Part shown: piece after piece, positions 1 to 33,785 of the stretch
How the letters are laid out: every line of letters begins with the position of its first letter
Position numbering within the stretch: the first letter of the stretch is position 1
NCBI GenBank assembly: GCA_016202645.1
Contig: JACQOF010000064.1
Span: 1 to 33,785, forward strand
DNA length: 33,785 nucleotides
DNA from: a bacterium
Lineage (GTDB): Bacteria; Lindowbacteria; 2-12-FULL-62-27
Direction of reading: 5' to 3'
Program-made: the position numbers and the translations under genes
The notes under the pieces: generated by a model
Told to the model about the DNA's origin: nothing
Database searches by the model: none
The model's input: the letters and a program-made list of their open reading frames with translations, nothing else

Positions 1-87
1 TGCGATCCCTTCGGGGAGCTTTCCCGGCGATTCGACAATGTCCACCGTCGACGCCCGGTCCACATCAAGCGCATCTCGCCCTTTCAT
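1..87 (-). CDS. Possible N-terminal fragment of an unidentified gene
   Basis: An ATG at 87-85 on the minus strand opens a frame that runs without a stop to the left edge, giving 29 residues beginning MKGRDALDVDRASTVDIVES. It lies downstream of rlmB on the same strand, with 38 bases between the rlmB stop and this ATG. No clear Shine-Dalgarno sequence precedes it; a purine run (AAAGGGGA) sits about 20 bases upstream, which is too far. I do not recognise the peptide. It could be the next gene of the operon or a chance open frame; the short length allows no more. Confidence 0.35.
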   Translation of the reverse strand, partial: MKGRDALDVDRASTVDIVESPGKLPEGIA

Positions 88-125
88 GGGCGGCGGGGGT
101 AGTCTGTTCCCCTTTACAGGTCTTT

Positions 126-857
126 TTATAGATGACATTTGCGGCTGAAAAAAAACGCGACGGCGGCCGCCGCGGAGACGTTGAGACTGCCGACTCGGCC
201 CCGCATCGGGATGGCCGACACGGCGTCGCAGACGGACCGGACGCCCGGCCGGAGGCCGCGGTCTTCACTGCCGAGGATCCAGCACGTGGCGCCGGCCGAC
301 GGCTGATCCGTGAGAGCCGACGGGCCGCTCGCGTCGAGGCCGACGAGCCGGACGCCTTTGGTTTTTATTTTTCGCAGGGCGTCGGGAAGGCTGTCTACTC
401 CATACAAATTCAGAAATTCGACCGCGCCGGCCGAGGCTTTGTAGACGGCCCCGCCGAGCGGGGGGCTGTGGGAAGGTTCGAAGAGGATCCCGTCGAGACC
501 GAAGGCCTCGGCGCTCCGGCAAACGGCGCCGAAATTTTGCGGGTCGGTCACGCCGTCGATCGCGGCGAGGACGAGGCCGGGACGCCCGAGAACGGAAAAC
601 AATTTGGAGAGGCCATGCACGGCGAGCGGCTCTGTTTCAAGCGCCACGCCCTGATGAACGGCGCGACCGGTGATCCGGTCGATCTGGCCGCGGTCGACCG
701 CCCGAACGGCGACCGACCGGCCGCGGGCGAGCCGCGTGAAGCGGTCCCGAATTTTAGCGTCGAGTTTGCGATCGAGCCAGAGGACCTGAGACCGGCGCGG
801 ACTCTTTTGCAGAAACAGCTGGACGGGCTGACGGCCGTAGATGCACTCGACGTCCAT
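126..857 (-). CDS. rlmB: 23S rRNA 2'-O-methyltransferase RlmB-like (SpoU/TrmH family)
   Basis: The 243-residue protein has the length and layout of RlmB, which in E. coli 2'-O-methylates G2251 of 23S rRNA using S-adenosylmethionine. An N-terminal substrate-binding domain (IYGRQPV near residue 6) is followed by the SPOUT knot domain. SpoU motif 1 is DPQNFGAVCRSAEAFG at 105-120 with Asn108 and Arg114. Motif 2 is WILGSEDRGL at 193-202. Motif 3 is IPMRGRVGSLNVS at 216-228. These are the residues that bind SAM and the ribose target in the family. The ATG at 857 begins the usual conserved block; no Shine-Dalgarno is visible. It is separated from cysS by an 85-base spacer with a dyad repeat, so it may be transcribed separately or by read-through. 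The exact target nucleotide is inferred from the family. Confidence 0.9.
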   Translation of the reverse strand: MDVECIYGRQPVQLFLQKSPRRSQVLWLDRKLDAKIRDRFTRLARGRSVAVRAVDRGQIDRITGRAVHQGVALETEPLAVHGLSKLFSVLGRPGLVLAAIDGVTDPQNFGAVCRSAEAFGLDGILFEPSHSPPLGGAVYKASAGAVEFLNLYGVDSLPDALRKIKTKGVRLVGLDASGPSALTDQPSAGATCWILGSEDRGLRPGVRSVCDAVSAIPMRGRVGSLNVSAAAAVAFFFSRKCHL

Positions 858-867
858 GAGCGTTGTC

Positions 868-937
868 AGCCTTCAGCCCACAGCCCACAGCTTACAGCGT
901 TCAGCTTGCTGAGGGCCGAGGGCTGTGGGCTGTAAGC
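868..937. repeat. Iterated-word dyad between cysS and rlmB
   Basis: The left half repeats the word AGCCCAC and then AGCTTACAGC; the right half carries GGGCTGTGGGCTGTAAGCT as a reverse-complement version. At least 12 bases (ACAGCCCACAGC) pair exactly between the halves. It fills most of the gap between two otherwise tightly packed minus-strand genes and could fold in the cysS transcript as a terminator or processing signal. Its architecture resembles the elements at 18358-18563 and 24574-24670 although the words differ. Confidence 0.7.
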
Positions 938-942
938 TCCGT

Positions 943-2388
943 TCAGGTCAACACCGATTTCTTGACGGCGCGCGGGCCGAGGGGCGTATCCTGAATCTGG
1001 TATCCGAGCCGGGCGATCTCGTCCCGGATGCGGTCAGCGTCCGCGTATCGTTTTTCTTTCCGGGCCGCGTCCCGGCCGGCCAGCAGTTTTTCGATTTCTC
1101 CGGAATCCCCGGCCGGGGCAGGCGCGGCATTCAGGGAAACGCCGAGGACATCCGCGGCCGTAACCTCGATCCACGCCGCGATTTTTTTCAACGCGCCAGA
1201 CAGTTCCGCCGGGACCGTTCCCTCACGGGCGCGGCGGTCATAGATTTGGTTGACCCGGGACAACATTCTAAAAATCGCGCCGATGGCTTCGGCGGTGTTG
1301 AAATCGTCATCCATCGCATCCTCGAACTCGGCCTGCACGGCCGCCGGCCATTCGGCGAGGCCGGGCTCCACGTCCGAGCCGGACGATATCTTCAGCTTCA
1401 AGAGTTCCGTCAGATGCCGGCGCCCCTCCCGCAGGCGAGACAGGCCCGCTTCGGCGTCCTGCAGTTTTTTCGCCGTGAACGTCAGGGGGCTTCGGTAGTG
1501 GGTCGACAGAATAAAAAACCGCAAGATCATCGGATCGACCTGCCGGTAGAGTTCCTCGAGGGTCCGAAAATTCCCGAGGGACTTGGACATTTTTTCTCCG
1601 TCGACCGTGACGAACCCGTTGTGCAGGAAATACCGCACAAACGGTTTACCGGACGCCGCTTCGCTCTGCGCGATCTCGTTTTCGTGGTGCGGGAAGATCA
1701 GGTCCTGGCCGCCGCCGTGGATGTCGAGGGTGTCGCCCAGATATTTCCCGGACATCACGGAACATTCGATGTGCCAGCCGGGCCGGCCGTCGCCCCAGGG
1801 GCTGGGCCAGGAGGGTTCGCCGGGTTTGGATTTTTTCCAGAGCGCGAAATCGAGGGGGTCGCGCTTTTTTTCGGATATTTCCACCCGCGCACCGGCCATC
1901 ATCGATTCGGGAGTCCGTTTCGAAAGTTTTCCATAGCCGGCGAAGGATGACGTTGAAAAATAAACGTCCCCGTCCGACGGGTAGGCATGATTTTTTTCGA
2001 TGAGACGCCCGATCAGGGCGATCATCCCCTCGATCTCCTCCGTCGCGCGGGGATACCGGTCGGCGCGCCGCACGCCGAGCCGGTCGAACACTTCGAAATA
2101 CCGCTTCTCATATTCCCTGGCCAGGGTCAGCGGGTCCTCGCCACGCTCGGCCGCGCGCTGGATGATCTTGTCGTCGATGTCGGTGAAATTCTGGACGTGG
2201 GTGACGTCGTAGCCGCGGCGGATCAAGTACCGGCGGATGACGTCGAACGAAACGTAACAGCGGGCGTGGCCGAGATGGCAATCGTCGTAGACGGTGACGC
2301 CGCAGACGTACATCCCGACCTTTCCGGGCGTCAGAGGCTCAAAGGGCTGTTTGTCTCCGGTGAGGGTGTTGTAAACGCGCAGGGGCAT
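943..2388 (-). CDS. cysS: Cysteinyl-tRNA synthetase
   Basis: Class I aminoacyl-tRNA synthetase that activates cysteine with ATP and charges tRNA-Cys in the cytoplasm. The 481 residues match the normal length. Visible hallmarks are the HIGH-type motif HLGH at 38-41, KMSKS at 266-270, and the four zinc ligands that select cysteine: Cys29, Cys209, His234 and Glu238 (in the block FPHHENEIAQSEA). The C-terminal region from about 340 is the helical anticodon-binding part, ending in the usual DADRIRDEIARLGYQIQDTPLG-like tail. ATG 2388 gives the conserved MPLRVYNTLTG start. The gene follows ispF by only three bases, so both are co-transcribed. Confidence 0.97.
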   Translation of the reverse strand: MPLRVYNTLTGDKQPFEPLTPGKVGMYVCGVTVYDDCHLGHARCYVSFDVIRRYLIRRGYDVTHVQNFTDIDDKIIQRAAERGEDPLTLAREYEKRYFEVFDRLGVRRADRYPRATEEIEGMIALIGRLIEKNHAYPSDGDVYFSTSSFAGYGKLSKRTPESMMAGARVEISEKKRDPLDFALWKKSKPGEPSWPSPWGDGRPGWHIECSVMSGKYLGDTLDIHGGGQDLIFPHHENEIAQSEAASGKPFVRYFLHNGFVTVDGEKMSKSLGNFRTLEELYRQVDPMILRFFILSTHYRSPLTFTAKKLQDAEAGLSRLREGRRHLTELLKLKISSGSDVEPGLAEWPAAVQAEFEDAMDDDFNTAEAIGAIFRMLSRVNQIYDRRAREGTVPAELSGALKKIAAWIEVTAADVLGVSLNAAPAPAGDSGEIEKLLAGRDAARKEKRYADADRIRDEIARLGYQIQDTPLGPRAVKKSVLT

Positions 2389-2391
2389 CGT

Positions 2392-2865
2392 TCATGCGTC
2401 CGACAGGAGCGCGACGGCGGAGGCGGAGATCGCTTCGCCGCGGCCGACGGCATCGAGGCCCTCGTTGGTCTTGAACTTGACGTTGACGGATTCGGCCGGA
2501 AGACGCGCCATGTCCGCGATCGATTTCCGGATGGCATCCCGGTACTGCGAGAGTTTAGGTTTTTCGGCGTGGATGACGCAGTCGACGTTGACCGGCTTGA
2601 ATTTTTTTTCGGCAATCAGCCCCATCACCCGCTCCATGAGCGCGGAACCCTTGAGGTCCCGCCACCGGCCGTCGTGCTCGGGGAAATGCTGGCCGATGTC
2701 GCCGAGGGCCGCGGCGCCGAGGAGCGCGTCGGCGACGGCGTGGACGAGCACGTCCGCGTCGGAATGGCCGACGAGGCCGCGGTCGTAGTCGATCCGGATT
2801 CCGCCAAGCCAGAGGTCCCGGCCGGGGGCCAGGCGGTGCAGGTCGTACCCGTAACCGACGCGCAT
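2392..2865 (-). CDS. ispF: 2-C-methyl-D-erythritol 2,4-cyclodiphosphate synthase
   Basis: IspF converts CDP-methylerythritol 2-phosphate to the 2,4-cyclodiphosphate with release of CMP, the fifth step of the MEP isoprenoid pathway. At 157 residues it is full length. Divalent-metal ligands Asp8, His10 (GYDLHRL) and His42 are present, as is the family signature around GHSDADVLVHAVADALLGA (33-51) and the FPEHD loop. Its ATG overlaps the stop of the preceding TPR gene (TGATG), which indicates translational coupling. It is a stand-alone ispF rather than an ispDF fusion; ispD is not in the window. Confidence 0.97.
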   Translation of the reverse strand: MRVGYGYDLHRLAPGRDLWLGGIRIDYDRGLVGHSDADVLVHAVADALLGAAALGDIGQHFPEHDGRWRDLKGSALMERVMGLIAEKKFKPVNVDCVIHAEKPKLSQYRDAIRKSIADMARLPAESVNVKFKTNEGLDAVGRGEAISASAVALLSDA

Positions 2866-3278
2866 CAGGAGGGCGCCTGCGACAGTCGTTCGGATTCTTC
2901 GAGGTAATACTGCGATTTCTGGTCGCCGGGTTTCAGGACGAGCGCCTCCCGGAAACGAACCGCTGCGGCCGCATAGTCTTTCGCTTTCAAGGACTGCACG
3001 CCCTGACGGTAGGCTTCAGCGTACTCCGTTTCTTTTCCGCCCGATGATTCCATGATTTCGATGTGGTCGACCGAGTGCCACGGAAAAAAGGTGTGGGTGT
3101 CGGACGCGCCCACGGGAACTTCCCGGTGGCCGTCCTCCTTCATATCTTTGCGGTGCCAGCGGCCGAGGACCTGAACGCCGCCGTAATCCATCACCGCGAG
3201 ACTTCCGATAAACACCGTCCCGGGGCGGTCCTTGCCTTCCGACCCCATCACGACTCTCACGGCGCTTCCCTCGATCAC
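2865..3278 (-). CDS. Small TPR-containing protein of unknown function
   Basis: 137 residues. The N-terminal ~75 residues look like a small beta-rich domain (RVVMGSEGKDRPGTVFIGSL, and FPWHSVDHIEIME at about 64-76) reminiscent of Sm-like or PilZ-like barrels, but I cannot assign it. Residues 83-137 form one to two TPR helices pairs (YAEAYRQGVQSLKAKDYAAA, then FREALVLKPGDQKSQYYLEE). The GTG at 3278 is chosen because AAGGA lies about nine bases upstream. It sits between the receiver gene and ispF and is coupled to ispF. No signal peptide is visible, so a cytoplasmic adaptor for the upstream signalling proteins is possible but is only inferred from position. Confidence 0.75.
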   Translation of the reverse strand: MIEGSAVRVVMGSEGKDRPGTVFIGSLAVMDYGGVQVLGRWHRKDMKEDGHREVPVGASDTHTFFPWHSVDHIEIMESSGGKETEYAEAYRQGVQSLKAKDYAAAAVRFREALVLKPGDQKSQYYLEESERLSQAPS

Positions 3279-3291
3279 CGTCCGGGTTCCT

Positions 3292-3663
3292 TCAGGACGC
3301 CGGCGAACCGAGAATGGCGTTGACCTTGGTCACCAGCTCGTCGATGTCGACGGGCTTGGTGAGAAAGTCTGCGATGCCGGCGTTGACGACGTCGAAATCG
3401 TCCTTCATCTGCTCGTAGGCGCTGCACATGATGACGGGCGTGTTGAATCCGGCGTTCCGGAGTTCCGTCACAAACTCGACGCCGTGCATTTCGGGCATTT
3501 TGATGTCGGTGATGATCAGGTCCACGCGCGCGCCGCGCACGACGGTCAGGGCTTTCCGGCCGTTGTCCGTCAGGACGACTTCGTAGCCCTCCTCCGTCAG
3601 GGTCTCCTTGTAAATTTCCCTCAGCTTGGCCTCGTCTTCGACCACGAGTATCTTCTTAGCCAT
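3292..3663 (-). CDS. Single-domain response regulator (CheY-like receiver)
   Basis: 123 residues forming only a receiver domain: acidic pocket Glu9-Asp10, phosphoacceptor Asp53 in ITDIKMPEMHGVEF, Ser81 in the switch position (MCSAYE) and Lys103 (FLTKPVD). No output domain follows. The start ATG at 3663 lies inside the end of the histidine kinase gene with an 8-base overlap; a longer upstream frame exists but is kinase sequence read out of frame. Being directly coupled to the GAF/PAS kinase, it is the natural phosphoacceptor of that kinase. How the signal then leaves is not shown; it may act by protein contact, for example with the HDOD protein of the same operon. Confidence 0.93.
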   Translation of the reverse strand: MAKKILVVEDEAKLREIYKETLTEEGYEVVLTDNGRKALTVVRGARVDLIITDIKMPEMHGVEFVTELRNAGFNTPVIMCSAYEQMKDDFDVVNAGIADFLTKPVDIDELVTKVNAILGSPAS

Positions 3664-5464
3664 CCTGCGGCTCCTTCTTCGCTTCGTCCCGCGCCGGCGG
3701 CAGCCAGATCGTGAAGGTGGTTCCCTCGCCCTCCACGCTGTCGACCGTGATCCGGCCCTTGTGCTCCTCGATGATGCGGTGGACGATCGAAAGGCCCAGA
3801 CCCGTGCCCTCCGTCTTCGTCGTAAAAAAGGGCGCGAAAACTTTTTCCAGGTGCTGTTTCGGGATTCCGCATCCGCTGTCCGCGATCCGCACCTGAACGT
3901 ACGACGCCCCCACCGCATCCTCGACCAGCCCGGAGTATACGGTTAATTTCCCATTTGTTTTCATCGCTTGCAAGGCATTTTGATAGAGATTTAGGATGAC
4001 CTGTTTCATCTCCGAAACGTCGATCATGACCTCCGGGATCGCGTCGTCGAGAGCCAAGTCCAGCCCCACGCCGGCTTCCTTGTAATTTCCCTCGACGAGT
4101 CCGGCGACGGCGCGCAAAATCTGGTTGAAGGACACGCGCTTCAATTCCAGGCGGCCGTCCTTGGAGAGTTCCATCATCCCGCCGACGATGCGGTTGATCC
4201 GGTCGACTTCCTCGATGACCGATTTCGTCCTCGAGAGGAAAGCCTCCCCGCCGTCCGGAAGTTTCTGGAGTTTCCGGTTGAGAAGCTGGATGTTGCCCCG
4301 GATGGCGGAAAGAGGATTGCGGATCTCATGCGCCGCGCCCGCGGCCAACTGGCCGACGACCGCGAGGCGGTCCGACCGGCGGACCTGCTGTTCGAGAAGT
4401 TTGATCGGCGTGAGGTCGGCAAACACCCCGAGAACGCCGGTCACGCGGTCGTCTTCATCCAGGACGGAGGATATGTTCACGTCGAGAATTTGTTTCTTGT
4501 CCCCCTCCACGAACGTCAGTTCGGTCTTGACGCTCTCCCCGCCCGACTGGAGAGCCTCCGCCAGAAGTTTGGCTAGAGGTTCAAGCCTGGAGACCGAAGA
4601 CAGGGATTTGCCGATGATGTCCGGAGCGTTCAGGCCCAGGATGTCCAAGCCCGCCGGGTTCAGGGTCGTCACCATGCCGGTCAGGTTGACGGCGACCAGG
4701 CCGCTCGTGAGGCTCAACACCAGGTTTTCGTTGTACTGTTTCATCTGGAGGACCTGCTCGACGAGCCGCGCGTTTTCGAGGGCGATGGCGGCCTGTGAAC
4801 AGAGAAGGGAAATCCGTTCCTGGTCGGACTGCGTGAAATCCTCGACGGCGCGGGGCGATAGGAGCAGAAAAATTCCGGTGACGCGGTTGCCGGCCTTCAT
4901 CGGCACATAAATCGCCGTCGGATATTTGCCTTCGGCCGGCATCGCCATCGCCGAATGGGATTTGACAACCCAGTCGAGAAATCCCGCGGCCCGCTGGCGT
5001 TCGATTTCGAGCCGGTCCTCCTCCGTGGCCTCCCAGGAATCGGTGAGGGCGAAGCCCATCTCGTCCGAGCCCTGGTAGAGCGCGGCGCTGCCGAAGGGCA
5101 CGATGTTGTCCCGGATCATGTTGAGGAGCAGGTCCACGACTTCCGACCGGGTCTGCGCGAGGGCGATGGCGGACGAGAGGCTCCTGAGGTTGTTGACTTC
5201 CTCCTGGCTTTTTGAGAGATCGTCTATGGTCTCCTGCTGAATGCGGCCGGTCTCCATTTTTTCGCCCCATCGGCTGCGGGCTTCGTCGATGATCCGGTTG
5301 ATCCGCTCGGTGAGCGCAAACCCCGCGACCCGGATGTCCGTCCCGGCCGGGCGGTCGAAATCGGACTTGACGATGTCGTCCAGTTCGTCAACGAGCTGTT
5401 TCAGCTGGCGGGCCAGGCCCGCCAAAGCCGCGGCGGATTTCACGGTCTGCTGATCGAGGGCCAT
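3656..5464 (-). CDS. Soluble sensor histidine kinase with GAF and PAS domains
   Basis: 602 residues without an evident membrane segment, so probably cytoplasmic. Order: N-terminal helical region 1-95; GAF domain about 96-232 (SSAIALAQTRSEVVDLLLNM to SQAAIALENARL); PAS domain about 245-355 (NENLVLSLTSGLVAVNLTGM, DVNISSVLDEDDRVTGVLG); HisKA dimerisation domain with phospho-His379 in AAHEIRNPLSAIRGN; HATPase domain with N box NLYQNALQAM (492-501), G1 ADSGCGIP (528-535), F box APFFTTK and G2 GTGLGLSIVHRI (553-564). This is an NtrB-like, complete kinase. It is coupled at its start to the HDOD gene (TGATG overlap) and at its end to the receiver gene, giving a three-gene signalling unit. The GAF and PAS ligands are unknown. 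Confidence 0.95.
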   Translation of the reverse strand: MALDQQTVKSAAALAGLARQLKQLVDELDDIVKSDFDRPAGTDIRVAGFALTERINRIIDEARSRWGEKMETGRIQQETIDDLSKSQEEVNNLRSLSSAIALAQTRSEVVDLLLNMIRDNIVPFGSAALYQGSDEMGFALTDSWEATEEDRLEIERQRAAGFLDWVVKSHSAMAMPAEGKYPTAIYVPMKAGNRVTGIFLLLSPRAVEDFTQSDQERISLLCSQAAIALENARLVEQVLQMKQYNENLVLSLTSGLVAVNLTGMVTTLNPAGLDILGLNAPDIIGKSLSSVSRLEPLAKLLAEALQSGGESVKTELTFVEGDKKQILDVNISSVLDEDDRVTGVLGVFADLTPIKLLEQQVRRSDRLAVVGQLAAGAAHEIRNPLSAIRGNIQLLNRKLQKLPDGGEAFLSRTKSVIEEVDRINRIVGGMMELSKDGRLELKRVSFNQILRAVAGLVEGNYKEAGVGLDLALDDAIPEVMIDVSEMKQVILNLYQNALQAMKTNGKLTVYSGLVEDAVGASYVQVRIADSGCGIPKQHLEKVFAPFFTTKTEGTGLGLSIVHRIIEEHKGRITVDSVEGEGTTFTIWLPPARDEAKKEPQDG

Positions 5465-6324
5465 CAGACCATGTCGAGAAAGATTTCCGCTTTCTCGATC
5501 TCCTTTTCAGAATTGGTCTTGAGATATTCGATGTCCGCCGACGTCAGCTTAAAATCCGCGACGGCCTCCTTGTTGAGCGGCGGAACGCGGTTGTCACCGC
5601 CGTTGCCGATTTTCAGGGTCCGGCAGAAGATGTCCGCCAGATGGATGATGCCGGTGAGCTGGGGGTTGTATTTCGAAAGGCCCGGGGCGTGATGATAGGC
5701 CATGGGGTCCTGCAGTTTTTTCGGAAGGTTCCATTTCTGGCCGAGGATATAGCCGACGTTGGCGTGGTTGAGGCCCAGGACCTGGGCTTCGGCCTCATAG
5801 AGAAGCAAATTATTCTGCCGGACCAGACTGACTACGGTCCGGAATTCCTCGTGGACGAACTGGTCGAGGACGATTTTTCCGACGTCATGGATCAGCCCGG
5901 CCGTGAACGCCTCCTCCTTGTCCGGGTACCGGACCTTCTCCGCCAGCATCCGCGCGAGGACCCCGACGCCGAGGGAGTGTTCCCAGAAGGCGCGGCGGTC
6001 GAAGAGTTCCTCGGCGCCGTTGTCGTGGAAGAGCTGGAACACGGTGGCGGAGAGCGCGAGGTTGTGGATGGCGTTGAAGCCGAGAATCGTGGTGGCGTGG
6101 CTGACGGAGGAAATTTGGGACGGAAACCCGAAGTAGGCGGAATTGACCAGCCGCAGGACCTTGGCCGACAGCGACGGGTCGGTCGCGATGGCCGCGCCGA
6201 CTTCCCGCGCGGACGTTTTCGGGTTCTGGACCATCGCGTTGATCCGGGTGACGACGACGGGCAGGGTTGGGAGTTTCTCGATCCGGGCGACAAGTTCCTT
6301 TAACTTCGATTTTTCCATTGCCAT
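5464..6324 (-). CDS. HDOD domain signalling protein
   Basis: 286 residues, nearly all an HDOD domain: LPTLPVVVTRINAMVQNP at 18-35, DPSLSAKVLRLVNSAYFG at 49-66, the helix around FWEHSLGVGVLARMLA at 113-128, and GLIHDVGKIVLDQF at 143-156. The HD pair His146-Asp147 survives, although the HDOD family is generally regarded as lacking phosphohydrolase activity and acting as a signalling scaffold. It is the first gene of the operon and precedes the kinase with a 1-base overlap. Two starts are possible, ATG 6324 (MAMEKSK) and ATG 6318 (MEKSK). Neither has a Shine-Dalgarno, and the promoter at 6333-6361 would start RNA about at 6326, so the message is probably leaderless or nearly so. Confidence 0.93.
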   Translation of the reverse strand: MAMEKSKLKELVARIEKLPTLPVVVTRINAMVQNPKTSAREVGAAIATDPSLSAKVLRLVNSAYFGFPSQISSVSHATTILGFNAIHNLALSATVFQLFHDNGAEELFDRRAFWEHSLGVGVLARMLAEKVRYPDKEEAFTAGLIHDVGKIVLDQFVHEEFRTVVSLVRQNNLLLYEAEAQVLGLNHANVGYILGQKWNLPKKLQDPMAYHHAPGLSKYNPQLTGIIHLADIFCRTLKIGNGGDNRVPPLNKEAVADFKLTSADIEYLKTNSEKEIEKAEIFLDMV

Positions 6325-6332
6325 TGGGCGGG

Positions 6333-6361
6333 ATTATACCCGAATCTGCCGGGAGCGGCAA
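6333..6361 (-). promoter_or_regulatory. Near-consensus sigma-70 promoter of the HDOD-kinase operon
   Basis: Read on the minus strand, TTGCCG (6361-6356), a 17-base spacer and a perfect TATAAT (6338-6333). The expected RNA start is near 6326, two bases before ATG 6324 and eight before ATG 6318, with no ribosome-binding site. The spacer also holds a small GCCGG/CCGGC dyad that may belong to the end of the upstream operon. Confidence 0.75.
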
Positions 6362-6371
6362 CCGGCCGGGC

Positions 6372-7634
6372 TTACGTCTCCCGTTTCTGCTTCTTGGCCG
6401 CGGGGAAGAGAATGTTGTTCAGGATGAGGCGGTACCCCGGAGAATTTTTGTAGAGGGACACGTCCGTGGGGGCTTCCATGACGATGTGCGAGAAGTCCTC
6501 GGGGTCGTGGCCGCCGTAGAACGAAAAAAGACCCTTGCCGCGGCCGCCATAGATGTATTTGGCCGTATCGGAGGCGACGATCGTGCCCATGACGATGACG
6601 TTGCCCTTGAGGCGGCTGCGCCGAAAAGCCGTGGTCTGCCCGAAAAATCCGGCGACGAGGCTCTCGTGATTCTGCGTCAGCATGGCCGGGACCGGATCGT
6701 ACTTGGCGGAAAACGGGAACAGGGTAAACGCCTCGCGTTCGGGCGGGTTGGAATAATTCGAGACGTCGATGTCCGAGAATTCATAGACGTTCGGGTCGAG
6801 ATCGACGACAAAATCCTTGAAGGCCGCCGTCCGGCCGAAATCAAGTTTCGCCTGGACGTCCGGGGTGATCGGGGATCCGTCGAGGGCTTCCGGGACGATG
6901 TCGATGCCGTCGGCGGCAAGCGCGATATCGAAGCTGTCGATGGCGGCGCACATGGCGAAGAGAAATCCGCCGTTCTCCATGAAGGCGGCGATCCGCCGCG
7001 CAACCTCCGCCTTCAGCTTCGGTACTGTCGGGAATCCCAGCTTTTTGGCGATCTTGGTCTGGACGTCGACCATCCGGATGTACCAGGGAAAGGATTTATA
7101 GGACCGGTAAAATTTTCCGAACTGCCCGGTGAAGTCATCGTGGTGCATGTGGACCCAGTCGTAGCGCGCGAGTTTTCCCTCCATGACCTCTTCATCATAA
7201 AATGTTTCATAGGGAATCTTGGCGTAATCGAGCACCAAAAGCACCGCGTCGTCCCACATTTCCTGAAAGGGCGGCGCGTAAACGCCGATCCGGGGGGCCT
7301 TCTCCAGAAGAATTTTCGCCGCGTTGGTCTGTTCGATCTGAGCGTCGAGGGCTGCCATGTCCGCGCCGGACACTGACTCGATCCGAACCCCAAGCTCCAC
7401 CGCCCGGCCGGGGATGGATTCGTCTTCCGGAAGCAAGAATGATCCGCCCCGGACATTGAGCAGCCAATAGGTCCGGTCCGGACGGCCGCCGCTGTTTTTG
7501 AGATACCCGTAAACGAGTCCGTAAGCCCGGAGATGGTCGGTCTGAGTCGCGTCCATCGGCACCAGGATTTCCGCGCGGGCGGACGAAGACAGAAGGACAA
7601 GCATGCCGATCAGGCCGCGGCGGAGCAGGTTCAT
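6372..7634 (-). CDS. Secreted protein of the family often labelled 'asparagine synthetase B'
   Basis: 420 residues. A Sec signal peptide is clear (MNLLRRGLIGMLVLLSSSARA, cleavage after Ala21). The mature protein begins EILVPMDATQTDHLRAYGL. Further landmarks are WLLNVRGGSFLLPED (57-71), IGVYAPPFQEMWDDAV (116-131), DWVHMHHDDFTGQFGKF (159-175) and a nucleophile-elbow-like GGFLFAMCAAIDSFD (222-236) with Cys229. I recognise these blocks from proteins annotated as asparagine synthetase B in Bacteroidetes and relatives, but no N-terminal Ntn cysteine and no ATP pyrophosphatase motif is present, and it is exported, so that name is unlikely to be right. A GATase-like or ThuA-like fold is my guess. It is coupled (ATGA) to the secreted TPR gene and is the last gene of this operon. 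Confidence 0.6.
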   Translation of the reverse strand: MNLLRRGLIGMLVLLSSSARAEILVPMDATQTDHLRAYGLVYGYLKNSGGRPDRTYWLLNVRGGSFLLPEDESIPGRAVELGVRIESVSGADMAALDAQIEQTNAAKILLEKAPRIGVYAPPFQEMWDDAVLLVLDYAKIPYETFYDEEVMEGKLARYDWVHMHHDDFTGQFGKFYRSYKSFPWYIRMVDVQTKIAKKLGFPTVPKLKAEVARRIAAFMENGGFLFAMCAAIDSFDIALAADGIDIVPEALDGSPITPDVQAKLDFGRTAAFKDFVVDLDPNVYEFSDIDVSNYSNPPEREAFTLFPFSAKYDPVPAMLTQNHESLVAGFFGQTTAFRRSRLKGNVIVMGTIVASDTAKYIYGGRGKGLFSFYGGHDPEDFSHIVMEAPTDVSLYKNSPGYRLILNNILFPAAKKQKRET

Positions 7635-9484
7635 GGCTCCTCCGTGCGGATGAGCGGGCGAAGATATTCGGGGGACTGGAGCAGTAATTTCTGGTATTGC
7701 GCGTCAGACCGGGACGCGGGCGGGAGGGACTCCCAGCGCAGATAGTGCAGAAACGGCGATCCGGCCGCGCGAATATCCCCCGCGGCGACCTCTGGCCGGC
7801 CCGACCGGAGCGCCTCGGTCCAGAGGACGATCTGCGCCGCCACCGGAAAATTTTCGGCGCCGTCGGACGGGCGCGGCGGCACGCCGCCCCGGCTTGCATT
7901 TCGGATTGACTGGCCAATCCGGTCCGGCAGGTCCCGGTCGGGCCGCGCCATGGCGATCAGCCAGGCGAGGGACTCGTCGGCGAGAAAAGTTTCGGACCGG
8001 GAGACAACGTCCCGCAGAGCCGTGCGCGCGGTAGCGGTGTCGCCTTCGATGTAGGAAAGCCAGCCCAGCCAGTAGAGGCTGAGATCGGACGGCGAGGCCG
8101 CATGTGCGCGGTGCGCGGCCCGGAGAGCCTCCGATTCGGCGCCGTCCAGGAACAAAAGTTGGGCAAGCCGAAGGTCGTCCGCCGGCGTGGGGGAAATGTC
8201 GCGGGCCGTCCGAAGTTCCGCGACGGCGGCGGCGATCCGGTCCTCCCGGAAATACGCCTCGGACGAAAGCCGGTGCGCCGACGCGCGGACGGCCGGGTTC
8301 GAAAATATTTTCGGCGGGTACTTGGCGAGGGCCTGTTCCGGCCCGGCGGTCTGAAGGGCATGCCGGAAGAGCATGAGTTTTTTGGACTCGGCGGTGATGG
8401 GCGGGGTGTCGGGCACCTCGGCGAGGACCTGGAGAAACGCCGGGAGACGCTCGTGGATGAGCAACTGTTCCGCCAGGAGCAGATGCGCCTGCGCGTTTTG
8501 AAATTTTCGGACATAAGTCCGGGCGAATCCCAGGCAGTCCGCGTCGGAGGTGATCTCGGCGAACCGGAAGAGCGCCGATTCGTAGAGGTACGGGTTCTTC
8601 CCCTCCGAAATCAATTCGGGATAAGTTCTGGTGAGAAAAACCGTGTCGGTGATCATGGCCAGAAAATCCCTGAAATATTCCGGCGCCGGCGCCGGCCCGG
8701 GCAGAAGTACCGGCAGATACAGCTCGATGCCCTCACGGCCCAATTGCAGGCCCTGGCAAATGGAAAGAGACTGGTCGAAAAAGAGGCCCGGATTCGAAAA
8801 GGTCGTCCGCGCGCGCCGGTGAATGTCCAGAGCGCCGCGGTAATCTCCGTGTCGGTAAAACCGTTCCGCCAGGTCCGCGTAGGCGCCCGGATCGGCGCCG
8901 TGTTCGCGCAGGATTTCATTGGCGAACGAGACCGCCTCGGCGCGGCGGCCGAGATCCAGCAGGAGGTCCACCATCATCACGCGGTGATCAAGGCGGCCGC
9001 TTAACTGGGCCAGACGCGCGGCGAATTCGAGCGCGGGGCCATGCCGGCCGAGATTCCTCAGGAGTTCAATCTGGGTTTCAAGCACCTCGGCGGGCCAGGC
9101 CCGGCCGGGATCCAGGCCGGCGAGCGCCTGAAGTCTTCCCTCGCCCGAAAGGGGCGGATATCTCATGAGAAGCGCAAGAAGCGTCGAGATCGACGTGGGG
9201 GATTTGGAGGCGTTCATCGCGTGCGGGAACAGAACAAACGCGGCCGGCGTGTCGGACGGCGACGTGAAACGCTCAGCGAATATTTTCATCGCCTCCACCC
9301 TGAGCCATTCCTCCACACCCGCGGCCTCCACCACCTCCCGGACGCGCTTCAGCGCCGCCGCCGTGTCCTGCGCCCGCAAAAACCGGTCGGCCTCCCGGAG
9401 GTTGGCCTGGGCGTCGACGGCATGGGCGTGCGGAGCGGCGATGAGAATCAACGCGGCAAGTGCGAGTGGTGTGTATAGGCTCAT
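7631..9484 (-). CDS. Exported TPR-repeat protein
   Basis: 617 residues with a signal peptide (MSLYTPLALAALILIAAPHAHA, cleavage predicted after Ala22). The rest is helical and built from degenerate TPR-like repeats, for example READRFLRAQDTAAALKRVRE near 30-50, YADLAERFYRHGDYRGALDIH near 200-220 and RLAQLLFLDGAESEALRAAH further on. No catalytic motif is visible. The start ATG and the stop of the DUF4175-like gene overlap (ATGA), and its own stop overlaps the start of the next gene, so the three are translated together. A periplasmic scaffold working with the flanking membrane and exported proteins is the likely role by context. Confidence 0.85.
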   Translation of the reverse strand: MSLYTPLALAALILIAAPHAHAVDAQANLREADRFLRAQDTAAALKRVREVVEAAGVEEWLRVEAMKIFAERFTSPSDTPAAFVLFPHAMNASKSPTSISTLLALLMRYPPLSGEGRLQALAGLDPGRAWPAEVLETQIELLRNLGRHGPALEFAARLAQLSGRLDHRVMMVDLLLDLGRRAEAVSFANEILREHGADPGAYADLAERFYRHGDYRGALDIHRRARTTFSNPGLFFDQSLSICQGLQLGREGIELYLPVLLPGPAPAPEYFRDFLAMITDTVFLTRTYPELISEGKNPYLYESALFRFAEITSDADCLGFARTYVRKFQNAQAHLLLAEQLLIHERLPAFLQVLAEVPDTPPITAESKKLMLFRHALQTAGPEQALAKYPPKIFSNPAVRASAHRLSSEAYFREDRIAAAVAELRTARDISPTPADDLRLAQLLFLDGAESEALRAAHRAHAASPSDLSLYWLGWLSYIEGDTATARTALRDVVSRSETFLADESLAWLIAMARPDRDLPDRIGQSIRNASRGGVPPRPSDGAENFPVAAQIVLWTEALRSGRPEVAAGDIRAAGSPFLHYLRWESLPPASRSDAQYQKLLLQSPEYLRPLIRTEEP

Positions 9485-12400
9485 TGCAGGGTTTCCCCGA
9501 AAAGCGATCTCAGATATTTTTTCCCGGCCTCGCGGTATTCGGGCGGAAGGGACCGGAGATATTGTTCTTCGTTGACCGGCGGCCGGTCCAGCCGGAGCGT
9601 GGACGTGTCGGCGGCCTTGCCGAAAAACGGCTCCGCCTCGAAACGCTCCTCCTTCTCGTCCTTGTCCGTCAGAGACTGCTGCAGTTCCATCAGCTTGTTG
9701 AGGACTTTCTGCTGGCGCTCCTGCACGGCCTGGTTCGGCCCCATTCGGCGGAGGTCCTCCTCGATCTTGCGCATCTCCTGCATGACCTGGTCGATCCGGC
9801 CGAGTTTTTCCTGAAGATCCGAAAACCGGCCGGCCTCGGCCTCCATGCTCCGGCGGATGAGTTCCTGCTGGAAGGCGAGCTGTTCGAGGTTGTCGCCAAA
9901 GAGATTCATCTGCATCGACATTTGCGTTTTCGAATTGAGGCTCGACTGGGCCGAAATCATCTGCTGAAGAAGTTCCGCCAGGTCCTGCATCGGCTGGCCC
10001 CGGCCCTTGCCTTTGGATTCCTTCTGAAGTTTTTGGGCCGAGTCAAGCAGGAGGAGGCCCGCGTGAGCGGCGAAGCGATAGGCGATCCCGAGTTGGGCCG
10101 CGAGAAATGCCGGCTCCTCGTCGCGGTCCGGAATGGCTTTGAGGGCGAGGACCGCCCGGCGAAGCATCTGCACGGGGCGCGGATCAAAGAGGATGAGCCG
10201 TTCAGCCACCGCCGAGACTTCGGCGATGCTGTGTGCGAGGACAGGCTCAAAGGCGGCGGACTTGCGCAGGTGCCGGGAATATTCGGCCGGGTCCCGCTGG
10301 GCGCGGGCGGATTGAAAATATTCGTGGGAGGCCTGCATGCGGCCGAGCGAGAAAACAATCCCGTCGACGAGGGAATTCAATTTCTCCGCGGCGTTTTCCT
10401 TTTCGGCCTTCTCTGACTTCTCCGCGCCCTTCTCCAGCGCCGACTGGATCGCGGCGAGGGAATCTTTCAGTTTTTGTTCCGCCGCCTCCTTCTCCTGCGG
10501 CGTCCCGCCGCCCTTCATGGTCTGGGCGGTCTTGTCGAACTGCCGGGCCAGATCGGACGCGCCCTGAGACAGGGCCTTCTTCAATTCGGCGAAGGCGGGA
10601 TTCCGCGCGAGGTCCTCGAGTTTGGGCATGAGCGCCGCCGCCTCTTTTCCGAGGGCCTCCATCTGCTGGGCGTTCTTGGAGGACATCGCCTGGTCCGCGC
10701 GGGCGGCCAGGTCCTGCACGGCCTTCATCGCCTCCGACTGCGCCATGATGTCGCTGACCCGTTCCAGCATCCGGTGTGAGCGGTCGACCTGGTCGACGAA
10801 CTGCTCGAGATTGAACTTGGCCGACATCATCGACCGTTCCTTTTCCTCGATCCGAACCGACCCGAGGGCGCGTTCAAGTTCGCGCTGGGCGCGGACGTAA
10901 TCGTCCTTCATGAGCCGCGTCATCATCTGGCCGATCGCGGAAAGTTTGTCGAGGGTCTCCCGGGAGAGCAATTTCTGGCCGGCGGCTGACTCGGCGCGCT
11001 TGCCAAGTTCCGCCAGTGCCCGCTCCGCGTCCTTCTTGGCGCGCTCCGTTTCCTCCGCCATCGCCACCAGCTCCTGCTCCATCTGCCAGGCCATCCGGCC
11101 CTCCGCCTTCATGGTCCGGGCAGCCGATGTCATTTTTTTCAGAAGCCGTTTGCTCTCCCCGCTCAGGCGTTCCATCATCCGGCTGATGTCCGCGCCCTGC
11201 TCGGTGAGCCGCCGGTACACGTCCATGGCCGTCGGCGCGCGGATCCGAAGCGCCGCGCTCCGGCCCGCCTTCGGGCCCGCGAGCGCGTCGTTGTCGAGGA
11301 CCTCCGCTCGCACGTCGATCTCCGAACCGGCGTAGGACAGGTGCGGCGTGATGTCCAGGAGATACGCAATCTCCTGACGGGCCTTCGGCAGAAAGGGAAT
11401 CGGAATCTCCTTGTTCAGGGAACCTTCCGGCGTTCCGATGAGAACGCGGGCGGCGGAAATTCCGAAGTCATCCTCGGTCAGCCAACGAAGCGGCAGGAGG
11501 CCTTCAGCCGGCGCCTCCATTTCCGTCCGGGTGGGAGACAGCCAGGTGACGGTCGGCGCGCGGTCGGCCAGCGTGTCGACGTCGAAGCCCGCGGGAGCGG
11601 CCGGCAGGCTGTCCGCGGAAATCGCGCGGATTTCCAGGCGCGCGGGGGCGAGAAACGTCGCGGAAACCTGGATCTCCCGGTCCCGCAGGTTTGTCTTGAG
11701 GGATCGCGCCGCGGAGCGGGCGCCCACCGAGGCAGAGGCCGATGCGATCGGCAGATCCGATTCGAGCCGGATGTCCAGATCACTGCCCGGATAGAGGGCG
11801 AATCCGTTTCCGAGAGATTTTATTTTTTCAGGCGGAAGGCCCGTGTAGGCGGGCGGCGTGACAACCGCCGACACGAACCCCAGCGTAGGCGGGCGGACGA
11901 CCCGGAGGAGAACTTCCGGCGAGACAATCTGAACGCCGCCCGGCGCGAGGGCCGCCGCGGTCAGTTTCAAGTCCGCGCTGACGCCCCGGATGAAACTCTC
12001 GTATATCCCGTCGGTGGAACTCTCCAGGAGAATCTCCGACGGCGCCTCCTCCTCCCGGGCGGACGCGAGTTTCACCCGGAGTCGGTGCATCGCCATCCGG
12101 CCTTCGGCCAGAACCCGCACCCGGGCGTCCGCACCCGCCAGAACCGGCCGCTCCGGGACCTTGACCCTCAGCATCAGCGGCATCGACAAACTTCCGCGGT
12201 CGGCCGGCGGAAAGAGGAGCGCCCCGATGAGCGCGAAGCAGACCGTTCCCGCGAAAAACCGGAAGGCAAAGGCGAACCCCGGGAAAGAAAGGAACTGGGT
12301 CGGCCGGGACAGGCGGTCGGTGGTCTCTTGCAGGAGCATCCGCCAAGTCGGCGAGTCTGGGTGGCCGGATTTTTGCGTGAGCTCGAAGACCGTCGTGAAC

Positions 12401-12657
12401 CGGAAATTGGAATCTGGCCGAAGGATTTCCAGGCGAGCCATGGCGGTTTTCCTCAACGGGAAATCTCTGGCGAGGAAGATCAGAAAACTGACGGCGGAAA
12501 TCAAGTGGACCGGGCCCCAGCCGAGCTGGGCGCGGACGGTGACGGCCAGAAGACACCAGATCGCCGCGGATTTGAGAAGATGCGCGGCGAGGTGGATCGC
12601 CTGGAGAATCCGAAGATTTCGGTTGAGTTTCGAAATCACCGACGCGGAAACGGTCAA
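9481..12657 (-). CDS. DUF4175-like membrane-anchored coiled-coil protein
   Basis: 1058 residues. Three hydrophobic segments lie near the N-terminus (about 22-42, 48-64 and 128-149). Residues about 160-480 form beta-rich, Ig-like extracytoplasmic segments, with the motif TPPAYTGLPP at 267-276 that I associate with DUF4175-type proteins. From about 490 to 1030 the chain is a long, charged, Ala/Glu/Lys/Gln-rich coiled coil (for example EQELVAMAEETERAKKDAER and METLGKEAAALMPKLE-like stretches). The start is taken as TTG 12657, which overlaps the stop of the upstream CAP-domain gene; GGGAGG lies immediately before it, and a GTG at 12639 is the alternative. Function is unknown; its neighbours suggest an envelope complex. 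Confidence 0.75.
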   Translation of the reverse strand: MTVSASVISKLNRNLRILQAIHLAAHLLKSAAIWCLLAVTVRAQLGWGPVHLISAVSFLIFLARDFPLRKTAMARLEILRPDSNFRFTTVFELTQKSGHPDSPTWRMLLQETTDRLSRPTQFLSFPGFAFAFRFFAGTVCFALIGALLFPPADRGSLSMPLMLRVKVPERPVLAGADARVRVLAEGRMAMHRLRVKLASAREEEAPSEILLESSTDGIYESFIRGVSADLKLTAAALAPGGVQIVSPEVLLRVVRPPTLGFVSAVVTPPAYTGLPPEKIKSLGNGFALYPGSDLDIRLESDLPIASASASVGARSAARSLKTNLRDREIQVSATFLAPARLEIRAISADSLPAAPAGFDVDTLADRAPTVTWLSPTRTEMEAPAEGLLPLRWLTEDDFGISAARVLIGTPEGSLNKEIPIPFLPKARQEIAYLLDITPHLSYAGSEIDVRAEVLDNDALAGPKAGRSAALRIRAPTAMDVYRRLTEQGADISRMMERLSGESKRLLKKMTSAARTMKAEGRMAWQMEQELVAMAEETERAKKDAERALAELGKRAESAAGQKLLSRETLDKLSAIGQMMTRLMKDDYVRAQRELERALGSVRIEEKERSMMSAKFNLEQFVDQVDRSHRMLERVSDIMAQSEAMKAVQDLAARADQAMSSKNAQQMEALGKEAAALMPKLEDLARNPAFAELKKALSQGASDLARQFDKTAQTMKGGGTPQEKEAAEQKLKDSLAAIQSALEKGAEKSEKAEKENAAEKLNSLVDGIVFSLGRMQASHEYFQSARAQRDPAEYSRHLRKSAAFEPVLAHSIAEVSAVAERLILFDPRPVQMLRRAVLALKAIPDRDEEPAFLAAQLGIAYRFAAHAGLLLLDSAQKLQKESKGKGRGQPMQDLAELLQQMISAQSSLNSKTQMSMQMNLFGDNLEQLAFQQELIRRSMEAEAGRFSDLQEKLGRIDQVMQEMRKIEEDLRRMGPNQAVQERQQKVLNKLMELQQSLTDKDEKEERFEAEPFFGKAADTSTLRLDRPPVNEEQYLRSLPPEYREAGKKYLRSLFGETLQ

Positions 12658-13259
12658 CCTCCCAGAAGTGATTGGAAAAGGCTCGGCAAGCGGCGGGCGT
12701 CGATGTCAGTTTCGGGGACGCCCAGGCGGGCGGTCTGGTTCGCAAACAGCAGGTCGTGAAAAGCCTCGGCCGCCGGAGACGGCTGTTTTTCCTTGAGCAG
12801 CTTGGACAGCGCGTAGGCGGTCTTCATGAATTTCTCGTGCGACGCGATCACATCGCCCAGCTTTTGCTTCTCCTGCTCCTCCCGCTTCACGTCCCGCGAG
12901 ATCCGCGACGCCAGCATCTTGGCCAGGATCCCGCCGGCTTTCGGAAACTGTTCGAGCAGTTCCATGAACTGGGGCGGGGTGAAGACTACGAGCTGCGACG
13001 GCTCTTCAACCCGCAGGGTCGCGCTGCGCTTCTGGGACAGGAGCGTCGACATCTCCCCCAGAATGGCACCGGGCTCGCGGATCGTCGCGATCTTGACGCT
13101 CGCCCGAAGCACCGCCAGACTTCCCTGGCGGATCACATACAGTTCCGTCCCGTCCTCGCCCTCGCGAAAGAGGACCGTCCCGGGCGAAAATCCCTTCGTC
13201 AGCCCGTGCGAGTCCGCATATTTGACGACTTCCTCCAAAAACGCCGCGTTGTCCGACAC
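12654..13259 (-). CDS. Cyclic-nucleotide-binding (CAP-family) domain protein without a DNA-binding domain
   Basis: 201 residues. Residues about 18-115 are a cNMP-binding beta roll: GFSPGTVLFREGEDGTELYV, then the phosphate-binding cassette GEMSTLLSQKRSATLRV at 68-84 with Glu69 and Arg78. The following ~85 residues are helical (MLASRISRDVKREEQEKQKL and onward) and show no helix-turn-helix, so this is not a Crp-type transcription factor as it stands. GTG 13259 is chosen because a strong AAGGAGGG lies five bases upstream. It is the first gene of the four-gene envelope operon, divergent from the aminotransferase operon. It could sense cAMP, cyclic di-nucleotides or nothing at all; many such cassettes are degenerate. 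Confidence 0.88.
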   Translation of the reverse strand: MSDNAAFLEEVVKYADSHGLTKGFSPGTVLFREGEDGTELYVIRQGSLAVLRASVKIATIREPGAILGEMSTLLSQKRSATLRVEEPSQLVVFTPPQFMELLEQFPKAGGILAKMLASRISRDVKREEQEKQKLGDVIASHEKFMKTAYALSKLLKEKQPSPAAEAFHDLLFANQTARLGVPETDIDARRLPSLFQSLLGG

Positions 13260-13271
13260 CGGTCCCTCCTT

Positions 13272-13285
13272 GTTGAAATTTCAAC
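13272..13285. promoter_or_regulatory. Perfect 14-base palindrome in the divergent promoter region
   Basis: GTTGAAATTTCAAC is its own reverse complement. It sits just upstream of the Shine-Dalgarno of the CAP-domain gene and about 40 bases upstream of the -35 box of the aminotransferase promoter. Position and symmetry suit a homodimeric repressor or activator site controlling one or both operons, but no protein can be named. Confidence 0.45.
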
Positions 13286-13325
13286 TTCGAGAAAACCAGA
13301 CGACGGGCGTTTCGTCAATCGGTGG

Positions 13326-13355
13326 TTGACGCCGGCGGACGGCGGATCTTAGGAT
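13326..13355 (+). promoter_or_regulatory. Candidate promoter of the aminotransferase-LuxE-LuxC operon
   Basis: TTGACG (13326-13331), 18-base spacer, TAGGAT (13350-13355), then six bases to the ATG at 13362. RNA would start at or next to the A of the ATG, so the transcript would be leaderless. A weak AGGA eight bases upstream of the ATG would lie within the -10 region. Confidence 0.45.
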
Positions 13356-13361
13356 CGGCGG

Positions 13362-14726
13362 ATGAGACGGATTCCCGGCGAGGCGTCCAGGTTCCTCGCG
13401 CGAAAATTGCGGGCGGTCGAATGCCCCGAGGTGACATTTCTATCCGGGGAGTTTCCGGTATTCTGGCGGAAAGCGGCGGGGTCCCGGGTCTGGGATGTGG
13501 ACGGCAATCGATACATCGACATGACCGGGGCGTTCGCGGTGGCGAATCTCGGGCACGGCCATCCGGCCGTCCGGGCGGCGATGATCCGGCAGGCCCGGCG
13601 GATGGTTCACGGCATGGGCGACGTGCATCCGCCTGAGGGAAAAGCGCGCCTGCTCGAGGAATTGAACCGGATCCTTCCGCGCGCTCGCGGCGGATGGATG
13701 AGCATCCTCGGCCAGAACGGAAGCGACGCGGTGGAGGCGGCGATCAAGACCGTCCAAATCGCGCGGCCCGGAAGAGACGGGATCGTCGCGTTTACCGGGG
13801 CGTACCACGGTCTTTCCTACGGGGCGCTCTCGGTGACGTGGCGGCCGGATTTTCGGAAACCGTTCGCCGCGCGGATTTCCAAAAAGACGCTGTTTGCGCC
13901 GTATCCCTACTGCTACCGCTGTCCGCTGAAATTGAAATACCCGGACTGCGGCATCGCGTGCCTCGACGAAACCCGAAAAAAAATCCGGAAGGCGGGCGGG
14001 CCGCGAAAATTCGGAGCGGTGATCGTCGAGCCGATTCAGGGCCGCGGCGGCGAGGTCGTCCCGCCGCGTGGATGGCTGAGCCGGCTGGCCGATATCTGCC
14101 GCCGGGAGGGACTTCTGCTCATCGCCGACGAAATCTACACCGGATTCGGCCGCACCGGACGGATGTTCGCCTGCGACCATGAAGGCGTCGTGCCCGATCT
14201 CATGTGTCTGGGAAAAGGTCTCACCGGCGGGTTTCCGCTGTCGGTCTGCGCCGGGAAATCCGCCGTCATGCGCCGGTGGCCGCGCTCGGCCGGCGAGGCG
14301 GTCCACACCAGCACGTTCCTCGGCCACCCGGTCGGGTGCGCGATGGGCGTGGCGGCGCTGAAAATATACCGGACCGGCAAACCGGCGCGGCAGGCGCGCA
14401 TCATGGGCGCGTATTTCCTGGCCGCGCTTCGGCGGAAACTCGGGGACCTCGGCCCCGTCGGCGACATCCGGGGCAAGGGTCTCATGATCGGCGTGGAACT
14501 GGTGCGAAACCGGAAAACCAAACAGCCGCACCCGGCCCTCGCGGGAGGCGTGATGACGAGAGCGCTCCGGGAGGGCCTCATCCTTCTTTCCGGCGGAATC
14601 CACCAAAATGTCCTGTCGTTTTCCCCGCCGCTCTCCATCACCCGCCGCGAGATTGACTTTTGCGTCGACATCTTGGAAGATGCCCTCCAATTCGAGGGAG
14701 AAAGGCAAAAACATGTCATCGTTTGA
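13362..14726 (+). CDS. Class-III (GABA aminotransferase-type) PLP aminotransferase with a four-cysteine insert
   Basis: 454 residues, normal for fold-type I class-III transaminases that move an amino group between an aldehyde or ketone and an amino donor. Motifs: cofactor phosphate loop NGSDAVEAAIKT (119-130), GAYHG (146-150), Glu223 in VEPIQG, Asp256 in ADEIYTGFGRTG, and the Schiff-base Lys285 in LGKGLTGG. Residues 184-200 hold C-x2-C-x8-C-x3-C (YCYRCPL...YPDCGIAC). Such inserts are seen in a bacterial subfamily, and mammalian GABA aminotransferase binds a 2Fe-2S cluster through a CxxC, so metal binding is possible. It opens the plus-strand operon and overlaps the next gene by 14 bases. The substrate is not determinable from sequence; neighbours suggest an aldehyde made by LuxC. 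Confidence 0.93.
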   Translation: MRRIPGEASRFLARKLRAVECPEVTFLSGEFPVFWRKAAGSRVWDVDGNRYIDMTGAFAVANLGHGHPAVRAAMIRQARRMVHGMGDVHPPEGKARLLEELNRILPRARGGWMSILGQNGSDAVEAAIKTVQIARPGRDGIVAFTGAYHGLSYGALSVTWRPDFRKPFAARISKKTLFAPYPYCYRCPLKLKYPDCGIACLDETRKKIRKAGGPRKFGAVIVEPIQGRGGEVVPPRGWLSRLADICRREGLLLIADEIYTGFGRTGRMFACDHEGVVPDLMCLGKGLTGGFPLSVCAGKSAVMRRWPRSAGEAVHTSTFLGHPVGCAMGVAALKIYRTGKPARQARIMGAYFLAALRRKLGDLGPVGDIRGKGLMIGVELVRNRKTKQPHPALAGGVMTRALREGLILLSGGIHQNVLSFSPPLSITRREIDFCVDILEDALQFEGERQKHVIV

Positions 14727-15042
14727 GACGCTTCCCAACATTCACGGCATCAGCGAGGTGGCCCTGCGGGCGCCGTTTTCCGCCATCTGCAACGTGACGG
14801 AGGAACGGTTCGCGGGGGAGGTCATCGTGACGTACCGGCCCGGCGCCGCGCTGATTGAGTTTGTGTCCTTCGGCGAATACATCAAGGGCTACGACGAGGT
14901 CGAAACCACGGCGGAGGCGATGGCCCGCGAAGTGTTCGACGCCGTGAAGGAGACCGCCCAGCCGGTGGCGCTCCGGATCGAGATCGACGTCCAGTCGGCG
15001 TCCCACATTCCCGCGTGGTGCAAGATCGAAGAAGGTTACTGA
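14713..15042 (+). CDS. Short QueF-like T-fold protein
   Basis: 109 residues starting MSSFETLPNI at ATG 14713, preceded by GAGGGAGAAAGG. The block FSAICNVTEERFAGEVIVTY (22-41) followed by IEFVSFGEYI (48-57) aligns by eye with the QueF pattern (SLCPQTGQPDFATIYISY, then VESKSLKLYL). QueF reduces the nitrile preQ0 to the amine preQ1 in queuosine synthesis, using a Cys and an Asp. Here the Cys (Cys26) and the substrate-binding Glu (Glu49) are kept, but the TGQPDF block with the catalytic Asp is replaced by EERF. It is therefore a divergent tunnelling-fold relative, possibly with a different substrate. It overlaps the aminotransferase and is followed six bases later by luxE. No other queuosine gene is nearby. 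Confidence 0.65.
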   Translation: MSSFETLPNIHGISEVALRAPFSAICNVTEERFAGEVIVTYRPGAALIEFVSFGEYIKGYDEVETTAEAMAREVFDAVKETAQPVALRIEIDVQSASHIPAWCKIEEGY

Positions 15043-15048
15043 GGTCCA

Positions 15049-16194
15049 GTGGCGCAAAGCGGGGCCCGGATCGGCATCGATCAGAAGGTGCTGGATTTTA
15101 TTCACCACGCCGCGGAGGCGGATCCCGGCGAGGAAGCCTTCACCAAGCTCGCGCTCGACCTCTTCGCCTACCAGTACGAGCGTAATCCCGCATACCGTAT
15201 GTTCTGCATGAAGGACAGGGGAGCCGGACCCTCGACGCCAGACCGGATCCGTTCCTGGAAGGATATTCCGGCGGTCCCCGTTGGAGCGTTCCGGGCCGCG
15301 CCCTTCTGCGGATTCGCGCCGGACCGTGCAGTCCAGGTTTTTGAAACGTCCGGCACTACCGGCCGGGCGCCCGGCAGGCATTATTTCGATACCCTTGATC
15401 TCTACGACGAATCCGCTCTTCCGAATTTCAGCCGGTATCTTCTTCCCGACGACGCGCACCTGCCCATGCGGATGCTGATGCCGGCCCCCGCGGAAAATCC
15501 CAAGTCCAGTCTCTCCTACATGTGCCGCATCGTTGCGGAAGCGTTTGGCGAGGACGCCGAGTGGTTCGTCCGGGACGGCAAGATGGACGTTTCCGGAATT
15601 CTCGCGGATCTGGATCGTGCCGCGAAGGAAGACCGGCCGCGGATGATTCTGGGAACGGCGTTTGCTTTCGTGCACCTCATCGATGTGATGGCGGAAAAAG
15701 GCCTCCAGGTCCGACTGCCGGCGGGAAGCCGGATCATGGAGACCGGCGGATACAAAGGCCGCTCGCGGGAAATGACGGCCGATCAGCTCCACGCCCACAT
15801 CGAAACATTTCTCGGCGTGCCGCGCGCTTGGATTGTCAACGAGTACGGCATGACGGAACTTTCGTCGCAGATGTACGACGATACCCTCCGCCACGCTGTC
15901 CAATCGACCGCGGCACCCGCGGCCGACTCCGAGCGCCTCGTCCTGAAAATCCCGCCGCCGTGGGTGAAAATCCAGATCGCCGATCCCGTAAGCCTCGAAC
16001 CGGCCCCATACGGAACGCCGGGCATCGTCCGAATCTGGGACCTGGCCAACCGGGGTTCGGCCGTCGCGGTGCAGACCGGAGACCTCGGCATCGCCGCCGC
16101 GGCCGGATTTCAGGTCCTGGGCCGGAACGCGGGCGCGGACATGCGGGGCTGTTCACTGCAGGCGGAAGATATGACCTCCCCGTCCATTCCATAA
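15049..16194 (+). CDS. luxE: LuxE-type acyl-protein synthetase
   Basis: 381 residues, close to luminous-bacterial LuxE. LuxE adenylates a carboxylic (fatty) acid and passes the acyl group to its own cysteine and then to LuxC. Visible features: AMP-binding loop FETSGTTGRAPG at 98-109, NEYGMTELSSQMYD at 264-277, ETGGYKGRSREM at 231-242, and near the C-terminus GRNAGADMRGCSL with Cys368, matching the position of the acyl-accepting cysteine of LuxE. GTG 15049 follows the upstream stop by six bases, with GAGG overlapping that stop. No luxA, luxB or luxD is present, so light production is not indicated; the pair with LuxC is the common non-luminous type. Confidence 0.88.
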   Translation: MAQSGARIGIDQKVLDFIHHAAEADPGEEAFTKLALDLFAYQYERNPAYRMFCMKDRGAGPSTPDRIRSWKDIPAVPVGAFRAAPFCGFAPDRAVQVFETSGTTGRAPGRHYFDTLDLYDESALPNFSRYLLPDDAHLPMRMLMPAPAENPKSSLSYMCRIVAEAFGEDAEWFVRDGKMDVSGILADLDRAAKEDRPRMILGTAFAFVHLIDVMAEKGLQVRLPAGSRIMETGGYKGRSREMTADQLHAHIETFLGVPRAWIVNEYGMTELSSQMYDDTLRHAVQSTAAPAADSERLVLKIPPPWVKIQIADPVSLEPAPYGTPGIVRIWDLANRGSAVAVQTGDLGIAAAAGFQVLGRNAGADMRGCSLQAEDMTSPSIP

Positions 16195-16244
16195 TCATCG
16201 AACCGTTCGGCAAGCATTTAAAACAGGTTCCGGTTCGGCGGATC

Positions 16245-17402
16245 ATGGCCGCGCTGGAATCCGCCGCGAAAATCTTTTTGGACCGGTCTAGCCCGCAGCG
16301 CGCGGATACCATCGACGCGATGGCCGCCGAGAACAATTTTTCGCGGCCGATGATCGAGCGCGCGATCGACTGGACGTTTGGGGAAATCACCGTGAACGCC
16401 ATGCGGCGGCTTTTGATTTCGGAACTGGACGGCGACGACACGCCGAGCGATCCGGCGTTTGGGTCGCCGCGTCTCACGGCCGTCATCGCCGCCGGAGCGA
16501 TTTTTCAGCCGGCCGTCAATTGCGTTGTCCATGCGCTCCTCGTCAAATCCCCGGTCTTTGTCAAATGCTCAAGCCACGACCGCGTGTTGCTCCCCGCGTT
16601 CCTCAAAGTCCTGGCGCGGATCGATCCCGAAGTCGGCGGAGCCGCTCGCGCGGAATCATGGCCGGGCGCGACAGATCCGCGGACGGCGGAACTTCTCTCC
16701 GCGGCCGGCGCGGTGATCGCCTTCGGGACCGATGAGACCATCGCGGCCATCCGGCCGGTGGTGCCGGAAGGAACACCGCTGATCGCGCAGGGCCACAAGA
16801 TCAGTCTGGCGTGCGTCGGCGCGGGCGCGCTCAAAAATCGGGAAACAGCGGCAGCCGCGGCCGCAGCCCTGGCGTTGGACACCGCGATGTACGACCAGAC
16901 CGGGTGTCTTTCCCCGCACGCCGTGTACGTCGAATCGGGAGCGCCCGTCGACGCCGATGGATTCTCGGTACTCCTGGCGCATGAACTCGGACAAATCGCG
17001 AAGACACTCCCGCCCGGACCCATCGCAAACCAAACGGCCGCCGACGTTCAGGCGTATCGCGGAAACGCGGACTTCCGATCCTGCTCGAATCCCAACGTCC
17101 GGTGCCTTTTCGGTGACCGCCTGGACTATACAGTCATTCTGGATGACGAACCGGTGATGCACTTGTCGCCGCTCGGCCGGACCATCGCCGTCCATCCGAT
17201 CGGTGACATCCGTCGTCTGCCGGAACATCTGGCGCCTTTTCACGGCAAACTGCAGGCCGTCGGTGCGGCGCCGGACGAGCCCATCCTTCACGCCATCCAT
17301 GCCGACCTTCAGAATATGGGCGCAAGTTACTTCTGCCCCCTCGGCCGGATGCAGCGCCCGCCCCTCAACTGGAAAAACACAAAACTTTTCCTCAGAGGTT
17401 GA
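16245..17402 (+). CDS. luxC: LuxC-type acyl-CoA/acyl-enzyme reductase
   Basis: 385 residues from ATG 16245. LuxC reduces an activated acyl group with NADPH to the aldehyde. Family blocks include VIAAGAIFQPAVNCVVHALL (80-99), KSPVFVKCSSHD (101-112), AGAVIAFGTDETI (154-166), QGHKISLACVG (182-192) and the catalytic Cys221 in YDQTGCLSPHAVYVE. The start is uncertain: the same frame reads IIIEPFGKHLKQVPVRRI directly before this ATG and looks coding back to the end of luxE, but there is no ATG, GTG or TTG there, only ATA 16191, the ATCs at 16194 and 16197, or CTG 16149. The protein works with LuxE as the fatty acid reductase core. Confidence 0.88.
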   Translation: MAALESAAKIFLDRSSPQRADTIDAMAAENNFSRPMIERAIDWTFGEITVNAMRRLLISELDGDDTPSDPAFGSPRLTAVIAAGAIFQPAVNCVVHALLVKSPVFVKCSSHDRVLLPAFLKVLARIDPEVGGAARAESWPGATDPRTAELLSAAGAVIAFGTDETIAAIRPVVPEGTPLIAQGHKISLACVGAGALKNRETAAAAAAALALDTAMYDQTGCLSPHAVYVESGAPVDADGFSVLLAHELGQIAKTLPPGPIANQTAADVQAYRGNADFRSCSNPNVRCLFGDRLDYTVILDDEPVMHLSPLGRTIAVHPIGDIRRLPEHLAPFHGKLQAVGAAPDEPILHAIHADLQNMGASYFCPLGRMQRPPLNWKNTKLFLRG

Positions 17403-17416
17403 GTTATTTGAGTTAT
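17399..17416 (+). repeat. Two tandem copies of TTGAGTTAT at the luxC stop
   Basis: A 9-base word is repeated exactly twice, covering the TGA of luxC, just upstream of the candidate promoter of the next gene. It could be a binding site for a regulator that contacts successive turns of DNA, or chance. Confidence 0.4.
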
Positions 17417-17428
17417 TGCCTGTCGGGT

Positions 17429-17457
17429 TTGACAGAACTTGCGGATTCTGGATAAAA
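17429..17457 (+). promoter_or_regulatory. Candidate promoter of the PEP mutase-family gene
   Basis: Perfect TTGACA (17429-17434), 16-base spacer and GATAAA (17451-17456; ATAAAA one base on gives 17). RNA would begin near 17463-17465, that is at the second possible ATG of the gene, making a leaderless message. No Shine-Dalgarno lies before either ATG. Confidence 0.6.
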
Positions 17458-17458
17458 G

Positions 17459-18343
17459 ATGTCCATGACCCACGCGGAGAAAATTCGTGAGATTCTAACG
17501 CGGGGCGGCCGGTCGGCGGCCCTCCTCATGCCCGGCGTGTTTGACGCCCTCACCGCGCGGCTCGCCGTGCAGGCCGGCTTCGAGGTGATCTTCACGTCCG
17601 GCTACAGCGTCTCGGCCGCGCGGCTCGCGGCGCCCGATTTCGGGGTCCTCACCGCCACGGAGATGATCGACACGGCGCGGCGGGTGTGTCTTGCGGAACC
17701 CGAAACGCCTCTCATCGTCGACGCCGATACCGGATACGGCAACGCCATCAACGTCATCCAGACGGTGAAGGAACTTCAGCGGGCGGGCGCCGCCGGGATG
17801 TTTCTCGAGGACCAGGTCTGGCCGAAAAAATGCGGGCACATGTCGGGCAAGGTCGTCATCCCTCTGGAGGAATACGAATCGAAACTCCAGGCCGCCATCG
17901 ACACCCGTGGCGACCGCGACTTTTTCATCGTCGCCCGGACCGACGCCCGCGCGCCGCTCGGGCTCAAGGAGGCGATCCGCCGCGCGAAACGCTCGCACGA
18001 GATGGGCGCTGACGCGACTTTCATCGAAGCCCCGCAGTCGATCGATGAAATGCGGGAGATCGCCCGCGAAGTCCCCGGGGTGCGGGTCGCGAACATGCTG
18101 GAAAAGGGAAAGACTCCGCTCCAGACCCCGCAGGAACTCCACGACATCGGATTCGACCTCATCGTCCACCCCCTGACCGCCCTTTACGCCGCGGCGCGCG
18201 CGTACTCGGACGTCTTCCGGATCCTGAAGAAAAAAGGCACCACCCGCGAGGACCTTCACCTGCTCCTGCCCTGGGCAGACTTCCACGGGATCGTGGACTT
18301 GGAGGGGTATTACGAGCTCGAAAAAAAGTATCGAGAACGCTGA
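17459..18343 (+). CDS. Isocitrate lyase/PEP mutase superfamily protein (methylisocitrate lyase-like)
   Basis: 294 residues of TIM-barrel type. Landmarks: LLMPGVFDALTARLA (22-36), SGYSVSA (47-53), metal-binding acids in VDADTGYGN (87-95), FLEDQVWPKKCGHMSG (115-130) with the lyase signature KKCGH at 123-127, and IVARTDA. The catalytic cysteine of KKCGH favours C-C bond lyase or related activity (2-methylisocitrate lyase, dimethylmalate lyase) over a PEP mutase, but members include oxaloacetate decarboxylases and carboxyPEP mutases, so the substrate is open. It has its own promoter candidate and may start at ATG 17459 or at ATG 17465. It is 56 bases after luxC; whether it shares that pathway is unknown. 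Confidence 0.85.
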   Translation: MSMTHAEKIREILTRGGRSAALLMPGVFDALTARLAVQAGFEVIFTSGYSVSAARLAAPDFGVLTATEMIDTARRVCLAEPETPLIVDADTGYGNAINVIQTVKELQRAGAAGMFLEDQVWPKKCGHMSGKVVIPLEEYESKLQAAIDTRGDRDFFIVARTDARAPLGLKEAIRRAKRSHEMGADATFIEAPQSIDEMREIAREVPGVRVANMLEKGKTPLQTPQELHDIGFDLIVHPLTALYAAARAYSDVFRILKKKGTTREDLHLLLPWADFHGIVDLEGYYELEKKYRER

Positions 18344-18357
18344 CGTTTGGAGTCGGT

Positions 18358-18563
18358 GCAATGGGCAATGAACAATGAGCAATGAACAATGCGCAACAAA
18401 TTCTGAATTCATTGGTAACTATTCAGGTTGTCATTCCCGCGAAAGCGGGAATCCAGATTATCGCAGGGCGGACTGGATTCCCGCTTTCGCGGGAATGACG
18501 GAGAGGGCTGAATAGTAACATTCATTGTTAATTGCTCATTGCGTGTTGTTCATTGTCCATTGA
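18358..18563. repeat. Nested dRS3-like inverted-repeat element (about 206 bases)
   Basis: Three nested dyads. The innermost is a perfect 27-base inverted pair (18430-18456 and 18473-18499), each arm itself containing ATTCCCGCGAAAGCGGGAAT, which fits the Neisseria dRS3 consensus ATTCCC-N8-GGGAAT. The next is GTAACTATTCAG (18415-18426) against CTGAATAGTAAC (18508-18519), 11 of 12 matched. The outermost pairs iterated words CAATGAACAATGAGCAATGA (from 18358) with their reverse complement ending at 18563 (CAATGGrCAATGAACAA shared). The loop is 16 bases. It contains no gene and looks like a MITE- or REP-type element. Together with the promoter at 18578-18606 it accounts for the 295-base gap between 18344 and 18638. 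Confidence 0.85.
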
Positions 18564-18577
18564 TCCAAATTATTTTG

Positions 18578-18608
18578 TTGCATCCCCCCCTCCGAACAGA
18601 TATATAAG
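18578..18608 (+). promoter_or_regulatory. Candidate promoter of the SPFH operon
   Basis: TTGCAT (18578-18583), a 17-base spacer and TATATA (18601-18606), with the better TATAAG overlapping at 18603-18608. It lies about 30 bases before the start codon, leaving room for the clear ribosome-binding site GGGAGAAGG at 18622-18630. Confidence 0.5.
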
Positions 18609-18638
18609 TCATCGAGGGAATGGGAGAAGGTGGTTGTC

Positions 18639-19217
18639 ATGGACGCTTGGTGGGGATCCTTGTCGAGCGAACTTCGGATTTTTTATTCCATCGCCATTGT
18701 TTCCAGCGCGGTTCTTCTCATTCAGTTGCTCCTTCTCCTGATCGGACTTGACCACAGCCTCGATGCCGGCGACATGGACATGGGCGGGCCCGGCGAACAT
18801 CCCGGCGGACTGCACATTCTCTCTGTCCGGTCGGTCGTCGCGTTTTTCGTCGGATTCGGCTGGACCGGCGTCGTCGCCCTCAACCGCGGCCTCTCCACTC
18901 TATCCAGCGTTTTCCTCGCGGGCGCCGTCGGCGCGGCATTTCTTCTGACCGTCTACTATATGATGAAAAGTCTTCACGGCCTGCGTTCCAGCGGCACCCT
19001 CGACTACAAGAACGCCGTCGGCCAGATCGCCACGGTCTATCTACCCATCCCGGCCGAGCGGGGCGGGCCGGGCCAGATCGAAGTCATGATCCAGGGGCGG
19101 GTCATGGTCGTCCAGGCTTTTACGAAGTCATCCAAGCCGATCGGCAACCGCGCCAAAGTCCGCGTCGTCGAACAACTGGACGCCGGAACTCTTCTCGTCG
19201 AACCGATTGCCGACTGA
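18639..19217 (+). CDS. YqiJ/NfeD-like membrane protein with OB-fold tail
   Basis: 192 residues from ATG 18639, chosen because GGGAGAAGG ends eight bases upstream; GTG 18630, three codons earlier, overlaps that site. Three membrane segments (about 14-37, 63-80, 87-108) are separated by an acidic Gly/Met-rich loop (GDMDMGGPGEHPGG). Residues 120-192 form the small beta barrel typical of NfeD-type proteins (TLDYKNAVGQIATVYLPIPA, QIEVMIQGRVMVVQAFTK, KVRVVEQLDAGTLLVEPI). Such proteins are encoded next to flotillins and bind them (YqiJ-YqiK in E. coli). The flotillin gene follows 30 bases later. Confidence 0.85.
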   Translation: MDAWWGSLSSELRIFYSIAIVSSAVLLIQLLLLLIGLDHSLDAGDMDMGGPGEHPGGLHILSVRSVVAFFVGFGWTGVVALNRGLSTLSSVFLAGAVGAAFLLTVYYMMKSLHGLRSSGTLDYKNAVGQIATVYLPIPAERGGPGQIEVMIQGRVMVVQAFTKSSKPIGNRAKVRVVEQLDAGTLLVEPIAD

Positions 19218-19247
19218 TGGCTCTCGGAAAATCCGGAGGTAACTGAC

Positions 19248-20984
19248 ATGGACATCCTGTTTCTCATCGGCGGCGGCGTCTTCGTCGTCTTCGTCACCAT
19301 CGTCTCTTTCGCGGCCCGCTACAAGCGATGCCCCTCCGACAAAATCCTCGTCGTTTACGGCAAAATCGGCGGAAGCGGCGGCGCCGGTGCCGGAGGCCTC
19401 CACGCCCGATGTTACCACGGCGGCGCCGCTTTCGTGTGGCCCATCATCCAGGATTATCAGTACCTCGACCTCACGCCCATCCCCATCGACATCAAACTCG
19501 AGGGCGCCCTCTCCCTGCAGAACATCCGCGTGAACACGCCGTCGACCTTCACGGTCGGCATTTCCACCGAGCCCGGCATCATGGAAAACGCCGCGGAACG
19601 TATGCTCGGCCTGGACCTCAAGACCATCCAGGAACTCGCGAAGGACATTATTTTCGGCCAGATGCGCGTCGTCATCGCGACGATGTCCATCGAGTCCATC
19701 AACTCCGACCGCGACAAGCTCATCGAAAACATTTCAAACGGAGTCGAAGTCGAACTCAAAAAGGTCGGTCTTCGGCTCATCAACGTCAACGTCCAGGACA
19801 TCACCGACGAGTCGGGATACATCGAGGCCCTCGGTAAAGAGGCCGCGGCCCGCGCCATCAACGACGCGAAGATCAAGGTCGCCCAGCAGATGCGCGACGG
19901 AGAAATCGGCAAGGCCGAGGCCGAAAAGGAACAGCGGGTCCGGGTCTCCGCGGCGCACGCGACGGCGGTCGAGGGCGAAAACCTCGCGGCGATCACCGTC
20001 GCCCAGTCCAACGCCAACCGCCGCGAGAAGGAAGCCGAAGCCGACCGCCTGGGCACCGCCGCCGAAAAAGTCAAACAGGCCCAGGCCCTCCAGGAATCCT
20101 ACGGCGCCGAGGAAAACGCCGAGCGCCAGCGCGCCAAGCGCGAGGAGGCGACGCAGGTCGCGAACGTCATCGTCCCCGCCGAAATCGACAAGCGGCGGAT
20201 CGAGATCATGGCCGAAGCCCAGGCCGAGCAGACCCGCCGCACCAAGAAAGGCGAGGCCGACGGGATCCGGTCGGTCATGGAGGGCGAAGCCGAAGGCACC
20301 ATGGCGATCCTGACGCGCAAGGCCACCGGTCTCCGGGAAATCGTGCAGTCCGCCGGCGGAAGCCCGGAACTCGCGGGCCTTCTCATGGTGATCGAACAGC
20401 TTCCACAGCTTGTTGCCGAGCAGGTCAAGGCCATTTCGAATTTGAAGATCGATTCAGTGACCGTCTGGGAAGGCGGCCGGAAGGGCGACGGCAAAACCAA
20501 CACCGCCGATTTCGTCTCCGGGCTTGTCGGGTCCCTTCCGCCCCTCCACGAACTCACCAAAAACGTCGGCGTGCGGCTCCCGGAATATCTCGGGAAGATG
20601 ATGTCCGATCCGGACAAGATGGCGGACGTCGGCGAGGCCCTGAAATCCGAAGCCTCCAAGCGCCGCCGCGCCGGGGACCGGGTCCGGCAGTGGCTTTCGC
20701 TGAACCTCGAGCTTCTGACGTCCTTCGACAAAAACAAAAACGCGCGTATCGACGCGGACGAACTCGACGCCGCGGTCTCCGCCGTCCTCGATTGGGCCGG
20801 CCGCGCCATGGACGGCCGCGGGAAATGGTTTTTTTCGAAAGACGACCAGACCCAGGGCCCGCATGACTGGGCAAAAATCGAATCCCTCGGCGCCAAACAT
20901 CCCAAAGCCTTCGTCAATCTGGAAGGCTCTGAATTCTGGATTCCCTACGAGGCCATCGCGCTCGCCATAAAATCTTTGCGGTAA
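19248..20984 (+). CDS. Flotillin-family SPFH protein with EF-hand loop and GYF_2-like tail
   Basis: 578 residues, start ATG 19248 with a strong GGAGGTAA site. An N-terminal membrane anchor (about 3-22) is followed by a SPFH/Band 7 domain (about 28-200: VVYGKIGG, FVWPIIQDYQYLDLTPIPID, VNVQDITDESGYIEALGKEA). A long Ala/Glu-rich flotillin coiled coil spans 200-350, then LLMVIEQLPQLVAEQVKAI (378-396). Unusually, the chain continues about 170 residues past the standard core. Residues 494-505 read DKNKNARIDADE, a canonical EF-hand loop (D1, N3, N5, I8, D9, E12). Residues 526-568 (KWFFSKDDQTQGPHDWAKIE and onward, ending FWIPYEAI) look like a GYF_2-type module. Flotillins scaffold ordered membrane domains; calcium or peptide binding by the tail is inferred. 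Confidence 0.92.
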   Translation: MDILFLIGGGVFVVFVTIVSFAARYKRCPSDKILVVYGKIGGSGGAGAGGLHARCYHGGAAFVWPIIQDYQYLDLTPIPIDIKLEGALSLQNIRVNTPSTFTVGISTEPGIMENAAERMLGLDLKTIQELAKDIIFGQMRVVIATMSIESINSDRDKLIENISNGVEVELKKVGLRLINVNVQDITDESGYIEALGKEAAARAINDAKIKVAQQMRDGEIGKAEAEKEQRVRVSAAHATAVEGENLAAITVAQSNANRREKEAEADRLGTAAEKVKQAQALQESYGAEENAERQRAKREEATQVANVIVPAEIDKRRIEIMAEAQAEQTRRTKKGEADGIRSVMEGEAEGTMAILTRKATGLREIVQSAGGSPELAGLLMVIEQLPQLVAEQVKAISNLKIDSVTVWEGGRKGDGKTNTADFVSGLVGSLPPLHELTKNVGVRLPEYLGKMMSDPDKMADVGEALKSEASKRRRAGDRVRQWLSLNLELLTSFDKNKNARIDADELDAAVSAVLDWAGRAMDGRGKWFFSKDDQTQGPHDWAKIESLGAKHPKAFVNLEGSEFWIPYEAIALAIKSLR

Positions 20985-21112
20985 AATTCTCAACCCACGC
21001 TGTTTTGTTTTCGGAATAAGTTTGATACCCTGCCCTTCATGAAACGTGAAGCTTGGGGCCGCCCTTGGCGGTGATCGACATCGATCCGCGCGGGCGGGTA
21101 CCGGAAGACCTC

Positions 21113-22048
21113 ATGAAACTCCTGCCCGGAATCATCCTCGTCATTCTCGTCCTCATCCTTGGCGGGACCATGGCCTACACCGTCGACACCGAGGAAATCG
21201 CGGTCGTCACCCGGTTCGGGCGGATCGTCCGCGAGGAACCGCCCGGCCTCCATTTCAAATTTCCCATGGGCATCGAACAGGCCTACAAAGTCAAAACCCA
21301 ACGGGTCCTCAAGGAGGAGTTCGGGTTTCGCACGGCCCAGGCCGGAGTCCGCACCCAGTATTCCGGCCGTGGATACCTGGAAGAATCCCTCATGCTGACC
21401 GGCGATCTGAACGTCGCCGTCGTCGAGTGGATTGTCCAGTACCGCGTGGACGACCCCAAGGCTTATCTCTTCCGTCTGCGGGACCCGGAACGAACTTTGC
21501 GGGACGTCAGCGAAGCGATGATGCGTCTGGTCGTTGGAGACCACAGCGTCGACGAGGTTCTGACCATCGGCCGCGAGGAAATCGAGCGCGACGTGCAGGA
21601 ACGCCTGGACGAACGCCTGCGGCACTACGGCGCCGGCATCCGGATCGTGACCGTCAAACTCCAGAACGTCACGCCCCCGGAGGAAGTCCGGCCGTCTTTT
21701 GACGAAGTCAACAAGGCCAAGCAGGACATGGAGCGGATGGTGAACGAAGCCTGGCAGGCGTACAACGAACGGGTGCCGAAGGCGGAGGGCGAAAAAGAAA
21801 AAGCGGTATCGGAGGCGATGGGCTACGAGTCCGAACGCCTGAACCTCGCCAAGGGCGACGCTAACCGCTTCAACGCCATTCTCGCGGAGTACCGGAAGGC
21901 CCCCGAAGTCACCCGCACGCGGATGTACCTGGAAGCGATGGGGGACATTTACGGGAAAGCCAAAGACAAATACATCATCGACGAAAACGCCCGTTCGATC
22001 CTGCCGCTTCTTCAGCTCGGGACGGATAAATCGGGAGAGAAAAAATGA
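21113..22048 (+). CDS. hflK: HflK-like SPFH membrane protein
   Basis: 311 residues from ATG 21113 (GGAAG eight bases upstream; an in-frame TTG at 21053 is less likely). One N-terminal membrane segment (LLPGIILVILVLILGGTMAY) precedes a Band 7 domain: VVTRFGRIVREEPPGLHFKF, VEWIVQYRVDDPKAYLFRLR, ALMRLVVGDHSVDEVL-like block, GIRIVTVKLQNVTPPEEVRPSFDEV, and a coiled coil with EGEKEKAVSEAMGYESERLN. In E. coli HflK and HflC form a periplasm-facing cage around the FtsH protease. It lacks the Gly-rich cytoplasmic N-terminal extension of E. coli HflK. It overlaps hflC by four bases (ATGA). Confidence 0.92.
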   Translation: MKLLPGIILVILVLILGGTMAYTVDTEEIAVVTRFGRIVREEPPGLHFKFPMGIEQAYKVKTQRVLKEEFGFRTAQAGVRTQYSGRGYLEESLMLTGDLNVAVVEWIVQYRVDDPKAYLFRLRDPERTLRDVSEAMMRLVVGDHSVDEVLTIGREEIERDVQERLDERLRHYGAGIRIVTVKLQNVTPPEEVRPSFDEVNKAKQDMERMVNEAWQAYNERVPKAEGEKEKAVSEAMGYESERLNLAKGDANRFNAILAEYRKAPEVTRTRMYLEAMGDIYGKAKDKYIIDENARSILPLLQLGTDKSGEKK

Positions 22049-22971
22049 GAAACACCGGATCCTTCGGCCTCGTTCTCGTTCTGCTGGTTTTCCTCGCGCT
22101 CTTTTCAGCCGCCTTTGTTGTGACCGAAGGCCAGACCGTGATCGTAACCCAGTTCGGACAATTCGTCCGGACGGCTTCGACCGCCGGGCTTTACTGGAAA
22201 ATCCCCTTTGTTCAGACCGTGCGCTATTTCGACCGGAGAATTCTGGAATGGGACGGCGAGGCCAATCAGATGCCGACCAAGGACAAAAAATTTATCTGGG
22301 TCGACGCCACCGCCCGGTGGCGGATCACCGATCCTCTCATTTTCTATCAGCGCCTCAAAAACGAGGTGTATGCCCAGTCCCGGCTTGACGACATCCTCGA
22401 CAACGCCACCCGCGACATCGTCACAGGCATGGTCCAGTTCGAAACCGTCCGCATGTCCAACCGGCCGATGCAGTTTCTCGACGAGGCGATTCTGCCCGAA
22501 GAGGCCCGCCAGCCCATCAAGCTCGGGCGGAATCAGATCACCCGCCTGATTTTGGAGCGGGCCCGGGAAGGCGTCAAGGATTTCGGGATCGAGATCGTTG
22601 ATCTGCAGATCAAGCGCATCAACTACAACCAGGACGTCCAGGCCTCCGTCTACCAGCGCATGATCTCCGAACGCACCCGGATCGCCAAACGAACGCGGTC
22701 GGAAGGCGAAGGCGAACGCCAGAAAATCCTCGGGAAAATGGAACAGGAACTGAAACGCATCTCCTCGGAAGGATACCGCCAGGCCATCGAAATCCGCGGA
22801 CGCGCCGACGCGCTCGCCACCAAAATCTACGCCGAAAGCTACAGCCAGGACCCGCCCTTCTACGAATTCCTCCGCTCCCTCGAAACCTACCGCCGCACCA
22901 TGGACGACAAAACCACCCTCATCCTCACCACCGACAACAAGTATCTGAAGTATCTCAAGGGAAAAAACTAG
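22045..22971 (+). CDS. hflC: HflC-like SPFH membrane protein
   Basis: 308 residues with an N-terminal membrane segment (LVLVLLVFLALFSAAFVV), then the Band 7 domain with the HflC-type run GQTVIVTQFGQFVRTASTAG, GLYWKIPFVQTVRYFDRRIL, KDKKFIWVDATARWRITDPL and FGIEIVDLQIKRINYNQDVQ. The C-terminal half has the RTRSEGEGERQKILGK coiled coil, RGRADALATKIYAESYSQDP and YRRTMDDKTTLILTTDNKYL, as in HflC. Partner of the upstream HflK in modulating FtsH. Its ATG overlaps the hflK stop, so the two are made in equal amounts. A hairpin just past its stop could end the operon. Confidence 0.95.
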   Translation: MRNTGSFGLVLVLLVFLALFSAAFVVTEGQTVIVTQFGQFVRTASTAGLYWKIPFVQTVRYFDRRILEWDGEANQMPTKDKKFIWVDATARWRITDPLIFYQRLKNEVYAQSRLDDILDNATRDIVTGMVQFETVRMSNRPMQFLDEAILPEEARQPIKLGRNQITRLILERAREGVKDFGIEIVDLQIKRINYNQDVQASVYQRMISERTRIAKRTRSEGEGERQKILGKMEQELKRISSEGYRQAIEIRGRADALATKIYAESYSQDPPFYEFLRSLETYRRTMDDKTTLILTTDNKYLKYLKGKN

Positions 22972-22972
22972 C

Positions 22973-23008
22973 TCGGCCTTAAGCCTTCGCTCCGGCTCTC
23001 ACGGCCGA
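22973..23008. terminator. Hairpin between convergent hflC and the LMF gene
   Basis: TCGGCC and GGCCGA pair around an inner AGCC/GGCT stem between two converging genes, with only 27 bases of true intergenic space. The right arm enters the last codons of the minus-strand gene. No long T-run follows on either strand, so it would be a weak or factor-assisted bidirectional terminator. Confidence 0.4.
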
Positions 23009-24558
23009 ACCGTCGTCCGTTGCGGCACGGCCGTCGGGCGGCCCTCTTTTCCGAGGTTCGGATCGACGTAGAGCGTTCCGACCTTTTCCCGGTCCCAGTA
23101 ACGCTCCTTTGACTCCGGCGCGCCGCGGCGGGTCATGCGATAATGGTAAAACGTGATCCGCACGTCCGCGGGTTTCGTTCCGTTCAGCGGATCATTCACG
23201 AAATGGCGGAGCGCCAGGTTCGGTTCCTCCAAAAGCTGGACCGCGAGCTTTCCGACGTAGGACGGCAGAGCCTGCGGGGCCGCGGACGCGTCCGGATACG
23301 GCATCGCGGCGTTTCCCCAGCGGAGCGGATATCTCTCGAACCACAGCCGGAAATCGACGCGGGGATGGTGCGGCGCGACAAACGGCGGCGGACGGTCGAG
23401 GGCGCCTGCTTTGTAGGGAAATTCGTACTCGTACCACGTTTGAAAATCCGGGCTGGCCTCGAAAACCATCTCGTACCGGATCGGATCGATCGGGCCGAAC
23501 AGATGGTACCGGCTCGATATATGGGTCGCATGGATGTAGCGGCCCCACTGACCGACCCGCGTGGTGTGGATCGCCTGACCCCCGGCCAGCATCAGGAACT
23601 CGATGAGCGAAAAAACGACAATGACGAGCGAGAGAGGATAGACCCACCAGCGCGGGCGGAGGGGCTCAGCGGAGATGTCGGCGAAGCGCGCTCGCAGGGA
23701 AGGGACCAGCCGGCAAACGCCCGCGATATCGGCGTCGGTCAGCAGGAAAAGATGAAGGGCCAGCGAGGTATAATTGAAAATGCCGTAGTTGGCCGTCAGG
23801 AGGATCGCGGTTTGAAACGCGGTGAAGATCACAAACGCCAGACGGCGGCACGCCAGCCCGGCAAAGATCAGGGTGGATCCGAGAATTTCGATGCAGAGCG
23901 TCGCGCCGGTCTCGAACTGGTGCCAGGATTCCGGCAAAGCATGCGCCACCCACCCCAGGACAGTCGGAATCGGCGCCGTCTCGTAATAGCGGCGCATCGC
24001 ATCCAGAGTCGCCCATGTGTCCGGGCCCCAAAAAAGTTTTGCGAGGCCGGACTCGAGGTAGAGCCGAACCATCAGCCACCGGAAAAGCCATGCCGTCAGG
24101 GGGTCGGCGCCGCGGCGCCAGTTGCAAAAGAACAGACCACTGCACGGCAGGAGAATGGCCAGGAAAGTCGTTTCGAGGATCAGCGAGTCCCACTGGAAAC
24201 TGTAGAGCAGTCCGCCGACTTCGATGTAACTCGCGTACAGCACAAACATCGCCGCAAAACAGACCCGGCTGTAAATACCGATCCCCGCCAGGACCGCAAG
24301 CGCAACGCCCAGCCACGCGCCTCCGACAAGAACCGCGTCGCTCGAAAACCACAGAAACAGACTTGGACATTCAACGATCCGGTCCAGCATCGACAGGCCC
24401 GTGTCGTCCCATAAACGGCGGACATATTCCGCCGCCGGCAGCAGCCCATCCGATCCCATACACCGTTGGACTTGCTCAGCCAGCGATGCGAAATTGAAAA
24501 GATGAAGAATCCCAAGGGCCGGGATGAATATCCGGGTGATGTACCGCCGATCGTTCAT
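22999..24558 (-). CDS. Lipase maturation factor (LMF1/LMF2) family membrane protein
   Basis: 519 residues from ATG 24558; the frame extends 20 codons further upstream, but those lie in a dyad repeat. A multi-spanning membrane region covers about residues 8-330. Family marks include GLLYSFQWDSLILETTFLAI, RWLMVRLYLESGLAKLFWGP, WATLDAMRRYYETAPIPTVL and WHQFETGATLCIEI. The soluble C-terminal half has WYEYEFPYKAGALDRPPPFV, HHPRVDFRLWFERY and ITFYHYRMTRRG with a terminal RYWDREKVG. Vertebrate LMF1 is needed for lipase folding in the endoplasmic reticulum; bacterial members have no established job, though some heme- or vitamin-K-carboxylase-like relatives share the fold. No lipase gene is adjacent. 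Confidence 0.85.
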   Translation of the reverse strand: MNDRRYITRIFIPALGILHLFNFASLAEQVQRCMGSDGLLPAAEYVRRLWDDTGLSMLDRIVECPSLFLWFSSDAVLVGGAWLGVALAVLAGIGIYSRVCFAAMFVLYASYIEVGGLLYSFQWDSLILETTFLAILLPCSGLFFCNWRRGADPLTAWLFRWLMVRLYLESGLAKLFWGPDTWATLDAMRRYYETAPIPTVLGWVAHALPESWHQFETGATLCIEILGSTLIFAGLACRRLAFVIFTAFQTAILLTANYGIFNYTSLALHLFLLTDADIAGVCRLVPSLRARFADISAEPLRPRWWVYPLSLVIVVFSLIEFLMLAGGQAIHTTRVGQWGRYIHATHISSRYHLFGPIDPIRYEMVFEASPDFQTWYEYEFPYKAGALDRPPPFVAPHHPRVDFRLWFERYPLRWGNAAMPYPDASAAPQALPSYVGKLAVQLLEEPNLALRHFVNDPLNGTKPADVRITFYHYRMTRRGAPESKERYWDREKVGTLYVDPNLGKEGRPTAVPQRTTVRP

Positions 24559-24573
24559 GGGGTCATCAGGGCG

Positions 24574-24670
24574 TTCACGAATGGCACGAATGGTTTCGAA
24601 TGTCACGAATACCACCATAGGGTAAATGTTTTATTCGTGTCATTCGTTTGATTCGTGCCATTCGTGTTAA
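24574..24670. repeat. Iterated-word dyad between the MFS and LMF genes
   Basis: The left arm (24574-24612) reads as repeats of CACGAATG/GCACGAATGG; the right arm (about 24629-24670) is its reverse complement with ATTCGTG words. The arms match at roughly 34 of 40 positions around a loop of about 16 bases. It sits just upstream of the LMF start codon and could form a large stem in its leader or end the MFS transcript. Confidence 0.8.
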
Positions 24671-24682
24671 GGGGTTCCGCGG

Positions 24683-25792
24683 TCAGGGGGTCAGACCTAA
24701 GTTTATAGGTTTATTTGTTTGCCTGCCGAGCAGGAGATAGAAGACACCGCTGAACAGGAGGTGAGCCAGGACCACCAGAATGAAAATGCTGGAGATACCC
24801 CAGCGCTCGGCCATGACGCCGCTGGCGGCCGTGCAGAGGATGATGCCGAAACAACAGACCACGTAGATCACGCCGGTCAGCCGGCCTTCCCAACCGCGGC
24901 ACCGGCGGATCGCGTACGCGTAGAGCGCCGTCCAGCCCGGGCCTTCGCACCAGCCGGCGGCGAACAGCAGGCCGAGCAGAAAGGCCGGATGCGAAGCGTA
25001 GAGAAAAACGGGGAGCAGGACGGCGTGCGCCAGCGCCAGATTCCGGCAGGCCGCGGCGGAAAATTCCGTCGGACATTTCGCGGCGCTCCACAGGCGGCCG
25101 AAAATCAGGCCGGCGAGAAACACGATGTATGCGAATTTCGCCGAACCCGAGGACCAGCCCCGCACGACTTCCATGTAGGCCGGCAGCCACGTCACGAGAA
25201 CGATCTCAGCCGTCATGTAGAGGATGAATCCCGCGCTCAATAGAGGAAGACTTATGGACGCCAGGGCACTTGAATCCGGATGGGAGGTTCCCGAGAGATT
25301 TATTACAGGGGGGGAGGATGACGCGGGTCTGTAGAGAGCGCCCAAGGCAAGCGCCGCCGCGCCCAGCACGAGATAACTCATCTGCCAGAAATACCCGATC
25401 GCAACTATCGACAGCGCGACGCCGGCGGTCCGCGCGATGCCATGCGACGCGTGGAGACGGTTGATCGCGCGATTGGGCGACGAGACGTCGGCCTGCGATA
25501 CAAGAATATTTCCGACAAAGAGGCCGCCGATGCCGAAGCCCGCGAGGAAAAACCCGGGCAGGACAAGACCGGGCAGCGCCGAGCCGAACGCCATCAGGCC
25601 TAGACCGGAAAGAACCAGCGACATCCGGTAGACACGGCCGGCGCCCCAGAGATCGGCGAAGAGACCGGCCAGGCCGCCGCAGACGCCGGTGAGGAGTGAA
25701 AACAAACTCAGCCAGTAGGAAACTTGCTCGTGGTTCAGCTCGAAGGCGCGTTCATAGGCCAGGACGTCCGCCTGCATGAGTCCGCCGGTCAA
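24683..25792 (-). CDS. Major facilitator superfamily transporter
   Basis: At least 369 residues, strongly hydrophobic, with 11-12 membrane helices and MFS motif A between helices 2 and 3 (GLFADLWGAGRVYRMSL, about 43-59 of the counted frame). The substrate is unknown. The start is a problem: the first available start is TTG 25792, yet the same frame upstream (TALVVVGFSLHGLLTGGLMQ) completes the first membrane helix and runs back over the end of nuoN to a stop at 25931. Only CTG 25804 or non-standard codons such as ATC are available there. The true N-terminus is probably 5-30 residues longer. It overlaps or abuts nuoN on the same strand and may be transcribed with the nuo genes by read-through. 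Confidence 0.85.
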   Translation of the reverse strand: MTGGLMQADVLAYERAFELNHEQVSYWLSLFSLLTGVCGGLAGLFADLWGAGRVYRMSLVLSGLGLMAFGSALPGLVLPGFFLAGFGIGGLFVGNILVSQADVSSPNRAINRLHASHGIARTAGVALSIVAIGYFWQMSYLVLGAAALALGALYRPASSSPPVINLSGTSHPDSSALASISLPLLSAGFILYMTAEIVLVTWLPAYMEVVRGWSSGSAKFAYIVFLAGLIFGRLWSAAKCPTEFSAAACRNLALAHAVLLPVFLYASHPAFLLGLLFAAGWCEGPGWTALYAYAIRRCRGWEGRLTGVIYVVCCFGIILCTAASGVMAERWGISSIFILVVLAHLLFSGVFYLLLGRQTNKPINLGLTP

Positions 25793-25853
25793 AAGGCCGT
25801 GCAGGGAAAATCCGACGACAACAAGCGCCGTTGACGACCGCCACGAGCTCGGG

Positions 25854-27305
25854 CTAAAACAGGGATCGGGCGAGATTGGCGTATTTGTCGACGGCGTTGG
25901 AGAAAAATCCGAAGAGGACCATGTAACCGATCAAGGCAACGCAGAGCGCCGAACGCCGCAGGCACGGCACGATCTCCGGCTGGGGGGAATCGCCCGGATC
26001 CAAAAAGGCCGCCTTGCAGACGCGCAAATAATAATAGAGGGAGACAAAACTGTTCAGGAGGCCGAGCACCACCAGCCACACGAAACCGCCCTGATAGGCC
26101 GTCATGAACAGGTAGAGCTTGCCGAAAAATCCCGCCATCGGCGGGATGCCGCCGAGCGTGAACATCGAGATGACGAGGGTCGCGCACAAAAGCGGCGAGC
26201 GGCGGTGCAGATTGTTGAAATTCCGGATCTGCGCGCCGCCCGTTTCGTCGAGACAGGCGTGGACGACGAGGAACGCCGCGAAATTCATGATGAGGTACAT
26301 GCCCGCGTAGTAGATCGTCGCGGTGTATCCCGGCTCGCCCATGTTGATCGCCGCCAGCACGCCCACGAGAATGTAGCCGATGTGGCCGATCCCCGAATAG
26401 GCCAGCATCCGCTTCATGTCGGTCTGCCGGATCGCCACGAAATTTCCGTAGGTCATCGACGCGATCGCCGAGACCCAGAGAAACGCGTTCAACAAAAGCG
26501 GGGCGTTCGGCATCATCGAAGCGATCCGAAGCGCCAGCGCGGTTGCCGCGACTTTCGCCACGGTCCCGAGATATGCCGCCACCTGGTTGCTTGTGCCTTC
26601 GTAGACGTCCGGGGCCCAGAAATGAAACGGGAACGCGGAGAGTTTGAACAGAAGTCCCGCGAAAAGCAGAAACACGCCGAAAAGAAATCCCGGCGAAGTT
26701 CCCAGTTCCACCGACCGCGAGAAAACGCCGGGCAGAGACGTCGTGCCGGTCAGGCCGTAGAGATACCCGATCCCGAACAACATGACCGCCGAGGAGGCCG
26801 CGCCGAAGAGAACATACTTGAGGCCCGCTTCCGTCGATTCCGTCAGGCGGCGGCGCAAAACGCACAGGACATAGAAACTGTAGGAAGTCGTTTCCATCGC
26901 GAGGTACAGAAGCAGCATGTCGTAGACGCTGGTGAGCAGCATCATCCCGAACAGCGCGGTCGCGAGCAGGAAATGGTATTCCGCCTGGGATGTTTTGAGA
27001 AGCGATTGGCCCGATTTTGGAAGATTCAAGATCAGCAGATAGCCAAGAGCCAACAGCAATTTGAACCCCTGGGAATAGAGGTCAATCCGGTACGCGCCGT
27101 AAAACCGGACTTGCGTCGCCACGCCGCCGAGGGCGCTTTCGCCAAACGTCGACTGGAACGCCAGAACCACGCCGACCGCGCCGAGCAGGATCGACAGGCG
27201 CGTATAGTCGCGTCCGGGCCGGACCACCGAAACAACCAGCCAGAACAAAGCCAGCCCGAGCGTGTAGGCTTCGGGAATCACGGCGGAGAGCTTGTCGAGC
27301 ATCAT
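25854..27305 (-). CDS. nuoN: NADH-quinone oxidoreductase subunit N
   Basis: 483 residues, 14 predicted membrane helices. One of three antiporter-like proton-pumping subunits of respiratory complex I in the inner membrane. Characteristic blocks are YLAMETTSYSFYVLCVLRR, YVLFGAASSAVMLFGIGYLYG, FPFHFWAPDVYEGTSNQVAA and the helix-7/8 lysine region GTVAKVAATAL, followed by MTYGNFVAIRQTDMKRMLAY and YSGIGHIGYILVG. ATG 27305 overlaps the nuoM stop by four bases. It is the last gene of the operon before the MFS gene. Confidence 0.96.
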   Translation of the reverse strand: MMLDKLSAVIPEAYTLGLALFWLVVSVVRPGRDYTRLSILLGAVGVVLAFQSTFGESALGGVATQVRFYGAYRIDLYSQGFKLLLALGYLLILNLPKSGQSLLKTSQAEYHFLLATALFGMMLLTSVYDMLLLYLAMETTSYSFYVLCVLRRRLTESTEAGLKYVLFGAASSAVMLFGIGYLYGLTGTTSLPGVFSRSVELGTSPGFLFGVFLLFAGLLFKLSAFPFHFWAPDVYEGTSNQVAAYLGTVAKVAATALALRIASMMPNAPLLLNAFLWVSAIASMTYGNFVAIRQTDMKRMLAYSGIGHIGYILVGVLAAINMGEPGYTATIYYAGMYLIMNFAAFLVVHACLDETGGAQIRNFNNLHRRSPLLCATLVISMFTLGGIPPMAGFFGKLYLFMTAYQGGFVWLVVLGLLNSFVSLYYYLRVCKAAFLDPGDSPQPEIVPCLRRSALCVALIGYMVLFGFFSNAVDKYANLARSLF

Positions 27306-28780
27306 GCCGCGGTCACCATCGCCAGAAGTCTCCGGAGGTCGGTTTCAGCGACATCGAGAAACAGGCGCGGATAGATGCCGTAGAGGAGCATCGTTCCGAC
27401 CAGGATCGCATAGGCGACATTCTGGATTGCGGATGAGTCCGTCAGGTGGCTCCATTTGGGATTGGGCGTGCCGTAGAACGCGCGCTGAAACGCGCGCAAA
27501 ACATAAAACGCCGTCAGCACCAGGCCCACCAGCGCAACCGCCGCCACGATCGGATGGGCCTTGAACGCACCCCAGAACACCAGAAACTCCGCGACGAAAC
27601 CGGAGAATCCCGGAAGACCCAATCCCGCAAGGCCTCCGCACAGGAAAACGCCGCACACAACCGGCATCCGTTCGTAAATGCCGCCGAAGGCGTCAATCCG
27701 CCGGGTATGCGCGCGGTCGTAGATCGCGCCGACGCAGGCGAAGAACAGCGCCGTCATGACGCCGTGCGCGAACATCTGAAACGCGGCGCCCACAAATCCC
27801 TCGTAGTTCAGCATGCCGATTCCGAACATCACGACGCCCATGTGCGAAACCGACGAGTAACCGATCATGAACTTGAAGTCCGTCTGGTGCATCGCGACGA
27901 AGGCGCCGTAGACGATGTTCACCAGCGACAGCGCCACAATCACGTCCGCCCAGTAGCGCAGGCCTTCCGGCAGAAGAAACACACCAACCCGCAGGATCCC
28001 GAATGCCCCAAGCTTCATCAGCACGCCCGCATGAAGCATCGACGCGGCGGTCGGCGCCGCCACGTGGCCGTCCGGAGACCAGGTGTGGAAGGGCCAGAGG
28101 GCGGCAAGCATCCCGAACCCCACAAAGAGCAGCGGAAAAACGGTATGCACGAACAGATCGGACGGCGGGTTGGCAATCAGGAGTTCCTTCATCAGCAGAA
28201 GGTCCGTCGTTTTCATGCCGGTGTGGACATAAAGCGCGATGAGGCCGATGAGGACGAACACCGACCCGAAGAGCAGGTAGAGCGTGAGTTTCATTCCCGA
28301 ATATTCCTTGCGGGTCGATCCCCAGACGATGATCAGGAGGTACATGGGAAGGACCGCAATCTCGTAAAAAATAAAGAAGAACACGGCGTCGAGCGACATG
28401 AACACGCCGAAAACCCCCGCGACCAGAAGCAGCATCAGGATGTGGAATTCCTTCACGCGCTGTTTGATCCCGTCCCAGGAGGAAAGAATGCCGCAGAAAA
28501 TGACGATCGACGTCAGCATGAGAAGCGGCACAGACAGGCCGTCCGCGCCGTGGTGGTACCGTACGCCGAAATAGTCGATCCACATCATGTCCTCCACGAA
28601 CTGGAATCCGCCCCGCGGGTCGAACTTGATGTAGACGTAAAACGACAGAACCAGCGTGACGGACGCGGCCGCAAGCGAAACCAGCCGGACGGCGAGGTCC
28701 GCGCCGCGCGGCAGGAAAATCAGGATCAAGACCCCGATCATCGGGGCGACCCACATTGCGGTCAATACGCCGACGTCCAT
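27302..28780 (-). CDS. nuoM: NADH-quinone oxidoreductase subunit M
   Basis: 492 residues from ATG 28780; the frame is open further upstream, but that is nuoL sequence. An antiporter-like complex I subunit with about 14 helices. The pumping residues are visible: Glu140 in FIFYEIAVLPMYLLI and Lys256 in MLHAGVLMKLGAFG, plus the family signature PFHTWSPDGHVAAPT at 230-244 and HQTDFKFMIGYSSVSHMG. Start and stop overlap the neighbouring nuoL and nuoN genes. Confidence 0.97.
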   Translation of the reverse strand: MDVGVLTAMWVAPMIGVLILIFLPRGADLAVRLVSLAAASVTLVLSFYVYIKFDPRGGFQFVEDMMWIDYFGVRYHHGADGLSVPLLMLTSIVIFCGILSSWDGIKQRVKEFHILMLLLVAGVFGVFMSLDAVFFFIFYEIAVLPMYLLIIVWGSTRKEYSGMKLTLYLLFGSVFVLIGLIALYVHTGMKTTDLLLMKELLIANPPSDLFVHTVFPLLFVGFGMLAALWPFHTWSPDGHVAAPTAASMLHAGVLMKLGAFGILRVGVFLLPEGLRYWADVIVALSLVNIVYGAFVAMHQTDFKFMIGYSSVSHMGVVMFGIGMLNYEGFVGAAFQMFAHGVMTALFFACVGAIYDRAHTRRIDAFGGIYERMPVVCGVFLCGGLAGLGLPGFSGFVAEFLVFWGAFKAHPIVAAVALVGLVLTAFYVLRAFQRAFYGTPNPKWSHLTDSSAIQNVAYAILVGTMLLYGIYPRLFLDVAETDLRRLLAMVTAA

Positions 28781-30642
28781 CACATCACCGCCAGATAAAT
28801 GCCAAGTCCCAGCACCGATACCATGAACACCAGCGCGTTCAGGTACTGCTGGATCCGGCCGGTCTGAAGCCGCGACCACCTATCGCCCAGCCACCGCACG
28901 GTTTCGGCCACGCCGTTGACACTGCCGTCCACGAAGTGCCGGTCGACATAGGCGCAGAGGCGCGAACAGCCGAGAACGATTTTCTGCGTCACCCAGTAAT
29001 AAAAGTCGTCGAGATAATATTTTTGCCGAGGAATCTCCATCATCGGCAGGCGGTCCACCACGCCGTCCTCGTTTTTCCCGCCGGCAAAAGAGACCGCCGC
29101 CAGGATCAACCCGAGGATCGCGAGGATCGACGCCGGGATCGCCACGTCCAGATGGACGCCGCCGTGAGACGCGCCCAGATAGTAGGCGCCGAAGCCGTGC
29201 TCCCAGCGCCCGACGAAGCATGTCGCGATCGCCAGGATCAGGAGCGGGCCTGTCATCACGAAGGGGGAATCATGGCTACCATGCCCGCTATGTTCGTCAG
29301 GCCGGCGGCAGAGAATAAAAACGACACGGAACGAGTAATAGGCCGTGAGAAACCCGGTGAACATCACGAGGCCATACCCGACCGGACTGCCCATCGCCTG
29401 GACCGCGACCAGAATCGCGTCTTTGCTGTAAAATCCCGAAAACGGGAAAATCCCCGCCAGCGCCAGCGCGCCCACCACCGTCGTCCCGAACGTGATCCAC
29501 ATCCGCCGGCCGCCCTTTCGGGCGATGTCGAAAAGATCGTTCGATCCGGCGTGATGGATGAAACTTCCGGCGGCGAGAAACAGCAGGGCTTTGTAAAAGG
29601 CGTGCGTGAACAAATGGAACATGCTGGAAAGCGAACTTGCCGCACCGAAGGCAAGCACCATGTATCCGAGCTGGGAAATCGTAGAGTAGGCCCATACTTT
29701 TTTGATGTCCCGCTGGACGCAGGCCATCGTCGCGGCGACGAAGGCGGTCACGGCGCCGAAAAGAAAAATCACGTGGAGGGCGGTCTGCGAGGCCATGAAA
29801 ATCGGCGCGGAGCGCGACAGAAGATACACGCCCGCCACGACCATCGTCGCGGCGTGGATCAGCGCCGAAACCGGCGTCGGACCTTCCATCGCGTCCGGCA
29901 GCCACACGTGCAGGGGAAACTGCGAACTCTTGCCGACGACACCGCAGAAGATCAGAAGCGAAATACAGGTAGCAAGTCCGGCCGAGAGGCCCATCGCGCC
30001 GAAATCGGTGAAAGCGACGTTGCCGCGCGTGTAGAGCAGCATGAGGAGACCGAGAAACAAACCGAGATCCCCGAATCGCGTCATCACAAACGCCTTCTTC
30101 GCGGCCGCGGCCGCTTCGGGCTTGTGCCACCAGAATCCGATGAGGAGATATGAGCAGAGTCCCACCAGTTCCCAGAAAATATAGGTCTGCAGAAGATTCG
30201 GCGAAATCACCAGCGCCGTCATGGATCCGGAAAAAAGCGAAAGGTACGCGTAAAACCGCGCGCGGCCCTTGTCACCGTGCATGTAGCCGATCGAATACAC
30301 CTGCACGAGAAAACTGACGACTTCCACGACGATCAGCATGAGCACCGTCAGGGAATCGACGAGGTACCCAAATTCAAACGTGGCGGATCCCGTGGACAGC
30401 CACTTCAGCGTGTACGACACCGGCGGCAGAACCTCGGAATGTCCCGCGGCCAGGCCGTAATGGCGCGTAAAAAGCATGAGGGTGGAGGCCAGAACCGTCG
30501 ACGACGCCAGGAGAGAGACCGCCATCGCCAGTTTTTCGTTTCGGCGCAGAAACAGAATGATGATCGCAAAGGCCGCGAAGTACGGATAGAAAATCGCGTC
30601 CATGAGCCACGGGATCTTCAGGGCCTCGAAGGTCTCAACCAT
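28780..30642 (-). CDS. nuoL: NADH-quinone oxidoreductase subunit L
   Basis: 620 residues, the longest antiporter-like subunit, with about 16 helices and the C-terminal lateral arm helix that braces the membrane domain. Signatures: FWELVGLCSYLLIGFWWHKP, FPLHVWLPDAMEGPTPVSAL, IHAATMVVAGVYLLSRS and QRDIKKVWAYSTISQLGYM. Start overlaps the end of nuoK by eight bases and the stop overlaps the nuoM start. Confidence 0.97.
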   Translation of the reverse strand: MVETFEALKIPWLMDAIFYPYFAAFAIIILFLRRNEKLAMAVSLLASSTVLASTLMLFTRHYGLAAGHSEVLPPVSYTLKWLSTGSATFEFGYLVDSLTVLMLIVVEVVSFLVQVYSIGYMHGDKGRARFYAYLSLFSGSMTALVISPNLLQTYIFWELVGLCSYLLIGFWWHKPEAAAAAKKAFVMTRFGDLGLFLGLLMLLYTRGNVAFTDFGAMGLSAGLATCISLLIFCGVVGKSSQFPLHVWLPDAMEGPTPVSALIHAATMVVAGVYLLSRSAPIFMASQTALHVIFLFGAVTAFVAATMACVQRDIKKVWAYSTISQLGYMVLAFGAASSLSSMFHLFTHAFYKALLFLAAGSFIHHAGSNDLFDIARKGGRRMWITFGTTVVGALALAGIFPFSGFYSKDAILVAVQAMGSPVGYGLVMFTGFLTAYYSFRVVFILCRRPDEHSGHGSHDSPFVMTGPLLILAIATCFVGRWEHGFGAYYLGASHGGVHLDVAIPASILAILGLILAAVSFAGGKNEDGVVDRLPMMEIPRQKYYLDDFYYWVTQKIVLGCSRLCAYVDRHFVDGSVNGVAETVRWLGDRWSRLQTGRIQQYLNALVFMVSVLGLGIYLAVM

Positions 30643-30937
30643 TCAAGTATCGCGCCTTCTCGACGTCGATCGTCCCGAGGTTCTGGTGAAGCAGGACCAC
30701 AATCGCGATCGCAACGGCCGCTTCCGCCGCCGCGGCCACAATGACGAACACCGCGAAAACCTGCCCGGCGTGTCCGCCGAGGGCCTGGGAGAACGCCACG
30801 AAGTTGATGTTCGCGGCGTTCAGCATGAGTTCAATCCCGATCAAAACCAAAATGGCGTTGCTGCGGTAAAGAACAATGAGTAGGCCGATTGTAAAAAGCA
30901 ACGCCGCGACGACCAGATACTCCGTCAGACTCACCAT
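30635..30937 (-). CDS. nuoK: NADH-quinone oxidoreductase subunit K
   Basis: 100 residues and three membrane helices, exactly the family size. The conserved membrane glutamates are in place: Glu36 (LIGIELMLNAANINFVAFS) and Glu72 (AAAAEAAVAIAIV), both part of the proton path between NuoH/A/J and the antiporter subunits. ATG 30937 overlaps the stop of nuoJ by one base. Confidence 0.96.
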   Translation of the reverse strand: MVSLTEYLVVAALLFTIGLLIVLYRSNAILVLIGIELMLNAANINFVAFSQALGGHAGQVFAVFVIVAAAAEAAVAIAIVVLLHQNLGTIDVEKARYLNG

Positions 30938-31446
30938 TACACCGCCACCTTCCGACGGCCCAGCCGGATAAAGAGGGCGACGCCGACCAGCACCACCAGG
31001 AGCAGAACCGAGGCGACCTCGAAAGCCATCACATGCTGACGCAGGAAGAGTTCGCCCAGAATGGAGGTCGACCCCTCTTCCGGAAGAATCCCGCCGGTCG
31101 GCCAAGTGGTGCGGCCGACAACGATGCCGAGTAGCGCGAGAAGCGCCAGAGAGGATACGCCGGCGTAAAAGGCTTTCCACGAACCGGACGGCGGCGCGTC
31201 GAGACGTCCCGCGCCGGTCAGCATCACGCCGAAAACCATGAGGACCGTGATGCCGCCGATGTAGACGAGGACCTGCACCGCCGCCAGGAAATCCGCGCGG
31301 AGAAGAATATAGAGGGCCGCGACCCCGAAAAGGCTCACCAGGAGATATACCACCGCGCGGATGACGATACGCGAAAACAGCACCGCGACGGCGCCGCCTA
31401 AGATCAAGGCCGATATAATATAGAAAGCAACTCTCTCAGCGCTCAT
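30937..31446 (-). CDS. nuoJ: NADH-quinone oxidoreductase subunit J
   Basis: 169 residues with five membrane helices; VYLLVSLFGVAALYILLRAD and AVQVLVYIGGITVLMVFGVM are the recognisable core with the pi-bulge helix region used in coupling. A GGAG site lies before ATG 31446. It follows nuoI by 17 bases, one of the larger gaps in this tightly packed cluster. Confidence 0.95.
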   Translation of the reverse strand: MSAERVAFYIISALILGGAVAVLFSRIVIRAVVYLLVSLFGVAALYILLRADFLAAVQVLVYIGGITVLMVFGVMLTGAGRLDAPPSGSWKAFYAGVSSLALLALLGIVVGRTTWPTGGILPEEGSTSILGELFLRQHVMAFEVASVLLLVVLVGVALFIRLGRRKVAV

Positions 31447-31463
31447 TCAACACTCCAGATGAT

Positions 31464-31922
31464 TTACTTGCGCGCAACTTTCTCGATCTTCTTCTCGTCC
31501 TCCGACAACTCCTTCGGCGTCGCGAATTGAAGAATCGTCCCGGACCGCGTGAAGGAGGCCCGTTCGAACTCGGGCCCCATGTGGATGCAGTGGGCCGGGC
31601 AGGGCTCGCAGCAGAGATCGCAAAACATGCATTTCTGATAATCAATGTCGAATTTTGTGATTTTGATTTCCTTGCCCTTGCGCACGACGCCGATTTCAAT
31701 GCAGTCGACCGGGCAGGCTTTCGCGCAGACGTAACAGCCGATGCACTTCTCCTCTTCGAACACGTGCAGGCCGCGATAGCGCGTCGGGGTCTTGGGCTTG
31801 ACGTCCGGATACATCTCCGTGACGGGCTTCGAAAAAAGATACTTCAGCGTGATCGACATCCCCACCATCGCGGTCCAGAGGCCCATGAAGACGTCTGAAA
31901 AATAGGTTTTGACGGGCGACAT
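31464..31922 (-). CDS. nuoI: NADH-quinone oxidoreductase subunit I (2 x 4Fe-4S)
   Basis: 152 residues. Two ferredoxin-type clusters (N6a and N6b in complex I) are bound by Cys60, 63, 66, 70 (CIGCYVCAKACP) with Cys74, and by Cys98, 101, 104, 108 (CMFCDLCCEPCP) with Cys112. They pass electrons from the peripheral arm toward NuoB. The N-terminal helix lies on the membrane. Start ATG 31922 has GGGGAGG about seven bases upstream, three bases after the nuoH stop. Confidence 0.97.
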   Translation of the reverse strand: MSPVKTYFSDVFMGLWTAMVGMSITLKYLFSKPVTEMYPDVKPKTPTRYRGLHVFEEEKCIGCYVCAKACPVDCIEIGVVRKGKEIKITKFDIDYQKCMFCDLCCEPCPAHCIHMGPEFERASFTRSGTILQFATPKELSEDEKKIEKVARK

Positions 31923-31925
31923 GCC

Positions 31926-32978
31926 TCAGCCTCCCCTGAAATGAACGGCGGCGGCCTGGCCCAAAACACACACCAGCGCGAACGGCGTCATCACTTTCCA
32001 GCCGACGTACACCACCTGGTCGATCCGCAGGCGCGGCAAGGTCCAGCGGATCCAGATCATGACGAACAGAAGAAAGGAAGTCTTCAGAAGAAACCATTCC
32101 ACGCCGGACTGGCCCGGAAGAATGCCGTGCCAGCCGCCGAGGTAGAGCAACGCCGCAAGGCCCGACACGAGCAGCATTCCGGCGTATTCGGCCATGAAGA
32201 AAAACGAAAACCGCATTCCGGAATACTCCGTGTGAAATCCCGCGGTCAACTCCGATTCGGCTTCCGGCAGATCAAAGGGTGAACGCTTGAGGCTCGCAAG
32301 GCCCGCCACGAAGAAAATCAGAAACGCCACCGCCATGAAAAACGGCGGCTGGAACACGTACCATTTCAGAATCCCGCCGGACTGGTCCGCCACGATGGTC
32401 TTGAGGGACAGGCTCTCCGCCGTCATGACCGGAAGAAGGATCGCAAGGCCCATCGGGATTTCGGAGGAAACCATCTGCGCGGCGGCGCGCATCGCGCCGA
32501 GAAGCGACCACTTGTTGTTCGAGGCCCACCCGGCGAGGATCACGCCGAAGACTTCGACCGTCAGGACCGCCAGGATGAAAAAAATGCCGATGTTGAGGTC
32601 CGCCACCAGGAGATGCTCGGATATCGGAAACGCGACGAACGCCGCGAGGACTCCGATGACGGCCAGATAGGGCGCCAGCCGGAAGAGCGGCCGGTCGGCG
32701 TCCGTCGGGATGATGTCCTCTTTCAAGAACAACTTGATCCCGTCCGCGATCGACTGCAGCCAGCCGAACTTCCCGCCGACATACACGGGCCCCAGCCGGC
32801 ACTGAAAATGCCCGGCGAGTTTCCGCTCGGCCCACACCAGCACCGCGGCCGACAGCCCCATCGCGGCGGCCACGATCGACCCGCACAAAAACATCGCCAC
32901 GACCGGCACCAGATTTTGCGGCAGAGAAAGATTGAAGCCTTCAAGAAACGTGGGCAGGAACCGCGCCAACTCATTCAT
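31926..32978 (-). CDS. nuoH: NADH-quinone oxidoreductase subunit H
   Basis: 350 residues, eight membrane helices; forms the quinone chamber with NuoB and NuoD. Signatures: AERKLAGHFQCRLGP (50-64), the loop IKLFLKEDIIPTDADRPLF (81-99) and SPFDLPEAESELTAGFHTEY near 235-255. Start ATG 32978 lacks a clear Shine-Dalgarno. Directly upstream is a 103-base non-coding gap and then nuoD, with no nuoE, nuoF or nuoG in between. Confidence 0.97.
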   Translation of the reverse strand: MNELARFLPTFLEGFNLSLPQNLVPVVAMFLCGSIVAAAMGLSAAVLVWAERKLAGHFQCRLGPVYVGGKFGWLQSIADGIKLFLKEDIIPTDADRPLFRLAPYLAVIGVLAAFVAFPISEHLLVADLNIGIFFILAVLTVEVFGVILAGWASNNKWSLLGAMRAAAQMVSSEIPMGLAILLPVMTAESLSLKTIVADQSGGILKWYVFQPPFFMAVAFLIFFVAGLASLKRSPFDLPEAESELTAGFHTEYSGMRFSFFFMAEYAGMLLVSGLAALLYLGGWHGILPGQSGVEWFLLKTSFLLFVMIWIRWTLPRLRIDQVVYVGWKVMTPFALVCVLGQAAAVHFRGG

Positions 32979-33081
32979 TCTGCTTCGCCCGGACTACGCT
33001 GGCGCTTCTGGGGGCTTCGCAGAATGGAATCCCCGCCCTCCGAAGCACTCAGGAGCCGCAGGCGGACGCCGCGAAGGAGGG
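32976..33081. repeat. Spacer with small dyads between nuoD and nuoH
   Basis: A 103-base gap in an operon whose other genes touch or overlap. It holds CATTCTGC (32976-32983) against GCAGAATG (33019-33026), with related CTTCGCC/GGGCTTCGC words inside, and CCCTCC (33036-33041) against GGAGGG (33076-33081). In RNA these would fold into one or two stems between nuoD and nuoH. No open frame of interest is present. Confidence 0.5.
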
Positions 33082-33785
33082 TCATCGGTCTATTTCTCCG
33101 AGCACAATATCCAAACTCCCGATGATCGCCACCACGTCCGCCACCATCGCGCCCTTCGCCAGTTCCGGCAGAACGCTGATGTTCGAGAAACTCGGCGAAC
33201 GGACCTTGACCCGGGCCGGCTGCATGGACCCGTCGCTCACGATGTAAAACCCGAGTTCCCCCCGGGCGTTTTCAGAGCGCGTATAGGCCTCGCCTTTGGG
33301 CGGCTTGACCCGGCCGACTTTTTCCGCCAGGACCGGGCCCGCCGGCATTTGATCGATGCACTGCCGAAGGATTTTCGTGCTTTCTTCCAGTTCCTTCATC
33401 CGCACGTTGTACCGGTTCCAGGCGTCGCCGATCGGCCCCCCGTGATCGGCCGTGCCGACCGGGATGTCGAACTCGAGTTTCGGATAAACCGAGTACGGCT
33501 CGTCCCGCCGGACGTCCTGCCGGACCCCGGACGCGCGGAGGCACGGGCCGGTGACGCCGTAGGCGATCGCGACGTCGGGCCGCAGAACGCCGACGCCGGC
33601 GGTCCGCTTCCGGAAAATGAAATTGTCCGTGAGAAGACGATTATACTCGCGTATTTTTTTGGGAAACAGCTCGACGAACTCGCCAAGCTTGTCCATGAAC
33701 CCATGCGTCGTGTCCCCGTCGACGCCGCCGATCCGGATGTAGCTGAACGAGAGGCGCTCGCCGCAGAGCATCTCAAGCATGACCA
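33082..33785 (-). CDS. nuoD: NADH-quinone oxidoreductase subunit D, C-terminal part
   Basis: The frame is open to the right edge, so only about the last 234 residues are present; the true start lies outside. Recognisable blocks are MLEMLCGERLSFSYIRIGGV, GDTTHGFMDKLGEFVELFPK, AYGVTGPCLRASGV, DEPYSVYPKLEFDIPVGTAD and the C-terminal GSLDIVLGEIDR. NuoD, a homologue of the hydrogenase large subunit, forms the quinone-binding site with NuoB. The usual four nickel cysteines are not expected and are not seen. It is a separate NuoD at its C-terminus; whether it is fused to NuoC cannot be seen. Confidence 0.96.
   Translation of the reverse strand, partial: VMLEMLCGERLSFSYIRIGGVDGDTTHGFMDKLGEFVELFPKKIREYNRLLTDNFIFRKRTAGVGVLRPDVAIAYGVTGPCLRASGVRQDVRRDEPYSVYPKLEFDIPVGTADHGGPIGDAWNRYNVRMKELEESTKILRQCIDQMPAGPVLAEKVGRVKPPKGEAYTRSENARGELGFYIVSDGSMQPARVKVRSPSFSNISVLPELAKGAMVADVVAIIGSLDIVLGEIDR

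Follow-up and report, generated by a model that had tools for sequence, protein, structure and literature searches.

A stretch of bacterial DNA of 33,785 nucleotides (hereafter the window) contains four tightly packed genes on the plus strand for a class-III PLP aminotransferase (AT), a QueF-like T-fold protein, a LuxE-like synthetase and a LuxC-like reductase. We propose that the AT, LuxE and LuxC proteins quite likely replace QueC and QueF in the synthesis of preQ1, from which the tRNA modification queuosine is built, and convert 7-carboxy-7-deazaguanine (CDG) to preQ1 with an acyl-enzyme and then an aldehyde as intermediates. Such a QueC/QueF-independent route is likely to operate in at least 13 bacterial families, with a version in Lindowbacteria that has recruited the QueF-like T-fold protein. 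The proposal draws on the gene families and their catalytic residues, on the linkage of these genes across families, on operons that include QueD and QueE, and on the absence of QueC and QueF, among the matches listed, in genomes that carry QueA.

The AT gene (13362..14726; PF00202, 333 bits) overlaps by 14 bp the gene of a 109-residue T-fold protein of the QueF/QueF-L type (14713..15042), whose match to PF14489 is weak (29.3 bits; cut-off 27.3). The gene of the LuxE-like adenylate-forming acyl-enzyme synthetase, with a GTG start, follows at 15049..16194 (PF04443, 55 bits), and that of the LuxC-like acyl reductase at 16197..17402 (PF05893, 152 bits), all on the plus strand. These coordinates and Pfam matches agree with an earlier, sequence-only reading of this DNA, which had described four overlapping or nearly touching plus-strand genes. 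No luciferase family was matched among the genes of the block and the nearby genes scanned. The start codon of the LuxC gene is uncertain because no in-frame ATG, GTG or TTG occurs from the LuxE stop to the ATG at 16245, yet a segment kept in the LuxC proteins of the relatives (LRQVPVRR) lies 5' of that ATG. Window positions 16191-16245 encode the conserved N-terminus of LuxC without a standard start codon, and ATA and ATC codons overlap the LuxE stop.

The genome that contains the window comprises 2.9 Mb and is 82% complete. The collection has two other members of the family, both with the QueF-like gene on contigs titled Candidatus Lindowbacteria, and the source of the window is a relative of Candidatus Lindowbacteria. 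The order AT-QueF-like-LuxE-LuxC is the same in both of these relatives (2/2; L009 and L010), where the four families adjoin. Identities to the L009 and L010 proteins are 76-77% for the QueF-like protein, 66-67% for AT, 54-55% for LuxE and 47-48% for LuxC. Because order and content are kept in L009 and L010, and because AT-LuxE(-LuxC) recurs in unrelated families, the four-gene block is more than a chance arrangement.

The AT belongs to the class-III PLP fold by its PF00202 match, and the PLP lysine is K285 in a GK motif. Its scores are under every NCBIfam cut-off shown for GABA, ornithine and acetylornithine aminotransferases. A profile built from 11 cassette ATs separates the members (425-689 bits) from the next class-III ATs (410 bits or less) by a sharp gap, which matches changes in the active site. 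Members of the subfamily display a YHGL motif (one YHGV, one YHGT) in contrast to HGR in GABA/ornithine-type enzymes, and GRGG or GRxG (one ARGG) in contrast to a predominant GEGG. They have no arginine before the PPL motif, the position of GabT R398, where the GABA/ornithine-type enzymes have arginine with one exception. At the positions of GabT R141, R398 and E211, the window AT has leucine, a residue other than arginine, and arginine, respectively. All 14 genomes with an AT member of at least 500 bits are LuxE-positive, versus 25 of the 386 overall (hypergeometric p 3e-19), and the value with Lindowbacteria left out is 1e-15. The score gap, the active-site changes and the association with LuxE argue that the AT, judged by its residues and scores, forms a sharp subfamily of its own and is not a conserved GABA, ornithine or acetylornithine enzyme, an identity that would have spoken against the sequence-only reading.

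LuxE contains the adenylate-forming motifs of its family together with the acyl-accepting C-terminal cysteine; the SGT, ETGG and EYGM motifs and this cysteine, in a C-terminal GC, are conserved across 13 aligned cassette LuxE proteins. The catalytic cysteine of LuxC, located in a GC(L/M/V)S motif (GCLSP context), is invariant in 8 of 8 aligned cassette LuxC proteins. The cassette thus shares with the Lux fatty-acid reductase the Pfam families, the adenylation motifs, the acyl-accepting cysteine of LuxE and the catalytic cysteine of LuxC. It differs in that both proteins score far under the NCBIfam equivalog cut-offs (47 versus 550 and 47 versus 750 bits), in that no luciferase is seen in the block, and in its link to an aminotransferase and to QueD and QueE.

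The core of AT, LuxE-like ligase and LuxC-like reductase was found in bacteria of 12 other families, in which LuxE and LuxC are sometimes fused, as in L084 (a single reading frame of 878 residues) and in the similarly arranged L147. A class-III AT with 38-47% identity to the window AT adjoins LuxE at eight loci outside Lindowbacteria, mostly with LuxC; further AT-LuxE cassette loci are L147, L149, L151 and L154. A search of plasmids with the L084 AT found nothing at E 1e-60. Plasmids of Azospirillum and Pantoea encode LuxE-LuxC relatives with SDR genes and without an AT, accompanied in Azospirillum by ABC-transporter genes as well, and these pairs probably belong to another pathway. Phages and viral contigs contained no LuxE and one partial QueE-AT contig (L200; IMGVR_UViG_3300016741_000537, 1-1133), on which the C-terminus of QueE ends 12 bp before a truncated AT of the subfamily. 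A phage large terminase gene on the opposite strand adjoins the QueE-AT pair of this contig.

The recurrent neighbours of the cassette are QueD and QueE. Genome G127 (locus L151) has an operon of five overlapping genes in the order AT-LuxE-LuxC-QueD-QueE. QueE is found a few bp upstream of AT in G174 and about 40 bp upstream of it in G386, followed in both by LuxE-LuxC (loci L084 and L147), and the QueE of L084 scores above the NCBIfam cut-off.

A five-part profile (QueC, QueF, QueA, QueD and QueE) was run over 72 genomes, including 17 cassette genomes and 45 genomes of a systematic background. Neither QueC nor QueF was found in the 17 cassette genomes among the matches listed, which reach E 1.8e-22, a level that very divergent QueC or QueF could escape; every QueC or QueF match in the background has an E-value of 5e-30 or better. 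QueA is present in 16 of the 17 cassette genomes. Among QueA-positive genomes, QueC or QueF occurs in 0 of 16 with the cassette versus 29 of 37 in the background (Fisher p 5e-8), and the same test by family gives 0 of 13 versus 28 of 35 (p 4e-7). Eight of the 37 QueA-positive background genomes have neither QueC, QueF nor the cassette. A second profile likewise gave no QueF in the cassette genomes. Salvage of preQ1 alone does not explain this pattern, because at least 12 of the 17 cassette genomes encode QueD and/or QueE, and NCBIfam confirmed several of these assignments. No preQ1 riboswitch was detected at the gathering threshold in the cassette neighbourhoods.

Two further groups of genomes were observed. 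In G014, G301 and G162 (loci L011, L076 and L080), which represent three genera of one family, LuxE directly adjoins a class-I aminotransferase, and neither QueC nor QueF is among the matches listed; they possibly use the same preQ1 route with another aminotransferase. The genomes G063, G204 and G334 (L090, L088 and L089) are positive for LuxE, QueA and QueE and lack the AT subfamily, with no QueC or QueF among the matches listed.

In Lindowbacteria, Tgt is encoded in all three genomes, with QueA beside or near it in two. Two of these genomes encode QueE away from the cassette; no QueD was located in this group. The Lindowbacteria QueC homologue matches PF06508 with 75-88 bits, reaches 51-65 bits versus an NCBIfam cut-off of 150, and lacks the SGYPDCR motif. 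A C-terminal cysteine cluster is kept in the QueC-like proteins of L105 (8728-9402, minus strand) and L106 (797-1486, plus strand).

The conversion of acids to thioesters, aldehydes and amines is chemistry typical of the enzyme families in the cassette. The QueE product CDG is a carboxylic acid, and preQ1 is the corresponding aminomethyl compound (PMC11130926, PMC6593275). CDG and preQ1 are proposed as substrate and product because of the linkage to QueD and QueE and the absence of QueC and QueF. The substrate, the order of the steps, each catalytic step and the amino donor of the following route are predicted, as is the role assigned below to the T-fold protein. CDG, made by QueD and QueE, would be adenylated at its carboxylate by LuxE and held as an acyl-enzyme on the C-terminal cysteine of LuxE. 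The acyl group would then move to the LuxC cysteine, where reduction with NAD(P)H is predicted to yield 7-formyl-7-deazaguanine. The AT would act as a 7-formyl-7-deazaguanine aminotransferase that forms the aminomethyl base preQ1, for subsequent use by Tgt and QueA. The sequence-only reading had the chemistry right in outline, namely one unit that leads from acid through aldehyde to amine with an AT other than a GABA enzyme; the fatty-acid or lipid substrate it suggested is not favoured by the QueD/QueE linkage and the QueC/QueF absence.

In the textbook route to preQ1, CDG is converted by QueC via the amide into the nitrile preQ0, which is then reduced with NADPH by QueF. The cassette route is predicted to begin with the same compound, the CDG supplied by QueE, and to finish with the same one, preQ1 for use by Tgt and QueA. 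By contrast, the cassette would proceed by an acyl-enzyme, an aldehyde and a transamination, without a nitrile, QueC or QueF. In the literature consulted, mainly open-access, we found no link between LuxE or LuxC and queuosine, no 7-formyl-7-deazaguanine and no description of such a route, and its novelty is provisional. In genome surveys, QueC and QueF are among the genes whose presence decides whether a bacterium is counted as a maker or a scavenger of queuosine (PMC11130926, PMC6593275). If the proposal is true, many genomes with QueD, QueE and QueA but neither QueC nor QueF would be reclassified. It would also provide a function for LuxE/LuxC pairs of non-luminous bacteria, and enzymes for the conversion of an aromatic heterocyclic acid to an amine.

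The classical substrates of LuxE and LuxC are fatty acids, from which the cassette could accordingly build long-chain amines or a lipid that bears an amine. Acid-to-amine cassettes of this logic are known from tambjamine synthesis, in which PtTamA/PtTamH turn fatty acids into amines (PMC9594044). Like the cassette, TamA/TamH (PMC9594044) and PigE of prodigiosin synthesis combine thioester activation, an aldehyde and a class-III aminotransferase to produce a primary amine. However, their substrate is fatty-acyl and ACP-tethered, the thioester reductase is fused to the aminotransferase, and they are not LuxE/LuxC systems. We consider a fatty-acid substrate unlikely: genes for fatty-acid synthesis or lipids do not recur next to the cassette, where the recurrent genes are QueD and QueE, and the cassette genomes are without QueC and QueF among the matches listed. 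QueC and QueF are, by contrast, present in G119 and G310, which are LuxE-positive outside the AT subfamily and have LuxE in other settings.

The QueF-like T-fold protein was further analyzed by alignment and modeling. The catalytic Cys26 and the substrate-binding Glu68 are invariant in an alignment of 24 sequences. The catalytic aspartate of the QueF motif CPxTGxPD is replaced by phenylalanine, also in L009 and L010, the NADPH motif E(S/L)K(S/A)xK (ELKSLK) is replaced by EFVSFG, and the RGG motif is missing. The AF2 model obtained from the 24-sequence alignment has a pLDDT of 94; this alignment was needed, as one of three sequences gave a poor model (pLDDT 50). The closest solved fold is that of the archaeosine synthase QueF-L (5jyx; Z 17.5, rmsd 1.2, 103 residues), followed by QueF (4f8b; Z 16.1) and GTP cyclohydrolase I (Z 15.9). 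QueF-L, which is of equal length, is the best match both by profile and by fold. The T-fold, the thioimide cysteine and the purine-binding glutamate are shared by the QueF-like protein, QueF-L and QueF. Unlike QueF-L and QueF, the QueF-like protein lacks the catalytic aspartate, the histidine and the NADPH motif and is located inside an AT-LuxE-LuxC cassette; the residues aligned to the active-site aspartate and histidine of QueF-L are neither Asp nor His. By model and alignment, it is a T-fold protein of the purine-binding type and, by the defining residues, not a QueF. The sequence-only reading had pointed to a family known for nitrile reduction; the protein is not a nitrile reductase as such because the catalytic aspartate and the NADPH motif are lost.

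The resemblance to QueF-L, together with the QueD/QueE linkage, is consistent with a cassette whose product is some other derivative of 7-deazaguanine, be it a different base of tRNA or DNA or a secondary metabolite, formed by means of a QueF-L-like T-fold protein, while preQ1 is salvaged separately, as is common in bacteria (PMC11130926, PMC6593275). Such a product is improbable, since QueF is missing among the matches listed for the cassette genomes and QueA is present, which makes preQ1 the simplest product. Moreover, no tailoring or DNA-modification genes recur beside the cassette, and the T-fold protein is missing in other lineages and is without the QueF-L aspartate and histidine. It is very improbable that the QueF-like protein, as the sole PF14489 protein in all three Lindowbacteria genomes and with the cysteine, the glutamate and the fold retained, reduces preQ0 supplied by the divergent QueC homologue for the Tgt and QueA present there, with AT, LuxE and LuxC unrelated, since the catalytic aspartate, the NADPH motif and the RGG motif are all lost, the gene lies inside a cassette that functions elsewhere without it, and the other 12 families would be left unexplained.

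A scan of 84,980 species with two strict peptide patterns detected the QueF-like protein only in the other two Lindowbacteria, and a profile applied to 386 diverse genomes revealed, beyond Lindowbacteria, only canonical-looking QueF proteins. On these searches the protein is a Lindowbacteria-only accessory, an add-on rather than part of the cassette core to which it had first been assigned. Within the proposed preQ1 route it may, tentatively, bind or hold a 7-deazaguanine intermediate in Lindowbacteria via Glu68 and Cys26.

Downstream of LuxC lies a gene for a lyase of the methylisocitrate-lyase/PEP-mutase family (17459..18343, plus strand; PF13714/TIGR02317, under the equivalog cut-off), which carries a KKCGH motif. 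The lyase occupies the same position next to the cassette in L009, the two copies being 78% identical. This PrpB-like lyase was ruled out as a fifth cassette member, as it is missing in L010 and never directly adjoins the cassettes of other families; the gene is probably outside the cassette. Directly after it, a near-perfect inverted repeat was read by eye at window positions 18430-18500 (gtcattcccgcgaaagcgggaatccag ... ctggattcccgctttcgcgggaatgac); it resembles a small palindromic element of the mobile kind.

Follow-up and report, generated by a model that had tools for sequence, protein, structure and literature searches.

A flotillin with a putative partner-binding tail of EF-hand-like and GYF_2-like elements in a bacterium related to Candidatus Lindowbacteria

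Our data point toward a flotillin, encoded in an nfeD operon, whose C terminus was probably extended, in a lineage related to Candidatus Lindowbacteria, by a partner-binding tail with a GYF_2-like module for docking and an EF-hand-like element as a hinge or Ca2+ site. The gene lies in a stretch of DNA of 33,785 nucleotides, which is called the window in the following.

RESULTS

The flotillin core and its operon

An earlier reading of the DNA, made from the letters and their translations (the sequence-only reading), had described an open reading frame in which a tail follows the usual flotillin core. The Pfam matches to Band_7 and Flot confirm this, and the features of the core and of the gene preceding it are as follows.

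18630-19217, + strand: gene of an NfeD-like membrane partner, 195 aa, first of the pair (transmembrane segments and a C-terminal OB-like region are inferred)
19248-20984, + strand: flotillin coding sequence, stop codon included (578 aa; orthologue in a sister genus 77% identical overall)
19248-19322, + strand: membrane segment at the N terminus, residues 1-25, with RYKR behind it (hydropathy of 1.8-2.7 across 19 residues on the Kyte-Doolittle scale)
19341-19892, + strand: SPFH/Band_7 domain (residues 32-215; Pfam PF01145, E = 1.2e-25)
20220-20510, + strand: flotillin C-terminal coiled-coil/cap region (residues 325-421; Pfam PF15975 Flot, 32.3 bits, cut-off 27)

The Flot match (E = 1.2e-7) lies above its cut-off, and the core ends at about residue 455. 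The protein is, as judged from its domains, a flotillin but not FloT itself, the score against the FloT equivalog NCBIfam NF058507 being 159.6 bits, whereas >700 bits are required. The PDB chains resembling the full-length protein are flotillins 1 and 2, in each case over the core only; a full-length AlphaFold2 model calculated from two sequences had a mean pLDDT of 40. Beyond the N-terminal membrane segment, the remainder of the flotillin would be cytosolic.

The NfeD-like product has no match in Pfam. In other genomes, relatives identified with phmmer immediately precede almost all flotillin genes of the subfamily, and the nfeD-flotillin operon is the standard bacterial arrangement (PMC11222466); the window flotillin belongs to such an ordinary operon. 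Genes for HflK and HflC follow 3' of the flotillin on the same strand (window 21053-22971), giving three SPFH proteins in a row. They are absent beside the flotillin of the sister-genus genome of Candidatus Lindowbacteria, and therefore, a conserved linkage was ruled out and HflK/HflC are placed outside any conserved unit with the flotillin.

Three other genes of the window were recorded. An ORF of 1058 aa without a Pfam match at E ≤ 0.001 (9481-12657, - strand) adjoins two genes, whose products are a TPR protein and one with a cyclic-nucleotide-binding domain, and a 626-aa ORF (15522-17402, + strand) has a LuxC-type acyl-CoA reductase domain in its C-terminal part. The product of 22999-24618 (- strand) contains both lipase maturation factor domains, LMF1 and LMF1_C; the lipase maturation factor family is best known from animals.

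The tail is common to two genera

Beyond the core, about 120 residues follow: first a helix, then a single EF-hand-like loop and lastly a GYF_2-like module that has diverged.

20616-20981, + strand: lineage-specific tail (residues 457-578), present, among the genomes searched, in the window genome and the sister-genus genome only
20697-20807, + strand: EF-hand-like helix-loop-helix (residues 484-520), from Pfam EF-hand_1, the AlphaFold2 tail model and a PDB profile match
20727-20762, + strand: 12-residue loop DKNKNARIDADE (residues 494-505), in the orthologue DKNKDAKIDFGE, from the orthologue alignment and a pattern test
20826-20954, + strand: GYF_2-like module (residues 527-569), from Pfam GYF_2, a local HMM and hhalign; beta-beta-alpha-beta-beta in the tail model

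The phylum of the window was sampled by three genomes: its own, that of the sister genus (Candidatus Lindowbacteria RIFCSPLOWO2_12_FULL_62_27), whose flotillin orthologue carries the whole tail, and one further genome, in which no flotillin match was found. An assembly or frame artefact was ruled out because the sister-genus contig independently shows the same architecture in a single open frame. AlphaFold2 predicted for the tail a helix-loop-helix and then a beta-beta-alpha-beta-beta arrangement (mean pLDDT of 82; from two sequences, with a single confident model out of five). Neither Foldseek nor VIA-align returned a significant match to a GYF domain or an EF-hand for this model as a whole, an absence that is not evidence in itself; the GYF_2 protein at Foldseek rank 5 (the Tic56-bearing 7vcf, chain Q; E = 1.8) lends no support.

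The two orthologues are 85% identical in the core and 50% in the tail (63% in the EF part and 45% in the GYF part). In the tail, dN is 0.42 and dS 0.98, and in the core, they are 0.10 and 1.15; the resulting dN/dS of ~0.42 versus ~0.09 is rough, dS being near saturation (NG86). The tail has diverged far more rapidly than the core, and it is under purifying selection; the loop ligands, the W/GP/W positions and the hydrophobic pattern are retained in the sister-genus tail. Confinement to one lineage and an identity of one half between genera would suit a functionless read-through extension that drifts. However, dN is well below dS, motif residues have been kept in both orthologues, and two weak, independent domain matches fall at the same places in both, so that this reading is very improbable.

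How far the tail extends among flotillins was asked of several data sets. Among 386 relatives, the other flotillins align only to about position 440-478 of the 584 model positions, and the loop or the GYF motif occurs in 2 of 56 flotillin-type frames, both of Lindowbacteria type (a few of the frames end at contig ends). The sequence-only reading had pointed to a survey of flotillins for the same tail; the outcome was divided, since the tail is kept in the sister-genus orthologue but lacking in the other flotillins inspected (~50). A search with tail peptides of 84,980 species genomes, which has a limited reach because exact seed peptides were used, returned the sister-genus orthologue as the sole match. 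The tail was found on no other gene of the phylum's three genomes, nor in 195 genomes of another phylum, a search run without a positive control. By these comparisons, it is a lineage-restricted domain addition with two carrier genomes and no general feature of flotillins.

The EF-hand-like element

A canonical calcium loop had been claimed for residues 494-505. A loop is indeed located there, and its ligand residues are kept: positions 1, 3, 5, 9 and 12 are D, N, N/D, D and E in both orthologues, all side-chain ligands thus being in place, and the changes from the window to the orthologue (N5 to D5, R7 to K7) are conservative. "Canonical," however, is overstated: position 6 is Ala, not Gly, in both orthologues, and for this reason PROSITE PS00018 is not matched; moreover, the loop is single, as neither Pfam nor a pattern search revealed a second, paired EF-hand in the flotillin chain.

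EF-hand_1 matched the isolated tails with E = 0.06 (window) and 0.004 (orthologue), at 13.4-17.1 bits and under the curated cut-off of 25.4; on the isolated tail of the window, EF-hand_1 and EF-hand_6 gave E = 0.06-0.07. A profile of the two tails retrieved the EF-hands of troponin C as the best match in the PDB (E = 9e-4), and with PF00036 run over the whole sister-genus genome, the flotillin tail (E = 0.008) was the sole match at E ≤ 0.01. The helix-loop-helix is seen both in the hydrophobic pattern and in the AlphaFold2 tail model, the latter from a shallow alignment. The 12-residue loop pattern alone arises in 1.5% of full-length shuffles. Extended by hydrophobic residues at helix positions -1, -4, -5, +1, +4, +5 and +8, it was found in none of 20,000 shuffles of the 578-aa protein, which rules out an EF loop by chance.

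What the element does may be read in two ways. It could be a helix-loop-helix that works independently of calcium (or filled with Mg2+) and serves just to space or stiffen the connection from the scaffold to the GYF_2-like module; the Ala at position 6, the solitary loop and the fast divergence of the tail argue for this, whereas the preservation of all side-chain ligand positions, with conservative exchanges at positions 5 and 7, exceeds the needs of a purely structural turn. We regard such a structural role as quite conceivable, if short of probable. Alternatively, in line with the coupling of the scaffold to calcium put forward in the sequence-only reading, cytosolic Ca2+ on the loop, possibly paired with that of a neighbouring subunit, could control the access to or the orientation of the GYF_2 module. 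Consistent with a calcium-gated scaffold, ligands 1, 3, 9 and 12 are invariant with N or D at position 5, the flanking hydrophobic pattern is that of an EF-hand, and troponin C sites are the best profile match; furthermore, a high local copy number in the oligomer would favour loop pairing. Against it stand the lack of a partner EF-hand in the chain, the shared Ala that defeats the PROSITE pattern, a score under the Pfam cut-off and the absence of any further EF-hand at E ≤ 0.01 from the sister-genus genome. Support for the coupling to calcium is confined to the ligand-type residues of a single, unpaired loop, and we hold calcium gating to be rather unlikely.

The GYF_2-like module

The WFF...GP...W-type module proposed in the sequence-only reading was recovered at residues 527-569, with the landmark positions W-[YF]...GP...W present in the alignment. 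Pfam GYF_2 (PF14237) matched the full-length protein with E = 0.016 and the isolated tails with 0.0018 (window) and 0.00069 (orthologue), at 15.4-19.8 bits and under the curated cut-off of 25.8. A local GYF_2 HMM built from 30 loci scored 20.0 and 16.6 bits on the two orthologous tails, compared to a maximum of 11.0 in 10,000 shuffles, and hhalign of the tail with GYF_2 gave a probability of 94% (P = 9e-8). The module has diverged: its helix is shorter, and it reads "VNLEGSEFW" where the family has "VWreGmxxW," the tryptophan of VW being replaced. The order of elements, beta-beta-alpha-beta-beta, fits the GYF type in the shallow tail model, which itself found no significant GYF match by Foldseek or VIA-align.

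The profiles named in the sequence-only reading, PF14237 and those for EF-hands, thus match weakly and at corresponding places in both orthologues, but always under the curated cut-offs. Both modules are called "-like" here, as each scores under its Pfam cut-off and the loop departs from the PROSITE pattern. The outcome that would have refuted that reading in its strict form, missing profile matches together with an unconserved tail, was not found.

GYF_2 domains also occur elsewhere in the same genome. On contig C48 (33000-42500), three GYF_2 frames lie within 3.4 kb (36259-36396, + strand; 36999-37145, + strand; 39480-39629, - strand), the first in a protein of 248 aa with an N-terminal GYF_2, a CxxC...CxxC stretch that resembles a zinc ribbon, and membrane-like segments of hydrophobic character.

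DISCUSSION

We favour the reading of the extension as a lineage-specific partner-binding tail that is most likely displayed in many copies on the scaffold. By analogy to solved flotillin structures, the core would assemble into an oligomer, a cage or scaffold attached to the membrane, whose C-termini lie at its narrow cytosolic end, as is the case in the human flotillin structure (PMC11260169), and the tails would be present there in many copies. Every subunit would thus display a short helical stalk, then a single EF-hand-like helix-loop-helix and the diverged GYF_2 module. The latter most likely serves to dock a partner protein to the scaffold, a role presumed also for the C-terminal GYF_2 of Band_7_1 proteins, and the EF-hand-like element between scaffold and adaptor may be a structural hinge or a weak, or dimer-dependent, Ca2+ site. 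Against this reading weigh the Pfam scores under their cut-offs for both modules, the restriction of the tail to two sequences, the replaced VW tryptophan, and structure searches, with a model from two sequences, in which no GYF or EF-hand match stood out. One might go further and picture a calcium-regulated bacterial membrane microdomain, in which Ca2+ switches the recruitment of partners to the GYF_2-like tail by EF-hand loops paired between neighbouring subunits, but we consider this full version decidedly unlikely. If the tail docks a partner, it would offer a concrete way to learn what is recruited by a bacterial flotillin scaffold, a point obscure for most bacteria; should the loop bind Ca2+, it would provide a directly testable link from cytosolic calcium to bacterial membrane microdomains.

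Comparison with known systems

The window flotillin shares its core domains, the N-terminal membrane segment and the upstream nfeD-like gene with the flotillins of bacterial nfeD operons (FloA/FloT/YqiK-type, Band_7 plus Flot). However, other flotillins of the subfamily stop soon after an LPEYLGK-type motif, usually with short charged or low-complexity tails, whereas the window flotillin continues for the ~120 residues with two modules.

EF-hand units have been joined to many other domains in bacteria (PMC7016017). The fusions described in that review are EF-hand pairs, in contrast to the single loop of the flotillin tail; neither SPFH nor flotillin is among the partners named in the passages considered, and the term SPFH appears nowhere in the paper. 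GYF_2-type domains of known structure, from the Adventurous gliding motility protein X (7z3c) and Tic56, are members of the family that the local GYF_2 profile describes; compared to them, the module of the flotillin has diverged, its helix being shorter and the VW tryptophan missing.

The sequence-only reading did not recall a description of this domain set. This holds for the combination of flotillin, EF-hand and GYF_2-like module, for which a literature search found no description, but not for the SPFH domain with a C-terminal GYF_2. That pairing is widespread in the Band_7_1 SPFH proteins (PF13421, YdjI-like), which have a GYF_2 at the extreme C terminus in 14 of 30 loci, as in the window flotillin, and for whose C-terminal GYF_2 we found no description of a ligand. 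They differ from the window flotillin in belonging to another SPFH subfamily, in their size (mostly ~370-410 aa), in lacking an EF-hand-like loop and in having a strong, canonical GYF_2. Since SPFH proteins with a C-terminal GYF_2 are common there, only the flotillin/EF-hand combination is new; as far as sequence comparison can tell, the novelty is a C-terminal GYF_2-like module on a true flotillin together with an EF-hand-like element.
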